Source: an uncultured Gammaproteobacteria bacterium (GTDB lineage Bacteria; Pseudomonadota; Gammaproteobacteria; Nitrosococcales; Methylophagaceae). From it: 64,000 bases of DNA. The stretch covers positions 1 through 64,000 of the forward strand of contig CAJQLA010000008.1 of assembly GCA_905479075.1 (NCBI GenBank), written 5' to 3'. The translations under genes were made by a program, and so were the position numbers. The notes beneath the pieces were generated by a model. It saw only the letters and a list, made by a program, of their open reading frames with translations, was not told where the DNA came from and ran no database searches. How positions within the stretch are numbered: the stretch's first letter is position 1; each line of letters begins with the position of its first letter. Shown here piece by piece: positions 1-64,000 of the stretch.

Positions 1-325
1 CGAATAATGTACCCATTTCAATAGGTGCACCTGTTGTGTATTGGAATACACGCCATGCTAAAGCAACTTGCAATAATGCAAATACTGGCAACATGACATA
101 CATCACTGTGTTTTGCAGTGTTGGCATACCATAGGTATCACCATTTTCGTCAAAACCAGGACCTGGTGGATGCAACGGCATTGTTACTGTATCTAAAATG
201 ATACCAACAGCGAATAATGCAACACCAACCCAAACGAACATACCACCCATTATGACACTAAGCAGCGTAACCAATATCAAAATTGGCGCCATCCAGTATC
301 TAATGTTAATTAGTAGTTTTTTCAT
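1..325 (-). CDS. AlkB-like integral membrane di-iron hydroxylase, N-terminal part (cut by window edge)
   Basis: The first 108 residues of a membrane protein run off the left edge of the window. The translation starts MKKLLINIRYWMAPI and aligns along its length with the N-terminus of the complete AlkB-like protein at 20534-21706: both have LLIN/LIIN-x-RY, a paired hydrophobic segment, DENG, then P-V-F-A/V-L-L-Q and AWRV/VWRV. The ATG (323-325) is preceded by a strong TAGGGGGTG ribosome binding site at 335-343. The histidine motifs lie beyond the edge, so activity cannot be judged. It is the second copy of this family in 24 kb. It is transcribed away from the VWA/AAA+ pair, with a 359-bp shared upstream region. 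Confidence 0.85.
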   Translation of the reverse strand, partial: MKKLLINIRYWMAPILILVTLLSVIMGGMFVWVGVALFAVGIILDTVTMPLHPPGPGFDENGDTYGMPTLQNTVMYVMLPVFALLQVALAWRVFQYTTGAPIEMGTLF

Positions 326-684
326 GATAAAAAACACCCCCTATTTTTTACAATTATAATTATAATTTTATTAAACCAAAGCGTAACAAAATCTTTTTGC
401 ACGCCCTGTTAGCCGAAAATTTTCGAACTAGGAAGTCACTTTATGTGATCAGCAAGTCGATTGCAAATACGTATAAATCCCTAGCTTGGATAATAGTCTG
501 GCCAAGTTAAGCCTTTATTATCCTTGTTTCTAGCTTAAGCCAAATATCGTCAGAATACTCTTTTGAATTGGGCTTAGACCTATAGAATCTCCCTATTTGT
601 ACTTAAGTACAAGTACGTATAACTACTAAACGTCGATCCCTCTATCCTGTACTCCACAAATAATTTTATTCTATAGAGTAGGAT
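326..684. other. Intergenic region between divergent AlkB-like and VWA genes
   Basis: This 359-bp non-coding stretch must hold the promoters of both divergent genes. It contains a perfect 16-bp palindrome (597-612) and an 8-bp inverted repeat, GGATAATA at 488-495 against TATTATCC at 516-523. It also has an ATACGTAT box at 467-474. I see no convincing sigma-70 hexamer pair and no small ORF with a good ribosome binding site. Confidence 0.6.
597..612. promoter_or_regulatory. Perfect 16-bp palindrome, candidate operator
   Basis: TTGTACTTAAGTACAA reads identically on both strands. It lies about 75 bp before the VWA start codon and 270 bp before the divergent AlkB-like start. The position and perfect dyad symmetry suit a dimeric regulator site. 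No regulator is assigned. Confidence 0.45.
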
Positions 685-2775
685 ATGGGTTTTTTTTCAA
701 ACTGGAAAAAAAGGTTTCACCAATCACAACAATCTGCCCTGCAACGCCAATCTCGTGAGGGTGGTTCATTAGAATCCAGGCAATCTGGTTCTACTGGCGG
801 GATGAGTACGAACGAATTGTTGATACGTCTACAGCTGATTGTAGGACAAAACAGCAAGCTACCTCTAATGGAGTATTCAACAAAGATTGCAGCTCTCAGT
901 CACCCATTACAGTTAATTATTTTTTCTGAACTGGATGAGTTAATAGATTTATCCTATGAACATGCCTGTGACTTTTTAGCTGTTTCAGCTTCGGTATTGG
1001 CTGAAATGGAACAAGACCAATATCAAAGATGGTTGTCAGATGTAAAACTATTATTAGCTAAAGGTGAGGACGAAAGAGCGAAAGAACGGATCGCGAATTT
1101 CGTTTTATATACTCAAGATGCCGATGCTAATGTGGTGAAGTTGAGTGACATTACATACACCTTAGAGAAATTGGTATATAGCCTATACAATCAAGAACTG
1201 CCTATTTTTGCATCCGATGACAGTAATTCAATCACAACGTTTACTAATGGTTGTGAGCTGTTTTTACCTGAAAGTATTTCTTACTTTGATGACCACGATG
1301 ATAATTATCGTTTATATAAGGCATTAACTTTTCACCTTCTAGGCCAGCTAACATGTAGTAGTTGGCAAAGCTTAGATACCTTAAAACAGGGCATCGAAAA
1401 ATATGGTGATGAATACCTATCTGTTTTTGCTAAGGTCGAGAGTTTAAGAATAAATTGTCAAATCAAATCTGAATTTCCTGGAATCTGGCGTGATATTGAA
1501 CTGCTACATACTAAAGAAGATATTAAATATCCCTATGACTTGTTTGATGGAAAAGAGAATCTTTCAGTTGATGATACCTTAGCGCTTGTTGGCTCGCTTA
1601 TTGGTACGGATTACCAATTACCTGAACTTGTCTATCAATCTGGTTTTATCCCAAGTCTGATGGGAGAAATTAGAGAAAGCCAGAAGATACAGAGGTCGCC
1701 ATTAATTTTGAATCCTACCCAGGATGTTGATGATTCATTGTTGGATACGACAGGTGATCCAGAAACAGCAGATCGTGGCTACTTAAGGCCTGTTGCCGAT
1801 AGTTCTACTGAACATATTTTGAGTAATTCTCAGCCAGGTCTTTGGCAAGATTCAGCCCCTAATGGTGAAAGTATCAATGAACATACTACAAAGCATCATG
1901 AAAAAGGTATCTATTATTATAAGGAGTGGGATACCTCACTAAAAAAATACCGCAAAGATTGGTGCAGGGTAAAAGAAATAGTTGAAGATATCTCATCTGA
2001 TGATATAGAAATAGAAAACCTAGAAGCGCTTAAACATGCTGAACAACGCATACGCAAAACGTTTGATTTATTGATTAATGATCAGAAGTTTATCCGTAAC
2101 CAAAGTGATGGTGATGAAATAGATATCGATGCCTGGGTGTCAGCGCGTTCTAATAAAAATAAACATGCCGATGATTTCCAGAATGTATATATAAGGAATA
2201 ACACCAGTACTCGAGATGTTGCCATTATGTTCGCAGTTGATATGAGTGGGTCAACCCATGGCTGGAAAAACACGATGATCAAACAATCTACTTGGCTATT
2301 ATGTAAGACCTTAGCGCGTTTAGGGGATCAATATGCCGTTTATGGTTTTTCTGGATCCGGACGAAGCAGTTGTCATATCTATCCAGTTAAAAGCTTCGCT
2401 GAAAGTTACGATAAATCAGTTAAAGCCCGTATCTTTTCTATGAAGCCACATCAATACACACGTATGGGTGTGGCGATTAGGCATTTAAGTATGGTGCTGG
2501 GGAAAGCCACTGCAAAAACACGGATCTTATTTGTCTTAACGGATGGTAGGCCCGATGATATTGACAGCTATCGCGGACAATATGGCATTGATGACACTCG
2601 TTTGGCATTGAATGAAGCCAAAGCTTTGTCTCTTAAGCCTTTTGTCCTGACCTTTGATAAAGAGGGCATGGATTATTTACCGTATATGTTAGGCTCAAGC
2701 CATTATCAACTCATTACTGATATTTCACACTTACCTATACAGATTTCTACTATTTATAAACAATTGACGACTTAA
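685..2775 (+). CDS. VWA-domain protein, NorD/CbbO type
   Basis: A 696-aa protein with a C-terminal von Willebrand factor A domain. The MIDAS motif DMSGS begins at residue 519, and the domain ends with a TDGRPDD loop. The long N-terminal half is helical with no signal peptide, and the middle is acidic and variable. NorD and CbbO work with a MoxR-type AAA+ ATPase (NorQ or CbbQ) to remodel or load metal into a client enzyme: nitric oxide reductase for NorQD, Rubisco for CbbQO. The AAA+ partner follows 3 bp after the stop, so the two are one operon. No norB/norC or cbbL/cbbS is present. The nearest metalloenzyme gene is the divergent AlkB-like hydroxylase, which makes it a possible client (inference). 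Confidence 0.85.
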   Translation: MGFFSNWKKRFHQSQQSALQRQSREGGSLESRQSGSTGGMSTNELLIRLQLIVGQNSKLPLMEYSTKIAALSHPLQLIIFSELDELIDLSYEHACDFLAVSASVLAEMEQDQYQRWLSDVKLLLAKGEDERAKERIANFVLYTQDADANVVKLSDITYTLEKLVYSLYNQELPIFASDDSNSITTFTNGCELFLPESISYFDDHDDNYRLYKALTFHLLGQLTCSSWQSLDTLKQGIEKYGDEYLSVFAKVESLRINCQIKSEFPGIWRDIELLHTKEDIKYPYDLFDGKENLSVDDTLALVGSLIGTDYQLPELVYQSGFIPSLMGEIRESQKIQRSPLILNPTQDVDDSLLDTTGDPETADRGYLRPVADSSTEHILSNSQPGLWQDSAPNGESINEHTTKHHEKGIYYYKEWDTSLKKYRKDWCRVKEIVEDISSDDIEIENLEALKHAEQRIRKTFDLLINDQKFIRNQSDGDEIDIDAWVSARSNKNKHADDFQNVYIRNNTSTRDVAIMFAVDMSGSTHGWKNTMIKQSTWLLCKTLARLGDQYAVYGFSGSGRSSCHIYPVKSFAESYDKSVKARIFSMKPHQYTRMGVAIRHLSMVLGKATAKTRILFVLTDGRPDDIDSYRGQYGIDDTRLALNEAKALSLKPFVLTFDKEGMDYLPYMLGSSHYQLITDISHLPIQISTIYKQLTT

Positions 2776-2778
2776 AAT

Positions 2779-3594
2779 ATGACTTCAGAAAATATCATCG
2801 AAAACTCTCAGTACTATATTAAGGATGAACCTTATTACTTACCAACGGCGAATGAGGTTGATATCTTCAATACAGCCCTAGCTGAAAATATACCCGTGCT
2901 GCTAAAAGGCCCTACTGGTTGTGGTAAGACACGATTTATGGAATATATGAGTTGGTATAATAAGCGGCCTTTGATCACAGTGGCTTGTCATGATGATTTA
3001 ACGACGGCGGACTTAGTCGGACGTTATTTAATTCAAAATGACTCAACAGTTTGGCAGGACGGCCCTTTAACCACGGCTGTTAGAAACGGTTGCATTTGTT
3101 ATCTTGATGAGATTGTTGAAGCACGAAAAGATACCACGGTAGTGATCCATCCGCTTTGTGATGATAGGCGAATGTTGCCGTTAGAGAAATTAGGCCAGTT
3201 ATTACAAGCACCACCCGAGTTTTGTTTAACGATGTCTTATAACCCCGGCTACCAAAGTGCAGTTAAAGATCTCAAACCAAGCACCAGACAAAGGTTTATT
3301 TCAATCGACTTTAGTTATCCAAACGAAGATCTTGAAGCACAAATTGTTCATAATGAAGCGGGCTTAGAATTTCCAACTTGTGAACATCTTGTTAAGCTCG
3401 CCTCTATGACAAGAAACCTTGTAGGTAATGGCTTAGAAGAAGGAGCAAGTACTCGCTTACTTGTCCATACAGCCAAGTTGATCAAGCGTGGGTTTGAACC
3501 AAAAATGGCATGTCGTTGTGCGATTGCTGATGTGTTAACCGATGATCCAGAAACTGTAAATTTGCTTCACGAAATGATCGAAACATTATTTTAG
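2779..3594 (+). CDS. MoxR-family AAA+ ATPase, NorQ/CbbQ type
   Basis: A 271-aa ATPase with Walker A GPTGCGKT at residues 44-51, Walker B CYLDE near residue 108, and the C-terminal extension typical of the CbbQ/NirQ/NorQ group. Length matches that family (about 260-275 aa). These proteins form hexameric rings that use ATP, with a VWA adaptor, to activate a metalloenzyme. The start ATG lies 3 bp after the VWA stop. The gene is convergent with the response regulator gene, with only 6 bp between the stops. Family assignment is firm; the client enzyme is unknown. Confidence 0.9.
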   Translation: MTSENIIENSQYYIKDEPYYLPTANEVDIFNTALAENIPVLLKGPTGCGKTRFMEYMSWYNKRPLITVACHDDLTTADLVGRYLIQNDSTVWQDGPLTTAVRNGCICYLDEIVEARKDTTVVIHPLCDDRRMLPLEKLGQLLQAPPEFCLTMSYNPGYQSAVKDLKPSTRQRFISIDFSYPNEDLEAQIVHNEAGLEFPTCEHLVKLASMTRNLVGNGLEEGASTRLLVHTAKLIKRGFEPKMACRCAIADVLTDDPETVNLLHEMIETLF

Positions 3595-3600
3595 GAAGGA

Positions 3601-4215
3601 TTACAGTTTTATGTTCTCATAATCGGCTGCGATAGCGATTTTGAGAACATCAGATAGTGATTTTGCTTCCAGTTTATCCATAACATGAACCCGGTGAAGC
3701 TCCACTGTTCTGATGCTGATGCCCATATTATAGGCAATTTGCTTATTGCGTAGTCCTTCTACTAAGCCCTGTAATACTTCGCATTCTCTAGGGGTCAATT
3801 TGGCCATGATTTCTTTAGCACGGGAGGTATAAACGTCTAGTTGGCGTTGGTTTTTTTGCTCTTGTAAACATATTTTAATGCGTTCGATCAGTTGCGTTGA
3901 CTCGAAAGGCTTTTCAAAAAAGTCGCTGGCCCCGAGTTTAATTGCTTCAACTGCAGTTGTAACGTCGCCATGGCCTGTAATGCAAATAATAGGGCAGCTT
4001 ATAGCGCGACGGTTGAGCTCTTCTATAACGTCAAGGCCTGACATGCCTGGCATCCAGAGGTCAAGAATAATAAGACCTTCTGGTAAGTCATCTATGGCTT
4101 TTAGGAAGTCTGTTGGGTTGGAGAATTGCTCAGTATTAAAGTCTTCCGATTTTAATAACATGGACAGTGAGTCTCTTACTGCTTCTTCATCGTCGACTAT
4201 ATAGACATTATCCAT
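3601..4215 (-). CDS. FixJ-type response regulator (REC + LuxR HTH)
   Basis: A 204-aa two-domain regulator. The receiver domain has the acidic pair VDDEE near the N-terminus, phospho-acceptor Asp52 in LDLWMPGMSG, and the conserved Lys in EKPF. The C-terminal LuxR/GerE HTH contains LTPRECEVLQGL and the IRTVELHR recognition region. FixJ, StyR and TodT regulators share this layout. It follows its cognate kinase by 8 bp, so phosphotransfer from the 4224-6161 product is expected. The target is not shown. The shared elements upstream of the AlkB-like and GST operons are candidate sites (inference). Confidence 0.93.
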   Translation of the reverse strand: MDNVYIVDDEEAVRDSLSMLLKSEDFNTEQFSNPTDFLKAIDDLPEGLIILDLWMPGMSGLDVIEELNRRAISCPIICITGHGDVTTAVEAIKLGASDFFEKPFESTQLIERIKICLQEQKNQRQLDVYTSRAKEIMAKLTPRECEVLQGLVEGLRNKQIAYNMGISIRTVELHRVHVMDKLEAKSLSDVLKIAIAADYENIKL

Positions 4216-4223
4216 TCTTAAAC

Positions 4224-6161
4224 CTAATCGTTGCTAATTCCAGGAAGAGTAAACTTAAATGTAGTGCCATTTCCGTCATTGGAGTGGACTTGCAATTCAC
4301 CACCGTGTGAATCGATTATAGAGCGAATAATCGCTAGTCCCATGCCCATGCCTTCAGGTTTAGTTGTATAGAAAGGTTCAAATATTTTCTCGATTTCATA
4401 TTCTTGTAATCCAGGCCCTGTATCGCAGACTAAGACCTCAACGCCTGAATCGTGACATAGTTTCGTCTGTAGAGTCAAATGGCGCTTTGATTTATCCGTT
4501 TCCTGCATCGCTTCGAGGGCATTTTTGATCAAGTTGATAATGACTTGTTCTATGAGAATTCTATCTGCTCTTACTTGTGGCAGTGATTCGGCTAAGTCTA
4601 ATTCGATATTTAACTCGTAGTCACGTAGCTCAATTTGTAAGAACTTCAATGTGGACTGGATTAGTGTGTTGATTTCTAGTTTTTTGCGAGAAGTATCTTT
4701 TTTTACAAAATTTCTCAGTTCATGCATGATTTCTTGGGCACGAATTGCTTGATTGGAAATGTTTTCAAAAGCCGAATGTAATTCAGAAATATTGGTACGT
4801 TCTTTTTCGATCAGACGAATGCAGGCACTGCTGTATGCTTCAATGGAGGCCAAAGGCTGTGAAATTTCGTGGGCAAGCTGCGTACTCATTTCACCAATTG
4901 TAATAATACGTGAAGCATGGGCTGCTTCTAACATGTGTTTTAGTTTGCTTTCTTCCTCACTTTTTGATTGTGTAATATCCGTTGTTAATAGGAAAAAGCC
5001 AGTGACAGCCCCGTCTTCTGAGAAGTTAGGAATGTAAGAGCTTCGGATATAGACATCGCCACGATAAGGATACGATAGTATCTCTTCGAAAGTAATATTT
5101 TGTCCTGACATAACCTGTCTGACATAGGGCTTGATGACAGAGTAGGGTTTTTCACCAATCACTTGCCACATTTTTTTACCCTTTATGTCGTTGCGTGAAA
5201 AACCAAACCATTTCTCGAAAGCCTTATTATTAAATTGGTAGGCTAAGTTAGCATCGACATAAGCGATGAGTTCTGGAATAGCATCAATAACGAGCCTTAA
5301 CTGCTGTTCACTTGCCTGTAGGGCTTTTTCAGCTGATTTACGTTTTTCTTCTTCGAGAACTCTATCGGTCACTTCCTGCAATATTGTCGTTAAAACTGGC
5401 TCAGAGGTGCTAAAAGTGAGTAATGACACGCTAATTTCTAGGTATGATTTTACTTCTAGAGAATGTAGGCAGACCACGATGGATTTATTTTTTTCTTCAC
5501 CCGATAAAGCCGTCTTTGTTAAAGCTTGTATTTCTTTTGAGTCTGCTTTACCCGAAAACAAACTGTGAAGTTCTGCATTCACTAGATCTCGTTCGCTTAG
5601 GCCTAGTAAATCTTGAGCGCTACGGTTCAAATTAAGAATGCGGCCATGTGAATCAAGGTTAAGTATGCCTATTGGAATGAGATCAAGTAAGTTGTCTAGA
5701 TAGTTGGCAACAAGCGGGCGCGTTGGCTCAATAGACGTTCTTTCTTTCTCAACAACGGCGATAGCACTTTTATAAGAACGTTGTTTTTCAGCAGTATCTG
5801 CAAGCTCTTGTAGTTTTGTTTTAAATAGGGCGTTACTGGTGAATTCAAATGAAATGACATCGGAGTTTAGGAAGGGCGAAAATTGTACCGCTTTTTGTAA
5901 TGTGTTTTGTTGATTATCCTTGCACAGGATGATGATTTTGATATCACGTTTGAGGACCAGAATATGTTCAGCAGTTCGAATGGGATCCTGAACATTCAAG
6001 CCTAGAACGACAATATCTGGTGTACCGAAATCTTCTTCTAAATGGCAATATAAATTTTCGGGTTGTTCATTGTGTTCGAGAAAAACACCTGCACTGAGGT
6101 TGGAGTTGAGATATTTGAGAAGGACTTCGCCGGTGGCTAATAATGATATTCTGCTACTCAT
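4224..6161 (-). CDS. PAS-domain sensor histidine kinase, FixL/StyS-like
   Basis: A 645-aa kinase without clear membrane segments. Residues 1-115 resemble a receiver fold without a convincing phospho-site. PAS domains follow at about 155-265 and 285-395, with a short coiled coil between them. The HisKA domain carries the phospho-acceptor His431 in AHEISQPLAS. The HATPase domain (about 520-640) has an N-box NLIKNALEAM and a DTGPGL G1 box. This soluble multi-PAS layout fits cytoplasmic sensing of a small molecule or redox state, as in the toluene/styrene sensor group. Its ATG overlaps the stop of the upstream acyl-CoA-dehydrogenase-like gene in an ATGA, so the three genes form one operon. The ligand cannot be read from sequence. 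Confidence 0.92.
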   Translation of the reverse strand: MSSRISLLATGEVLLKYLNSNLSAGVFLEHNEQPENLYCHLEEDFGTPDIVVLGLNVQDPIRTAEHILVLKRDIKIIILCKDNQQNTLQKAVQFSPFLNSDVISFEFTSNALFKTKLQELADTAEKQRSYKSAIAVVEKERTSIEPTRPLVANYLDNLLDLIPIGILNLDSHGRILNLNRSAQDLLGLSERDLVNAELHSLFSGKADSKEIQALTKTALSGEEKNKSIVVCLHSLEVKSYLEISVSLLTFSTSEPVLTTILQEVTDRVLEEEKRKSAEKALQASEQQLRLVIDAIPELIAYVDANLAYQFNNKAFEKWFGFSRNDIKGKKMWQVIGEKPYSVIKPYVRQVMSGQNITFEEILSYPYRGDVYIRSSYIPNFSEDGAVTGFFLLTTDITQSKSEEESKLKHMLEAAHASRIITIGEMSTQLAHEISQPLASIEAYSSACIRLIEKERTNISELHSAFENISNQAIRAQEIMHELRNFVKKDTSRKKLEINTLIQSTLKFLQIELRDYELNIELDLAESLPQVRADRILIEQVIINLIKNALEAMQETDKSKRHLTLQTKLCHDSGVEVLVCDTGPGLQEYEIEKIFEPFYTTKPEGMGMGLAIIRSIIDSHGGELQVHSNDGNGTTFKFTLPGISND

Positions 6162-7321
6162 GTATCTGTTAATAGTGGTTGATCAAGTAGTGATCGGCCA
6201 GTCCAAATCCTTAATATCTCAGTAGTAGGTGACATAACGTGGGATGCTCTAGCATCGCGTAATAGTCTATCTAATTTTGAGCCTTCGCGATAGGCAACAC
6301 CGCCACATAAAGTCATCGATTCATTAACAATTTCAACGACAGCATTGGCTACTTCCGCTTTAGCCGAGAATAATTCGACTAGAGAATTGTCATCATTATT
6401 GTCATAGCACTCTGTCGCATGATGGACTAAGGCTCTTGTTCGTGAATATTTCGCCCACAAGCAACCCAATTGATATTGAATAACTGATGACGATGCGAGT
6501 GAGCGGCCATTAAAGGAAAACTGTCGGTTTTTAATGTGTTGAGTTGCTTCGTCAATGGCAGATTTAGCGACGCCAAGGTATGCGCCAGCCATCGCAGCGA
6601 GGAAATAGGGGGTAATGACATTAAAAACATACCAAATTTGATCGCCGAATTGACCAAGAATGTCATTATCGCTGATTTTAACGGCATTTAACTCCAAGTT
6701 CCTAGAGCTGTTCCCTCTAAGTCCAAGCCCTTTCCACTCCTTATCCCATGTTAGGCCTTCAGTCTCTCCCTTTATCATCACACAGTTAAACTGCTCTCCG
6801 GGCATGCTAGAACCCTCTGCGACGGCTGAAACAACGTAAGAGTCAGCTTTACTACCATTTGTCACAAATGATTTTGCACCATTGATTTTATATTCATGCT
6901 CAGAGCTATATTGCATGCGTGTTTGAGGTAAATAAAAATGGGCGCCTGAACCAGCCTCACTAAGCGATAGGCTGGTGAGATGATTGCCCTCACAAATTGG
7001 TGTTAGGTATTTTTCTTGTTGGTAGTCGGTTACTTTTGATGCGATAACGGCGCTACCAACACAGTGCATGCCATAACAAATGGCTGTACTCGCACATTGT
7101 TGACCAAGCGTTTCACAGACTTGGGCAAGGACTTGAGCACCATGACCTAAGCCACCGCATTCGAGAGGTACAGTTAAGCCTGCCAAACCCTCCTGCTGTA
7201 ATTTACGCAGGCTTCTTTCAGGCCATTTTGCCAGTTTATCTGTGATGTCTGCATCTTCACGCGTGATCGTTCTACTGATGTCTTCAACAGTGTCAAAAAT
7301 TTTACTTACATCAGAATACAT
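6158..7321 (-). CDS. Acyl-CoA-dehydrogenase-like flavoprotein lacking the usual catalytic Glu
   Basis: A 387-aa member of the acyl-CoA dehydrogenase superfamily: N-terminal helical domain, middle beta domain with the FAD-binding LSEAGSGAH region, and C-terminal helical domain with CGGVAY and RLLRDARAS. In short-chain enzymes the base lies in the YEGTSE motif near the C-terminus. The equivalent here is MSPTTE, with Ser364 where Glu is expected. Some family members place the base elsewhere, and others act as monooxygenases or non-dehydrogenases, so the reaction is open. It is the first gene of an operon with the sensor kinase and FixJ regulator, which suggests a metabolic step tied to that signal. 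Confidence 0.85.
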   Translation of the reverse strand: MYSDVSKIFDTVEDISRTITREDADITDKLAKWPERSLRKLQQEGLAGLTVPLECGGLGHGAQVLAQVCETLGQQCASTAICYGMHCVGSAVIASKVTDYQQEKYLTPICEGNHLTSLSLSEAGSGAHFYLPQTRMQYSSEHEYKINGAKSFVTNGSKADSYVVSAVAEGSSMPGEQFNCVMIKGETEGLTWDKEWKGLGLRGNSSRNLELNAVKISDNDILGQFGDQIWYVFNVITPYFLAAMAGAYLGVAKSAIDEATQHIKNRQFSFNGRSLASSSVIQYQLGCLWAKYSRTRALVHHATECYDNNDDNSLVELFSAKAEVANAVVEIVNESMTLCGGVAYREGSKLDRLLRDARASHVMSPTTEILRIWTGRSLLDQPLLTDT

Positions 7322-7369
7322 ACAGGCTTGTCCTATGTGTTGCCATTATTATTATAATTGTGTCTCTTA

Positions 7370-7407
7370 ATATGAGTTCTAGCAGTACTGCTAGTAATTG
7401 CTCATAT
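7370..7407. repeat. Nested palindrome upstream of acyl-CoA-dehydrogenase-like operon
   Basis: A perfect 16-bp palindrome CTAGCAGTACTGCTAG (7379-7394) sits inside a second inverted repeat, ATATGAG (7370-7376) against CTCATAT (7401-7407). It lies about 50-85 bp upstream of the 7321 start codon. It could be an operator for the operon's own regulator or an RNA hairpin in the leader. Confidence 0.5.
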
Positions 7408-7596
7408 TGATAGGGTCAGGAAGGAAAATTGTTATTTGTAGACTCTCCCTTTTATATGTCAATACAGACAATAAGCGTAAATAGTTAGATTGCTAAGTCG
7501 TAATTTTACGTATGAACTTTCTAGACTATTTTACGGACGACCTATTGTGGAGATAGCCAAAGACGATGATAATAGTGACAGGGTAGGAATGCTTTT

Positions 7597-7637
7597 ACTG
7601 CTTATTTATATGCATTGTGTCATGATGAATAAGCAGT
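7597..7637. repeat. 10-bp inverted repeat before metallo-beta-lactamase-fold gene
   Basis: ACTGCTTATT (7597-7606) and its exact complement AATAAGCAGT (7628-7637) are separated by 21 bp. They end 28 bp before the ATG at 7666. The pair may form a leader hairpin or a two-site operator. Confidence 0.45.
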
Positions 7638-7665
7638 CCATATAACTTGTTTTTAAGGATGCGAC

Positions 7666-8616
7666 ATGCGTTTATTTTCCCTTTTTTTAGCCCTTTTATT
7701 TCTTAGCTTTAGCAGTTTTGCTGATAGTGATGATGATAAATATCCCGAGTCAGAACTATATTCAAAGCCCGTTGAGGTCGTTCCAGGCGTTTGGTCGGCG
7801 ATTGGGGCAACACAACCCCCCACTTATGAAAATGCAGGCCATAATAATAATTTGAGCTTTGTGATTACCGTGGATGGCGTATTGGTGGTGAATGCGGGTG
7901 ACTCCTATCTTTTAGCTAAAGCTTTGCATGAAGAAATTAAAAAAATTACGGATCAGCCTGTTCGTTATGTTGTACTTGAAAATGGTCAGGGCCATGCCAT
8001 GTTAGGCAGTAATTATTGGCGTGACCAAGGTGCGAAGATCATTGCTCATGATGATGCTATAGAGGAAATTGAGCTCCATGGCGATGAATCTTTAGGCTGG
8101 ATGGAGTCCTATAATCTGGACCGAGCCGAAGGTACAGAAGTGGTGATCCCTGATGAAGGTTTCTCTGATCGGATGGAGCTTAAACTGGGTAACGCGAGGA
8201 TTGAACTGATTAACTTTGGGCCAGCTCACTCAGCGGGCGATATCTCTGTTTACTTACCAGACCATGATGTCATTATTGCAGGTGATATGGCTTTCCACCA
8301 ACGTATGTTGCCGGTGTTTCCAGAAACGAAAACTCTACAATGGATAGAAACATTTGATCTGTTTGCTGCTATGGATGTCACACACGTTATTCCTGGTCAT
8401 GGTGTGCCCACAGACATGGAGACAGTGACACGCGAAACCAAGGGCTACTTAGCTTATATGCATGCTGAAGCAAGAAGGCTTCTGGATGAAGATTTGGGGC
8501 TGGAAGAGGCCTATATGATAGACCAATCGGATTGGGAATATTTAGATGCCTTTGATGAACTAGCAAAGAAAAATGCGGGTCGAATTTTTCAAGAGCTAGA
8601 AATGGACGACTTTTAG
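7666..8616 (+). CDS. Exported metallo-beta-lactamase-fold protein with degenerate zinc motif
   Basis: A 316-aa protein with a Sec signal peptide (hydrophobic residues 3-18, likely cut near SFA-DS). The body matches the MBL fold of the quinoprotein-associated/SoxH-like group, which are periplasmic and often neighbour PQQ-dependent dehydrogenase genes. The first metal motif HxHxDH is replaced by ENGQGH (residues 105-110), leaving only His110. The later ligands are in place: His188 in GPAHSAGD, Asp207 in AGDMAF and His245 in PGHG. Zinc binding may be altered or mononuclear. No PQQ dehydrogenase gene is in view. It is a single gene, convergent with murJ. Confidence 0.82.
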   Translation: MRLFSLFLALLFLSFSSFADSDDDKYPESELYSKPVEVVPGVWSAIGATQPPTYENAGHNNNLSFVITVDGVLVVNAGDSYLLAKALHEEIKKITDQPVRYVVLENGQGHAMLGSNYWRDQGAKIIAHDDAIEEIELHGDESLGWMESYNLDRAEGTEVVIPDEGFSDRMELKLGNARIELINFGPAHSAGDISVYLPDHDVIIAGDMAFHQRMLPVFPETKTLQWIETFDLFAAMDVTHVIPGHGVPTDMETVTRETKGYLAYMHAEARRLLDEDLGLEEAYMIDQSDWEYLDAFDELAKKNAGRIFQELEMDDF

Positions 8617-8625
8617 GGTTTTAAT

Positions 8626-10164
8626 CTATTGTTGAGGCTTGAACAATTGCTTTATTCTGATGCCGAGTAAGTGAAGCAATACAAAGTAAGCTAGGGCAGC
8701 ACTACCAATCACAATCAATAACATATTGATACGCTGCCATACAGCACTTTCTTGCCAGATTGTTATATCAGGCGTCAGAAAAAATAAGATTAATAATAGA
8801 CCCGCATTGGCAAATAATAGTTTTAGCCAGAGTGTCATCCAACCAGGATTAGGCTGGTATACCTTTTCTTTTCTCAGCCCTCTATAGAGCAAGCCTGCAT
8901 TGAGCATAGCAGAGATGGCTGTTGCTAAAGCCAAGCCTACATGAGCGAATTGCAGCATTAAAATGATATTTAATATCATATTGCTAACCATAGCGATGAT
9001 GCCTATTTTGACAGGCGTTTTGGTATCCTGGCGTGCAAAATAACCAGGTGCCAGGACTTTGATAAAGATAAACGGCAATAGGCCAAGGCTATAAGCCATT
9101 AGGCTCAGAGAAGCCTGATATGCGTGTTCAGTGCTAAAAGCTTGATATTGGAATAGAGTGAGCAGTAAGGGCTCTGCTAAATAAAACAAGCCAAGAGCCG
9201 CAGGTGTGGCAATGATGAAGACCCAGCGTAAGGCCCAGTCAATGGTGTTTGAAAATTCCTTTGTAGAAGCTGCAGCATGTTTTTTTGACAAACTGGGCAA
9301 TATTACAGTGGCTATAGCAATTCCAAATACACCTAAAGGAAACTCAACCAGGCGATCTGAGTAATAGAGCCAAGAGATACTACCTGTTACTAGAAATGAG
9401 GCTAATAGGGTGTCTAGTAACAGATTTATTTGTGAGACTGAAACACCAAACATGGCAGGTATCATCAGTTTTTTAATTTTTTGAACACCGGAGTGTTGCC
9501 AGTTAAATTGTGGCTTAGGAAGGTGACCAAGTCGAATTAAAAAGGGAATTTGGAAAAGTAACTGTACGACACCTCCAATAAACACGCCCCAAGCTAGCGC
9601 TGTGACGGGTTGTTCAAAGTGGGGTGAGAGCCAAAGGGCGCTTGCAATCAGGGCAATATTTAAAAACACAGGTGTAAAAGCAGGGACGGCAAACTTCCCA
9701 AAACTATTTAAGATAGATCCTGCCAATGCGGTTAATGAAATAAAAAATAGATAAGGGAAAGTGATTTTTAATAAATCACCTGCAAGGTCTAATTTTTCAG
9801 GGTTTGAGATAAACCCAGGGGCAAACACCATAATTAGTATGGGTGCGGCAATGACCCCAATAGCGGTTATAATGAATAAAATAGTGGCTAGCGCACCGCT
9901 AGTGTTCGCTATTAATTGTTTTAAGTCAGATTCGCCGCGCTCTCGATATTCTGCTAAAACGGGGATAAAGGCTTGTGAAAAAGCGCCTTCAGCAAATAAG
10001 CGTCGTAAAAAATTAGGTATTTTGAAGGCGACAAAAAACACATCTGTACCTAAGCCCGCGCCAAAGAGTCGGGCAATAACAATGTCACGGATAAAGCCTA
10101 ATATCCTTGATATAAATGTCATTCCGCTGACAATAGCAGTGGACTTGAATAGTTTTTCACTCAT
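8626..10164 (-). CDS. murJ: Lipid II flippase MurJ
   Basis: A 512-aa polytopic membrane protein of the MOP exporter superfamily, with the usual MurJ/MviN length and about 14 hydrophobic segments. The N-terminal signature is clear: SGMTFISRILGFIRDI, then the conserved FFVAFKIPNFLRRLFAEGAFSQAF region (given here only as a match over residues 45-68). MurJ moves lipid-linked peptidoglycan precursor across the inner membrane. The gene stands alone. rpsT, often beside murJ in this class, is not adjacent. Confidence 0.96.
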   Translation of the reverse strand: MSEKLFKSTAIVSGMTFISRILGFIRDIVIARLFGAGLGTDVFFVAFKIPNFLRRLFAEGAFSQAFIPVLAEYRERGESDLKQLIANTSGALATILFIITAIGVIAAPILIMVFAPGFISNPEKLDLAGDLLKITFPYLFFISLTALAGSILNSFGKFAVPAFTPVFLNIALIASALWLSPHFEQPVTALAWGVFIGGVVQLLFQIPFLIRLGHLPKPQFNWQHSGVQKIKKLMIPAMFGVSVSQINLLLDTLLASFLVTGSISWLYYSDRLVEFPLGVFGIAIATVILPSLSKKHAAASTKEFSNTIDWALRWVFIIATPAALGLFYLAEPLLLTLFQYQAFSTEHAYQASLSLMAYSLGLLPFIFIKVLAPGYFARQDTKTPVKIGIIAMVSNMILNIILMLQFAHVGLALATAISAMLNAGLLYRGLRKEKVYQPNPGWMTLWLKLLFANAGLLLILFFLTPDITIWQESAVWQRINMLLIVIGSAALAYFVLLHLLGIRIKQLFKPQQ

Positions 10165-10235
10165 TAGTGAGTTACCTAGTTTTTAATGTTAGGTTTTTAA
10201 ATGACCTAATCATGTAGCCGAGAGTACATTAATTA

Positions 10236-10883
10236 ATGTTGCAATATTGTAAAAGCCCTAATTCTAAGTGTTTTTTACTTACTTATCTTGCTCTTGTCGT
10301 TTTTTTATTAGTGCTATGGCGTAGTGGGACTGAAGCCATAGTATCGGATCAGCGTGAAATACCAAGCGATCTTTCAGCCTATTTAGTATCTCCCCCAACA
10401 GAAATTGCTAGTCTTTTCCTAGATAAAAAGCAAGTGCTTACTTCTGAATTATTTACTAATAAGTGGACATTTGTCTATTTTGCACACCACCAGTGTTTAC
10501 CTAGTTGTTCACAAACTTTAAAGCTGTTATCAAGCTTACGAGAAAGTTTTAGCAGCAATAATATACAGTTTATTATTATTGAGCTTGATCCAGATAAAGG
10601 CCCTTCTCCAGACAAGTTAGCACTATTTTTAGAGGCCCAAGATTTGGACTTAATGCCAATTACAGCGAGTGTGGAGGTTACCAGACAACTGGCAAGCCAA
10701 TTTAAAGAGCTCTTTTTAATAACAAATTATGCAGATGGCCGTTATCAAATCGAACAACAGCATCAGCTTTTCATTGTTGATCCAAAAGGGCGTGTTTATG
10801 CTAGATTTCCTCAACCTTATACATTGTCCATAATTCAAAAAGCCTTCGTTTCAATGCGGCTTTTTTATGCTCAGACTGAATAG
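10236..10883 (+). CDS. SCO1/SenC-like thioredoxin-fold protein
   Basis: A 215-aa protein with one N-terminal membrane anchor (about residues 13-30) and a periplasmic thioredoxin-like domain. The metal/redox motif is CLPSC in the sequence FAHHQCLPSCSQ, matching the CxxxC of Sco proteins. The conserved His of Sco proteins may correspond to the His in QQHQLF before FIVDPKGRVYARF. Sco proteins deliver copper to, or reduce, the CuA site of cytochrome oxidase. No oxidase genes are within view, so the target is not shown. The last 15 codons overlap a terminator-like hairpin. Confidence 0.82.
   Translation: MLQYCKSPNSKCFLLTYLALVVFLLVLWRSGTEAIVSDQREIPSDLSAYLVSPPTEIASLFLDKKQVLTSELFTNKWTFVYFAHHQCLPSCSQTLKLLSSLRESFSSNNIQFIIIELDPDKGPSPDKLALFLEAQDLDLMPITASVEVTRQLASQFKELFLITNYADGRYQIEQQHQLFIVDPKGRVYARFPQPYTLSIIQKAFVSMRLFYAQTE
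10837..10866 (+). terminator. Rho-independent terminator-like hairpin inside the Sco gene end
   Basis: AAAAAGCC (10837-10844) pairs with GGCTTTTT (from 10858) around a 13-base loop, followed by further T. Because the stem begins with A-run and ends with T-run, it can work in both directions, serving the convergent oxyR-like gene too. It lies within the last codons of the Sco-like reading frame. Confidence 0.6.
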
Positions 10884-11791
10884 GATCCCTGTGTAACAGC
10901 ATCGCTAAAATATTGACTGATTTGTTGGATGGCATCATCGGCTTTAAAACTTGGCCGCCAAACAAGCCCTAGCTCACGCATGGCCTTATCTTCTCTATTT
11001 AACAACGGCCTGATTGTTATGTCAGCATGTTTTACGATATCTGAATTGATGGCCATCTCAGGTAATAATGTGATGCCTAGGCCGCCTGCGACCATCTCTA
11101 TTAATGTATATAAGCTAGTACCTTGCATAGTCGTACGATAACTCGTTGTAGGAAGTTGGCAAGCACTCAAGGCATGTTCTCTCAAACAATGGCCTTCTGC
11201 TAGTAGCATTAACTCGTCCGTTCTCAGTTCCGTTGGGTCAATTTGATCTTTATTCTGCAAGGGATGTTCCTTAGGTAAGGCGACCCAAAAAGATTCGCTA
11301 CCAAAAATAGTGTGCTTCAATTGTCCAATATCAAAAGGAAAAGCCATCACAACAAGGTCAATTTCACCTGAATGGAGTTGCCTAATTAATTCTTCTGATT
11401 GTTGTTCAATCAATACAAATTCGATGTTGGATAATTGGTCTCTGATAGCAGGTAGGGCTTTAGGCAGTAGAAATGGACTGATGCTGGGGATGATCCCAAT
11501 ACGCAAACGCCCTGAAAGCGGACTATGCTCGAACTTTGCAAGATCGACTAAGTCTGCAGACAATGACAAAATATGTTGTGCACGCTTGGATATTTCTTCG
11601 CCTAAAGGAGTGACTAATACTTTGCGGTTTGTACGCTCTAATAAGGGGCTACCGAGTAAGCTTTCTAATTCTTGTATACCTGCACTCAGAGTAGATTGCG
11701 TGACAAAGCATTGCTCAGCAGCTTTACCAAAGTGTTTCAGTTCAGTAACAACAGTTAAATAATGTAATTGTCTTAGTGTCGGCAGATGCAT
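10871..11791 (-). CDS. oxyR: OxyR-type LysR regulator
   Basis: A LysR regulator of 306 aa. The N-terminal HTH reads LRQLHYLTVV through TQSTLSAGIQELE. The effector domain has the two redox cysteines of OxyR: EGHCLREHAL, matching the E. coli Cys199 site, and a second Cys nine residues later in LSACQLP. OxyR senses hydrogen peroxide by disulfide formation and activates antioxidant genes. I chose the ATG at 11791 (MHLPTLRQL) over an in-frame TTG at 11806, because it matches family starts and has a GGA about 9 bases upstream. The gene is convergent with the Sco-like gene; the 3' ends overlap by 13 bp. Confidence 0.92.
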   Translation of the reverse strand: MHLPTLRQLHYLTVVTELKHFGKAAEQCFVTQSTLSAGIQELESLLGSPLLERTNRKVLVTPLGEEISKRAQHILSLSADLVDLAKFEHSPLSGRLRIGIIPSISPFLLPKALPAIRDQLSNIEFVLIEQQSEELIRQLHSGEIDLVVMAFPFDIGQLKHTIFGSESFWVALPKEHPLQNKDQIDPTELRTDELMLLAEGHCLREHALSACQLPTTSYRTTMQGTSLYTLIEMVAGGLGITLLPEMAINSDIVKHADITIRPLLNREDKAMRELGLVWRPSFKADDAIQQISQYFSDAVTQGSYSV

Positions 11792-11961
11792 AATCGTAAA
11801 ATCCAATCAATAATAAGAAAATAACAGTTTTAGTGAATAATATGATCAAAAGCTATAAACTAGCAACTATATTAAGCAAGCGCGCTCTTTATACAAAGTT
11901 TGTTTTGCAGTAAAGTTTGTTAACGATTAATGTGTAGTATAAAAATTATGTGGACTGGGTG

Positions 11962-13050
11962 ATGTTGTCTGAGATAACGATTAGAAACTTACGAAATATC
12001 ACTGACGAAAGCTTTGTACCTGTTACTGGAATCAATTTGCTAGTGGGTCCAAATGGCGCAGGCAAAACAAGTGTATTAGAAGCAATACATTTACTCGGCC
12101 TAGGTAGAACATTTCGTTCTAGGGCATTAAAAAATGCTATTCAATTTGATAAGCAACAATTACAAGTGGTTGCTAAAACAATTCAAAATAAAATGCCTAT
12201 TGGACTTCAGTATAGCGCTGAAGCGGGTTTAGAAATTAGATTCAATAATGCGCCTTTAAAGAAACTTTCCGACTTGGCAGCACAATTACCTTTGCAATTA
12301 ATCCCTGCTAACAGCCATCAATTTTTTGAGCAAGGCCCGCGGTTTAGACGTCAGTTATTAGATTGGGGGTTGTTTCACGTGGAACCTAGCTTTAATTTCC
12401 ATTGGCAGTCATATAAGAAAGTATTGCAACAAAGAAATGCGTCCATTAGGCAAAAAAAGAATTTTAAAGAGATCCAGTTGTGGGACCAACATCTTATAGA
12501 ACATGGAAATCAGTTAACGGATCTACGTAAAAAACGCTTAGATACAATTTTAAAACAATTTGAGTTTTATTTTAAACTTGTATGCCCACAATTTGAAAAT
12601 AGCAAATTATCCTTAAAATATAAAACAGGTTGGTCAAGAGAAATAACATTTGAAGAAAGTATTAAATTAAATATAGAGAGAGACTATCAGTTAGGTTATA
12701 CACGTTCTGGTGCACATGCGGCTGATTGGTCATTTAAAATAGATGAATATGAAGCCAAAGATGTTTTTTCTCGTGGGCAACAGAAATTATTTTTTTTAGC
12801 ATTAAGCATGGCACAAATTAAATCAAGTGAAGCAACCAATAAGCCAAAGGGTATATTGTTAATTGATGACTTAAGTTCAGAGTTAGATGAGATACATTTA
12901 GAAATAATTTTACGTCAGCTAAACACGATGCCTGTACAAATTTTTATAAGCAGCACAGATGAGTCATTAGTGGCTTTAGTCAATAAAATTGAAAACAATT
13001 ATGCTTTGTTTCACGTGAAACATGGACAGATTATTCCTAAACAGATCTAA
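11962..13050 (+). CDS. recF: DNA replication and repair protein RecF
   Basis: An SMC-like ATPase with Walker A GPNGAGKT near the N-terminus, ABC-type signature FSRGQQKLFF and Walker B ILLIDDLSSELDE. RecF works with RecO and RecR to load RecA at gapped DNA. The start is either ATG at 11962 (MLSEITIRNLRNI, 362 aa, preferred) or an in-frame GTG at 11950. gyrB follows in the same direction after 86 bp, as in the classic dnaA-dnaN-recF-gyrB block. However, dnaA and dnaN are not upstream; an oxyR gene points the other way. The gene is notably AT-rich. Confidence 0.97.
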   Translation: MLSEITIRNLRNITDESFVPVTGINLLVGPNGAGKTSVLEAIHLLGLGRTFRSRALKNAIQFDKQQLQVVAKTIQNKMPIGLQYSAEAGLEIRFNNAPLKKLSDLAAQLPLQLIPANSHQFFEQGPRFRRQLLDWGLFHVEPSFNFHWQSYKKVLQQRNASIRQKKNFKEIQLWDQHLIEHGNQLTDLRKKRLDTILKQFEFYFKLVCPQFENSKLSLKYKTGWSREITFEESIKLNIERDYQLGYTRSGAHAADWSFKIDEYEAKDVFSRGQQKLFFLALSMAQIKSSEATNKPKGILLIDDLSSELDEIHLEIILRQLNTMPVQIFISSTDESLVALVNKIENNYALFHVKHGQIIPKQI

Positions 13051-13124
13051 ACTATCATGCAATAGATATAAGGAGTAAAATAACTCCTTTATATAAATAA
13101 ATAGATGTTAAATCCTAATAATAG

Positions 13125-15554
<2,430 letters not shown>

Positions 15555-15577
15555 ATAACTTAGCAGTATATCGATAC

Positions 15578-15606
15578 AAAAAGGTCCTGCGAACAGGGCC
15601 TTTTTT
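15578..15606 (+). terminator. Rho-independent terminator after gyrB
   Basis: AAAAAGGTCCTG (15578-15589), tetraloop CGAA, then CAGGGCC and a run of six T. The stem is 12 bp with one G-T wobble. It separates gyrB from the cofactor genes. Confidence 0.9.
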
Positions 15607-15715
15607 GTGTCTGGTCATAGTTCAGTTGCAGCTGCTTAATTTTTAGGGTGATAATTTTTACTCTAGTCGAAGACTCTGTCACACTTATAACTACAGGGTA
15701 CAAAAGGTAGGTTGA

Positions 15716-16264
15716 ATGCAAGCAAGACCCGAAAAACCGCGTTTAGCATGGGCTATAACAGGTTCAGGCCACTATCTGGATGAATGTTTAGAAATCATTC
15801 GAGAACTTGATGATGTTGACTTGTTTTATAGTCGTGCGGGTGAAGAAGTGGTGAGAATGTATGGCCATGACCCTAAAACAATAAATAGCCAAGGCCGGGT
15901 ATACCGTGATCGTGCGGCCAGTTCTCCGCCTGTAGGCCTTTTTTACCGTGGTGATTATCATACCCTCGTGGTTGCACCTGCAACTTCCAATACGGTGGCA
16001 AAAATGGTCCTAGGGTTCTCAGATACGCTGGTTACCAATGTTTATGCGCAGGCAGGGAAATGTCGTATTCCTAGTATCGTATTAGCTTGTGATACTGAGC
16101 CAGAAATGGATACCCCTGCACCCGATAGGATAGTTAAAGTCTGGCCACGTGAGGTTGATTTAGCTCATACACATAAATTACGTTCTTATGAGGCAACAAC
16201 AGTTGTTGAGAATCCAGATAAATTATTAGCGGCCTTGAAAACGCGACTAGCTGAGATCCAATAA
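15716..16264 (+). CDS. Flavoprotein, dihydromethanopterin reductase DmrB-like
   Basis: A 182-aa FMN-binding flavoprotein of the Dfp/archaeoflavoprotein type. The phosphate-binding loop is AITGSGHYL near the N-terminus, and the flavin motif is APATSNTVAKMVLGFSDTLV. In archaea and some methylotrophs, DmrB reduces dihydromethanopterin to tetrahydromethanopterin, the last step of making the C1 carrier. The next gene starts 4 bp downstream, and three further cofactor genes follow, which supports this role. The alternative is a general phosphopantothenoylcysteine-decarboxylase-like flavoprotein, less likely given the neighbours. Confidence 0.8.
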   Translation: MQARPEKPRLAWAITGSGHYLDECLEIIRELDDVDLFYSRAGEEVVRMYGHDPKTINSQGRVYRDRAASSPPVGLFYRGDYHTLVVAPATSNTVAKMVLGFSDTLVTNVYAQAGKCRIPSIVLACDTEPEMDTPAPDRIVKVWPREVDLAHTHKLRSYEATTVVENPDKLLAALKTRLAEIQ

Positions 16265-16268
16265 AACA

Positions 16269-17681
16269 ATGGCTGATAAGCTGCTATTTCTCACTGGTAA
16301 ACTTGCTCAAGCTAGCCTAAGAAAAGTATTAAGCGAAATGGGCTCTTTACCATTCGATTTTGAGATTCATGAGCTAGGGTTATCAGTGGCTGCATTGATG
16401 ACGGATAAAATGATCGCCCGGCGCCTAAAACCCGAGGATTACGAAGGCTTTAAAGAAATCATTGTGCCTGGACGGTGTCGAGGTGATTTACAGAAATTAA
16501 GTAAGCAGCTGGGAATAGATATCATTAGGGGCCCTGAAGAAGTAAAAGACTTACCTTTGTATTTTGGTCGCGAACGAAAACCAGTAGATTTGAGTCGGTA
16601 TGATGTCAGCATATTTGCTGAAATTGTTGATGCACCAGAGCGAGATATTGATTCAATTCTGGCACGCGCTAATTATTATCGTGAGGCGGGTGCGAATGTG
16701 ATTGATATAGGTTGTTTACCGGCTGAAAAATTTCCTCATATGGAGGAAGCGATAGTCGCATTACATGAAGAAGGTTTCAAAGTCAGTGTTGATTCCTTGG
16801 AGATAGATGATCTTAGACGAGCTGGTAAAGTGGGCGCAGATTATCTGCTCAGCCTGACCGAAGATAGTTATCAGTTGGCAGAAGAAGTTGATTCAGTTCC
16901 TATTCTCGTCCCTAAGGTGTCAGGCTGTTTAGCTTCTCTTGAACGTGCGATGGAAAGCATGGATAAAATTAACAGGCCATGGATTGCTGATCCCATTTTG
17001 GACCCGATCCATTTTGGTTTGACGAATTCTATAGTCCGTTACCATGAATTACGTAACCGTTATCCTGATGCGGAAATCATGATGGGGGTGGGTAATTTAA
17101 CTGAGTTGACCGATGCCGATACCAGTGGCATTAATGCCGTTTTATTTGGAATAATTTCCGAATTATCTATAAATAGTGTACTTGTAACCGAAGTGAGTCC
17201 TCACGCACATAAAGCAATAAAACAAGCAGATGTTGCACGAAGAATGATGTTTTCAGCTAAAGAGGACAGTAGCCTCCCTCGAGATATCACGCCAGATTTA
17301 TTAGTGGCACATGAGCGTCGGCCTTTCCCTGACAGTGTTGAAGAGATTACTGAGCTGGCTGCCAATATTAAAGATCCGAATTACCGAATAAAAGTAGCAG
17401 AACAAGGTATTTATATGTTCAACCGTGATGGCATGATTCACGAGACTGACCCATTTGCTTTCTATCCTCAGATAAAATTGAAAGATGATGTGGGGCATGC
17501 ATTTTATTTAGGTGCTGAATTAGCGCGGGCTCAAATCGCTTGGCAGTTGGGTAAACGTTATACTCAAGATGAAGAGTTACAGTGGGGCTGCTCAGTTTCT
17601 GCCGAATCAGAAAATTTAAACGAGCAAAAACAAGAAGGAACAACAATGAAATCAGGTAAGAAGTGTGGCCCTATTAAATAG
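16269..17681 (+). CDS. Dihydropteroate-synthase-related protein of methanopterin pathway (DUF6513 type)
   Basis: 470 aa. The first 100 residues form a domain seen in this family (FLTGKLAQASLRKVL, IVPGRCRGDL). Residues of about 110-360 form a pterin-binding TIM barrel: FAEIVDAPER, GANVIDIGCLP, FKVSVDSLE and MMGVGNLTELTDADT. In methanogens and methylotrophs these proteins are linked to attaching the pterin to the aminobenzoate-ribose unit in tetrahydromethanopterin synthesis, in place of FolP. The last 40 residues are charged and unconserved (QKQEG, KSGKKCG). The gene overlaps the next by 17 bp. Confidence 0.85.
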   Translation: MADKLLFLTGKLAQASLRKVLSEMGSLPFDFEIHELGLSVAALMTDKMIARRLKPEDYEGFKEIIVPGRCRGDLQKLSKQLGIDIIRGPEEVKDLPLYFGRERKPVDLSRYDVSIFAEIVDAPERDIDSILARANYYREAGANVIDIGCLPAEKFPHMEEAIVALHEEGFKVSVDSLEIDDLRRAGKVGADYLLSLTEDSYQLAEEVDSVPILVPKVSGCLASLERAMESMDKINRPWIADPILDPIHFGLTNSIVRYHELRNRYPDAEIMMGVGNLTELTDADTSGINAVLFGIISELSINSVLVTEVSPHAHKAIKQADVARRMMFSAKEDSSLPRDITPDLLVAHERRPFPDSVEEITELAANIKDPNYRIKVAEQGIYMFNRDGMIHETDPFAFYPQIKLKDDVGHAFYLGAELARAQIAWQLGKRYTQDEELQWGCSVSAESENLNEQKQEGTTMKSGKKCGPIK

Positions 17682-18249
17682 CAAAATTCATGAAGTGATA
17701 GTAACGTCAATGTCAGAAAATGGTCAGTCTCATTCTGCACCAATGGGAATTAGCGAAGTGAATGGTCACATATATATCCAACCATTTAAACCATCAACTA
17801 CGTATAATAATTTAAAAGCGCATAGACAATGTACTATTAACTACACTGATGATGTACGCATTTTTGCAGGTTCTTTGACTGGACGGAGAGATTGGCCAAC
17901 GCAACGTTGTCAACAAATTGAGTGTGAATATTTAAGTCACGCTTTAGCACATAGCGAACTTGAAGTAATAGGGTTTGAAGATAATGATCCCCGTGCCCGT
18001 TTTACCGCCGCAGTTGTTAATGATGTCACTCATAGCCCATTTCGTGGTTTCAATCGAGCACAAAGTGCAGTCATTGAAGCTGCAGTATTAACGAGCCGCT
18101 TGTCGATGTTGCCCACCGAAAAAATTCAACAAGAGATTGCTTATCTCACTATTGCGATGGAAAAAACGGCGGGTGATAGGGAGTGGGAAGCCTGGGGCTG
18201 GTTAATGGCAAAAATAAAAGATAGTGGGATAGCTATACAACATGACTAG
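17665..18249 (+). CDS. DUF447 family protein of methanopterin/methanofuran gene group
   Basis: 194 aa, matching the archaeal/methylotroph DUF447 family, a split-barrel flavin-reductase-like fold. It starts with HEVIVTSMSENGQSHSAPMG and contains GFNRAQSAVIEAAVLTSRL. The start is the GTG at 17665, inside the end of the previous gene; the next ATG (17711) would remove the conserved IVTSM segment. Translational coupling with both neighbours is likely, since it also overlaps mfnB by 8 bp. DUF447 genes lie in the tetrahydromethanopterin clusters of methylotrophs; the biochemical step is not established. Confidence 0.85.
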   Translation: MALLNSKIHEVIVTSMSENGQSHSAPMGISEVNGHIYIQPFKPSTTYNNLKAHRQCTINYTDDVRIFAGSLTGRRDWPTQRCQQIECEYLSHALAHSELEVIGFEDNDPRARFTAAVVNDVTHSPFRGFNRAQSAVIEAAVLTSRLSMLPTEKIQQEIAYLTIAMEKTAGDREWEAWGWLMAKIKDSGIAIQHD

Positions 18250-18928
18250 ATGGTTAGCCAGCGTACAGTCTGTTGAAGAAGCGCAAACTTTGCTAATGAA
18301 CTTACCTGATATTTTGGATATGAAAGATCCGGCACAAGGTGCCCTCGGAGCGCTTTCTGTTGATGAAGTCAGTAATATTGTTGATTTGGTTGCGGGTACT
18401 TGCCTAACCAGTGCAACAGTAGGTGACTTGCCAATGAATGCAGATCTGATTATGCAGGCTATTCGGGATATGGCCGATTCTGGTGTCAATTATGTCAAAG
18501 TCGGTTTGTTTCCAGATTGTCGTTTGACTGAGTGTCTTAGTGAGATGTCAACGATGATTGGGCAGCTGAATGTGCCTGTTATTGCTGTTATTTTTGCTGA
18601 TAAGATGCCAGGTAAAGATGTGATTCCTTTGTTAAAGTCTAGTGGTTTTCATGGTGTTATGGTCGACACCGCTAGTAAAAATGGTAGACATCTATTGGAT
18701 TATTGGGATGAGCTGAGTTTGACTGAATTTGTTGAAACCGCCCGTGAGCATAATTTACTTTGTGGCTTAGCCGGGGCATTACGTTTTGAAGATATTGCCT
18801 TGTTACAGCCAATTGGGGCTGATTATTTAGGGTTTCGTAGTGCGCTTTGTCAACATCAAAAACGAACATCTGTTTTAGAGCCTAATTTGGCTGAACAAAT
18901 TCATAAGGCGATTCATTTTGATGGTTAG
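18242..18928 (+). CDS. mfnB: (5-formylfuran-3-yl)methyl phosphate synthase MfnB-like
   Basis: 228 aa. MfnB condenses two glyceraldehyde-3-phosphate molecules to 4-(hydroxymethyl)-2-furancarboxaldehyde phosphate, the furan core of methanofuran. Family motifs are present: DMKDPAQGALGAL near residue 26 with its Lys, then NYVKVGLF with the second conserved Lys, then MVDTASKNGR and FRSALC. It is the last of four overlapping or near-abutting genes, so it is co-transcribed with the pterin genes. The gene is convergent with the DUF924 gene, and the ORFs overlap by 4 bp at their ends. Confidence 0.88.
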   Translation: MTRWLASVQSVEEAQTLLMNLPDILDMKDPAQGALGALSVDEVSNIVDLVAGTCLTSATVGDLPMNADLIMQAIRDMADSGVNYVKVGLFPDCRLTECLSEMSTMIGQLNVPVIAVIFADKMPGKDVIPLLKSSGFHGVMVDTASKNGRHLLDYWDELSLTEFVETAREHNLLCGLAGALRFEDIALLQPIGADYLGFRSALCQHQKRTSVLEPNLAEQIHKAIHFDG

Positions 18929-19473
18929 AAACCAGCATTAGGTTGTTTTAAGAACTCAATTTCTTCGGGTGTCGAGGTTCTTGCCAGTACATGATTCCTG
19001 TGCGGGTAACGACCAAACCGCTCAATGATCCGCTTATGTTGTAATTCAAAATCAATTTGTAGCGGATTGTTATTTTGTTCAAACAGTTGAGTGGCGAACT
19101 CGTGGATTTTGAGTGATTCGCTATGCATAAAAGGCATATAAATAAAGCTACGCTCAATAGCCGTTAGTAATATGTCTGAACCATTATTAACGGCTTCTTG
19201 AGCAAGTGCTAAAGCTAGCGAGTCATAAGCATAAGCGCGTGCAGAATCTCTAAACCTATTCCTAGAAAACTGATCTAAGATAATTATTTCAGCTAAACGA
19301 CCTTTAGGTGATGCACGCCAATGTGATAATTCACATTGTGCAGCCTGTTTATGTAGTGCAGAAAAGTTTTCCAAAATCTGTTGGTCAAAAGCAGGACTAT
19401 GTTGCCACCATTGTTCTGGTCCATTGTCAATAAACCAAAATGTATAAATAGTATGAATGTGATCGAAAGACAT
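18925..19473 (-). CDS. DUF924 family protein
   Basis: 182 aa. It matches DUF924 over its whole length: FWFIDNGPEQWWQ at the N-terminus, GRLAEIIILDQFSRNRFR in the middle, YMPFMHSE and RFGRYPHRNHVLAR near the end. The family is helical (TPR-like in solved structures) and widespread in proteobacteria with no settled function. The LysE-type gene lies 18 bp upstream on the same strand, so they may be co-transcribed. Confidence 0.9.
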   Translation of the reverse strand: MSFDHIHTIYTFWFIDNGPEQWWQHSPAFDQQILENFSALHKQAAQCELSHWRASPKGRLAEIIILDQFSRNRFRDSARAYAYDSLALALAQEAVNNGSDILLTAIERSFIYMPFMHSESLKIHEFATQLFEQNNNPLQIDFELQHKRIIERFGRYPHRNHVLARTSTPEEIEFLKQPNAGF

Positions 19474-19491
19474 AGTTTTTTATACCGTGTT

Positions 19492-20115
19492 TTAATTGGT
19501 TTGTAGCGACATATAAATTGCTAAGCTGAGTAACACAGCTGCTGTTAATTTGTTCATTAACAATTGTGCTCGTCTGGAATGAATAAGTCGATTAGCAAGG
19601 GAAGAAGATAAATAAGCCATGCTGCCAAACACCGTAAAAGTGACAAGAATGAAAATGAAACCTAAGAAGAGTATTTGGCTTGCTATCTCTCCTTGATGAA
19701 TATCAATGAACTGTGGCAAAAAAGCTAAAAAGAAAATAGCAACTTTCGGGTTGCTGACATTCATTACAAAGCCTCTACGAACTAAGCCCAATTTATTTAG
19801 CTGTGATGCTGTTTTGTCACGAAGTACCCCTGCGTGGTAGGCCTGCCATGCAAGGTAAGCGAGATAGCAAGCGCCCAACAGTTTCATTATAGAAAAAAGT
19901 TTCGGCGAGCTTGCAATGATAGAAGCGAGACCTAGAGCAACCAGAGTCGAATGAACGATTAAACCAAGACACAAGCCAAACACAATTAATAAGCCTGCTC
20001 TCCAGCTATAAAGAGCCGACTGAGTGATGACAAATAAATTATCTGGTCCTGGCGACATAGCCAGTATAAAAGAGGCGCTGATGAAGATAGGTAGAGAGCT
20101 ATTGTCTATTATCAT
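19492..20115 (-). CDS. LysE/RhtB family amino acid exporter
   Basis: A membrane protein of about 207 aa with six hydrophobic segments. The family signature SFILAMSPGPDNLFVITQSA is at its N-terminus, and NVSNPKVAIFFLAFLPQF in the middle. LysE/RhtB proteins export amino acids such as homoserine, threonine or lysine. I chose the ATG at 20115 (MIIDNSSLPIF), preceded by AGGAGC, since family proteins start just before this segment. Starts further upstream, to 20172, would add a hydrophilic tail. The substrate is not predictable. Confidence 0.9.
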   Translation of the reverse strand: MIIDNSSLPIFISASFILAMSPGPDNLFVITQSALYSWRAGLLIVFGLCLGLIVHSTLVALGLASIIASSPKLFSIMKLLGACYLAYLAWQAYHAGVLRDKTASQLNKLGLVRRGFVMNVSNPKVAIFFLAFLPQFIDIHQGEIASQILFLGFIFILVTFTVFGSMAYLSSSLANRLIHSRRAQLLMNKLTAAVLLSLAIYMSLQTN

Positions 20116-20252
20116 ACGGCTATAAATAGCTCCTGTTTGGTCTTGCATGTTGAGATGAACAATACCATACACCTCATTTTTATAACGTAAATAAAACTAG
20201 GCGAGATAGTTTTTGAGTATGAATTTTAATAAGATAAAAAGATAGTAAGCTG

Positions 20253-20276
20253 ATAATAACCAAGCGGAATAGTCGA
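20253..20276 (+). promoter_or_regulatory. Upstream shared element, copy 1
   Basis: A 24-bp sequence with core AACCAAGCGGAATAGTCGA, identical at all 24 positions to 22212-22235 before the GST operon. It lies 281 bp upstream of the AlkB-like start codon. It is probably an activator site. Confidence 0.75.
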
Positions 20277-20421
20277 CTTTAAAATTGGAAAATTTAAATA
20301 TTTTCTCAAAAATTTTTATTTAATTTCACATAAACACACATTTTTTGTAATGTTAAAATCACATGTAAATCATATGGTTAAATACACTTACTGTTGGTAA
20401 TGTTAAATAAACCTACCTTTC

Positions 20422-20441
20422 GTAGTGATAATACGTATAGG
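20422..20441 (+). promoter_or_regulatory. Downstream shared element, copy 1
   Basis: GTAGTG, four variable bases, then TACGTATAGG. The same 16 fixed bases with the same spacing occur at 22382-22401. TATAGG could be a -10 hexamer of an activator-dependent promoter. It lies 145 bp after the upstream element. Confidence 0.65.
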
Positions 20442-20533
20442 CGTTAAAAAAATGCAGTTGTAAGTTTAGCGGCGTCTACAGAGGTATACAGATATTGAAG
20501 TAGTCTTTTTCACAACTTGAGGAGGTAGGTATA

Positions 20534-21706
20534 GTGAATAAATTAATTATTAATTTAAGATATTTTTTGACCCCAATACTGATTGTAGTAGCAATGTTGG
20601 GTATTGTTTATGGTGGTATTTTCACATGGCTAGGTGTCGCTATGTTCTTTCTTGCGATCGTTCTTGATTGGATCACAAGTTTATTGCCAGTGAAACTAGA
20701 AGCAGCTGGTGTTGATGAAAACGGTGAGCTAAATGGTATTCCGTGGTTACTCAATACAATGATGTATCTACAGTATCCAGTATTTGTTTTATTACAATTA
20801 TCATTAGTATGGCGTGTTTCTGAATATGCTGCTGGTGTGCCTTTAGGTACAACAGAGATCTTAGGCGTAACTGTAAACCAAGGTATTACAGGCGTTAACT
20901 TGATTGGTGCTGCTATTTCTAATGGTATGTTCATGGGTCTAGGAATCATGTTTGGTCATGAGCTATCACACACAAAAGGTCCTACTTTTGTATTGTCACG
21001 TTGGATGATGGCATTAAGCGGTATCGGCCACTTCTGCTACGCACATGTTTATAACCATCACTTAGAATTGGCTCACGAAGATGATCCTGCAACTTGCCCA
21101 CGTGGACGTAACATCTACAAGCATTTCTTGCTATCACACTTTGGTCAATCTCGTTTCTTATACAAAATGGAACAAGCGCGTTTAGCTCGCTTAAAAGTAC
21201 CTTTCATTTCTATTCAAAACCGTTGGATTCGTGGTTATGCGATGAGCTTACCAACTGTATTTTTGTTCTGGTTCTTCGGAGGCTGGACAGGGCTAGGTAT
21301 CATGGGTATCGCATGGACAATCTCTGCCTTTGAGCTTGAAGTATTAAACTTCTTAGAGCATTACGGTTTAATCCGTGAAAAAGGTCAACCAATCGAATAC
21401 CGTCATTCTTGGGATGTGGGTGAATCTCCATTTACTCAAATTGGCTTTATCGAAATTGGTCGTCAAGGTGATCATCATGACCGTGGTGAAACACACTTCT
21501 GGGAATTAGAAGAAGTAGGTTCTCCAGATACTGGCGTAGGTTACTATGCTATGTTCTCATTATTGTTGATTCCACCTGTATGGGAAGCATTTATCAGACC
21601 TCATTTAGCTAAATGGGATCAAGAAATGGCTTCTGAAGGTGAACGTGTTATTGCAGAGCGCTTGAATAAAAAAGCGGGCTGGAAAAACATGCCATCATTG
21701 ACATAA
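20534..21706 (+). CDS. AlkB-like integral membrane di-iron hydroxylase with variant third histidine motif
   Basis: A 390-aa membrane protein close to AlkB in length (about 400), with hydrophobic segments near residues 12-48, 72-92, 120-140 and 240-265. AlkB-type iron ligands present: HELSH (142-146), HVYNHH (171-176), NFLEHYG with His276, HSWD (291) and DHH (314-315). AlkB has RHSDHH at the last site; here it reads RQGDHH, so Gln311 replaces a His that is an iron ligand in AlkB. The family uses O2 and electrons from rubredoxin or ferredoxin to hydroxylate alkanes or methyl-aromatics; no rubredoxin gene is nearby. The start is GTG with AGGAGG 8 bases upstream. A 67-aa membrane protein follows. 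The substrate is unknown. Confidence 0.9.
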   Translation: MNKLIINLRYFLTPILIVVAMLGIVYGGIFTWLGVAMFFLAIVLDWITSLLPVKLEAAGVDENGELNGIPWLLNTMMYLQYPVFVLLQLSLVWRVSEYAAGVPLGTTEILGVTVNQGITGVNLIGAAISNGMFMGLGIMFGHELSHTKGPTFVLSRWMMALSGIGHFCYAHVYNHHLELAHEDDPATCPRGRNIYKHFLLSHFGQSRFLYKMEQARLARLKVPFISIQNRWIRGYAMSLPTVFLFWFFGGWTGLGIMGIAWTISAFELEVLNFLEHYGLIREKGQPIEYRHSWDVGESPFTQIGFIEIGRQGDHHDRGETHFWELEEVGSPDTGVGYYAMFSLLLIPPVWEAFIRPHLAKWDQEMASEGERVIAERLNKKAGWKNMPSLT

Positions 21707-21802
21707 GCGTTAGCGTATAAAAATTATTTAGAAACAAATGCAGGATGCAGATATGAGCAGGGATTGCTCAAACGCTAAACACGAATTTGGAGGAAAAAAA
21801 TT

Positions 21803-22006
21803 ATGAGTTCATTTAAAGGTTTTCTAGCTATATTGGTTTGGACAGTGATTGTTGCTTTTGGAGCTATCGAGCTCAATATAGGCGCTCATCACAGTGATCC
21901 ACTATGGGCACTAGGAACATCAATAGCGTTTTTGATTTGGCTTGTCTGTTCTGTTGCTATGTTTTTTGGCGTAGCAGGCGACGACCCATTCAAATGGGAA
22001 AAATAA
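21803..22006 (+). CDS. Small two-helix membrane protein in AlkB-like operon
   Basis: 67 aa with two hydrophobic helices (about residues 5-25 and 33-58), a short loop rich in His, and a charged end DDPFKWEK. A good ribosome binding site GGAGG lies 8 bases before the ATG. It is 96 bp after the AlkB-like gene and before the terminator, so it is the second gene of that operon. I do not recognise the family. A small subunit, assembly factor or stabiliser of the hydroxylase is possible by position. Confidence 0.75.
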   Translation: MSSFKGFLAILVWTVIVAFGAIELNIGAHHSDPLWALGTSIAFLIWLVCSVAMFFGVAGDDPFKWEK

Positions 22007-22033
22007 AGAACTAGATTACTAATTCTTTGGAAT

Positions 22034-22065
22034 CAGCCCCAGGTGCATACATTGGCCTGGGGCTG
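22034..22065 (+). terminator. Hairpin terminator after AlkB-like operon
   Basis: CAGCCCCAGG (22034-22043) pairs perfectly with CCTGGGGCTG (22056-22065) around a 12-base loop. Only a short TTTCG follows, so termination may be partial, but the GC-rich stem stands out in this AT-rich DNA. Confidence 0.65.
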
Positions 22066-22211
22066 TTTCGTATATTATGTTTATTAAACGCAGAAAATAT
22101 CCAAAGTAGCGTTATAGGACATTAATTGTTCGTACAGAATTAGTGATTAGATAGATTGATGGAAATTAATATTGAAGGAAATGGATACTTCTAGATTATT
22201 GTTTATAAACA

Positions 22212-22235
22212 ATAATAACCAAGCGGAATAGTCGA
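22212..22235 (+). promoter_or_regulatory. Upstream shared element, copy 2
   Basis: 24 bp identical to 20253-20276, with core AACCAAGCGGAATAGTCGA. It lies 377 bp before the first GST-like start codon. The flanks diverge immediately on both sides. Confidence 0.75.
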
Positions 22236-22381
22236 GATTTTTTTATATTATTGTGTAGGAACTGATTAAAAAATTCAGTTTTTTCTAATATTTTGTGGCG
22301 AAATATATTAATATAAAAAACATATATTTCAATGGGTTATGCTTTGCTAGGTGGTGGCCTGTTCGATAGGTCATAGTATTT

Positions 22382-22401
22382 GTAGTGTTTCTACGTATAG
22401 G
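22382..22401 (+). promoter_or_regulatory. Downstream shared element, copy 2
   Basis: GTAGTG, four variable bases, TACGTATAGG, as at 20422-20441. It lies 146 bp after the upstream element, against 145 bp in the AlkB-like promoter. The near-constant spacing argues for one promoter architecture. Confidence 0.65.
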
Positions 22402-22588
22402 ATAACTATGCACCGAGACCTAACGTGTAGCTCATCTGATAACATGTACAGATTATCGAGTGAGCATGAGCAGTTAACAAGCCAGCTTATGAACCCGAGA
22501 AGAGGGGAAACAGCTAAGGTGTGATAGAGGATAACACTTTGGTATGTATATTTTTAGTTAAATAATTAATAAAAAAAGGGGTTAACGA

Positions 22589-23266
22589 ATGCCATTTTTT
22601 AGAAAGAAAAAGAAAGAGGCAGTACGCATGAAAATGCGTGGCTTTCCAGGAGATGTTAATACAGCAAAATGTCTTCTGATGGCTGCAGAAAAGAAAGTCC
22701 AGCTTGATGTGGAAGTGCTAGATGTTAAAACGGGAGCGAGTGATTCAGATGAGTATCGTGCGCTTTCTTCTTTTGGTAAGTACCCATACCTAGAGGAAGG
22801 TGACTTCGCAACAAACAGCGTAAACGCGGTACTTTCATTCTTGGATGTGCGAGGAGAAGGCAATAGCTTGTTGAACCCAAAAAAAGCACAATTCTTTGGT
22901 CACCAAAATTACTGGAGCCAAGTAGCAAGAACATTATGTGAGCCTGCATTAATGACGTTAATTGATGCCAACGTTTACGGTGAAGCAGGTGGTGACACTG
23001 ATGCGGCCTGTAAGCAAATTGACACAGTATTAGATGAACTAAATAGCTTTGTTGATAACAAAGAATATATTGTCGGCGACTATTCATTTGCTGATGTTCA
23101 CTGGACTGCTGTGGCACATATGCTGACACTTGTCGGCGCTGAAGATGCAATTACTTCACGTAGTAATTTAAATGCATGGTTCGGTAGAGTGAAAGCGCGT
23201 CCTAGCTATGCTGGATTGCCATCACTTGATGATGTTAAAAACAAACAGCTCAGATCAGTAGCCTGA
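22589..23266 (+). CDS. Glutathione S-transferase-like protein 1
   Basis: 225 aa with a GST layout. The thioredoxin-like N-domain starts at MRGFPGDVNTAKCLLMAA and has the cis-Pro position in FGKYPYL, followed by a TNSVNAVLSFLD helix where GSTs bind the gamma-glutamyl group. The helical C-domain contains the N-capping signature YSFADVHWTAVAH. A basic N-terminal stretch (FRKKKKEAVRMK) is unusual. It is a paralogue of the next gene, sharing the FPGDV, DSD-D/E-Y/FRA and YSFAD-HWT segments. A catalytic Tyr, Ser or Cys cannot be fixed by eye. By its shared promoter it is likely co-induced with the AlkB-like operon. Confidence 0.82.
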   Translation: MPFFRKKKKEAVRMKMRGFPGDVNTAKCLLMAAEKKVQLDVEVLDVKTGASDSDEYRALSSFGKYPYLEEGDFATNSVNAVLSFLDVRGEGNSLLNPKKAQFFGHQNYWSQVARTLCEPALMTLIDANVYGEAGGDTDAACKQIDTVLDELNSFVDNKEYIVGDYSFADVHWTAVAHMLTLVGAEDAITSRSNLNAWFGRVKARPSYAGLPSLDDVKNKQLRSVA

Positions 23267-23290
23267 TCAGCATATAAGAGGAGAATAATA

Positions 23291-24082
23291 ATGGCTGATT
23301 TATTTCATTACGGATCTGCGGCTAAAGCATTAGATGCAGATGATCGTTACGGTAGTGACGGTGATATGAAGAAAACCCAATATGTCATGCAATTGCTTGG
23401 CTTCCCGGGTGATGTTGACACACTTAAATGTCTTTTGACTGCTGCTGAAAAAGGTATCGAAGTCGAAAGTGGCGTTTTAGATATGACAAAAGGTGAGCAA
23501 GATAGTGATGATTTTCGTGCTATTTCACCATTTGGCATTACACCAGCGCTAAAAGAAGCACAATATGTTGTTGTTGGCGAACCAGGTTGCGCAGTCTTTA
23601 TTGAAGGCCGTGGTCTTGGTAATCGTTTGGCTCCACGTAATGCTGCAGTTTTAGCGACGGAAATGGAGTGGATGGAAGTAGGTAAAACAGAGGTTCAACC
23701 TCATGTTGAAGCTCTTATGATGCAAAAAGTTTGTGGCAAAATGGCAGATCCATCATTCGCTACAGATGATGCTGCAGTTCAAGCTGCACGTGCAGCATTA
23801 GCCGATCCATTAGATGCATTTGATGATCAATTACAGTCGAATGAATTCGTTGTAGGTCAGTATTCATTTGCTGATATCCATTGGACTATCTATATTCACT
23901 TATTGACTGTTATGGGTGAAGGCGCACTTTACGCGAAGCATAATAATATTAAAGCTTGGTTCGAACGTGTTAAAGCACATAAGAGCTTCTCAGGCCAAGA
24001 TATTATTAGTTATGACTTCTTACCAACACTTGAAGAAATCCAAGCGAAAGTAATGAAAGATGTAGAGTGTGGTGAGTTCTAA
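23291..24082 (+). CDS. Glutathione S-transferase-like protein 2
   Basis: 263 aa, paralogous to the gene 24 bp upstream but with a 30-residue N-terminal extension and a longer C-terminal end. The N-domain has LLGFPGDVDTLKCLLTAAEKG, cis-Pro in FGITPAL and a GEPGCAVFIE helix. The C-domain has YSFADIHWTIYIH. The ribosome binding site AGAGGAG precedes the ATG. Two different paralogues side by side could form a heterodimer. A role in conjugating a reactive oxidation product such as an epoxide or aldehyde is inference from the neighbours. Confidence 0.82.
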   Translation: MADLFHYGSAAKALDADDRYGSDGDMKKTQYVMQLLGFPGDVDTLKCLLTAAEKGIEVESGVLDMTKGEQDSDDFRAISPFGITPALKEAQYVVVGEPGCAVFIEGRGLGNRLAPRNAAVLATEMEWMEVGKTEVQPHVEALMMQKVCGKMADPSFATDDAAVQAARAALADPLDAFDDQLQSNEFVVGQYSFADIHWTIYIHLLTVMGEGALYAKHNNIKAWFERVKAHKSFSGQDIISYDFLPTLEEIQAKVMKDVECGEF

Positions 24083-24107
24083 ATAGAGCTACTGCAAAAA
24101 AGAGTTA

Positions 24108-24320
24108 ATGAGTACAACTAATTCACAAGCGATGGAAATAGTGGCTGATCTTGGGTTAAGCCATGAAGAAGTAGCACAATACCTAAATGTTACTAATGAT
24201 GTAGTGGAAAAATGGTTTGGATTAGATGGCAGTAACGAACAGGTAGAAATGCCTGATTCAGAACTCAATTTTTTAAAATATTGCTTAATGACGGATAATA
24301 AACGTTCGCATTTATTTTAG
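24108..24320 (+). CDS. Small HTH-like protein at end of GST operon
   Basis: 70 aa. Residues of about 15-38 read LGLSHEEVAQYLNVTNDVVE, the spacing of an XRE-type helix-turn-helix (Q-Y-L-N-V as helix 2, V-V-E-K-W-F as helix 3). A conserved C-terminal tail is not recognised. It begins 25 bp after the second GST-like gene and ends before a strong terminator, so it belongs to the operon. It could be a small regulator or an adaptor. Confidence 0.65.
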   Translation: MSTTNSQAMEIVADLGLSHEEVAQYLNVTNDVVEKWFGLDGSNEQVEMPDSELNFLKYCLMTDNKRSHLF

Positions 24321-24347
24321 AAAAAATACTGGTTTACTCTAGAAATT

Positions 24348-24380
24348 AAATAGGCCGCTTTCTTAGCGGCCTATTTTTTT
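24348..24380 (+). terminator. Strong rho-independent terminator after GST operon
   Basis: AAATAGGCCGCT (24348-24359), loop TTCTT, perfect complement AGCGGCCTATTT and more T. The stem is 12 bp without mismatch. Confidence 0.92.
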
Positions 24381-24459
24381 GTTTGAAACAGATAGATGAA
24401 CAATATATAGCTGTAACCTATGATGGTGGTCATTGACTAGGACTACACCTGAGCCGTAT

Positions 24460-25014
24460 CTAGCCTCTAACTAAACCCTTTTCAACATCGCTTCGCGTCT
24501 TGGCATCAGTAAGATACTCAATGATGGCCAGAGCAAAATCCATGGCTGTACCAGGACCCCTAGAGGTTAAGACCCTATCATCAACCACAACGGCGTCACC
24601 GCTAAATAGGGTGTTCGGCCAATCATCTATGTTTAAAGCGCCGGGATAGAAGGTGGCAGTTTTACCATCAAGAAGTCCTGCATTTGCAAGGACTAAAGGC
24701 GCAGCACAGATTGCAGCGAGGGCTTTACCATTCTGATAGAGCCGTTTGAGAATGGCATGAATACGAGGGTCTGAATTTAAATTAGTGGCGCCAGGTAATC
24801 CCCCGGGTAGTATGACCATGTCAAAATCATTGTAGATAACTTCATCAAGCTCAGTGTCTGCAACTAGATGTACACCACGGCTAGCAGTCACAGCGACCGG
24901 GCCTAGGCTTGCTGTAACAACATTAATTTTAGCTCGGCGTAACAAGTCTATTATTGTGACAGCTTCTAATTCTTCGCAGCCTTCGGCTAGGGGCACTAAT
25001 ACAGTCACGGACAT
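24460..25014 (-). CDS. DJ-1/PfpI family protein, YajL-like
   Basis: 184 aa, the length of YajL/DJ-1. The N-terminus VLVPLAEGCEELEAVTIIDLLRRA carries the conserved Glu, and the nucleophile elbow AAICAAPLVLANAGLL carries the active Cys. Members act as oxidation-sensitive chaperones or glyoxalase-like enzymes in the cytoplasm. It is the distal gene of a minus-strand run with ctpA, envC and gpmI, 16 bp after ctpA. Confidence 0.92.
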   Translation of the reverse strand: MSVTVLVPLAEGCEELEAVTIIDLLRRAKINVVTASLGPVAVTASRGVHLVADTELDEVIYNDFDMVILPGGLPGATNLNSDPRIHAILKRLYQNGKALAAICAAPLVLANAGLLDGKTATFYPGALNIDDWPNTLFSGDAVVVDDRVLTSRGPGTAMDFALAIIEYLTDAKTRSDVEKGLVRG

Positions 25015-25030
25015 AATTAATTACCTGTTT

Positions 25031-26344
25031 CTATTTGTTCAGTATGTTGATGCCTTTTAACAAGTTAAGTGCTTCTGACAAGGCATAATCACTAACGGCT
25101 AATGGTGCATCAGCAGTTTTATCAGTGGTTTTTTTATCATCCTTGTCATTGTGTTCGCCATTACCATTGGCTAAATGTTTTGATAAATCACTTTCACGTA
25201 GTGGTTCGAACTCGCTGCTTCCCCCTTGGGTCACGGTCACTCTATCAACAATAATATCGGGGACAATACCTTCAGCTTGGATCGAGCGTCCAGAAGGCGT
25301 GTAGTAAAGAGCAGTTGTCATTTTAACTGCGGTATCATCGGTTAAAGGCATCACTGTTTGTACCGAACCCTTACCAAAGGTTTTGGTTCCCATAATGACG
25401 GCTCGATGATGATCTTGTAGTGCACCAGCAACGATTTCAGAAGCTGAGGCCGAGCCGCCATTGACTAGAACAACAATGGGAGCACCTTTCAAGACATCGG
25501 TAGGTTTAGCTGTGAACTGCTGTTTAGAATCCAGCACACGCCCATCAGTATAGACAATCATACCTTTGGTGATAAAGCTGTCAGAGACATCAACAGCAGC
25601 ATTTAACAAACCACCGGGATTGTTACGTAAGTCTAAAACCAAGCCTTTTAGCTTGCCTTCATTATCCATCTTCAGCTGGTCGATAGCATTATTCAAGCCT
25701 TCCCCTGTTCGCTGTTGGAAGGTACTGATACGGACATAGCCATAACCCGCTTCTAGGGTCCTATGTTTAATACTTTTTACTTTGATGATCGCGCGGGTCA
25801 GCTCTATTTTTAGGGGCTTATCTTCACCATCTCGGATAACCGTTAATAAAATTTTGCTGCCAGGTTTGCCTCTCATTTTAGCGACAGCATCACGTAGGCT
25901 CAAGCCTTTTACTGGAGTATCATCAAGACGAATAATTATGTCACCCGCCAAGATACCGCTTGCAGCCGCGGGGGTATCATCAATTGGCGATACAACGCGG
26001 ACAAAACCATCTTCCATTGTGACTTCAATACCTAGGCCGCCAAACTCTCCTGAAGTCCCTTCACGGAGGCTCTTAAAGTCTTCTAAATCTAGATAGGTTG
26101 AGTGAGGGTCTAGGCCAGAGAGCATACCTTTGATGGCATTTCTGAAAAGTTCTTTGTCTTCTACAGGTTCAACATAATTATTTTTTATACGACCAAAAAT
26201 TTCAGAAAAGGCACGTAGTTCATCCAGGGGAATATCAGGCCTAGTGTTAGCATTGTCGGCGAAGACCATTTGACCAAAAATCAGCGAAGCGCCAAGAATT
26301 GTGCCTGCGCCAATTAAACCAATATCACGTCTTAAAAAACTCAT
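25031..26344 (-). CDS. ctpA: Carboxy-terminal processing protease CtpA family (S41)
   Basis: 437 aa. N-terminal signal anchor (DIGLIGAGTILGASLIFGQM), then a PDZ domain (about residues 85-165, GGLGIEVTMEDG, GILAGDIIIRLDD) and an S41 protease domain. The catalytic Ser is in GGSASASEIVAG and the Lys in GTKTFGKGSVQT. These periplasmic proteases trim or degrade envelope proteins, often cell-wall hydrolases. It lies 23 bp after envC, whose product activates cell-wall amidases, a common pairing. Confidence 0.96.
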   Translation of the reverse strand: MSFLRRDIGLIGAGTILGASLIFGQMVFADNANTRPDIPLDELRAFSEIFGRIKNNYVEPVEDKELFRNAIKGMLSGLDPHSTYLDLEDFKSLREGTSGEFGGLGIEVTMEDGFVRVVSPIDDTPAAASGILAGDIIIRLDDTPVKGLSLRDAVAKMRGKPGSKILLTVIRDGEDKPLKIELTRAIIKVKSIKHRTLEAGYGYVRISTFQQRTGEGLNNAIDQLKMDNEGKLKGLVLDLRNNPGGLLNAAVDVSDSFITKGMIVYTDGRVLDSKQQFTAKPTDVLKGAPIVVLVNGGSASASEIVAGALQDHHRAVIMGTKTFGKGSVQTVMPLTDDTAVKMTTALYYTPSGRSIQAEGIVPDIIVDRVTVTQGGSSEFEPLRESDLSKHLANGNGEHNDKDDKKTTDKTADAPLAVSDYALSEALNLLKGINILNK

Positions 26345-26367
26345 AACCTTTCCCTAAAAATAAATTA

Positions 26368-27507
26368 TTAACTTTTCTTGCTTAACCACTTTGTTGGGTT
26401 CGTTGGATTGCCTTTGTGTCTAATTTCAAAGTACAACCCCGCTTGCTTATTAGCACTTTTATCACCACTTAGCGCAATAATATCACCCGCATTGACACTA
26501 TCCCCTACTTCTTTGAGTAGTGTTTGATTATGACCATATAAAGTCATGTATTTATCGCCATGATCAATAATTAATAATAAACCAAAACCGCGCAACCAGT
26601 CTGAAAAGACAACTTGGCCAGGGGCAGAAGCGATAATTTCTTTGCCAGATGCCGCTTTAATCATAATACCTTGCCAAGTGAGTTTACCAAGATTTCTTGG
26701 ACTACCATAGCGGGCGATGATTTTTCCACTAATGGGCCATAATAATGACCCTTTGTGTTTAGCGAATTTATAGTTAACAGCGGGTTTGGTGGCAATCACT
26801 TCTTTGGGCTTGGATAAGGATTTGAGCAAGACTTGTAAAGCATTTTCTTCTTCACGAAGGGCTTTAATCCGAAGGTTTTGTTTATCTAGTTTTAATTCTA
26901 GCTGTTTCGCTGTTGCAAGTCGCTGATCATTTTGTTGGCTTAACAATGATTTTTGCTGCTGTTGCTTTGTATACAATAGCTGTTGTTGCTGCTGTGTTTC
27001 TAGTAACTGTTGTTGTTGTGCTGATAGTACTTGTAGGCTAGTGTTTATGTCCTCAAGTTGTTGCTGGCGGGCTTGGTGAAAATATTTGAAATAAGTACTT
27101 GAGCGGTTAAGTTTGCTGGGTTCTTGTTGACTTAGCAGTAGTTTCAAATAATTAGGCTTAGCATTGATATAAGCTGAGCGAAGTTGTTCGTTAAGTGCTG
27201 ATAATTGTGAAGCATGGGATTGTCGATACGATTTTTGCTCTTGTTCTAGAATCTCGAGCTGTTGATTTTTTTCGTTGAGCTGTTGTTCAAGCTTGCGTAG
27301 TTCACGGTTTATTTTGGAGACGGCTTTACTTTGTTTTTTTAACTGTAGATACAACTCATCCTTTGTTTTCTTGTCATTCTTGATGGACGTTGACAATGAT
27401 TCAAGTTCAGACTGTACTTTCTCTAATCGCTGGGATGAGTCGACATCAGCAAAAGCGAGGCTTAAATACCCGAGAGAATATAGGGCAATAAAAAATAAAA
27501 CTCGCAC
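26368..27507 (-). CDS. envC: Murein hydrolase activator EnvC
   Basis: 379 aa. Signal peptide (MRVLFFIALYSLGYLSLAFA), long coiled coil (about residues 25-240) with Q-rich stretches, and a C-terminal LytM domain. The LytM domain is the non-catalytic EnvC type: the site where M23 enzymes have the first zinc-binding His reads LTWQGIMI, and LYGHNQTLLKEVG matches EnvC. EnvC activates AmiA/AmiB at the septum for daughter-cell separation. It starts 20 bp after gpmI, a frequent gene order in gammaproteobacteria. Confidence 0.95.
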   Translation of the reverse strand: MRVLFFIALYSLGYLSLAFADVDSSQRLEKVQSELESLSTSIKNDKKTKDELYLQLKKQSKAVSKINRELRKLEQQLNEKNQQLEILEQEQKSYRQSHASQLSALNEQLRSAYINAKPNYLKLLLSQQEPSKLNRSSTYFKYFHQARQQQLEDINTSLQVLSAQQQQLLETQQQQQLLYTKQQQQKSLLSQQNDQRLATAKQLELKLDKQNLRIKALREEENALQVLLKSLSKPKEVIATKPAVNYKFAKHKGSLLWPISGKIIARYGSPRNLGKLTWQGIMIKAASGKEIIASAPGQVVFSDWLRGFGLLLIIDHGDKYMTLYGHNQTLLKEVGDSVNAGDIIALSGDKSANKQAGLYFEIRHKGNPTNPTKWLSKKS

Positions 27508-27526
27508 TAGATTATATTTATCTGCT

Positions 27527-29062
27527 CTATTTCAATTTGACAAGGAGGTGGCTACTCATCTCCTCGGGGATCGGCAGGTCCATTAAGGACAGCATCGTTG
27601 GCGCAATATCAGCAAGTGTCCCATGGTCGAGACATGTTGCTTCACGACCAGCATAAATCAGCGGAACGGGGTTGCTAGTGTGGGCGGTATGTGCCTGCCC
27701 TGTTTGTTCATTCAACATCAATTCAGCATTACCATGATCGGCTGTTACCATCATTTCTCCGCCTACTTTTTTTAGGGCAGCCCAGACTTTCCCCAAAGCC
27801 ATGTCGAGCGCCTCAATAGCCTCAATAGCTGCGGATTCTATGCCAGTATGACCGACCATATCGGCATTAGCAAAGTTACAGATAATGGCATCATATTTCT
27901 CACTTTCAATGGCTTCTACTAGTTTGTCAGTGACTTCAACAGAGGACATGGCAGGCAATAAATCATAGGTCTCTACTTGTGGGGATGGAATCAGAATGCG
28001 ATCTTCACCTTCGAAGGGTTCCTCCTCTCCGCCATTGAAGAAGAAAGTGACATGGGCATACTTTTCTGTTTCTGAGATACGCAATTGTTTTTTACCTTGT
28101 GCTGCTAGATGTGCACCCAAGACATTAGTCAACTCTTCAGCTGGAAAAGCAACGGGATTGGTGAAGTCATGTTTGTACTCTGTTAACGTTGCGATAGATG
28201 CTAATTGAGGGACACGAGAACGCTCAAAGTCATTAAATGTAGGGTCGGTCATGCTTAAGGTTAATTCACGTGCACGATCAGAGCGAAAATTCATAAAGAC
28301 GACAGCATCGCCGTCTTCCATAGTTATTGCCGTATCTCCGATGCTCGTCGCTTTGACGAATTCATCTGTTTCGTTGCGCTCATAGGCCATAGCAAGTGCA
28401 GTAGTGGCATCTTTAGCTTGAAATTCGGATTCCCCGTCGACTAATAAGTGATAGGCTTTTTCTACTCGATTCCAGCGCTGATCGCGATCCATGGCATAAA
28501 AACGGCCAATTAGAGAGGCAAACTGTCCACCTCCGAGAGATTGAAATTTTGCTTCCATTGCTTCAATTGAAGCCTGAGCACTCTGCGGGGGGGTATCACG
28601 GCCATCGAGGAAAGCATGAACATAAACATTCTCTATACCTGCTTGGACGGCCATTTCAACCATGGCTTGAAGATGATCTTCATGACTATGCACACCACCT
28701 TGAGACAACAAACCCATGATGTGAAGTGCTTTATTGTTTTGTTTGGCTTTATCGACCGCTTGTTTTAGGACTGTATTATCAAAGAAAGACCGGTCACGGA
28801 TAGCTAAACTGACGCGGGTAAACTCTTGGTAAACAATACGACCTGCGCCAATATTTAAATGGCCCACTTCTGAATTACCCATTTGTTCACCAGGCAAGCC
28901 TACGCCCTCTCCTGATGCGCCAATCAAGTTATGCGGGTATTGTTGCCAAAGCGCATCCCAATTAGGTGTATTCGCAGCATAAATAGCATTATGCCTGGGT
29001 GATTCACTATAACCCCAACCATCTAAAATAATTAGCGCGAGAGGACGGTGAGGGTGGCTCAT
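27527..29062 (-). CDS. gpmI: 2,3-bisphosphoglycerate-independent phosphoglycerate mutase
   Basis: 511 aa, the usual length. Alkaline-phosphatase-fold motifs: [10 protein letters not shown] at the N-terminus, catalytic Ser in [33 protein letters not shown] and the metal motifs ADHGNAE and HT. It interconverts 3- and 2-phosphoglycerate using Mn ions. It is the first gene of the gpmI-envC-ctpA-yajL-like run. The upstream stretch separates it from the divergent rhodanese gene. Confidence 0.98.
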
Positions 29063-29514
29063 AAAACAATCCTTATTACAGGTGGAGTAGAGTGGTAACT
29101 TATCAAAAAGCTTTTTAGCTCAAAATGATAGTTAGGGCAAACATTAAACGCACATTTAAAATGAAACAGTGCGCAGCTCAAGCATAAGCTAAATAATATT
29201 AAAGTTTATGACCGTGAGGAAGGCCTTAATATCACTTAATGGTAATACTATTGATCTACCTATAATGATGCTGTGCATGCCAATCATTTATAATGACGTG
29301 TATTATAGAACGTTTTTAACTCAATTACAGATATTCAAGCTCAAGATTTGTGACGATAAGCTACCCAAACTGCTGCATGAAACTATGTGCAGATCAATGT
29401 TGTGGGAAGAAGAGGCGCTTTTAAAAAATCAAAACTAATAAGTGGACTTGCCATTTATATGGATATTTAAATGCGCATTTTTATCGTTGAGTTGTTTAAA
29501 CTTTAAGGTTATAT
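29063..29514. other. Intergenic region between gpmI and rhodanese gene
   Basis: 452 bp between divergent operons. A possible 76-codon frame at 29208-29438 lacks a clear ribosome binding site and any family likeness, so I treat the stretch as non-coding with low certainty. No repeat or terminator stands out. Confidence 0.5.
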
Positions 29515-29934
29515 ATGGAAAATTTTGGTGAGTTTTTAGTCAATCATTGGTTCTTATGGACGCTGTTTTTTATCCTGTTAGCCATGATTATTGCGACAGT
29601 AATATCAAGTCAAATAACGAATGCTTCGGCTATTACTACGACACAAGCAGTGCAGATAGTTAATCAGAAAAAAGGCGTTTTTGTTGATGTTAGGGGTGAG
29701 GCTGACTATACCAAAGGTCATATTGCTGATTCGGTTAATTTGCCTGGATCCAACTTGCTTGAAGGTGCTTTGACCATGAAGGATAAACAAAAGCCAGTCA
29801 TTGTCGTTAGTGCTAATGGCCAAGGAACATTACCGTTAACTAAGCAGTTACAAGAAAATGGTTTTTCTGAGGTATATATCCTAAAAGGCGGCGTACAAAA
29901 ATGGCAAGAAGCTAAACTACCGTTGTTTAGTTAA
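29515..29934 (+). CDS. yibN: Membrane-anchored rhodanese-like protein, YibN type
   Basis: 139 aa. One N-terminal transmembrane helix (about residues 12-30) followed by a rhodanese fold: VFVDVRGEADYTKGHIADSVNLPG and VYILKGGVQKWQEAKLPL. The active-site loop, CxxGxR in sulfurtransferases, reads VSANGQG with no Cys. E. coli YibN also lacks that loop, so this belongs to a non-catalytic branch. Position just before grxC-secB-gpsA is the common gammaproteobacterial order and supports the assignment. Confidence 0.9.
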   Translation: MENFGEFLVNHWFLWTLFFILLAMIIATVISSQITNASAITTTQAVQIVNQKKGVFVDVRGEADYTKGHIADSVNLPGSNLLEGALTMKDKQKPVIVVSANGQGTLPLTKQLQENGFSEVYILKGGVQKWQEAKLPLFS

Positions 29935-30031
29935 GTTAACCGATCTTGGTAAAGATTAAAATGGTGTTTTCAAAGGATAGAGAACAACTGGTTTAGCATT
30001 ACCAGTTCATTTATTTAGTGTGAATATAACT

Positions 30032-30289
30032 ATGGCAAAAATTGAAGTTTATTCGAGTGCGCACTGTCCATATTGTGTGATGGCGAAGCAATTACTCGAA
30101 AGAAAAGGTGTCGTCTATAAAGAAATTCGTGTCGATAAAGACGCGTCGAAACGTCAAGAAATGATGAAGAAAAGTCGACAAAGAACTGTGCCACAAATTT
30201 TTATAAATGATGAAGCAGTCGGCGGGTATACCGATCTGTTAGCATTAGAACGATCTCAAAGACTAGATAGCCTATTGGCACAGTCTTAA
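30032..30289 (+). CDS. grxC: Glutaredoxin 3
   Basis: 85 aa with the dithiol active site CPYC in YSSAHCPYCVMAK, the cis-Pro loop RTVPQIFIN and the GSH-binding GGYTDLLAL. It reduces protein disulfides and glutathione mixed disulfides. I start at the ATG at 30032 (MAKIEVYSS), which fits the family, and not at the in-frame GTG 12 bp upstream. It is followed 26 bp later by secB. Confidence 0.95.
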   Translation: MAKIEVYSSAHCPYCVMAKQLLERKGVVYKEIRVDKDASKRQEMMKKSRQRTVPQIFINDEAVGGYTDLLALERSQRLDSLLAQS

Positions 30290-30315
30290 TTATTTGTATA
30301 ACTTAAGGAAATAAA

Positions 30316-30795
30316 ATGGCTGAAGAAAATGCCGCATCGACAGAAGAACAGCAACCTCAATTTATGATTCAGAAGATCTATACTAAAGATCTTTCATTTG
30401 AAACACCTAATTCGCCGTCTATTTTTCGTGAAGAATGGAAGCCAGAGCTAGACTTGCAGTTGAGTAATGAGTACAACAAAATGGAAGATAACAACCATGA
30501 AGTGACACTCATTTTGACAGTTACGGCCAAACTAGGTGAGAAAACGGCTTTTTTAATTGAAGTAAAACAAGCGGGTATTTTTACTATGATAGGTCACCCT
30601 GATGAGCAGATGGGACCATTAGTGGGTAGTTATTGCCCTAATATCTTATTCCCATTCGCTCGTGAAGTTGTTTCTGATCTGGTACAAAAAGGTGGATTCC
30701 CACAAATTGTACTGGCACCTGTTAATTTTGATGCGCTCTACATGAGCCAGATGCAACGAGCACAGCAAGCAGCTCAAGAACAGCAAAAGCACTAA
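30316..30795 (+). CDS. secB: Protein-export chaperone SecB
   Basis: 159 aa. Family features: FMIQKIYTKDLSFETPNSP near the N-terminus, LTVTAKLGEKTAFLIEVKQAGIF (matched over residues 56-78), and CPNILFPFAREVVSDLVQKGGFPQ near the end. SecB is a tetrameric cytoplasmic chaperone that keeps preproteins unfolded and hands them to SecA. A good ribosome binding site AAGGAAA precedes the ATG. gpsA follows after 7 bp. Confidence 0.98.
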   Translation: MAEENAASTEEQQPQFMIQKIYTKDLSFETPNSPSIFREEWKPELDLQLSNEYNKMEDNNHEVTLILTVTAKLGEKTAFLIEVKQAGIFTMIGHPDEQMGPLVGSYCPNILFPFAREVVSDLVQKGGFPQIVLAPVNFDALYMSQMQRAQQAAQEQQKH

Positions 30796-30802
30796 GCTTA
30801 TT

Positions 30803-31837
30803 ATGTCCGCTCAATCAGCTTCACTTATACCAACAACGGTCGTTGGCGCTGGCTCTTGGGGAACAGCTTTGGCTATTGCTATCGCCCGTAATGGACATCC
30901 AGTATTTTTGTGGGGCCGTGATGCGGACCATCTGGCAGCGATGCAACAAAGTCGTAGCAATGAGCGTTATTTACCGGGACTACCCTTCCCTGATAGTTTG
31001 CAGCTCGAACCGAACTTTGAAAAAGCGGTAAGTCAGGCCAAGCATGTCCTTGTGTCAGTACCGAGTGTTGCCTTCAGTGACATGTTGCTCAAGATGAAGC
31101 CATTTTTGAAACCTGACACACCTGTCAGTTGGGCAACGAAAGGGCTAACACCTGAAACAGGACGTTTTTTAAACGACACGGCCAGTGATATTTTAGGTGA
31201 ATCGCATCCCTTAGCGGTTATTTCTGGTCCTTCCTTTGCTGCTGAAGTGGCTAAAGATCTCCCTACAGCCGTTACTGTCGCTTCAAAAGATGAGGTCTTT
31301 TGCCAAGCGCTTGCTAAAGCGATGCACCGCCCTACTCTTCGTGTCTATACAACGGACGATGTATTAGGAGTGCAAATTGGTGGCACAGTAAAAAATGTGT
31401 TGGCGATTAGTGCGGGTATTTCTGATGGTCTAGGGTTTGGTGCCAATGCGCGAGCTGCTTTGATCACCAGAGGTATGGCTGAAATTTTACGTTTAGCCTC
31501 ATCATTAGGGGCCCAAACAGAAACTATGATCGGTTTATCAGGTATTGGGGATTTGATTCTAACGTGTACAGATGACCAGAGTCGTAACCGCCAACTTGGA
31601 CTGGCTATTGGTCGTGGTTTAAGCATACAAGATGCAGTAACAGAAGTAGGTAAAACGGTTGAAGGTATGCATGCTGCACGTGAAGTGTTAACAAGGGCCA
31701 AGCAGGTCGATATCGAAATGCCGATTGTCGAGCAAGTTTGCAAAATCTTATTTGAAGGTTATGAACCACGACAAGCAGTACAAGCATTATTATGTCGAGA
31801 GCAGAAAGCAGAAACGCTGGTTTCGTTTAAAAAATAA
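30803..31837 (+). CDS. gpsA: Glycerol-3-phosphate dehydrogenase [NAD(P)+]
   Basis: 344 aa. N-terminal dinucleotide-binding motif VVGAGSWGTALA, then VSVPS and SGPSFAAEVAKDLPTAV, and the catalytic Lys in GGTVKNVLAISAG. GLSGIGDLILTCT and SRNRQLG are family signatures. It makes sn-glycerol 3-phosphate for phospholipids in the cytoplasm. Spacing to secB (7 bp) and to the next gene (16 bp) indicates one operon. Confidence 0.98.
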   Translation: MSAQSASLIPTTVVGAGSWGTALAIAIARNGHPVFLWGRDADHLAAMQQSRSNERYLPGLPFPDSLQLEPNFEKAVSQAKHVLVSVPSVAFSDMLLKMKPFLKPDTPVSWATKGLTPETGRFLNDTASDILGESHPLAVISGPSFAAEVAKDLPTAVTVASKDEVFCQALAKAMHRPTLRVYTTDDVLGVQIGGTVKNVLAISAGISDGLGFGANARAALITRGMAEILRLASSLGAQTETMIGLSGIGDLILTCTDDQSRNRQLGLAIGRGLSIQDAVTEVGKTVEGMHAAREVLTRAKQVDIEMPIVEQVCKILFEGYEPRQAVQALLCREQKAETLVSFKK

Positions 31838-31853
31838 TTAAAGAGAAACTATT

Positions 31854-32708
31854 ATGAGGCAATTGGCTCGATTTGTTGGTGTCACCAGTATCGCCGTATT
31901 ATTCACGGCAGGTTTAAGCGCTTGCAGTATGAATCCATTCACTAACGAAGCACCATCCCGCGCTGAAAGCTTGAGTCAACAAGATGACATTATTTGGTCT
32001 TCAGGCGATCAATATGTAGCTTTAGCAGATAATAATGCTGGCAGTGAAAATATTCACCCTGCGTCCATACCAGCGCAAGATCTAAAAACAATACTAGCTT
32101 CTATTCATATCACTGACGGCTTTGTCTTAAAAAAGGATAAAACACCGGTTTTTTCTGTTGGAGAGCAGCAGGTTCTCAGCTCAACATTGAGTCAAGCCTT
32201 AGCGCAAGCAGGATCAGGTCAAGATGTTACTTTTGCGACTACAGCCAGGTATTCTTCCACGTTCTCGGAACAACAAAAATCAAATAGTGCGCGCGTGTTC
32301 ATATCAAAAAATGGCCGCTTGAATATGATTTTTGGTTTATTACATTCCGATTATGAAGATGATGCAATGAATAGTACTTTATTAGCTGGAAACCGCAGTA
32401 GCAGTGCTGAGTTGGATGGTACGCTCAGCTTGGGGCTTCATCAAAATTTTCATGTTGATCCTCATACGGGAGTAAAAAGAACAGATTGGCTCGTTATAGA
32501 TACCATCCGGTTATTGATGCAAGCAAAAAGTACGGTGCAAAATGGCAATTATATCAACGCTGAAATATTGCAAGATGTTTCTAAAAGCAAGCAAGAAACA
32601 GGTAATCTTAAGCAAGATGTCAGCAAGATGAAAGAAATTATCTTTGAACTAACCGATGAAGTTGAGCGTTTAAAACGTGAAGTTGAACTGTTAAAATCAA
32701 CTCGTTAG
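31854..32708 (+). CDS. Predicted lipoprotein with C-terminal coiled coil, unknown function
   Basis: 284 aa. Signal peptide with lipobox LSAC at residues 21-24, so Cys24 is a likely lipid site; Ser at +2 favours the outer membrane. The middle is Ser- and Ala-rich with no family I recognise. The last 45 residues form a heptad-like coiled coil (LKQDVSKMKEIIFELTDEVE and on). It is the last gene after gpsA. It could be an envelope structural or assembly protein. Confidence 0.8.
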   Translation: MRQLARFVGVTSIAVLFTAGLSACSMNPFTNEAPSRAESLSQQDDIIWSSGDQYVALADNNAGSENIHPASIPAQDLKTILASIHITDGFVLKKDKTPVFSVGEQQVLSSTLSQALAQAGSGQDVTFATTARYSSTFSEQQKSNSARVFISKNGRLNMIFGLLHSDYEDDAMNSTLLAGNRSSSAELDGTLSLGLHQNFHVDPHTGVKRTDWLVIDTIRLLMQAKSTVQNGNYINAEILQDVSKSKQETGNLKQDVSKMKEIIFELTDEVERLKREVELLKSTR

Positions 32709-32729
32709 AAAGGGCTAATAATCCCCAGT

Positions 32730-33902
32730 TTATAAGCTATAACGACGATCAGCTAATTGTAATCGTGATAATAGTTGATCTAGGTTCTTTGTAAGACTTA
32801 ATGCTTTAAAGTCTTCCCCCATTTCACTAGGTAGTGTCAACCTTTTTAATTGCATTTTTTGCTGCATTTCATCGAATGTAGTCATGCCTTTAGAATGAAG
32901 GTGATCTAGGATTCCCCCTGCTATTAAGAAATCTGCTTGAGATTGATATCCAGCAACATCTAGCCCATTTTCCATTGCTGTTTCGGCTAAAGCAGTAAAA
33001 TCAACATGACTAGTAATATCCTGCAAGCCTTGCAAAATCAGCGGATTATTATGACCTCGATGTTGGTAGTAACACATTAAAGTACCCTCATTACGTTGAG
33101 GGTGATAATAACTTTGTCTTGGGTAGCCATAATCAATAATATAAATAGCGCCTTGCTGTAGTATTTGCGCTAAGGTGGCTAGCCAGGCTTCTGCTGCTAA
33201 GTTAATTTCCGTTTTGTAGTTTTGTTGCGGGTCAATTAGGTCTTGGATCTGTTGACTACGTGCTTGGAGTCTTGGGTCTAATAATGATTGGCATAACTGG
33301 AAGTTGCCACCGTCACCATGCTCGACATAGAGTTCAGTGACAGCATTGTTGTTAAACTCAACACGATGAATGGGCATGGCATCACAGACTTCATTTGCGA
33401 TGATAACGCCGCTAAATGATTGAGGTAAAGCAGATAGCCAAACTACTTTCGATGCAAGGTGTGGAATAAGTTTATTAATTGTTTCTTCTTGCTTATTACG
33501 TAAGTAAGCACTAGCTTCAAGTATGTAATAGCATTCAGGGAGTACATTATTTTTTTCTAGCTCGGCCAAGATGTCGGCAGCCATTTTCCCTGTGCCTGCA
33601 CCAAATTCTAAAACACTGGGCTGTTCAGTTTGAGTGAAGATATCAATCAGGTGGTAAGCTAACGACTTTGAAAATAAGGGTGATATTTCAGGTGCAGTTG
33701 TAAAATCTCCTCGTGGTCCAATTTTTTCATTACTTGCGCTGTAATAGCCTAATTCAGGATGATAAAGACACAGGTGCATATAGTCAGCGAAACTGATTTT
33801 ATTGTCGGATTCAGTCATTCGTTGTTGAATGACAGATGATAATCTATCAGTATGCTGTTGAGCGTCAAGATCAAGTTTAAATAGGGTATTAGAATTCGTC
33901 AT
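32730..33902 (-). CDS. SAM-dependent methyltransferase, MidA/NDUFAF7 family
   Basis: 390 aa. Family motifs: ISFADYMHLCLYHPELGYYS near residue 37, GDFTTAPEISPLF, SAM-binding VLEFGAGTGKMA, and VIIANEVCDAMPIHRVEF. The mitochondrial relative methylates an arginine in a complex I subunit; bacterial targets are not settled. The ATG (33900-33902) overlaps the divergent folM-like ATG (33901-33903), so each gene's promoter must lie inside the other. No Shine-Dalgarno sequence is visible before this ATG. Confidence 0.92.
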   Translation of the reverse strand: MTNSNTLFKLDLDAQQHTDRLSSVIQQRMTESDNKISFADYMHLCLYHPELGYYSASNEKIGPRGDFTTAPEISPLFSKSLAYHLIDIFTQTEQPSVLEFGAGTGKMAADILAELEKNNVLPECYYILEASAYLRNKQEETINKLIPHLASKVVWLSALPQSFSGVIIANEVCDAMPIHRVEFNNNAVTELYVEHGDGGNFQLCQSLLDPRLQARSQQIQDLIDPQQNYKTEINLAAEAWLATLAQILQQGAIYIIDYGYPRQSYYHPQRNEGTLMCYYQHRGHNNPLILQGLQDITSHVDFTALAETAMENGLDVAGYQSQADFLIAGGILDHLHSKGMTTFDEMQQKMQLKRLTLPSEMGEDFKALSLTKNLDQLLSRLQLADRRYSL

Positions 33903-34635
33903 GTCAAATCAGTTAATTGAAAATGCAGTATTAGTAACAGGTGCAGGACGCAGGGTGGGCTATCACATTGCTTTGCGTTTGCATCAAGATGGTTATCAAG
34001 TTATTGCACATTATCGTACGCATACTGATGAGATCCAAGCATTGTCTGATTTAGGTATCAAAACAATACAGGCTGAGTTGAGTAGCACGGAAACGATTTT
34101 GGCTTTCATCGAGCAATTAAAGACTTGCTGTCATAACTTTCGTGCTTTGATTCATAATGCTTCTTCATTCTCGCGGACATTAGATAATGTTGAAGAGGCA
34201 GCTAAGCAATATGAACAATTCTTTTACGTGCATATGATGGCACCTTTTTTAATCAATCAAAGCCTACAGAACAATTTGGTCGGCGACAGCAATGAAGCCG
34301 CTGATATTATTCATATTACAGATATTAATGTAGAAAACCCGACAGCCCGATTTGATATTTATGGTACGACTAAGGCGGGCTTACATAATTTAATGTTAGC
34401 GCAGGCGAAAAAATTTGCACCTAATATCAAAGTAAATGCGATAGCACCTGGACCTGTGTTGTTTACGGAAATGCATTCCCAAGCTGTTAAACAGAAAATG
34501 CTGGATGAAACTTTACTCGCGAAAGAAGGTGGTGCTGAGCCTGTCTACCTTGCAATAAAAAGCTTGTTAGATAACCCGTTTATGACTGGCGTCAGCATTC
34601 CTGTAGATGGTGGTCGCCGTTTGTCCAAATCTTAA
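33901..34635 (+). CDS. folM: FolM-like dihydromonapterin reductase / pteridine reductase (SDR)
   Basis: 244 aa short-chain dehydrogenase. The nucleotide motif TGAGRRVG has the RR typical of FolM and pteridine reductases. The catalytic YGTTK is followed by APGPVLF. The end MTGVSIPVDGGRRL is the family signature. FolM reduces dihydromonapterin to tetrahydromonapterin and can act on dihydrofolate. AGGG lies about 14 bases before the ATG. The folK and folB genes face it, making this a pterin locus. Its last 69 bp overlap the end of folK on the other strand. Confidence 0.9.
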   Translation: MSNQLIENAVLVTGAGRRVGYHIALRLHQDGYQVIAHYRTHTDEIQALSDLGIKTIQAELSSTETILAFIEQLKTCCHNFRALIHNASSFSRTLDNVEEAAKQYEQFFYVHMMAPFLINQSLQNNLVGDSNEAADIIHITDINVENPTARFDIYGTTKAGLHNLMLAQAKKFAPNIKVNAIAPGPVLFTEMHSQAVKQKMLDETLLAKEGGAEPVYLAIKSLLDNPFMTGVSIPVDGGRRLSKS

Positions 34636-35100
34636 GCCATCAAGTTGTATTTGAGTGCCATCTTGTCGAATTATCGGCTCATTTTCTAATAAATAGGCGG
34701 TTAACTCTTCTAACAGTGGGTAAAGAAAATATTCGTCAGTAATGTCACTGACTGGGGTAAGAAGCTGAGCGGTCGATTTGGCATGGAATAAAATATCTAA
34801 ATCGGCAGTGCGATCTTTTATTTTACTTGCTGGGTCATCACGATCTCGACCAAGTTGTGTCTCAATGTTATTGCACAGTGATTTAAGTTCTTTGCCTGCA
34901 AGATCGGTCTCGATGTAAACAACTACATTGAGAAAATGAAGATGACTATTCATGCCTACAGGTGGGATGTTGATTATTCTACTTAACATGAGTGTGGGGA
35001 ACTCTGTTAACAGTAAACTAAGGATTTTTGCTACATTGATCTTGGGGTTAATATTGCTACCAATACCCAGAATATAACCGGGTTTAAGGTTTTTCGTCAT
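34567..35100 (-). CDS. folK: 2-amino-4-hydroxy-6-hydroxymethyldihydropteridine pyrophosphokinase
   Basis: 177 aa. HPPK motifs: GIGSNINPKINVAKIL at the N-terminus, FLNVVVYIET, LGRDRDDPASKIKDR and TADLDILF with the metal-binding Asp pair. It transfers pyrophosphate from ATP to the pterin, the step before dihydropteroate synthase. The start overlaps the folB stop by 4 bp (ATGA type), so the two are coupled. The C-terminal 23 codons run antisense to the end of folM. Confidence 0.95.
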   Translation of the reverse strand: MTKNLKPGYILGIGSNINPKINVAKILSLLLTEFPTLMLSRIINIPPVGMNSHLHFLNVVVYIETDLAGKELKSLCNNIETQLGRDRDDPASKIKDRTADLDILFHAKSTAQLLTPVSDITDEYFLYPLLEELTAYLLENEPIIRQDGTQIQLDGLRFGQTATTIYRNADASHKRVI

Positions 35101-35450
35101 GATTGCGAACGTTCTATCATAATCTTGGCAGTATTTTGACCATATAAAGTGACGGGCTTACTTAAAGTTAATTTTAGTTTTGGTATAGAAAACTTATCCA
35201 ATAGAAGCTGGCATAAATCCTCGGCTAAAGTCTCGATAAGTTGGTATTCGCTCTTTTCAACAAATCGAACAATAGTATTAGCAACTTCGCCATAGTCCAG
35301 CGTCTGTTTTATATCGTCGCTGGCGGCTGCAGGACCAATATCCCAATCCATCTCTAGGTCAACCCCGAGCGTCTGATGTGTTTTTCGTTCCCATTCATAA
35401 ACACCAATGATGGCATCTATTTTGAGATCATTTAAAAAAATTTTATCCAT
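35097..35450 (-). CDS. folB: Dihydroneopterin aldolase
   Basis: 117 aa, the family length. Motifs: FLNDLKIDAIIGVYEWER at the N-terminus with the substrate-binding Glu, LDYGEVANTI, LIETLAEDLCQLLL, and the catalytic Lys in LTLSKP. It splits dihydroneopterin to 6-hydroxymethyldihydropterin and glycolaldehyde; the product is the substrate of FolK, encoded next. It is divergent from plsY. Confidence 0.96.
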   Translation of the reverse strand: MDKIFLNDLKIDAIIGVYEWERKTHQTLGVDLEMDWDIGPAAASDDIKQTLDYGEVANTIVRFVEKSEYQLIETLAEDLCQLLLDKFSIPKLKLTLSKPVTLYGQNTAKIMIERSQS

Positions 35451-35527
35451 AATCGTTGCGTCTAAAGGTGTAAATAAGGTGTAACAGCCCTATAATGGCT
35501 GCACTTTTTATAATAATGCATCATATC

Positions 35528-36121
35528 ATGCTGGAAATATTAAGCTCACCGCTCGTTATTATCATTGCAGCCTATTTAATTGGCTCTTTATCAAGTGCCA
35601 TTATCCTATGTAAATTGGCTGGATTACCCGACCCACGTTCGCAAGGTTCAGGCAATCCAGGCGCTACAAATGTATTGCGTTTTGGTGGAAAGAAATTAGC
35701 TGCAACAGTATTACTTCTTGATGTTGTAAAAGGCATACTTCCAGTAGTGATAGCACGCTGGTTGGATTTTGATGTGCTATGGCTAACTGCAACTGCCTTT
35801 GCCGCTTTTATTGGCCATCTCTATCCTATTTTCTTTGAATTTAAAGGCGGCAAAGGTGTTGCTACAGCTTTGGGTGGGTTTCTTGCTCTTTCGCCACTCA
35901 TGGCTGGAATGATAATGTTGACGTGGTTAGCCGTCTTCGCATTGAGCCGTATTTCTTCACTTTCAGCTATTGTTGCAGCATCGGTAGCGCCGATATACAG
36001 TTTTTGGCTTATTGATGATGGCAGCGCACGCTTGATAATATTAATCATGGCGGCCATGTTGCTCTATAGACATAAAAGCAATATTGAAAGGCTATTGTCT
36101 GGCGAGGAAGGCAAGTCTTAA
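35528..36121 (+). CDS. plsY: Glycerol-3-phosphate acyltransferase PlsY
   Basis: About 197 aa, with several hydrophobic segments. Motif 1 is YLIGSLSSA with LPDPRSQGSGNPGATNVLR, motif 2 is LDVVKGILPV, and motif 3 is FKGGKGVATALGGF. PlsY acylates glycerol-3-phosphate from acyl-phosphate in the inner membrane. The ATG at 35528 (MLEILSSPL) fits family starts; an in-frame ATG at 35495 would add 11 residues. Its substrate is made by GpsA, encoded 4 kb upstream. It is convergent with tsaD. Confidence 0.95.
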   Translation: MLEILSSPLVIIIAAYLIGSLSSAIILCKLAGLPDPRSQGSGNPGATNVLRFGGKKLAATVLLLDVVKGILPVVIARWLDFDVLWLTATAFAAFIGHLYPIFFEFKGGKGVATALGGFLALSPLMAGMIMLTWLAVFALSRISSLSAIVAASVAPIYSFWLIDDGSARLIILIMAAMLLYRHKSNIERLLSGEEGKS

Positions 36122-36132
36122 TTGCATAAGCC

Positions 36133-37140
36133 CTAAGGCGGATCTAATTGATCCAGCGGCCAGCGAGGCCTAACTGAAAAAGTGCTCGTTTGTTGTTTTG
36201 CAAAAGCCGCTTTTCGCATTGCACCAGCAAAAGCAATCATAGCGCCATTATCGCTACAAAATGCGGGTCTAGGATAATAAACAGTGACGCCTTTGAGCGC
36301 ATCAAGCCGTTGTCTTAATGCTTTATTAGCACTCACGCCTCCCGCGACAACAAGTTTATTTCGTCCTACTTGTTTGAGTGCACGCGTGCATTTGATGGCA
36401 AGGGTTTCTACAGCAGCCGTTTGAAAGGCTAGCGCAATATCAGCTTTATCTTGAGCGGATTGATTGCTGTTTAGCCACGTATTCATCGAAAAAGTTTTGA
36501 GGCCGCTAAAACTAAAGTCTAAGCCAGGCCTATTAGTCATGGGCCGAGGAAAGCTATATATATCGGGCCTTCCTTTTTCTGCTAAGGCTGCAAGCGCAGG
36601 ACCACCAGGATAGGATAAGCCCAACATTTTTGCTGTTTTATCAAAGGCTTCACCGACTGCGTCATCAATAGATTCGCCGAGCAATTCATATTGCCCTACT
36701 CCTTGCACGTCAACTAGTAAAGTATGGCCTCCTGAAACGAGCAGAGAGATAAAAGGAAAGTCGGGTCCTTGCTCTTCCAATAAAGGCGAAAGAAGGTGAC
36801 CTTCCATATGGTTAATAGCCAAAGTAGGGATACCTAAGGCCCAAGCGATGCTTTTACCGATTGATGCGCCCACGAGCAAGGCGCCGACCAAACCTGGGCC
36901 AGCTGTATAGGCGACTGCATCAATATCACGGCGCTTTAATTGCGCATTATTCAGTACTTGCTCTATTAAAGGTAATGTTTTGCGGATATGGTCGCGTGAT
37001 GCTAATTCAGGGACAACACCACCATATTCAGCATGAAGTTCGATTTGGCTATATAAGGCATGTGCCACTAAGCCCTTCTCACTATCGTAGAGTGCTATGC
37101 CTGTTTCATCACAGGAGGATTCAATTCCTAATACGCGCAT
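36133..37140 (-). CDS. tsaD: tRNA N6-threonylcarbamoyladenosine transferase TsaD
   Basis: 335 aa, ASKHA fold. N-terminal [15 protein letters not shown], metal-binding [22 protein letters not shown] and [16 protein letters not shown]; near the end CSDNGAMIA. With TsaB, TsaC and TsaE it makes t6A37 on ANN-decoding tRNAs. It is divergent from rpsU, the usual gammaproteobacterial arrangement. Confidence 0.98.
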
Positions 37141-37277
37141 TTGTTTCTATATTTGTAAGAAAAAGTTATTTAATATTATGCCTTCTTTAAAAGAAAGTTG
37201 ATTCAACTATTTTCTTTCTGTCAGATATTTCGTACAATTAAGGGCTTTTCCATAAAATTTTATTCAGGAAACTATTT

Positions 37278-37493
37278 ATGCCATCAGTTCGCGTAAAAGA
37301 AAACGAACCTTTTGATATCGCGCTACGTCGCTTTAAACGTGCTTGTGAAAAAGCAGGTACAGTTGCCGAAGCACGTGCCCGTGAAGCTTATGAAAAGCCA
37401 ACAACTGTTCGCAAACGCGCAGCAGCAGCGGCCGTTAAGCGTCATCAAAAGAAAACATCTCGTGAGAGTGCTCGCCGTATCCGTATGTACTAG
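37278..37493 (+). CDS. rpsU: 30S ribosomal protein bS21
   Basis: 71 aa, exactly the usual length of bS21, very basic. It starts [20 protein letters not shown] and ends [10 protein letters not shown]. bS21 sits at the anti-Shine-Dalgarno region of the 30S subunit. It is the first gene of the macromolecular synthesis operon rpsU-yqeY-dnaG-rpoD. A TACAAT -10-like hexamer lies at 37233-37238, about 40 bp before the ATG. Confidence 0.99.
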
Positions 37494-37505
37494 GCCTTAT
37501 TAATT

Positions 37506-37967
37506 ATGCCTGCAGAGTCTAGCCCACTAAAAATTGTTATCCAAGATAACGTAAAAGTAGCAATGCGTGCCAAAGAAAAAGAGCGCTTAGCCACTTTGCG
37601 CCAAATCACTGCCGCGATTAAGCAGGTTGAAGTAGATAATCGCACTGATCTTGATGATGATGGCATTATTACCATCTTAACTAAGATGTGTAAGCAGCGC
37701 CGCGATTCTTTGAGTCAATTTCAACAAGCCGGCCGTGATGACTTAGCTGCTATCGAAGTGGCAGAACTCGCTATTATTGAAGAGTTTATGCCTGCTGCGA
37801 TGACAGATGATGAAATCCAAACTGCTATTGCACAAACTATCGCTGAGGTTGGTGCTTCTAGCCCTAAAGAGATGGGCGCAGTCATGAATGTCTTACGACC
37901 TAAAGTACAAGGTCGTGCAGATATGGGTGCAGTGAGCGGCCTTGTTAAGGCAGCGTTGACAGCATAA
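37506..37967 (+). CDS. yqeY: GatB/YqeY domain protein
   Basis: 153 aa, helical throughout. Family segments include KVAMRAKEKERLATLRQITA, RRDSLSQFQQAGRDDLAAIE, IIEEFMPAAMTDDEI and GAVMNVLRPKVQGRADMGAVS. The domain is shared with the tail of GatB, which binds tRNA; the free-standing protein has no settled role. It lies 12 bp after rpsU and before dnaG, its common position. Confidence 0.95.
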   Translation: MPAESSPLKIVIQDNVKVAMRAKEKERLATLRQITAAIKQVEVDNRTDLDDDGIITILTKMCKQRRDSLSQFQQAGRDDLAAIEVAELAIIEEFMPAAMTDDEIQTAIAQTIAEVGASSPKEMGAVMNVLRPKVQGRADMGAVSGLVKAALTA

Positions 37968-38039
37968 AGGTTATGACTTGCTGAGTCGAAGTAAGACTGA
38001 GCTTGGCTTGATAGAACTTTCCGGCTATAAAGTCTAATT

Positions 38040-39764
38040 ATGGCTGGTCAAATCCCTACACAATTCATTGATGATTTATTGACCCGTATCGATATAACGG
38101 ATGTTATTGATGCGCGCGTTCCTTTAAAAAAAGCAGGTAGAAACCTTCAAGCCTGTTGTCCATTCCATAATGAAAAAACACCTTCGTTCACGGTAAGTCC
38201 TGAAAAGCAGTTTTATCATTGCTTTGGTTGTGGCGCACATGGCACGGCGATCGGTTTCCTAATGGAATACGATCAAATGAGCTTTCCCGAGGCTATCCAT
38301 GAATTAGCTGAATCTGTTGGTATGACTGTACCATCGACACAAGTATTAGCACCGAATCCGGCAAAACAAAACGTCTATGATTTATTGGATAAGGCGAGCC
38401 AATATTATGTGCATCAACTACAAACGCATCCTCAACGATCTCAGTTTTTAAATTATCTTGAGCAGCGAGGTTTATCGGGTTCGACGATTGATCATTTCGA
38501 TATTGGCATGGCGCCAGATAGCTGGGATAGCGTACTTAAAAGCTTTGGTGGTACACAAGAAAAGATAAAGCAACTAAATGAAGCGGGACTTTTAAGCAAT
38601 AATGATAAGGGACGTAATTACGACCGCTTTCGCAACCGAGTGATGTTTCCTATCCGCGATCGGCGTGGTCGTGTGGTCGGTTTTGGTGGACGTGTTTTAG
38701 ACGACAGTACACCAAAATATTTAAACTCACCTGAAACTACAGTCTTTCATAAGGGGCATGAATTATATGGTCTTTATCAAGCGCGAAAAGCGAACCGTAA
38801 ATTAGAACGAATCGTAATTGTTGAAGGTTATATGGATGTGATTGCCTTGGCAGAAAAAGGTATTAATAATGCGGTAGCAACCCTTGGAACAGCGACAACA
38901 CCAGATCATTTAAAACAACTATTAAGAAGTGCGCCAGAGGTGGTTTTTTGTTTCGATGGCGATAGGGCCGGCCGTGATGCAGCTTGGCGAGCCGCTGAAA
39001 ATGCATTGCCATTATTAGGCGGTAATCACCAACTTAAATTTATGTTCTTGCCCGATGGAGAAGACCCGGACAGCTTAGTCAATCAACAAGGGGCTGAAGC
39101 TTTTAATAGCGTAGTCAACCAGGCGAAAAATTATTCGGATTTCTTTTTTGAAAGTCTTGAAGCGCGCGTTGATATGAGTTCAATGGATGGACGTGCGAGG
39201 ATGGTGGAGAACGCTCGACCCTATTTAAGACATATTCCCGCAGGTGTTTACCGAGATATGCTGGAACAAGGGCTCGCAGAAAGAGCACAAACCAGTACCT
39301 CTGTTTTACACAAACATCTTGAAAAACTGACAGAAAATAAAACAAAAGCACAGCAAAAGTCACCTAGTACTTCAGCGGGTTTTTCACCTATACGTATGGC
39401 GATTACCATCTTAGTACAGCACCCAAGCCTACATAGTGAAGTAAAAGAGTTCGATAAATTAGCATTACTGTCGAAGCCTGGCGCTTCAATATTAGTGGAG
39501 CTACTTGAAACTTTGCATGCGCAGCCCCATCTAAATACTGCAGCTTTATTAGAGCGTTCACGTGATACAGAGTATGCGAGCCATTTACAAAAATTGGCGA
39601 TGCAATCGCTTGGACTTGAGGCAGAAGCACTTAAACATGAACTTATTGGTTTGGTGGGACAATTGCAGCAAGAAGCGGTTGCTGATCGGCAAGCTTACTT
39701 AACCAAAAAATCCTTTAGTGAGCTTACAGAAGCTGAAAAACAGGAAATAAAAGGATTTAAATAG
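38040..39764 (+). CDS. dnaG: DNA primase
   Basis: 574 aa. The N-terminal CHC2 zinc finger has CCPFHNEKTPSF and FHCFGCG-like YHCFGCGAHG. The primase core includes RFRNRVMFPIRDRRGRVVGF. The Toprim domain has EGYMDVIAL and FDGDRAGRDAAWRA. The C-terminal helicase-binding domain is less conserved. DnaG makes RNA primers at the replication fork with DnaB. It is the third gene of the rpsU operon, 72 bp after yqeY. Confidence 0.98.
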   Translation: MAGQIPTQFIDDLLTRIDITDVIDARVPLKKAGRNLQACCPFHNEKTPSFTVSPEKQFYHCFGCGAHGTAIGFLMEYDQMSFPEAIHELAESVGMTVPSTQVLAPNPAKQNVYDLLDKASQYYVHQLQTHPQRSQFLNYLEQRGLSGSTIDHFDIGMAPDSWDSVLKSFGGTQEKIKQLNEAGLLSNNDKGRNYDRFRNRVMFPIRDRRGRVVGFGGRVLDDSTPKYLNSPETTVFHKGHELYGLYQARKANRKLERIVIVEGYMDVIALAEKGINNAVATLGTATTPDHLKQLLRSAPEVVFCFDGDRAGRDAAWRAAENALPLLGGNHQLKFMFLPDGEDPDSLVNQQGAEAFNSVVNQAKNYSDFFFESLEARVDMSSMDGRARMVENARPYLRHIPAGVYRDMLEQGLAERAQTSTSVLHKHLEKLTENKTKAQQKSPSTSAGFSPIRMAITILVQHPSLHSEVKEFDKLALLSKPGASILVELLETLHAQPHLNTAALLERSRDTEYASHLQKLAMQSLGLEAEALKHELIGLVGQLQQEAVADRQAYLTKKSFSELTEAEKQEIKGFK

Positions 39765-39858
39765 GGTTTTGCGCATTAAAAGGTGTGCAAGATTATAGAC
39801 TTATAGTTATAATAGTCGGTTCGCACGATTTGTCATAGATGATGAACAAAGAGGTCAA

Positions 39859-41661
39859 ATGAAAGATCAACAATCACGCATTAAAGCGCTTATCACCCTC
39901 GGTAAAGAGCGTGGCTATCTTACCTACGGAGAGATTAATGATCATCTACCAGAGGATTTGGTCGATGCTGATCAGATTGAAGACATCATTGGTATGTTCA
40001 GTGACCTCGGTATCATGGTACATGAAGATGGCATGGATACCGATGAGATGGAGCGTTTGGCAGAAGCAGCATCGTCAAATGATGACGTTTCAGCAGAAGA
40101 AGCCGCCGCTGTTTTAGCCAGTTCTGATGGTGAGTTTGGTCGTACAACAGACCCTGTACGCATGTATATGCGTGAAATGGGTTCGGTAGAGTTACTGACA
40201 CGTGAAGGCGAAATCGTTATTGCTAAGCGTATTGAAGCAGGCTTACGTGAAAGTCTGTTGATGTTGACGACATATCCCGCGTGTATCGAAAACTTTCTTG
40301 AGCTGTCTGACGCAGTTGAAGCAGGGGAAATGCGCCTTAATGAACTTATTAAAGGGTTTATTGATCCAGAAGCAGAAAATGCTGAAGTTGCAAGTACGCC
40401 AGCAGCTGCTAATGCTGGATCTTCTAGCGATGATGAGGAAGAAGAGGATGAGGGCCCGGTTGGTCCTGACCCTGAAGAAGCAAAAGAACGTTTTCAGGCC
40501 TTGCGAGATGCCTATAAAATAGTTAAAAATGCCCCAGAGACTGAACTTGCTGCAGCGAACGAGTTGGTTACCAACTTATTCATGGAGTTTAAGCTAACAC
40601 CAAAAACCTTAATTTTTCTCAACAGCTTAATGAGCGAAACAGTAGGCATCATTCGTAAACAAGAACGCACTATCGCCAAAATTGTGGTTGAAAAAGCAAG
40701 AATGAATCGTCGCGACTTTATTGACTCATTTACAGGGAATGAAGTTAATCTTGAGTGGACGGATAAACATATCCGTGCGAAGAAACATTATTCTTCAACG
40801 ATTAAGAAGAACTTGGACGCCATTCTAGATGCACAAAGAACATTGGCAGCCTTATCCGCTGATCGCAAAATGGATATCGGTGAGATTAAAGAAATCAGCC
40901 GACAAATGTCGATTTCTGAAGCGAAGGCGCGTAGAGCTAAAAAGGAAATGGTCGAAGCTAACTTACGTTTGGTTATTTCAATTGCCAAGAAATATACTAA
41001 TCGTGGTCTACAGTTCTTAGATTTGATTCAGGAAGGTAATATTGGCTTGATGAAAGCGGTTGATAAATTTGAATATCAACGTGGCTACAAGTTCTCTACT
41101 TACGCAACTTGGTGGATCCGTCAAGCAATCACACGCTCAATCGCCGATCAAGCGAGAACGATTCGTATTCCTGTTCATATGATTGAAACAATCAATAAAT
41201 TGAACCGTATTGCACGTCAAATGCTACAAGAAATGGGCCGGGAACCAACACCAGAAGAGCTATCTGAACGTGTTGATATGCCTGAAGACAAAGTGCGGAA
41301 AGTGCTCAAAATATCTAAAGAGCCGATTTCAATGGAAACACCGATTGGTGATGATGAAGACTCTCACTTAGGTGATTTTGTTGAAGATATTAATGTCATG
41401 TCTCCTCAAGATTCAGCAATGATTGAGGGGTTACGTGAAGCGACTCAAGGCATGTTGGGCGGTTTAACAGAGCGTGAAGCGAAAGTATTGCGTATGCGTT
41501 TTGGTATTGATATGAATACTGACCATACCCTTGAAGAAGTAGGTAAACAGTTTGATGTAACGCGTGAGCGTATTCGTCAAATTGAAGCAAAAGCATTGCG
41601 TAAACTTCGTCACCCAACACGATCTGATCAGTTACGCAGTTTCCTAGATAGCGATAATTAA
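39859..41661 (+). CDS. rpoD: RNA polymerase sigma factor RpoD (sigma-70)
   Basis: 600 aa (E. coli 613). Region 1.1 at the N-terminus, region 1.2 around [11 protein letters not shown], an acidic non-conserved region (EEEEDEG near residue 195), region 2 with [20 protein letters not shown] and [14 protein letters not shown], and region 4 with the [23 protein letters not shown]. It is the primary sigma factor. It is the last gene of the operon. A tRNA-Ile gene begins 7 bp after the stop. Confidence 0.99.
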
Positions 41662-41668
41662 AAGTTTC

Positions 41669-41745
41669 GGGCCCATAGCTCAGTTGGTTAGAGCACTCGA
41701 CTCATAATCGATTGGTCCCAGGTTCAAGTCCTGGTGGGCCCACCA
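41669..41745 (+). tRNA. tRNA-Ile(CAT), lysidine type
   Basis: 77 nt with encoded CCA. Acceptor GGGCCCA pairs with TGGGCCC; T-loop TTCAAGT. The anticodon loop CTCATAA gives CAT. The anticodon stem and loop CGACTCATAATCG match E. coli ileX, not the elongator Met tRNA, so it is the minor Ile tRNA whose C34 is modified by TilS to read AUA. Its place next to rpoD also matches ileX. Confidence 0.9.
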
Positions 41746-41751
41746 AAAAAC

Positions 41752-41785
41752 ACCAACCGAGCAAGACTTTTGTGAGGTTGGTTTT
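41752..41785 (+). terminator. Hairpin terminator after tRNA-Ile
   Basis: ACCAACC (41752-41758) pairs with GGTTGGT (41776-41782) around a 17-base loop, followed by TTT. The long loop makes it moderate. Confidence 0.55.
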
Positions 41786-41929
41786 CTACTGTAGTTCTCC
41801 CTTTTTACCCCTCTCTCTAGTTCTTGAGATATCGGCTCATAGTGTCTTTTTTCAGGAAATATGGTAAAACAAAATGGTCATGTAAATAAAAGCATGTAAC
41901 CCATACTGAGGGGTAAGGAATCAGACCAT

Positions 41930-43570
41930 ATGAAAACATCAGACTTGTTTGTGAAAGCGCTGGAAAATGAAGGCGTTGAATATATATTTGGTATCCCGGG
42001 AGAAGAAAATCTCGATTTTTTGGATTCATTGCAACATTCATCAATCAAACTCATTTTAACCAGACATGAGCAAGGCGCTGGTTTTATGGCTGCGACTTAT
42101 GGGCGTTTAACAGGTAAACCAGGTGTCTGTTTATCAACATTGGGGCCGGGAGCGACTAATTTTGTGACCCCAGCAGCCTATGCGCAGCTAGGCGGCATGC
42201 CGATGTTAATGATTACCGGACAAAAGCCAATAAAATCGAGTAAACAAGGGCGCTTCCAAATCATTGATGTAGTAACAATGATGCGACCTATTACCAAATT
42301 TACTAAGCAGATTGTTCACGGTAATACCATTGCGGCTTCGGTGAGAGAAGCGTTTCGTATCGCAATGGAAGAGCGCCCGGGTGCAGTGCACCTAGAGTTG
42401 CCAGAAGATATTGCAGCAGAAGAAGCTGACGAGCATATGTATGAAGTCATAACGACACGTAGGCCTGATGCCGATCATTCCACTATCGATGCCGCAGCTG
42501 AAATGATCCAAAATGCCAAAATGCCTTTACTGTTGGTGGGTGCTGGGGCCAATAGAAAAAGGGCCAGTGCTGCACTCACTGATTTTGTTGATCGGACTGG
42601 GATCCCATTTTTTAATACTCAAATGGGTAAAGGTGTGATTGATGAGCGCCATGCTTGTTACATGGGGACTGCGGCTTTATCTGATCATGATTTTCTACAT
42701 TGTGCGATAGATAGGGCTGATGTCATTATCAATGTAGGGCATGATGTCATTGAAAAACCACCTTTTTTTATGAAACAAGGTGGCTCGAAAGTCATTCATG
42801 TTAACTTTTCATCTGCACAGATTGATCCCGTTTATTTCCCACAACTTGATGTGGTTGGTGATATAGCAACGTCAATCAGACGATTGAGCGAGAGCTTAAC
42901 AGTTCAGAAAGACTGGGATTTTTCTTATTTTTTCAGGGTAAAAGAAGAAGTAACACAACGTTTATCGCTCTATTGTGATGATGAGCGCTTCCCTTTATTA
43001 CCTCAGAGTGTGGTCTCTATTATCCGTAAGGAACTAGATGAAGAAGGCATTGTGACCTTGGATAATGGGATTTATAAGGTTTGGTTTGCTCGCAATTATG
43101 TTTGTTATCAAAATAATTCTTTATTACTAGATAATGCCTTGGCTACGATGGGCGCCGGTTTGCCCTCGGCGATATTAGCCAAGCTGATTCATCCTGAACG
43201 TAAAGTGATCAGTGTCTGTGGTGATGGTGGCTTTATGATGAATTCGCAAGAAATGGAAACAGCGGTTCGTTTAGGCCTGGATTTAGTCGTCATCATTCTT
43301 AATGACAGCGCCTATGGCATGATTAAGTGGAAACAGGAAGGTATGGGATTTAATAATTTTGGTCTTGATTATGATAACCCTGATTTTGTGAAATATGCTG
43401 AGAGTTATGGTGCTATAGGACACAGGCCAGAGAGTCGAATAGAATTCGATAAGGTATTACAACAAGCTTTGCAGTCGCCAGGTGTTCACCTGATTGATTT
43501 AGCTGTTGATTATTCTCTTAATCACTCGATTTTGAACGAAGGCTTAAAAGAAAAAATCTGTATTTTATAA
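41930..43570 (+). CDS. ThDP-dependent enzyme, acetolactate synthase-like
   Basis: 546 aa. Catalytic Glu47 in TRHEQGAGFMA, LSTLGPGATNF, and the ThDP/Mg motif GDGGFMMNS near residue 430 followed by ND. Length and motifs fit single-subunit acetolactate synthases (AlsS/catabolic type), which join two pyruvates. Other ThDP carboligases, such as glyoxylate carboligase, cannot be excluded by eye. No small regulatory subunit follows; instead an aldehyde dehydrogenase gene starts 8 bp downstream, so an aldehyde product or substrate is plausible. The ribosome binding site is GGGGTAAGGA. Confidence 0.85.
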   Translation: MKTSDLFVKALENEGVEYIFGIPGEENLDFLDSLQHSSIKLILTRHEQGAGFMAATYGRLTGKPGVCLSTLGPGATNFVTPAAYAQLGGMPMLMITGQKPIKSSKQGRFQIIDVVTMMRPITKFTKQIVHGNTIAASVREAFRIAMEERPGAVHLELPEDIAAEEADEHMYEVITTRRPDADHSTIDAAAEMIQNAKMPLLLVGAGANRKRASAALTDFVDRTGIPFFNTQMGKGVIDERHACYMGTAALSDHDFLHCAIDRADVIINVGHDVIEKPPFFMKQGGSKVIHVNFSSAQIDPVYFPQLDVVGDIATSIRRLSESLTVQKDWDFSYFFRVKEEVTQRLSLYCDDERFPLLPQSVVSIIRKELDEEGIVTLDNGIYKVWFARNYVCYQNNSLLLDNALATMGAGLPSAILAKLIHPERKVISVCGDGGFMMNSQEMETAVRLGLDLVVIILNDSAYGMIKWKQEGMGFNNFGLDYDNPDFVKYAESYGAIGHRPESRIEFDKVLQQALQSPGVHLIDLAVDYSLNHSILNEGLKEKICIL

Positions 43571-43578
43571 GGAAGTTT

Positions 43579-45033
43579 ATGATGAATAATGTCGAACATT
43601 TTCCTCTAAATTCAGCGGGTAGCGACAAAGTAGGGAAGCATAATGTAGAGGTGACATCACCGTTTGATGACCACCTTATTGCAACTGTAGAGCAGGCTGA
43701 TAGTGATGATGTTGAACAAGCATTAACAACGGCTCATGATTTATTTTCAGATCGCGCTGCTTGGCTTGATGTTACTCAGAGAATAGCGATCCTTGAGAAA
43801 GCCATTGAATTGATGACGGCACGATTTGATGAGCTGGCAAAAGGAGCTGCTGAGGAAGGCGGTAAGCCACTTGCGGATTCCTATGTCGAAATGACACGCT
43901 GTATTGATAGCATTCGAATTTGTATTGATGAGCTACGAACCAATGTGTGCAGGCCGGTTCCGATGGGCATTAACCCGGCTTCTCAGCATCGCTTCACTAT
44001 AATGAAAAAAGAACCGATAGGCGTGGTTGTATCGGTCAGTGCTTTTAACCATCCTTTGAATTTAATTGCTCACCAAGTGGGCCCAGCGATTGCGGCGGGT
44101 TGCCCCGTCATTGTAAAACCAGCTGAAAATACGCCATTGTCTTGTTATAGATTGGTGAATATTTTTCATCAGGCAGGTTTACCAGCAGCATGGTGTCAGG
44201 TCTTATTGCCTGAAAATCATGACATTGCTGAAGCACTGGTCACGGATTCTAGAGTGGGTTTCTTTAGTTTTATTGGTAGTGCTAAAGTAGGTTGGTACCT
44301 ACGATCTAAATTAGCTGCGGGTACACGATGTGCCTTTGAGCACGGTGGTGTTGCACCAGTAATAATGACTGAAAATGCTGATGTTGATGCTGCAATCCCA
44401 GGCTTAGCGAAAGGCGGTTTTTATCATGCGGGACAAGTCTGCGTATCTGTTCAACGTGTTTATGCCCATCATTCAATTGCCAGAGAAGTGGCTGATAAGA
44501 TCGCAGATATTGCTAAAACAATGCGTGTCGGTGACCCATTACTTGATACAACCGAAGTCGGCCCGCTGATTAAGGAAAATGAAATAACAAGGGTTGCCGG
44601 TTGGGTACAAGAGGCAAAAGACGATGGTGCAGAAATAATCTGTGGAGGTGACACCTTACCGAACCATTGTTATCAACCCACAGTCATATTTAATCCACCC
44701 AAAGATAGCAAAGTGAGCGTGGCTGAAATATTTGGTCCCGTTGTCTGTGTCTACCCTTATGATGATGTGGATGAGGCAGTTGCTCAGTCTAATGCCTTGG
44801 AAGTGGCTTTCCAGGCCTCTGTCTACAGTACTAATATTGATGAGGCGATGTATGTTTCAGATCGACTAGCAGCATCCGCTGTGATGATTAATGAGCACAC
44901 CGCATTTCGAGTGGATTGGATGCCTTTTGCAGGCCTACGCAACTCAGGTTTGGGCGTTGGCGGTGTTCCTTATACCTTTGAAGATATGCAAGTTGAGAAA
45001 ATGATTGTTGTGACATCGAAGCAAATTTCGTAG
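43579..45033 (+). CDS. NAD(P)-dependent aldehyde dehydrogenase family protein
   Basis: 484 aa. ALDH motifs: cofactor region VSVSAFNHPLNLIAHQVGPA, FIGSAKVG, catalytic Glu in FEHGGVAP and catalytic Cys in HAGQVCVSVQR near residue 288; the end has AGLRNSGLGVGG. The closest resemblance is to the lactaldehyde/phosphonoacetaldehyde dehydrogenase group. It oxidises an aldehyde to an acid or CoA ester. Its tight link to the ThDP enzyme suggests a shared pathway, but the substrate is unknown. A good ribosome binding site (AAGGAAG) precedes ATG-ATG. Confidence 0.92.
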   Translation: MMNNVEHFPLNSAGSDKVGKHNVEVTSPFDDHLIATVEQADSDDVEQALTTAHDLFSDRAAWLDVTQRIAILEKAIELMTARFDELAKGAAEEGGKPLADSYVEMTRCIDSIRICIDELRTNVCRPVPMGINPASQHRFTIMKKEPIGVVVSVSAFNHPLNLIAHQVGPAIAAGCPVIVKPAENTPLSCYRLVNIFHQAGLPAAWCQVLLPENHDIAEALVTDSRVGFFSFIGSAKVGWYLRSKLAAGTRCAFEHGGVAPVIMTENADVDAAIPGLAKGGFYHAGQVCVSVQRVYAHHSIAREVADKIADIAKTMRVGDPLLDTTEVGPLIKENEITRVAGWVQEAKDDGAEIICGGDTLPNHCYQPTVIFNPPKDSKVSVAEIFGPVVCVYPYDDVDEAVAQSNALEVAFQASVYSTNIDEAMYVSDRLAASAVMINEHTAFRVDWMPFAGLRNSGLGVGGVPYTFEDMQVEKMIVVTSKQIS

Positions 45034-45214
45034 CAACTAACGATAAGATAAAATGAGTCTTATACGTTTATCTGCCTTGTTTTAGGTCGTTTTTATTATA
45101 AGAATTTCAACCACCATTTCCCCCAAATAATACAATGCTAGGGGCATATTGGTTAAATATTAAACGCAAAATTTTGAATGTTATACTGAAAGTGTTCTTT
45201 ATGAGGTTAATACG

Positions 45215-46198
45215 ATGAATAGATTCAAAAATATACTTTGTGTCGTAGAGCTGGGAAAAGAATACAAACCAGCGCTCGAGCGTGCGGTTACATTGGCTGA
45301 GAACAATCAGGCCAATCTGAATGTCATTACAGCCACTTCCTCTATCAGCGCCTGTGTCAGTGTGCCAGCAGCTGGAGCAAATATTACTGAGCTCCATGAT
45401 GCAAACGTAAATAACCAAAAACAAGCATTGGAAGATCTTGTCGAACCTTATCGTGGGCGAACTAAGATCGAAACTAGGGTACTAGTGGGTACGCCATTTC
45501 TTGAAATCATTCGTGAGGTTTTACGTGATGGGTATGATCTAGTGATTAAATGTTCTGGGTCGAATGGTTGGCTGGATCGTTTATTTTCTAGCGATGATAA
45601 ACACCTGCTGCGGAAATGCCCGTGTCCTATTTGGATCGTCAGACCTCAAAGTGGGGAGCTGTTTGACCGAGTTTTAGCAGCTGTTGATGTGGGTAATAGC
45701 TATCCATCAAAGGAATTGAAGGCGCATCAAGCGTTGAATGAGATGATCATTGATTTAGCAAGTTCGCTGGTGGTGTCGGAGTTTGCTGAGCTGCATGTTG
45801 TGCATGCTTGGGAGGCAATAGGTGAAAACTTTATGCGTGATGGCGCATTCATGCAACGGCCTGAAAATGAAGTCAATGCTTATGTCGATCAAGTTCGTGG
45901 ACATCATAAACAGCTATTAGACAAATTCATAACAGATGTAAGTACTAACTTGGGCAAGGATACAGTTGATTACATCCAGCCTCAGATCCACATGCCCAAA
46001 GGTGCTGCACGTATCGTGATTCCAGAGCTTGCCAATGAGCTTCAAGTCGATTGTGTTGTTATGGGTACAGTGGCACGTACTGGTGTTCCCGGATTATTCA
46101 TGGGTAACACAGCAGAAGCCATATTGGATCAACTCAATTGTTCTGTTCTCGCTATGAAACCTCCTGGCTTCATCACTCCAGTGACTTTAAAGGACTGA
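45215..46198 (+). CDS. Tandem universal stress protein, UspE-like
   Basis: 327 aa made of two UspA domains (about residues 1-145 and 150-320). The second keeps the ATP-binding signature GTVARTGVPGLFMGNTAEAIL-type (residues about 285-305, G-x2-G-x9-G-T). The first keeps CPCPIWIVRP. Usp proteins respond to starvation and respiratory stress. It lies 181 bp after the aldehyde dehydrogenase gene, probably with its own promoter, and is followed by a hairpin. Confidence 0.92.
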   Translation: MNRFKNILCVVELGKEYKPALERAVTLAENNQANLNVITATSSISACVSVPAAGANITELHDANVNNQKQALEDLVEPYRGRTKIETRVLVGTPFLEIIREVLRDGYDLVIKCSGSNGWLDRLFSSDDKHLLRKCPCPIWIVRPQSGELFDRVLAAVDVGNSYPSKELKAHQALNEMIIDLASSLVVSEFAELHVVHAWEAIGENFMRDGAFMQRPENEVNAYVDQVRGHHKQLLDKFITDVSTNLGKDTVDYIQPQIHMPKGAARIVIPELANELQVDCVVMGTVARTGVPGLFMGNTAEAILDQLNCSVLAMKPPGFITPVTLKD

Positions 46199-46228
46199 AT
46201 GAGCGAACGCATTAAGTCATTCATTTTT
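46196..46228 (+). terminator. Hairpin terminator after universal stress gene
   Basis: TGAATGA (46196-46202) pairs with TCATTCA (46217-46223), followed by TTTTT. The stem is short and AT-rich, so strength is uncertain. It overlaps the stop codon. Confidence 0.55.
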
Positions 46229-46371
46229 GTTCCTGGCGAGTCTTCAATCTTCTTAATGTCGTGTTCTTTAAGTTAATAGAGTGTGCCTTTTATAAAAATG
46301 ACTTGATCTTAAGTCAAATTTTCTCTATATTTTCTTCTTAATATTTTCTTATTTTGTGAGTGAGTATAGTG

Positions 46372-46980
46372 ATGCTGACAGAACGCCAACAAGATACATA
46401 TAATTTTATTTGCCAATATATTGAACAACACGGACGTTCGCCATTACTTTCGGAAGTTGCTAAGGGTATAGGGTTATCCTCGCAAGGTTCAGTCCATAAT
46501 TATATTCAGGCTTTGGTTAATGAAGGTTTAATCACACGCAGTGTAGGCCGCTCCCGAGGCTTGCATCTTGCGACTGATAGTAAAAAAGATGATCAAGCTT
46601 CTTTGGTTTTACCCGTAATGGGCAAAATTGCAGCGGGTCGTTTGATTGAAGCTATTCCTGATGAGGATGAGATCGATTTGGGCGGTATGTTTGCGGGTAA
46701 AGGTCGTTTTGTTCTAAAGGTAAATGGCGATTCAATGGTTGAAAAAGCCATTATGTCGGGTGATTGGGTGGTGATTCAATCTCAACAAACGGCAAGGCAT
46801 GGCGATATTGTGGTCGCGTTGGTTGATGGTTTTGATGCAACGCTGAAAACCATATTATTTAATGATGATAAGACGATAACCCTGATGCCTGCTAATCAAG
46901 ACTTTGAGCCGATTATCTTGCCGGCTGAACGTATTAGCATACAAGGTGTTGTTGTGGGCCAGCTAAGAACCTACCCTTAG
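46372..46980 (+). CDS. lexA: SOS repressor LexA
   Basis: 202 aa from the ATG at 46372, the same length as E. coli LexA; an in-frame GTG 12 bp earlier is less likely. Winged HTH at the N-terminus (LTERQQDTYNFI, RSPLLSEVAKGIGLSS). The self-cleavage site is Ala-Gly in GKIAAGR. The catalytic Ser is in NGDSMVE and the Lys in DATLKTI. It represses DNA repair genes until RecA triggers cleavage. No CTGT-N8-ACAG box is visible upstream; an imperfect dyad TTGATCTTAAGTCAA lies about 70 bp before the start. A Y-family polymerase gene follows after 10 bp. Confidence 0.97.
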   Translation: MLTERQQDTYNFICQYIEQHGRSPLLSEVAKGIGLSSQGSVHNYIQALVNEGLITRSVGRSRGLHLATDSKKDDQASLVLPVMGKIAAGRLIEAIPDEDEIDLGGMFAGKGRFVLKVNGDSMVEKAIMSGDWVVIQSQQTARHGDIVVALVDGFDATLKTILFNDDKTITLMPANQDFEPIILPAERISIQGVVVGQLRTYP

Positions 46981-46990
46981 TGTAAATATC

Positions 46991-48226
46991 ATGACATCGG
47001 CAGAGCAATCGTGGTCACGCGCGATTATTTTGATTGATATGAATTGTTTTTTTGCAGCAATAGAACAGCTCGATCATCCCAAATGGTTTCAAAAACCGGT
47101 GGCAGTGACTAATGGTTTGTTGGGTACAACCATTATTACCTCATCCTATGAAGCAAGAGCGTATGGCATTAAAACAGGGATGCGTCTTAAGCAAGCGCGT
47201 TCACTTTGCCCTGCCCTTATTCAAGCACCTTCGCGGCCAGAACGTTATGCGGCAATATCAACAAAGATAATGCGGTCGCTTCAAAGCATTACCCCCGATG
47301 TTGAAGTGTATTCGGTTGATGAGGCTTTTTTAGATGTAACGCATTGCCAGCGTTTATTAGGTTCGCCTGCAACTATTGCCAAATTAGTGAAAGAAACCGT
47401 AGTGAAAGTGTCGAGGCTTGGTTGTTCAGTCGGTATTAGCGGTGATAAAACCACGGCTAAATTTGCTGCGAAACAAAATAAGCCTGATGGCTTAACAATT
47501 ATTAATCCTTGGGATGCAGAGAAGACTTTAGCGCCTCATCCGGTTGAGAGTTTGAGCGGAATTAACAGAGGTGTTGGCAGTTTTCTAAAGCAATATGGCG
47601 TCATTCACTGTGGTGATATGAAAAAAATACCCATGGCTATTCTGGCAGCACGCTATGGTAATCCAGGTCGGCGAATTTGGTTGATGGCTCAAGGCAAAGA
47701 TCCTGAAAAAGTCATTATTAATATTAAGCCACCCAAGACGATGGGCCATGGGAAAAATATGCCGCCAGAGACTAAAGATAGTCATATCATCTTGAACTAC
47801 TTCCAACATATGAGCGAAAAATTAGCGGTGAGGCTTCGTCAAAATAGTTATAAGGCGACGCATTTTTTTATTGCGTTAAAAACTAATCAAGGTTGGTTAA
47901 AAAGGAGATCACATGTTCACTATGCAACGGATGATGGCAGAACTATTTTTAGCCTGTGCCAACAGTTTGTGGCTGTTGTTTGGCAAGGTCAGGGGGCTTG
48001 GCAAATAAGAATTGTTGCATTGGACTTACTTTCAAAACAGCAAACTGACTTATTTGAAGATTTAATGCCACATGAACAGCGAGCAAAGGTTAATGCCGCT
48101 GTAGATGGCATTAATGAAAAGTTTGGCGAGTTTACTATTGCACCGTCACGCCTTATAAATCGCTCAGAAATGCCGAATGTTATCGCACCTTCATGGCAAC
48201 CAGAAGGTCATAGGAAAACAATATGA
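46991..48226 (+). CDS. Y-family DNA polymerase (DinB/Pol IV-like)
   Basis: 411 aa. Catalytic motifs are LIDMNCFFAAIE and YSVDEAFLDVT; the thumb region has VGISGDKTTAKFAAKQNKPDG. A clamp-binding motif QTDLF lies near residue 355, inside the protein and about 55 residues from the end. The family includes error-prone polymerases IV and V. Its position 10 bp after lexA suggests an SOS-controlled mutagenesis operon. No imuA or dnaE2 gene is present. I cannot separate DinB from UmuC branches by eye, but no umuD lies beside it. Confidence 0.87.
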   Translation: MTSAEQSWSRAIILIDMNCFFAAIEQLDHPKWFQKPVAVTNGLLGTTIITSSYEARAYGIKTGMRLKQARSLCPALIQAPSRPERYAAISTKIMRSLQSITPDVEVYSVDEAFLDVTHCQRLLGSPATIAKLVKETVVKVSRLGCSVGISGDKTTAKFAAKQNKPDGLTIINPWDAEKTLAPHPVESLSGINRGVGSFLKQYGVIHCGDMKKIPMAILAARYGNPGRRIWLMAQGKDPEKVIINIKPPKTMGHGKNMPPETKDSHIILNYFQHMSEKLAVRLRQNSYKATHFFIALKTNQGWLKRRSHVHYATDDGRTIFSLCQQFVAVVWQGQGAWQIRIVALDLLSKQQTDLFEDLMPHEQRAKVNAAVDGINEKFGEFTIAPSRLINRSEMPNVIAPSWQPEGHRKTI

Positions 48227-48299
48227 ATAGGTGTAGGGGATGCGGGCAGAATGAAGATGAAACAGACAATTTATTTTATCTAAACTATAATAGCGCGCT

Positions 48300-49904
48300 A
48301 TGAGACATGTCAGTAATTTAAAACAATGGCTGGTAATAATGGGCCTGTCAGTGTTAACAGCGTGTTCCAGCACACCAACAACGGTTGACACGGCAGCAAC
48401 CGATCCTGCGTCTAGCGATAAGCTTTATTCGTCTCCTTCGTCTCCTTCGTCTAAATCTGTATGGCATAAAGCCTATGGAAAACCACAAGAAGCGAGCCCA
48501 AATAAGTTATCAGAACAAACGTCGGTAGAGCCTGTTGCAGATGTATGGCAACGTGTTCGAAATGGCATGGAGCTAACGCCGTATAGGGCTCAAGAAGCGG
48601 AAACAAAGAAGTATTTATCATGGTTTGTGGATCATCCTGAATACGTGGATAAAGTGGTAGAAAGGGCAAGGCCATATCTTCACCATATTGTTTCCGAGCT
48701 CGAAAAACGTAATATGCCTTTGGAGATTGCGTTATTACCTGTTGTTGAAAGTGGCTATCAACCTTTTGCCTACTCAAAAAGTCGTGCGGCTGGTTTATGG
48801 CAATTTATTCCGAGTACAGGCAAGGTTTATGGTCTTAAACAGGACTGGTGGTATGACGGTCGTCGTGATGTCATCGCATCGACGAGTGCAGCGTTAACTT
48901 ACTTGCAAAAATTACATAATGACTTTGGTGATTGGCAACTGGCCTTAGCAGCCTATAATTGTGGTGAGGGTACAGTCGGCCGAGCAATTAAACGTAATAA
49001 GAAGGCGGGGAAACCGACAGATTTCTGGTCATTAGATTTGCCGAAGGAAACATCAGCTTATGTACCTAAGCTGATGGCTGTATCGCATCTAGTAGCTATG
49101 CCGGAGCGGTATGATATAAAGTTAAGTCCTATTGAGAATAAGCCTTTTTTGACGGTAGTGGATACTGAATCTCAACTTGATTTAGCGGTAGCGGCAAAAT
49201 TGGCAGGCATAACAGCAGATGAGTTACATTTGTTAAACCCTGGGTTTAATCACTGGGCAACATTACCTGGAGGACCACACCGTTTGGTTTTACCGCTGGA
49301 TAAAGCGGCGCAGTTTAAACAAGCTTTATCTACATTGCCTAAAGAAGACAGAATGCGCTGGGTCAGGCATAAAATTAAGAAAGGTGAGTCATTAGGTTTA
49401 ATTGCTAAAAGACACAGCACGACGGTTGAGGCACTAAAAGAAACAAATAATTTAACGAGTAATACAATTCGAGCTGGACGACATCTATTAATACCGATGG
49501 TGGGTGAGGTGAGCCCTCAGTATTCTCAAATGGCTAAAAAGCGTGCGAAGATTGCTAACAAGGCCAAAAAGAAAATTCATGTTGTTAAGGCGGGTGATAC
49601 TTGGTGGGATCTTGCCAATACTTATAATGTGAGTGTGACTGAGTTGACGGGCTGGAATAATAAATCGCCTAGAGATACTTTAAATCTGAAACAAAAACTG
49701 GTTGTTTGGCCACAGAAAACAAAACATGGGCAAAGTGATAAAGTTAAAGTTGTCAGTTATAAAATACGAAGTGGTGACTCACTTTGGAAAATATCACGTA
49801 AATTTAATGTGAGTGTCGCGCAGGTGCGAGAATGGAATGGTTTAAGCAGTAGAACGTTATTACGACCGGGGCAGATGCTCACTTTATATGTTGAGAAAAG
49901 TTAA
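48300..49904 (+). CDS. mltD: Membrane-bound lytic murein transglycosylase D
   Basis: 534 aa. Lipoprotein signal with lipobox LTAC near residue 22. The SLT domain has catalytic Glu in LPVVESGYQPFAYS and GLWQFIPSTGKVYGL, AYNCGEGTVGRAI. Three LysM repeats follow in the C-terminal third, starting near residues 355, 425 and 487 (KKGESLGLIAKRH, VKAGDTWWDLANTY, IRSGDSLWKISRKF). It cleaves peptidoglycan to 1,6-anhydromuropeptides at the outer membrane. A 9-bp tandem repeat (48429-48452) encodes SPSSPSS near the N-terminus. Confidence 0.97.
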   Translation: MRHVSNLKQWLVIMGLSVLTACSSTPTTVDTAATDPASSDKLYSSPSSPSSKSVWHKAYGKPQEASPNKLSEQTSVEPVADVWQRVRNGMELTPYRAQEAETKKYLSWFVDHPEYVDKVVERARPYLHHIVSELEKRNMPLEIALLPVVESGYQPFAYSKSRAAGLWQFIPSTGKVYGLKQDWWYDGRRDVIASTSAALTYLQKLHNDFGDWQLALAAYNCGEGTVGRAIKRNKKAGKPTDFWSLDLPKETSAYVPKLMAVSHLVAMPERYDIKLSPIENKPFLTVVDTESQLDLAVAAKLAGITADELHLLNPGFNHWATLPGGPHRLVLPLDKAAQFKQALSTLPKEDRMRWVRHKIKKGESLGLIAKRHSTTVEALKETNNLTSNTIRAGRHLLIPMVGEVSPQYSQMAKKRAKIANKAKKKIHVVKAGDTWWDLANTYNVSVTELTGWNNKSPRDTLNLKQKLVVWPQKTKHGQSDKVKVVSYKIRSGDSLWKISRKFNVSVAQVREWNGLSSRTLLRPGQMLTLYVEKS

Positions 49905-49924
49905 GAAATCGAGTTATCTTGACG

Positions 49925-50389
49925 CTATGAACCGCCAAAAAATTGGTTCTGCCGCCAAGCTTCATAACTGATAATTGCTACGGCATTGGATAGATTGATG
50001 CTTCGATTGTTTTCTTGCATAGGTATCCGAATTTTCCGATCTTCAGCTAAAGGTTGAAGAATGCTATCCGGTAAGCCAGTGGTTTCAGACCCGAACAATA
50101 ATACATCCCCTTCTTGATACTCGACTTGGTCATATTGTGCTTTACCTTTTGTAGTACAGGCAAAAATTCGTTGTCCTGACATTGCATCATAGAATTGTGT
50201 GTAGTCCTTGTAACGCTGAATCTTAGCCAAATCATGATAATCTAACCCTGCTCGACGCAATTGTTTCTCCTCTAAATCAAAACCAAGAGGCTCAATTAAA
50301 TGCAACTGACAACCATTATTAGCCGATAAACGGATAATGTTCCCGGTATTAGGTGCAATGCGTGGCTCATGTAGAGCGATATGAAACAT
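49925..50389 (-). CDS. trmL: tRNA (cytidine/uridine-2'-O-)-methyltransferase TrmL
   Basis: 154 aa SPOUT methyltransferase, the length of TrmL. Motifs: [20 protein letters not shown] at the N-terminus, [15 protein letters not shown] and the C-terminal knot [16 protein letters not shown]. It 2'-O-methylates the wobble base of tRNA-Leu isoacceptors. It is convergent with mltD, 20 bp apart. Confidence 0.95.
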
Positions 50390-50575
50390 AGTTAACCTTG
50401 TATATCAAAGAAGTTAATTTTGCATAGAGTGTATCGTTTTTAATTATAGGGTCAATGACTTTTGTTGTTTTGTGTAGAGTAAAATAAATGGCCTTATATA
50501 ATATGAAAGTGCTAGTGTGACTGTTAATTTGTGACCGCTTTATATTTTATTGGTATGAATTAGTGGCAAGCTACC

Positions 50576-52141
50576 ATGATGAGTATTAAATATACTGACA
50601 ATATGCCAAGCCTTAACCTTAGCATTCCTATCGAAACAGCTGTTTCAGATAGTGTTGAGCTTAATGAGACTCTGTTACGTCAGTGGATTAGGCGTTTACC
50701 GAAGCATGATGTAGAACAATATCTGAATGAATATATAACGGCTCTTAAACGTTTTAATGGTAATAAGCTGGGGTTGGAACAGCGACTATCGCTACTTGAT
50801 ATATATAGAGAGCCAATTAATAAGTTAGTATTTACTTACTCTCAAAATAAGCTCCATAAATATAGCTCTAGTATTGATCAATATAATATCTTAATAAGTG
50901 CAATAGCAGAAGTGTTATTAGAGTTAGCGGTTGGCTATAAGATTATTGTGATCGAATCCTTAAAAAGTAATGCTAATCTTAAGCTTAATAATCTTGCATT
51001 AATGGCGGTCAACAGAGCGGGCGAGCAGCTGAGTTATATTGCACTTCATGCTTATAAGTTTTATCAAACTATTCCCGCAAAAGTGTTAAACGAGCTACAT
51101 CAATTATATATGTTGTCATTGTCCTGTGATGTAGAAGATAAATTACCTAAGCTAGCAACAGTGCCTGCAGCATCGACATCCTATAAAAGCCGTTATTGTC
51201 AGTTATTACTCGTTTGTATTTGTAACCCCTATGGTTTGCGTAGCAACGAGGTGATAAAAGCGTATGGGCTTATGAAACAGTTTGCAGCTGTCGCTGAGTT
51301 ATCATTATTACCTCAAGATTCAAAAGCGATGGCTGGGCATTTTTATATCAACTGCTTAAGCGACGATATACCGATACCATCTGTATTACCTATGATCGAT
51401 GATCAGACGCAGCCTCCTGCACTTGTTTTAGATACTAAACCAGCCTTAGTGGCGGTAGATATTTTGTTCCAAAGAGCAGTGCAAGTAGATAATCACCCTC
51501 AGGGCACTGATATCGAATTACTGAAATCGCTAATCCCATATTTGAATACATCCTATGAGCGAAAAGAGCTAAGGCGATCAGGAAGTGCTAAACAGCATAT
51601 TTACGTAGCTACTAGTATAGATACCATCTACAACTGTATTGGTGCAGTCAATGCATCATCAGATGATATTAATACTTCCCTCAATGCCCCATGGACTTTG
51701 TTAAATAAAACGAGTTCAGGTTATTTGGTATCGAGACAGGAATCATTTGTTCAACATGATGCCTTAGTGGGAGATTTAGTGGGCACTTTTGACGTGACTG
51801 AGCAGAATAAAGTTAATAGTAGTAAAGTTGGTTTTATTCGTTGGATACGAACAAATGCACATGATGAGACTAAAATGGGCATATCACTTATTGAAGGAGA
51901 TCCCGTTCCAGTAAAGTATGGGCTAGACGAAAATACAGAAATGGAGCCAGCACTTTTTTTACCAGAAGTAGCGAGAATCCATCAGGCCGCTTCCTTGATT
52001 ACGCAAAAAAAAGTTGTGTCTATGAATTCTTTATTGCGAATAAAGCCAAATAAAAAACGATTCGAATTTAACTTGAAAGTAGATGCCATATTAAGCAGTG
52101 GAAATAACTTTGATCATTTGTCATTAACAGATAGTGATTAA
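50576..52141 (+). CDS. Conserved-looking protein of unknown function, 521 aa
   Basis: A soluble, mostly helical protein without signal peptide or membrane segments. Residues of about 30-190 contain helical repeats (LRQWIRRLPKHDVEQYLNEY, LSYIALHAYKFYQ). Residues of about 335-470 are more beta-like (KQHIYVATSID, LVGDLVGTFDVTE, KVGFIRWIR). No family is recognised with confidence; a helical N-domain joined to a small beta-barrel would fit a signalling or c-di-GMP-type protein, which is speculation. The start is ATG-ATG at 50576. It stands alone between trmL and tRNA-Met. Confidence 0.8.
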   Translation: MMSIKYTDNMPSLNLSIPIETAVSDSVELNETLLRQWIRRLPKHDVEQYLNEYITALKRFNGNKLGLEQRLSLLDIYREPINKLVFTYSQNKLHKYSSSIDQYNILISAIAEVLLELAVGYKIIVIESLKSNANLKLNNLALMAVNRAGEQLSYIALHAYKFYQTIPAKVLNELHQLYMLSLSCDVEDKLPKLATVPAASTSYKSRYCQLLLVCICNPYGLRSNEVIKAYGLMKQFAAVAELSLLPQDSKAMAGHFYINCLSDDIPIPSVLPMIDDQTQPPALVLDTKPALVAVDILFQRAVQVDNHPQGTDIELLKSLIPYLNTSYERKELRRSGSAKQHIYVATSIDTIYNCIGAVNASSDDINTSLNAPWTLLNKTSSGYLVSRQESFVQHDALVGDLVGTFDVTEQNKVNSSKVGFIRWIRTNAHDETKMGISLIEGDPVPVKYGLDENTEMEPALFLPEVARIHQAASLITQKKVVSMNSLLRIKPNKKRFEFNLKVDAILSSGNNFDHLSLTDSD

Positions 52142-52193
52142 TGTAAAGGTAGCTGTGTGGATATTTTGATTATTGCTGGTGAGAATAGTGAAA

Positions 52194-52270
52194 TGGTGGC
52201 TATGGGTGGATTCGAACCACCGACCCCATCATTATGAGTGATGTGCTCTAACCAACTGAGCTACATAGCC
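52194..52270 (-). tRNA. tRNA-Met(CAT), elongator
   Basis: 77 nt on the minus strand with encoded CCA. Acceptor GGCTATG pairs with CATAGCC; D-arm GCTCAGTTGGTTAGAGC. The anticodon arm ATCACTCATAATGAT has CAT and matches the E. coli elongator metT type. T-loop TTCGAAT. Confidence 0.93.
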
Positions 52271-52318
52271 TTGTGAAGCAGGGCATTTTACGATGTCACA
52301 CCTTAAATATCAAGTTAT

Positions 52319-53290
52319 TTACAGCCAATCACTCAATTGAATACCGAATCCGAGACTATTACTATGAGCGTTGTAGTCAATCAGGCTTTCTCCATAGCCA
52401 TTAAACCATTGCACATAGCCTTTTACATCATCATTAATGGGGAATGTCCAGCCCAGTTCAATAGCGCCGTGATTGTCACCAAACTCAAGGTTATTTCGGA
52501 GCAAGAAGCTGAAATTATGTTGTTTGTGTTTATATAATCCGCCTAATTCGACGTTGCCCATAAAGTCATCTATGTCAGGGTTATCATCGCTCCCATTACT
52601 TTCTGGAATGCGCCACCATGGTTTCAAAGAGAAGTACCAATCATCATGTTCGATAAGAAAATCAGCGTATACACGATTCCAACTGCGGGAAAGGCTACCA
52701 GATTGTCCATTGGATTGGTGCGAAATACCGGTTCTTATGACACGATTTTGGAAGCCAAAGAGTTCAAGGTCGCTGGAAAATGATAACCAAGCCTCGGGCT
52801 CATGATTAGACTCACGAAAAGGGGCTGATTTTTCTTTGTTAAACTGCTGGAAAAAAGAACGGTTTGTATAAGCGACATACAAATCAGCAGAATTAAATAA
52901 ATCTCTTACGACAGGTACTTTTAAGCTTAATTGAAACTTGGTTTCCCAAGGCTGGAAGTGAAAGTTTTCATCTGGCGCATTATCTCGAAATGGCTTTTCA
53001 TTAGGCTTAGAAAAGTTATTGCTCAAGATGATGTAGTTGGGTTTATGAGGCAGTAGAGAAAAAGGGTTACTTTGTTGCCGCTCAAGTTGGATACGAGTTG
53101 ATAATGCAGAGGTCTGTTTTGTTAGTGACGGCAATTTGCTGTCTGCTTCACAGCGTGTTTTTAATTCACCAATGGTGACATTGTCTTTTGCTGTTTGTAG
53201 TTGAGCTAGTAAACAGGCATCCTGCTGCTTATCAGCTAAAGTAGTGTGACTATAGAAGAGAAGCAGAAAAAAGAGCATCCAATGCTTCAT
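52319..53290 (-). CDS. pldA: Outer membrane phospholipase A1
   Basis: 323 aa. Signal peptide (WMLFFLLLFYSHTTLA), a 55-residue linker, then a beta-barrel of about 250 residues. The catalytic motif GISHQSNGQSGSLSRSWNR carries the His-x-Ser pair and Asn of PldA. It hydrolyses phospholipids that reach the outer leaflet when the outer membrane is damaged, as a calcium-dependent dimer. It ends with an aromatic-rich strand and C-terminal SDWL. Confidence 0.95.
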   Translation of the reverse strand: MKHWMLFFLLLFYSHTTLADKQQDACLLAQLQTAKDNVTIGELKTRCEADSKLPSLTKQTSALSTRIQLERQQSNPFSLLPHKPNYIILSNNFSKPNEKPFRDNAPDENFHFQPWETKFQLSLKVPVVRDLFNSADLYVAYTNRSFFQQFNKEKSAPFRESNHEPEAWLSFSSDLELFGFQNRVIRTGISHQSNGQSGSLSRSWNRVYADFLIEHDDWYFSLKPWWRIPESNGSDDNPDIDDFMGNVELGGLYKHKQHNFSFLLRNNLEFGDNHGAIELGWTFPINDDVKGYVQWFNGYGESLIDYNAHSNSLGFGIQLSDWL

Positions 53291-53312
53291 TACTCACTCC
53301 CAAACTGATGAA

Positions 53313-54404
53313 TTAGACATTAAACCTAAAGTGCATTACATCACCGTCTTTAATAATATAATCTTTTCCTTCTAGACGCCATTTGCCTGAGTCTTTAGCA
53401 CCTTGTTCGCCATTATATTCAACGAAGTCATCATATCCGACAACCTCGGCACGAATAAAACCTTTTTGGAAATCAGTGTGGATAACACCTGCACCTTCAG
53501 GCGCGGTAGCACCAATTTTCACAGTCCATGCTCTGACTTCTTTAACGCCAGCAGTAAAGTATGTTTGTAGGCCTAAAAGTGAGTATCCACTTCTAATTAC
53601 ACGGTTTAACCCCGGTTCTTCGATCCCTAAGTCTTCTAGAAACTCTAGCTTTTCGGTTTCCTCAAGCTCAGCAATTTCAGACTCTATTGAGGCACAGATT
53701 ACCACGACTGCAGCACCTTCTTTTTCGGCGAGTGTATTTACTTGATCTAGTGCCGAATTATTGTCAAAGCCATCTTCAGATACATTGGCTATATACATGG
53801 TCGGCTTGATGGTTAATAAGTGTAATTCTTTTAATAAGGCCAGCTGGTCATCATCCAATTGCATAGCCCTTACTGCTTGACCTTGATCAAGGTGTTCACG
53901 CATTGTAGTTAATAATTCTAGGCGTGCTTTTGCAACCTTATCTCCACCTTTTGCATCACGTGTTGTTTTGGTAATTGCCTTTTCAACACTTTCCAAATCG
54001 GCTAGTGCTAATTCAGTGTTAATCACTTCAATATCATCAAGCGGTGATACTTTCCCTGCCACATGAACGACATTGTCGTCTTCGAAACATCGAACGACAT
54101 GGGCGACAGCATCTGTTTCACGAATATTAGCTAAAAATTTATTACCAAGCCCTTCACCTTTCGATGCACCAGCAACTAAACCTGCAATATCAACAAATTC
54201 CATAGTGGTGGGTAGCACGCGTTCTGGGTTGACGATGTTGGCTAGGGCATCAATTCGAGGGTCTGGCATAGGGACAACACCGACATTGGGTTCAATGGTA
54301 CAAAACGGATAGTTTTGAGCCTCAATGCCAGCTTGTGTCAGCGCATTAAATAGGGTCGATTTGCCTACATTGGGTAGCCCTACGATGCCACATTTAAATC
54401 CCAT
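53313..54404 (-). CDS. ychF: Ribosome-binding ATPase YchF (Obg family)
   Basis: 363 aa, the length of E. coli YchF. G1 motif [15 protein letters not shown], switch region [19 protein letters not shown], and the TGS domain with [13 protein letters not shown] and [13 protein letters not shown]. It binds ATP in preference to GTP and associates with ribosomes. It follows pth by 27 bp, the standard gammaproteobacterial pair. Confidence 0.98.
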
Positions 54405-54431
54405 GGTTGTTCCTTATGATATGTATTGTGC

Positions 54432-55007
54432 TTATTTTAGTGTATGCAAACGATGCATTGCTTTTTCTAGATCACCAGACAAAATAGCATCTAATTCAGC
54501 AATGGAGTTTTCAATGGAGGTCATGATTGCTTGGCGATCAGATTGAGAGGGTTTACTTAGGACATAATCAGACACCAGTCGACTATCTCCGGGGTGATCG
54601 ATACCTATACGACAACGTAAAAATTCTTTACTGCCAATACGGGTGATTATGTCACGTAAACCATTGTGTCCGCCATGGCCGCCACCTCGTTTTAGTTTGG
54701 CGACACCAGCTGGTAGATCAAGTTCATCATGAATAATGAGAATATTGCTTGGCGCAATTTTATAAAAATTGGCTACAGCAGAGACAGCTTGACCACTACG
54801 GTTCATAAACTGTAGTGGCTTAAGCAAGAATAACTTGTTCTGCTGGTGTTGGCACTGGACCAATTGACCATTAAACTTAGTATTAACACTGAGTGTTGCA
54901 CCTAAATCATGGGCCAATTGGTCCAGCCACCAGAACCCGACATTATGTCGGGTGTATTCATATTGAGGACCTGGGTTGCCCAATCCGGCGATTAACCAGT
55001 TAGCCAT
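54432..55007 (-). CDS. pth: Peptidyl-tRNA hydrolase
   Basis: 191 aa. N-terminal GLGNPGPQYEYTRHNVGFW with the catalytic His, LLKPLQFMNRSGQAV, and DELDLPAGVAKLKRGGGHGGHNGLRDI. It releases peptides from prematurely dropped peptidyl-tRNA. It lies between rplY and ychF, in line with the common order. Confidence 0.98.
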   Translation of the reverse strand: MANWLIAGLGNPGPQYEYTRHNVGFWWLDQLAHDLGATLSVNTKFNGQLVQCQHQQNKLFLLKPLQFMNRSGQAVSAVANFYKIAPSNILIIHDELDLPAGVAKLKRGGGHGGHNGLRDIITRIGSKEFLRCRIGIDHPGDSRLVSDYVLSKPSQSDRQAIMTSIENSIAELDAILSGDLEKAMHRLHTLK

Positions 55008-55039
55008 AATCGTGCCCTCAAGTTTATCCGGCGACTTGC

Positions 55040-55735
55040 TTACTCTTCAGTCGCTTCGTCACCTTCTTCAGTAGCTTCATCATCAGCTGCAACTTCTTCC
55101 TCTTCGTCTTCAACTTCGACAACAACACGAGGTACATGAACGGTCACAACCGCTTGATCGTAAGCAGAATGTTCGCCTTCTTCAAGCTCTTCTTCCTGAC
55201 CATGTGAAAGCGCTGTTAATGTCACACCTTCTGGTAATACCAATTCAGATAAATGGGTACTGTGATCCAATTCTAATTTAGAAATATCAACTTCGATATA
55301 TTCAGGTAAATCTTTAGGTAAACAAGAGACTTCAACATCTGTCATTAAGCGAGACAATACTGCGCCACCTTTAATGGCAGCTGATGCATCTTCACCAAGG
55401 AAGTGTAACTGTACTGACATTGTCATTGCGTGTTTTGCATCGATACGCAAGAAATCAGCATGCATGATTTTGTTTTCTTTAGCAGGATGGCGTTGTAAGT
55501 CTTTTAATACAACTTGCTGCTCATTACCGTCAACGACAAGTGTCAAGATATGAGCGTAAAACGCTTCTTCTTGCAAATGACGAAGGAAACGGTTGTGATC
55601 TAAGGCGATTGATACTGGCGCATCACTACCACCATACATAATAGCTGGAACCATACCGGCATGACGTAGGCGGCGGCTCGCACCTTTCCCCTCGTCAGTC
55701 CGTAGTTCAGCTTGGACTTCAAATAAATTTTCCAT
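55040..55735 (-). CDS. rplY: 50S ribosomal protein bL25 with CTC extension
   Basis: 231 aa from the ATG at 55735, which has GGAG 6 bases upstream; an in-frame TTG 12 bp earlier is rejected because it overlaps that site. The N-terminal L25 domain binds 5S rRNA (LRTDEGKGASRRLRHAGMVP, AIMYGG). The longer TL5/CTC-type beta domain follows, and the last 30 residues are strongly acidic (EEEEVAADDEATEEGDEATEE). It stands between prs and pth. Confidence 0.96.
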   Translation of the reverse strand: MENLFEVQAELRTDEGKGASRRLRHAGMVPAIMYGGSDAPVSIALDHNRFLRHLQEEAFYAHILTLVVDGNEQQVVLKDLQRHPAKENKIMHADFLRIDAKHAMTMSVQLHFLGEDASAAIKGGAVLSRLMTDVEVSCLPKDLPEYIEVDISKLELDHSTHLSELVLPEGVTLTALSHGQEEELEEGEHSAYDQAVVTVHVPRVVVEVEDEEEEVAADDEATEEGDEATEE

Positions 55736-55752
55736 TGTTTTCTCCAAAAATA

Positions 55753-55776
55753 GGTCAAACTTCTTTTAATTTGACC
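55753..55776 (-). promoter_or_regulatory. Leader hairpin directly before rplY ribosome binding site
   Basis: On the minus strand GGTCAAA pairs with TTTGACC around a 10-base loop and is followed by TATTTTTGGAG, so the U-run runs into the ribosome binding site. It could act as an attenuator or a protein-binding site for bL25 control of its own synthesis. Confidence 0.5.
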
Positions 55777-55779
55777 ATT

Positions 55780-55801
55780 AAAAATGCCGCCTTCCGGCGG
55801 C
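55780..55801 (-). terminator. Rho-independent terminator after prs
   Basis: On the minus strand GCCGCC, loop GGAA, GGCGGC, then ATTTTTAA. A strong compact hairpin 57 bp after the prs stop codon. Confidence 0.88.
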
Positions 55802-55857
55802 TTATTGCCATACCCGCGACCAGGTTTGGCATCTTGAGCATCATTATTTAAGTGATG

Positions 55858-56793
55858 CTAATCCATATACAAAGAGCTTACAGACTCCTCGGTACTAATT
55901 CGGTACATTGCCTCTGCAAGCATTTCAGCAATGCTAAGTGGGCGAATTTTATCACATTTTTTTGCATTTTCCTGTAAAGGAATGGTATTTGTTACAACGA
56001 GCTCATCGAGCACAGAGTTTTCAATGTTTTCTACAGCTTTACCCGAGAGAACCGGATGGGTACAGTAGGCAACGACCTGCGTTGCACCTTCTGATTTTAA
56101 TGCGGCTGCTGCGGCACAAAGCGTGCCTGCTGTATCGACCATATCGTCAATTAGTATACATACTCTGTTTTCGACTTCACCAATGATATTCATGACCTTG
56201 GCAACATTAGGCTGTGGACGACGTTTATCAATGATCGCTAATTCAACATCGAGGAGTTTGGCCAGTGCACGGGCACGAACAACACCGCCGATATCAGGAG
56301 AAACGACAACAAGATCTTGGTATTTATGTTTCCAAATATCGCCTAATAAGACAGGAGAGGCATAAACATTATCAACAGGGCAGTCAAAAAAGCCTTGGAT
56401 TTGATCAGCGTGTAAATCAACGGTTAAGACACGATCCGCACCGACACCCGTCAGCATATTGGCAACGACTTTGGCTGTAATAGCAACGCGAGCTGAGCGT
56501 GGACGGCGATCTTGGCGTGAGTAACCAAAGTAGGGAACTACAAGGGTAATTCGTTTTGCTGACGCACGGCGAATGGCATCAGTCATCACCATCAATTCCA
56601 TGAGGTTTTTATTCGCGGGCATGCAAGTAGGTTGGACTATGAATACATCCTTACCTCGGACGTTATCAAGAATTTCAACCATGATTTCGCCATCGCTAAA
56701 GGATTCCACGGTAGCTTTACCAATAGGAACATTAAGGAAACGAGCAATATCTCGCGACAGTTGAGGGTTGGCATTACCAGTAAATACCATCAT
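55858..56793 (-). CDS. prs: Ribose-phosphate pyrophosphokinase
   Basis: About 312 aa (E. coli 315) from ATG-ATG at 56793/56790, giving [20 protein letters not shown] as in the family. A TTG 84 bp further upstream would add 28 unconserved residues. Motifs: [38 protein letters not shown] and the PRPP loop [10 protein letters not shown]. It makes PRPP for nucleotide, His and Trp synthesis. tRNA-Gln lies just upstream. Confidence 0.97.
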
Positions 56794-56883
56794 GCTGCTG
56801 TCAGCGGTGCGTTGTTGAAGCTGAAGTAGTCTGTTGTTGCTCACGGTAAGCTGCCGATTTCTCAAGTTGATAAACAAAAAGAA

Positions 56884-56958
56884 TGGCTGGGGTACCAGGA
56901 TTCGAACCTGGGAATGCAGGGATCAAAACCCTGTGCCTTACCGCTTGGCGATACCCCA
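56884..56958 (-). tRNA. tRNA-Gln(TTG)
   Basis: 75 nt on the minus strand with encoded CCA. Acceptor TGGGGTA pairs with TACCCCA; the anticodon loop TTTTGAT gives TTG. T-loop TTCGAAT. It sits between ispE and prs, as in many gammaproteobacteria. Confidence 0.95.
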
Positions 56959-57009
56959 ACTGATGAAACTAAATTCTAACATCTTGCCAAAAAACTTTGC
57001 TAATGGTGT

Positions 57010-57849
57010 TTAATTCTTCTTGGCCATTAGCGTAGCAAGTGGCGACTTATTCCGTCCTCTTGCCACAAAACCTTGCCAATCAGTTGGCAACGCAGCTACT
57101 ACTGCTTGTGCTTGTATTTGACTATCAAAACTAGCAAATACACAGGCACCTGTTCCTGTCATTTTTGCCTTGCCAGACTGATTAAGCCAGTCAAGTGCAT
57201 CGGAGACAGCAGGATAGTGTTCTTTGACTATATCTTCACAGATATTCCTACCTTCCCCGGAAAGGAAGCGCGGTATTGTGATAGGTTCACAATCTCGTGT
57301 CAATTCTTGAGATGCAAAAACTTGGGCTGTAGAAACGTGGCAAGAAGGCACAATGACTACATACCAAGGCTCAGCTGGCGATATCATAGTTAATTGCTCG
57401 CCAACTCCTTCTGCCCAAGCAGCATGACCATAAATAAAAATGGGTACATCTGCGCCTAAATTCATACCAATCTCAGCCAATTGCTCTGTACTTAAATGAC
57501 ATTGCCACAGGTGGTTAAGTGCAACTAAGGTTGTTGCAGCATTTGAACTTCCTCCGCCAAGACCGCCACCCATAGGCAAATGTTTATCAATAGATATTAT
57601 TGCGCCTTTTTTGCAATGAGTATGCTGCTGTAATTGTTTGGCGGCACGTATAATTAAATTTTGATCTTGTGGGACGTCGGGGATAGGTGTCGATAATTCA
57701 ACATCGCTTTGTTCGGTCACTGTGAATTGTAATAAATCACAGTAATCTAGAAATTGAAAGGCTGTTTGTAGCAGATGATAACCATCATCACGTTGCCCGA
57801 TGATGTGCAGGAAAAGGTTAATTTTTGCTGGCGAAGGCCAAACAGTCAC
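57010..57849 (-). CDS. ispE: 4-diphosphocytidyl-2-C-methyl-D-erythritol kinase
   Basis: 279 aa GHMP kinase. N-terminal PSPAKINLFLHIIGQRDDGYH with the catalytic Lys, ATP-binding PMGGGLGGGSSNAATTLVALN and C-terminal KMTGTGACVFASF. It is the fourth step of the MEP isoprenoid pathway. Its start overlaps the lolB stop by 4 bp, so the two are coupled. Confidence 0.97.
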   Translation of the reverse strand: MTVWPSPAKINLFLHIIGQRDDGYHLLQTAFQFLDYCDLLQFTVTEQSDVELSTPIPDVPQDQNLIIRAAKQLQQHTHCKKGAIISIDKHLPMGGGLGGGSSNAATTLVALNHLWQCHLSTEQLAEIGMNLGADVPIFIYGHAAWAEGVGEQLTMISPAEPWYVVIVPSCHVSTAQVFASQELTRDCEPITIPRFLSGEGRNICEDIVKEHYPAVSDALDWLNQSGKAKMTGTGACVFASFDSQIQAQAVVAALPTDWQGFVARGRNKSPLATLMAKKN

Positions 57850-58454
57850 GATAAGTTATTCCATGAGCTAATAACGATACGGACGTTGATATCAGGGTGA
57901 GAAATAAAGATTTTTTCTGGTACAGAATGAATACCAAAGGAGCCATAACGTAAAAATTTTATTTGCCAACCTTGTTGTGAAAGGAAACTGATTCGCCCAT
58001 AGGGATCAAGTTGTAATTCCTGATAATCCTGTTTTGCATAAGGTAAGCCACGCACCCAATCTTGCAATGCACTAATAGGTAGCTGCCATGAAAACGTCTC
58101 TGCCAGAAGGGATTCAGCACTATTAGCGACAATTTGTCTACCATCATCGAGTGTTAAAACAACACTTTCCGAATTACCATTTAGGTTAATACCACCTTGT
58201 GCAAATGGGCCGAGTAATTTGATTTGATAATGGTTGTCATTTTGTTGCCAGCGCAGACCCGCATTCCAAGCATCACTATTTTGCTGTATGAAGGCTCGGC
58301 CTTTGATTTTCCACTGTTTTAATGTGAGCAATTGTTTTTGCCTTGTTTGCCAAACAAGATTGGGATCATCAACGGGCTGCTGCTGAGGTATAGAACTACA
58401 TGCGGCAACGGTTAAAACTACGATTGTAATAAAGTACGCTCTTATTGTTAGCAT
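57846..58454 (-). CDS. lolB: Outer membrane lipoprotein receptor LolB
   Basis: 202 aa. Lipoprotein signal with lipobox VAAC at residues 16-19. The LolB fold shows RQKQLLTLKQWKIKGRAFIQ, WQLPISALQDWVRGLPY and LQLDPYGRISFLSQQGW. It accepts lipoproteins from LolA at the outer membrane. It lies directly after the TPR lipoprotein gene (no gap) and overlaps ispE. Confidence 0.94.
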   Translation of the reverse strand: MLTIRAYFITIVVLTVAACSSIPQQQPVDDPNLVWQTRQKQLLTLKQWKIKGRAFIQQNSDAWNAGLRWQQNDNHYQIKLLGPFAQGGINLNGNSESVVLTLDDGRQIVANSAESLLAETFSWQLPISALQDWVRGLPYAKQDYQELQLDPYGRISFLSQQGWQIKFLRYGSFGIHSVPEKIFISHPDINVRIVISSWNNLS

Positions 58455-60248
58455 TTACAAGCCAAAGCGCTTCATAGTTTCGAGCAGTAATTTATTATTG
58501 GCATGTTGCTTTAATGCCTGTTGCCAAACTGACTTGGCTTCGTCGTGCTTGCCTTGTTGCCATAATACTTCACCAAGGTGAGCTAAAAACTCAGCATCAT
58601 CCTGCATTTCTGCAGCCTGTTTCAGGTAAAAAGCAGCTTGTTCGAGCTTGCCCATACGGTAATAAACCCAACCAAGACTGTCCAAATAAAAAGGATCGTT
58701 CGGTTTTAACTCAAGCGCTTTATTGATCAGAATGAGCGCTTCTTGATGACGATCTGTTCGGTCGGTTAGTGTATAACCTAATGCATTTAAGGCTTGGGTA
58801 TTTTTAGGCTCTATTTCTAAGATGGTGCGTAAATCTTGCTCTAATATATCTATACGATCAATTGATTCAGCTGCCATTGCCCTGCCGTAGAGAAGATCAA
58901 TTTGTTGTGGGTGTTCTGCCAGGGCTGTGCCAAGTAAATCGAAAGAGGCTTGCTGTTGATTTTGTTCTCTTAAAAAAGTGGCTTCATATAGATAATATTG
59001 TACGGCTAATTGTGGGTTTGCCTTGCGGATATCGGCTATATGCTTACGTGCTTTTGCCAGCTGGTCATTTTCAGCTAATAGTGTGATGTAATGATTTTGT
59101 GCCGCATCAAAGCGAGGGCTTTTGGCGGGTACAGATGCAAACCAACTGAGAGCGGCTTCTATATTATTATTAAGTTTTTCAGTTAAGCCCATAAAATAGG
59201 CGGCTTGGCCATTGGGATCGCCACCTCTTAACAATTTTTTGAAATATTGTTTGGCGAGATCGCCATCTTTCGCTTCTATGGCTAATAAACCTAAAGCAAA
59301 AATAACTTCACGATCGTCAGCATTTTCTTTATGTAGTTGTTCAAAGAATTTTTGTGATTCTTCGAGATCATTATTCTCACCTAATAATTTGGCGTAATTA
59401 AAGCGAATATTGCTGCTGGCATCTTTTTTATTAGCGGGTTTCTTTAGTAAGGCCAGTGCTTCAGGACTTCTCTTTAAGCGTTGTAATGTCTTGGCCTTTA
59501 ACACCAGCGCCTGTTCAAAGTCAGGTTGTTTTGCTAAGACGGCATTGGTCGTTACGAGTGCATCCTCATAGCGTTGAAAAAAAGCGGCCAAACGTGCGTA
59601 GTGAAATTGTGCTTCAACATCGCCATGTTGAAAAATTGTTAATTGCTTCATTACATTAAGTGCAGCATCGGTTTCGGCGATTTTACTTAAATTATCGGTA
59701 ATGCGCGTTAAATAAAGTGATGATTTTTCGGGTGCTAATTCAAAGGCCTTATTTGCTGCAGTAACAACTCGATCGAATTTACCCTGAAGCATTAAAAATG
59801 GGATTTGTAGAATATATATATCAGCATCAGTTGGATCGACTTCAGCCCAACGGTTTAGCGCTTTATTTATCCGTTGCTGATCACGGGTTAGGTTGGCAAT
59901 TTGAGTGGAACGGCCCGCTATAGCAGGAGAGTCGACTAGTGTTGCTGCTCTGCCATATAGTTCTGCAGCTCCCACCACATCGCCACGCTGCTGAGCAATT
60001 TCTGCCGTTAGTAATAGGTAGGTTAGTTGGGAAGTAAGCGGTAAAGTTGCTATTTCGTCAGTAGGAGTTGTTTGTTCCGGAGTTATTTCAGCAAGCTGAC
60101 TTGTATCTGACTCTAACTCTAACTCTGGTGTTTCCGGTTTTATGGGTGCAGAAGAACTGCAAGCCGTTAACGCTATTGAAAGGCAAAGTACGAGACCTTT
60201 CTTTGTAAAATAGCGTAATTTTGTTGGTTGCACCGGCAATAAATCCAT
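58455..60248 (-). CDS. TPR-repeat lipoprotein
   Basis: About 597 aa from the ATG at 60248 (MDLLPVQPTKLRYF); an in-frame TTG at 60299 lacks a better site. Signal with lipobox LTAC, a Glu/Thr-rich linker, then TPR helices through most of the protein, including YGRAATLVDSP, DILEQDLRTILEIEPKNTQALNALGYTLTD-type (matched over residues about 465-494) and NDPFYLDSLGWVYYRMGKLE. Such proteins are found before lolB in many gammaproteobacteria and probably scaffold envelope complexes; a defined role is lacking. Confidence 0.9.
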   Translation of the reverse strand: MDLLPVQPTKLRYFTKKGLVLCLSIALTACSSSAPIKPETPELELESDTSQLAEITPEQTTPTDEIATLPLTSQLTYLLLTAEIAQQRGDVVGAAELYGRAATLVDSPAIAGRSTQIANLTRDQQRINKALNRWAEVDPTDADIYILQIPFLMLQGKFDRVVTAANKAFELAPEKSSLYLTRITDNLSKIAETDAALNVMKQLTIFQHGDVEAQFHYARLAAFFQRYEDALVTTNAVLAKQPDFEQALVLKAKTLQRLKRSPEALALLKKPANKKDASSNIRFNYAKLLGENNDLEESQKFFEQLHKENADDREVIFALGLLAIEAKDGDLAKQYFKKLLRGGDPNGQAAYFMGLTEKLNNNIEAALSWFASVPAKSPRFDAAQNHYITLLAENDQLAKARKHIADIRKANPQLAVQYYLYEATFLREQNQQQASFDLLGTALAEHPQQIDLLYGRAMAAESIDRIDILEQDLRTILEIEPKNTQALNALGYTLTDRTDRHQEALILINKALELKPNDPFYLDSLGWVYYRMGKLEQAAFYLKQAAEMQDDAEFLAHLGEVLWQQGKHDEAKSVWQQALKQHANNKLLLETMKRFGL

Positions 60249-60550
60249 AATAAAACGACCTGAACGATTGATTTTGTTAGAATAGTCTATTGTCTTCAAT
60301 AAACTGACAACAATAATTAAGTAACAACTGTAAAGTTTAACAGCATTTTAATAACGACCCACAGCAAATTACCTACCTGACTATGCCATGAATTCGAAGC
60401 TTATGATCACACTGTATTTTGCTGGCAATGAAGATGTCGTGGTTACAAGCATGTTGTTGACTTCATAATATGAAACCAGACTTTATTTCTACTCAATCTG
60501 ACAACTTTAAACGCCTAATGTTCAGGCGGGTTCAGGCGCGCTTGTAATCA
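60249..60550. other. Intergenic region between TPR lipoprotein gene and hemA
   Basis: 302 bp between divergent genes. Just before hemA is a near-perfect 10-bp tandem repeat, TTCAGGCGGG (60521-60530) and TTCAGGCGCG (60531-60540). No clear promoter pair or small gene stands out. Confidence 0.5.
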
Positions 60551-61807
60551 ATGCAATTTGTAAGCTATGGCATAAATCACACTACAGCGCCTGTTGAGGT
60601 TAGGGAAAGTATTGCCTTTAATCCAGACACATTGCCCTCAGCACTTCGGTCGCTAAAACAATGTCCAGGCGTCGTTGAAGCGGCCATCATCTCAACCTGT
60701 AACCGGACAGAGATATATTGTCATATAGATGATGAAGTCGATGCTTCGGTGGCCGGCAATTGGCTTGAAAAGTTTCATCAACAGCAAAACTTATCCTTGG
60801 ATCGTTATTCATATCAATATCAAGGTGATGACGTAATTCGTCATTTACTACGTGTTGCCTGTGGCTTGGACTCCATGGTTTTAGGTGAACCACAAATTCT
60901 AGGGCAAATTAAAACAGCCTATAGCGAAGCGTTAAATAACGAAACAGTAGGTAAATGCTTGGGACGTCTATTCCAACATGCGTTTACTGTTGCAAAACAA
61001 GTCAGGACTGATACTGCGATTGGGAATAGTCCTGTTTCAGTTGCTTTTGCAGCGGTAAGTTTAGCCAAGCAAATTTTTGCAAGCTTATCAGAAGCGACAG
61101 CCTTATTAATCGGTGCAGGTGAAACGATTGAGCTGGCTGCAAGGCATCTCCATGATAATGGTGTTGGCCGCATTATTATTGCTAACCGCACTATTGCCAG
61201 GGCCCATAATTTGGCTGTTCAAGTGAATGGTTATGCAATTGATTTAAGTGAAATGCCGAATCATATTGCAGAAGCGGATATTGTGGTGAGCTCGACAGCT
61301 AGCCAGCTTCCTATTTTGGGTAAAGGTACTGTTGAACGGGCATTAAAAGAACGCAAGCGACGCCCTATTTTTATGGTCGATATCGCTGTGCCACGTGATA
61401 TTGAATCTGAAGTAGGAGATTTAGAAGATATCTACCTCTATTGTGTCGATGATCTGCATGATATTATCGAAGAGAACTTACAATCTCGACGTGATGCAGC
61501 GCTTCAAGCAGAAGAGATTATTGATAGTCAAGTTGATAGCTTTATCAGCTGGCTGCGAACACAAGATGCTGTTCCAGTAATAAGGGCTATACGTACTAAT
61601 GCACATAATGAAAGTGGTTACTTACTAGAAAAAGCGAAAAAACAACTAGAACAAGGTGTCGACACGGAACAAGTACTCAAAGAGCTGGCTAGAACGTTAA
61701 CCAATAAATTATTACATGAGCCCAGTAGACAGCTTCGTCAATCAGGCAATGATACTGATAATAATTTGATAGAAGCGGCAAGAAGCCTCTTCAATATCAA
61801 GGAATAA
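60551..61807 (+). CDS. hemA: Glutamyl-tRNA reductase
   Basis: 418 aa (E. coli 418). Catalytic Cys in IISTCNRTEIYC, GLDSMVLGEPQILGQIK, NADPH-binding LLIGAGETIELAARHL and VDIAVPRDIE. It reduces Glu-tRNA to glutamate-1-semialdehyde, the first step of tetrapyrrole synthesis. prfA begins 3 bp after the stop, the classic hemA-prfA pair. The usual prmC is not found after prfA. Confidence 0.98.
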   Translation: MQFVSYGINHTTAPVEVRESIAFNPDTLPSALRSLKQCPGVVEAAIISTCNRTEIYCHIDDEVDASVAGNWLEKFHQQQNLSLDRYSYQYQGDDVIRHLLRVACGLDSMVLGEPQILGQIKTAYSEALNNETVGKCLGRLFQHAFTVAKQVRTDTAIGNSPVSVAFAAVSLAKQIFASLSEATALLIGAGETIELAARHLHDNGVGRIIIANRTIARAHNLAVQVNGYAIDLSEMPNHIAEADIVVSSTASQLPILGKGTVERALKERKRRPIFMVDIAVPRDIESEVGDLEDIYLYCVDDLHDIIEENLQSRRDAALQAEEIIDSQVDSFISWLRTQDAVPVIRAIRTNAHNESGYLLEKAKKQLEQGVDTEQVLKELARTLTNKLLHEPSRQLRQSGNDTDNNLIEAARSLFNIKE

Positions 61808-61810
61808 GTA

Positions 61811-62899
61811 GTGAAAGAATCCATTAAACACAAATTAGAAACGCTAGTCGAACGTCATGAGGAAATCAGTGGTCTATTAGCTGAGCCTGAAGTGATGGCT
61901 GATCAAAATAAGTTTCGTTCGCTGTCTCAAGAATATGCTCAGTTAGAGCCCGTCGTAAGCAATTTCAATGCGTACATGACTAGCGTAACGGCCATCGAAG
62001 ATGCCAAATTGATGATGGAAGAAGATGATGCTGAAATGCGTGAAATGGCTAAAGAAGAGTTAGTCGAAGCTGAGCAGCAAGAACAACAGTTAGAAGTGAC
62101 ATTACAAAAATTATTACTGCCAAAAGATCCTAATGATCAACGAAATATCTTCCTAGAAGTCAGAGCAGGAACAGGTGGTGATGAAGCAGCATTGTTCGCC
62201 GGTGATTTGTACCGAATGTATAGCCGATATGCCGAGAGTCGTCGTTGGGGCGTTGAATTAATTAACGCTCAAGAAGGTGAACACGGTGGCTATAAAGAAG
62301 TGGTCATCAAAATTGTAGGTGATGGCGCTTATTCAAGGCTTAAATTTGAGTCTGGTGGTCATCGAGTACAACGTGTGCCAGAAACGGAGTCACAGGGCCG
62401 AATTCATACTTCAGCTTGTACTGTTGCCATCATGCCTGAAGCAGATGAGTTAGATCAGATTGATATTAATCCAGCCGATTTACGTGTCGATACGTTCCGC
62501 GCCTCTGGTGCCGGTGGTCAGCACGTTAATAAAACTGATTCTGCCATTCGAATTACGCATATTCCAACAGGTATTGTCGTTGAATGTCAGGATCAACGTT
62601 CGCAACATAAAAATCGTGCTCAGGCGATGTCAGTACTGCAGTCACGAATTATGGCCGAACAACAAGAAAAAATAGATTCAGAACAGGCGGAAACACGAAA
62701 ATTACAAGTGGGGAGTGGAGATCGTAGTGAACGGATCCGTACCTACAATTATCCGCAAGGCCGTATGACAGATCATCGTATTAACTTGACTCTGTATAAA
62801 TTAGCTGAAGTGATGGAAGGTGATTTAGAGCAAGTTATAGAACCGTTGATTAATGAGTATCAAGCAGATCAATTGGCTGCATTGGCGAGTGGTGAATAG
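61811..62899 (+). CDS. prfA: Peptide chain release factor 1
   Basis: 362 aa with a GTG start 3 bp after hemA. The hydrolysis motif GGQ is in [15 protein letters not shown]. The codon-recognition tripeptide P-x-T is PET in [16 protein letters not shown], which fits RF1 (UAA/UAG). The N-terminal coiled coil includes [20 protein letters not shown]. No prmC gene (methylating the GGQ Gln) follows; the next gene encodes a DUF1059 protein. Confidence 0.98.
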
Positions 62900-62984
62900 T
62901 ATTAAAAAATGCTTCAATAAATGTTAGAGCGCATTGTAGAATCGAATCTATCAAAGATTGAAATTAAAATTAGTGGGGAAAAAT

Positions 62985-63221
62985 ATGAAAACAATGACTT
63001 GCAGACAACTTGGTGGCGCATGTGATCAAGAATTCAGCGCAGAATCTTTTGAAGATATGGCTGGTTTGATTAAGGCGCATGGAGTAGAAATGTTTCAAAA
63101 ACAAGACAGGCCTCATCTTGATGCTATGCAAAAGGTTTTTGCCCTTATGCATGACCCTGACTTCTTGAAAGAATGGTCTGATTCTAAGCAAGCAGAGTTT
63201 GAGGCTTTACCTGAAGACTAA
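62985..63221 (+). CDS. DUF1059 family small protein
   Basis: 78 aa. It matches DUF1059 over its length: MKTMTCRQLGGACDQEFSAE, SFEDMAGLIKAHG, VEMFQ, and a short acidic end. The Cys pair at residues 6 and 13 is typical of the family, whose role is unknown. The ATG at 62985 follows a GTGGGG site; an in-frame TTG at 62958 is less likely. It is convergent with hemF. Confidence 0.85.
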   Translation: MKTMTCRQLGGACDQEFSAESFEDMAGLIKAHGVEMFQKQDRPHLDAMQKVFALMHDPDFLKEWSDSKQAEFEALPED

Positions 63222-63240
63222 TTGTTAAATGAGGAGTTTC

Positions 63241-64000
<760 letters not shown>

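Follow-up and report, generated by a model that had tools for sequence, protein, structure and literature searches.

The 64,000-nucleotide stretch of DNA analysed here (the window) carries a gene for a membrane di-iron oxygenase of the AlkB/XylM type, which is followed on the same strand by a gene for a 67-aa small protein (sORF) and by two genes for GST-like proteins, GST1 and GST2 (Table 1). This four-gene unit is kept in several genomes of the source genus (AlkB 86–90%) and also in Ca. Thiodiazotropha and the clam-symbiont genomes resembling it (AlkB 76–77%); the name Ca. Thiodiazotropha is used here for three clam-symbiont genomes, and is carried by one record only (L071). The Thiohalocapsa AlkB stands at 74%, its contig stopping within the AlkB gene. 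For Methylophaga or Thiodiazotropha, literature searches on this oxygenase combined with GST returned nothing. The layout of the unit varies among genomes: in G016, G002 and Thiodiazotropha, the sORF and GST1 are 75–120 bp apart under a single promoter, the source genome, G003 and G010 have an additional full promoter ahead of GST1, and in G011 both AlkB and the sORF are gone, one promoter being left beside the upstream LysE gene. Recombination between promoter copies would explain both the single- and two-promoter layouts and the state of G011.

Table 1. Features of the oxygenase/GST region and of the linked regulatory genes, with positions in the window
Feature	Positions	Strand	Basis or remark
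TACGTAT of partial AlkB paralog (fragment 20–325, −)	467–473	−	−10 TAAAGT at 438–443
TACGTAT of VWA/CbbQ operon (685–3594)	614–620	+	−10 TATCCT at 643–648
FixJ-type response regulator, candidate regulator	3601–4215	−	PDB 5xso 3e-44; linkage to AlkB genes
PAS-domain histidine kinase (FixL-like)	4224–6161	−	domain matches
TACGTATGAA between FixLJ/acyl-CoA dehydrogenase operon and metallo-beta-lactamase-fold (MBL) gene	7507–7513	+	conserved in five genomes; no −10 at 22/23 bp
E1 before alkB-like operon, putative upstream activating/regulatory element	20253–20276	+	about −215 from predicted start; exact 24-bp repeat
Array, four direct repeats, 25-bp period (rTGGTTAAAt)	20343–20442	+	autocorrelation peak at 25 bp
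Proposed FixJ-type site GTG-N4-TACGTAT, alkB-like promoter	20425–20438	+	within second element 20422–20441
Predicted −10 TAAGTT, alkB-like operon	20461–20466	+	predicted start near 20473
AlkB/XylM-type membrane di-iron oxygenase gene	20534–21706	+	Pfam FA_desaturase 1e-24; PDB alkane 1-monooxygenase 3e-24; XylM ~30%
67-aa small protein gene (sORF)	21803–22006	+	orthologs adjoin AlkB in relatives and distant genomes
E1 copy before GST operon	22212–22235	+	exact 24-bp repeat
Degenerate array counterpart, GST promoter	22303–22402	+	recognisable: GGGTTAT unit and GTAGTG unit only
Proposed FixJ-type site, GST promoter	22385–22398	+	within second element 22382–22401
Predicted −10 TAACGT, GST operon	22421–22426	+	predicted start near 22433
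GST-like gene 1 (GST1)	22589–23266	+	Pfam GST_N
GST-like gene 2 (GST2)	23291–24082	+	Pfam GST_C, GST_N; PDB phi-class GSTs

Several peculiarities of the gene neighbourhood were observed alongside. A second GST pair, present after GST2 in G003, G010, G011, G012 and G016, is missing from the source genome (window 24082–24460). AlkB-like paralogs lie at many contig ends, including window positions 1–325, which suggests near-identical copies breaking assemblies. Near the end of G002 contig 25 (L099, near 14780–14874), the alkB upstream region holds AGATGTGTATAAGAGACAG, which we take to be the Nextera mosaic-end adapter, this contig end appearing to be assembly contamination.

Ahead of both operons stands a 24-bp element (element 1, E1), whose two copies (ATAATAACCAAGCGGAATAGTCGA) are the same at 24/24 bp within differing flanks; no other direct repeat in the 64-kb window reaches 18 bp. 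The preliminary description had reported this identity together with a second element following at 145 and 146 bp, and both observations hold: the second element, GTAGTG-N4-TACGTATAGG, recurs with 0 mismatches at the two sites, separated from E1 by 145 bp on the alkB-like side and by 146 bp on the GST side. By querying the 19-bp core of E1 with at most 3 mismatches, 2 matches were obtained in the window versus 0.02 expected, and the whole genome of 1.92 Mb yielded just these two; the second element with 0 mismatches likewise has no further copy in the whole genome, so neither exact element is scattered beyond the two promoters. The exact form GTAGTG-N1..4-TACGTATAGG gave 0 matches in the other 368 gammaproteobacterial genomes searched, and a literature search with the bare element sequence found no relevant paper. 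Across 6 genomes, 9 promoters conform to the E1 consensus AATAACCnAGCGGAAyAGTCGA, and the distance from E1 to the TACGTAT of the second element is kept at 174–176 bp in all nine copies. E1 is missing from distant promoters and from paralog promoters having TACGTAT, and was not found in G018, G022 and G015 of the same genus, though FixLJ is present there. On the genomes compared, E1 is confined to the genus of the source genome, and it is probably bound by a second factor distinct from the FixJ-type regulator. In G012 (L095, 7694–8206), AlkB residues 1–94 run directly into GST1 residues 149–225 through a deletion or an assembly join, and the second element of the same unit is decayed (TACATATATG).

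The second element is tied to a predicted −10 box at a nearly invariant distance. In a set of 25 promoters, which were picked for preceding AlkB-like/GST genes and having TACGTAT (TACATAT in one) and which share descent, so that 25 is not the count of independent events, TAnnnT begins exactly 22 or 23 bp past TACGTAT in 25/25, 14 promoters having the shorter and 11 the longer spacing, with at most 1 promoter having it at any other offset and shuffles reaching at most 7. Both AT-rich and GC-rich genomes contribute to the set, as do several classes of paralogs, and it covers the source genus, Ca. Thiodiazotropha and Thiohalocapsa. Based on this spacing of 22/23 bp, TACGTAT would lie at about −41 to −35 relative to the predicted starts, and GTR-N4-TAC, an imperfect palindrome, would span about −48 to −39. 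Class-II activators sit at about such positions (~−41), and the features of a class-II activated promoter are found relative to the predicted start, namely a site at ~−40, no −35 box and a sigma-70 type −10 at a fixed distance. Inspection by eye near the second element revealed no sigma-54 −24/−12 GG-N10-GC, the TAnnnT −10 being conserved instead. With the predicted −10 just 22–23 bp beyond TACGTAT in both operons, the predicted starts lie close to the second element, which supports the promoter function proposed earlier for both sites. Nearly every AlkB-like paralog examined in the genus also has TACGTAT upstream, there without E1 and array, and the version of it in Ca. Thiodiazotropha and Thiohalocapsa, GTAGTG-N-TACGTAT, yields one match per 4.5–5.2-Mb genome, located at the AlkB start. 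Of the two parts of the signature, the second element thus tells more. Downstream of the predicted GST start, the predicted leader (22433–22588) can form conserved hairpins with weak covariation (four genomes), and its GGAGGA loop is a possible CsrA-like site.

Between E1 and the −10 box, the alkB-like promoter is organized as a phased array, in which GGTTAAA or GTTA(A/T) units begin at about −122/−121, −97/−96 and −72/−71 relative to the predicted start, and the GTGTTA/GTAGTG part of the second element makes up the last unit at −47. Autocorrelation across promoters peaks at 25 and 50 bp. In the alkB promoter of the source genome, none of 200 shuffles attains the 25-bp autocorrelation value at whatever shift; among the relatives, some show a significant signal and others a weak one, and there is none, again by autocorrelation versus shuffles, in the GST promoter copy of the source genome and in G012. 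E1 is in register with the array, 175 bp corresponding to seven periods, and its AATAACC is inverted with respect to GGTTAAA. A search for GGTTAAA pairs alone stayed at chance (20 forward and 16 reverse versus 18 and 19 in the control), its query having assumed 28 bp and the true period being 25 bp.

The middle DNA of the two promoters cannot be aligned in the source genome (z = 1.2), as stated earlier, but can be in G003 and G010 (z 7–8). Since the G003 and G010 promoter pairs still align and that of the source genome does not, the two promoters are, as judged by alignment, an old paralogous duplication, the middle of which has eroded in the source genome with the elements retained. The earlier preference for constraint over a recent duplication is thereby upheld, E1 being 24/24 identical and the spacing kept around a diverged middle. 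The duplicated promoters thus make a natural series, in which the parts of a composite promoter decayed separately. A bolder proposal, which we regard as conceivable though doubtful, is that the 25-bp GGTTAAA array with E1 about seven periods upstream would be a rigidly phased bacterial enhancer of a new kind, where FixJ itself or a regulator not yet described may assemble cooperatively, controlling the oxygenase and GST operons together.

Querying the source genome with TACGTAT-N22/23-TAnnnT retrieved 9 matches, 5 upstream of cluster genes (two AlkB paralogs, VWA/CbbQ, alkB and GST1), 1 upstream of fae and 3 within genes. The match number itself is not enriched, reversed-pattern controls giving 7 and 9 matches; the informative part is the placement, with five of the six upstream matches at cluster genes, and the pattern recurs at the same cluster genes in four sister genomes. 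Likewise, all five intergenic TACGTA in the window fall in cluster upstream regions (5/5), the other 9 lying within genes. The −10 at 22/23 bp is absent in half of the VWA promoters and at all MBL sites, and one AlkB paralog of the source genome (contig 8, 187980–189125) has no TACGTAT. This shared core appears to expose a previously unmapped regulon and is probably the landing site of the nearby two-component regulator.

Further sites and genes were noted around these promoters. On contig 6 of the source genome (L142, 211869–211903), TACGTAT-N22-TAATTT lies 73 bp before fae, which encodes the formaldehyde-activating enzyme, and this promoter-like site was not seen in the four relatives searched. 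Throughout the genus, the VWA-domain and CbbQ/MoxR-type ATPase genes (window 685–3594) are oriented divergently to AlkB paralogs, and perhaps specify an oxygenase activase. On contig 21 of the source genome (L084, 411–2972), an AlkB paralog lies beside MerR (MlrA/CarH-like) and photolyase-like genes, pointing to a possible light-linked oxygenase control; in its promoter, TTATACAA-N10-TTGTATAA abuts TACGTAT.

Within the genus, 8 genomes have orthologs of the FixJ-type regulator (63–87%), and each of them has TACGTAT cluster promoters. Counted by promoter, orthologs occur in 8/10 genomes with TACGTAT promoters versus 0/19 without, the two exceptions being G002 (86% complete) and G010 (81% complete), in which the promoters are present and the FixJ ortholog was not found. 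As the regulator tracks TACGTAT promoters (8 genomes with, 0/19 without), it is, by this distribution, not a housekeeping one. The FixJ gene is 3.3–3.5 kb from an AlkB paralog, beside VWA/CbbQ, in five genus genomes including the source, and ~11 kb from one in G015. Among four distant genomes, three have the best FixJ homolog (46–51%) on the AlkB-promoter contig, 7–35 kb off, and the fourth has it on a different contig of a fragmented assembly; on the three contigs, the homolog occurs together with FixL, an acyl-CoA dehydrogenase-like gene, GST and a 2Fe-2S/FAD reductase. In two Cycloclasticus-like genomes (a guessed affiliation), AlkB homologs are present, but neither a TACGTAT promoter nor FixLJ turned up in the 15–18-kb stretches examined. 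The recognition-helix segment reads RTVELHR in all the linked FixJ proteins, and has another sequence in StyR, in FixJ and in second FixJ paralogs.

Published FixJ-family consensus motifs vary and disagree with one another; SELEX gave the FixJ consensus GTAMGTAG, and FixJ footprints lie at −57/−31 of fixK (PMC4999443). The R. palustris FixJ binds a fixK promoter holding GTACGTAG (PMC13327599), and StyR has an essential site at ~−40 and activates from there (PMC2442086). The core TACGTA is common to GTAMGTAG and the second element, but the flanking bases differ, being mostly A before and T after here. Based on the linkage and co-occurrence, the helix segment, the published FixJ sites and the StyR position at ~−40, binding of FixJ to the second element would be the best reading. 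The involvement of a FixJ-type system, suggested in the preliminary description, thus gains support from the AlkB linkage in the genus and in 3/4 distant genomes and from the TACGTA core match, and so does the suggestion of one FixJ-type regulator for both operons, which would act via the second element and not via the AACC half of E1.

The same data could be read with a regulator other than FixJ on TACGTAT, FixLJ merely riding the same catabolic island and sensing something else: no FixJ ortholog was detected in G002 and G010 although both have the promoters, some AlkB paralogs with TTATACAA-N10-TTGTATAA beside the TACGTAT of their promoters are neighbours of a MerR (MlrA/CarH-like) gene, and the FixLJ–AlkB linkage could reflect common ancestry of the island instead of direct regulation. 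However, MerR-type boxes are missing from the operon promoters and from Thiodiazotropha, within the genus FixJ goes with the TACGTAT promoters, distant genomes have it in the vicinity of theirs, and published FixJ boxes have the TACGTA core (PMC4999443, PMC13327599). We regard another regulator as unlikely. Improbable, too, is that the GGTTAAA/AATAACC repeats and E1 would be the FixJ (StyR/TodT-like) sites, leaving TACGTAT as a core-promoter element for RNA polymerase or some other factor. The repeats are multi-copy, as at known catabolic promoters, and we assume a loose resemblance of AATAACC/GGTTAAA to StyR/TodT half-sites; compared by eye with the palindromic StyR/TodT box ATAAAC-N4-GTTTAT, E1 holds only AATAACC. 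But the array is degenerate in the GST promoter of the source genome, and the paralog and distant promoters have neither array nor E1, although the FixJ-type protein is conserved there, recognition helix included. With E1 absent from those TACGTAT promoters and not found in G018, G022 and G015, the earlier idea that its AACC half is a FixJ half-site is not supported.

Two further explanations were weighed. Recent duplication of a promoter segment, free of regulatory constraint, would accord with the homology of the two promoters in G003 and G010 (z 7–8) and with the single promoter copy of some relatives, but is very improbable given an unalignable middle in the source genome (z = 1.2) beside a 24/24 identical E1 and a spacing kept in all genomes; the 9-promoter alignment already contradicts it. 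We give hardly any credence to the view that the conserved downstream leader is a structured, riboswitch-like RNA and the elements incidental, since E1 and the second element lie upstream of the predicted start, the alkB leader is just ~61 nt and an Rfam search produced no family above the cut-off, only a sub-threshold match, against a foldable GST leader with GGAGGA in a hairpin loop and six pairs changed on both sides in four sequences.

From the elements, their spacing, distribution and gene linkage, as observed, we infer binding, phosphorylation, activation, start sites and a role of the array and E1, and consider it likely that both sites are promoters of one FixLJ regulon, activated at TACGTAT with second-factor control through E1 and the array. 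The FixL-like sensor kinase would phosphorylate the FixJ-type regulator, which would then bind GTR-N4-TACGTAT. This site extends over about −48 to −35, a stretch without a visible −35 box, and from it the regulator would, as a class-II activator, recruit RNA polymerase to the TAnnnT −10. Its targets would be the alkB-like/sORF operon, the GST1-GST2 operon, AlkB paralogs and the VWA/CbbQ operon. The GGTTAAA array with its 25-bp spacing, capped by E1, may add genus-specific control via a second factor, which probably acts cooperatively or by looping, and the old duplication would have supplied the GST genes with their own promoter copy. Such a regulon would tie a marine AlkB/XylM-like oxygenase clade, together with the GST proteins that go with it, to one particular two-component system, and offers TACGTAT-N22/23-TAnnnT as a predictive signature for finding further members in relatives and clam symbionts.

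The proposed system resembles the FixLJ/fixK promoters of rhizobia and Rhodopseudomonas in its REC-LuxR regulator (PDB 5xso, 3e-44), in the TACGTA core of GTAMGTAG and in a site near −57/−31, but its targets are a membrane oxygenase/GST cluster rather than fixK, and its promoters additionally have an array with a 25-bp period and, farther upstream, a 24-bp element. With StyS/StyR at PstyA of styrene catabolism, it shares a REC-LuxR regulator (PDB 1yio, 2e-38), the control of oxygenase genes, and an essential site near −40 combined with an upstream regulatory element (PMC2442086); the recognition helix is VTVKVHR in StyR versus RTVELHR here, and the upstream element lies at −110/−75 at PstyA versus a rigidly spaced ~−215 here. 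TodS/TodT at PtodX of toluene catabolism likewise exerts two-component control of hydrocarbon oxygenase genes, TodS having two kinase modules and the FixL-like kinase one. The XylMA/AlkB hydroxylase systems have in common the membrane di-iron oxygenase and, in the clusters of relatives, the 2Fe-2S/FAD reductase, whereas the identity is only ~30% and the oxygenase here comes with a 67-aa protein and two GST-like proteins.
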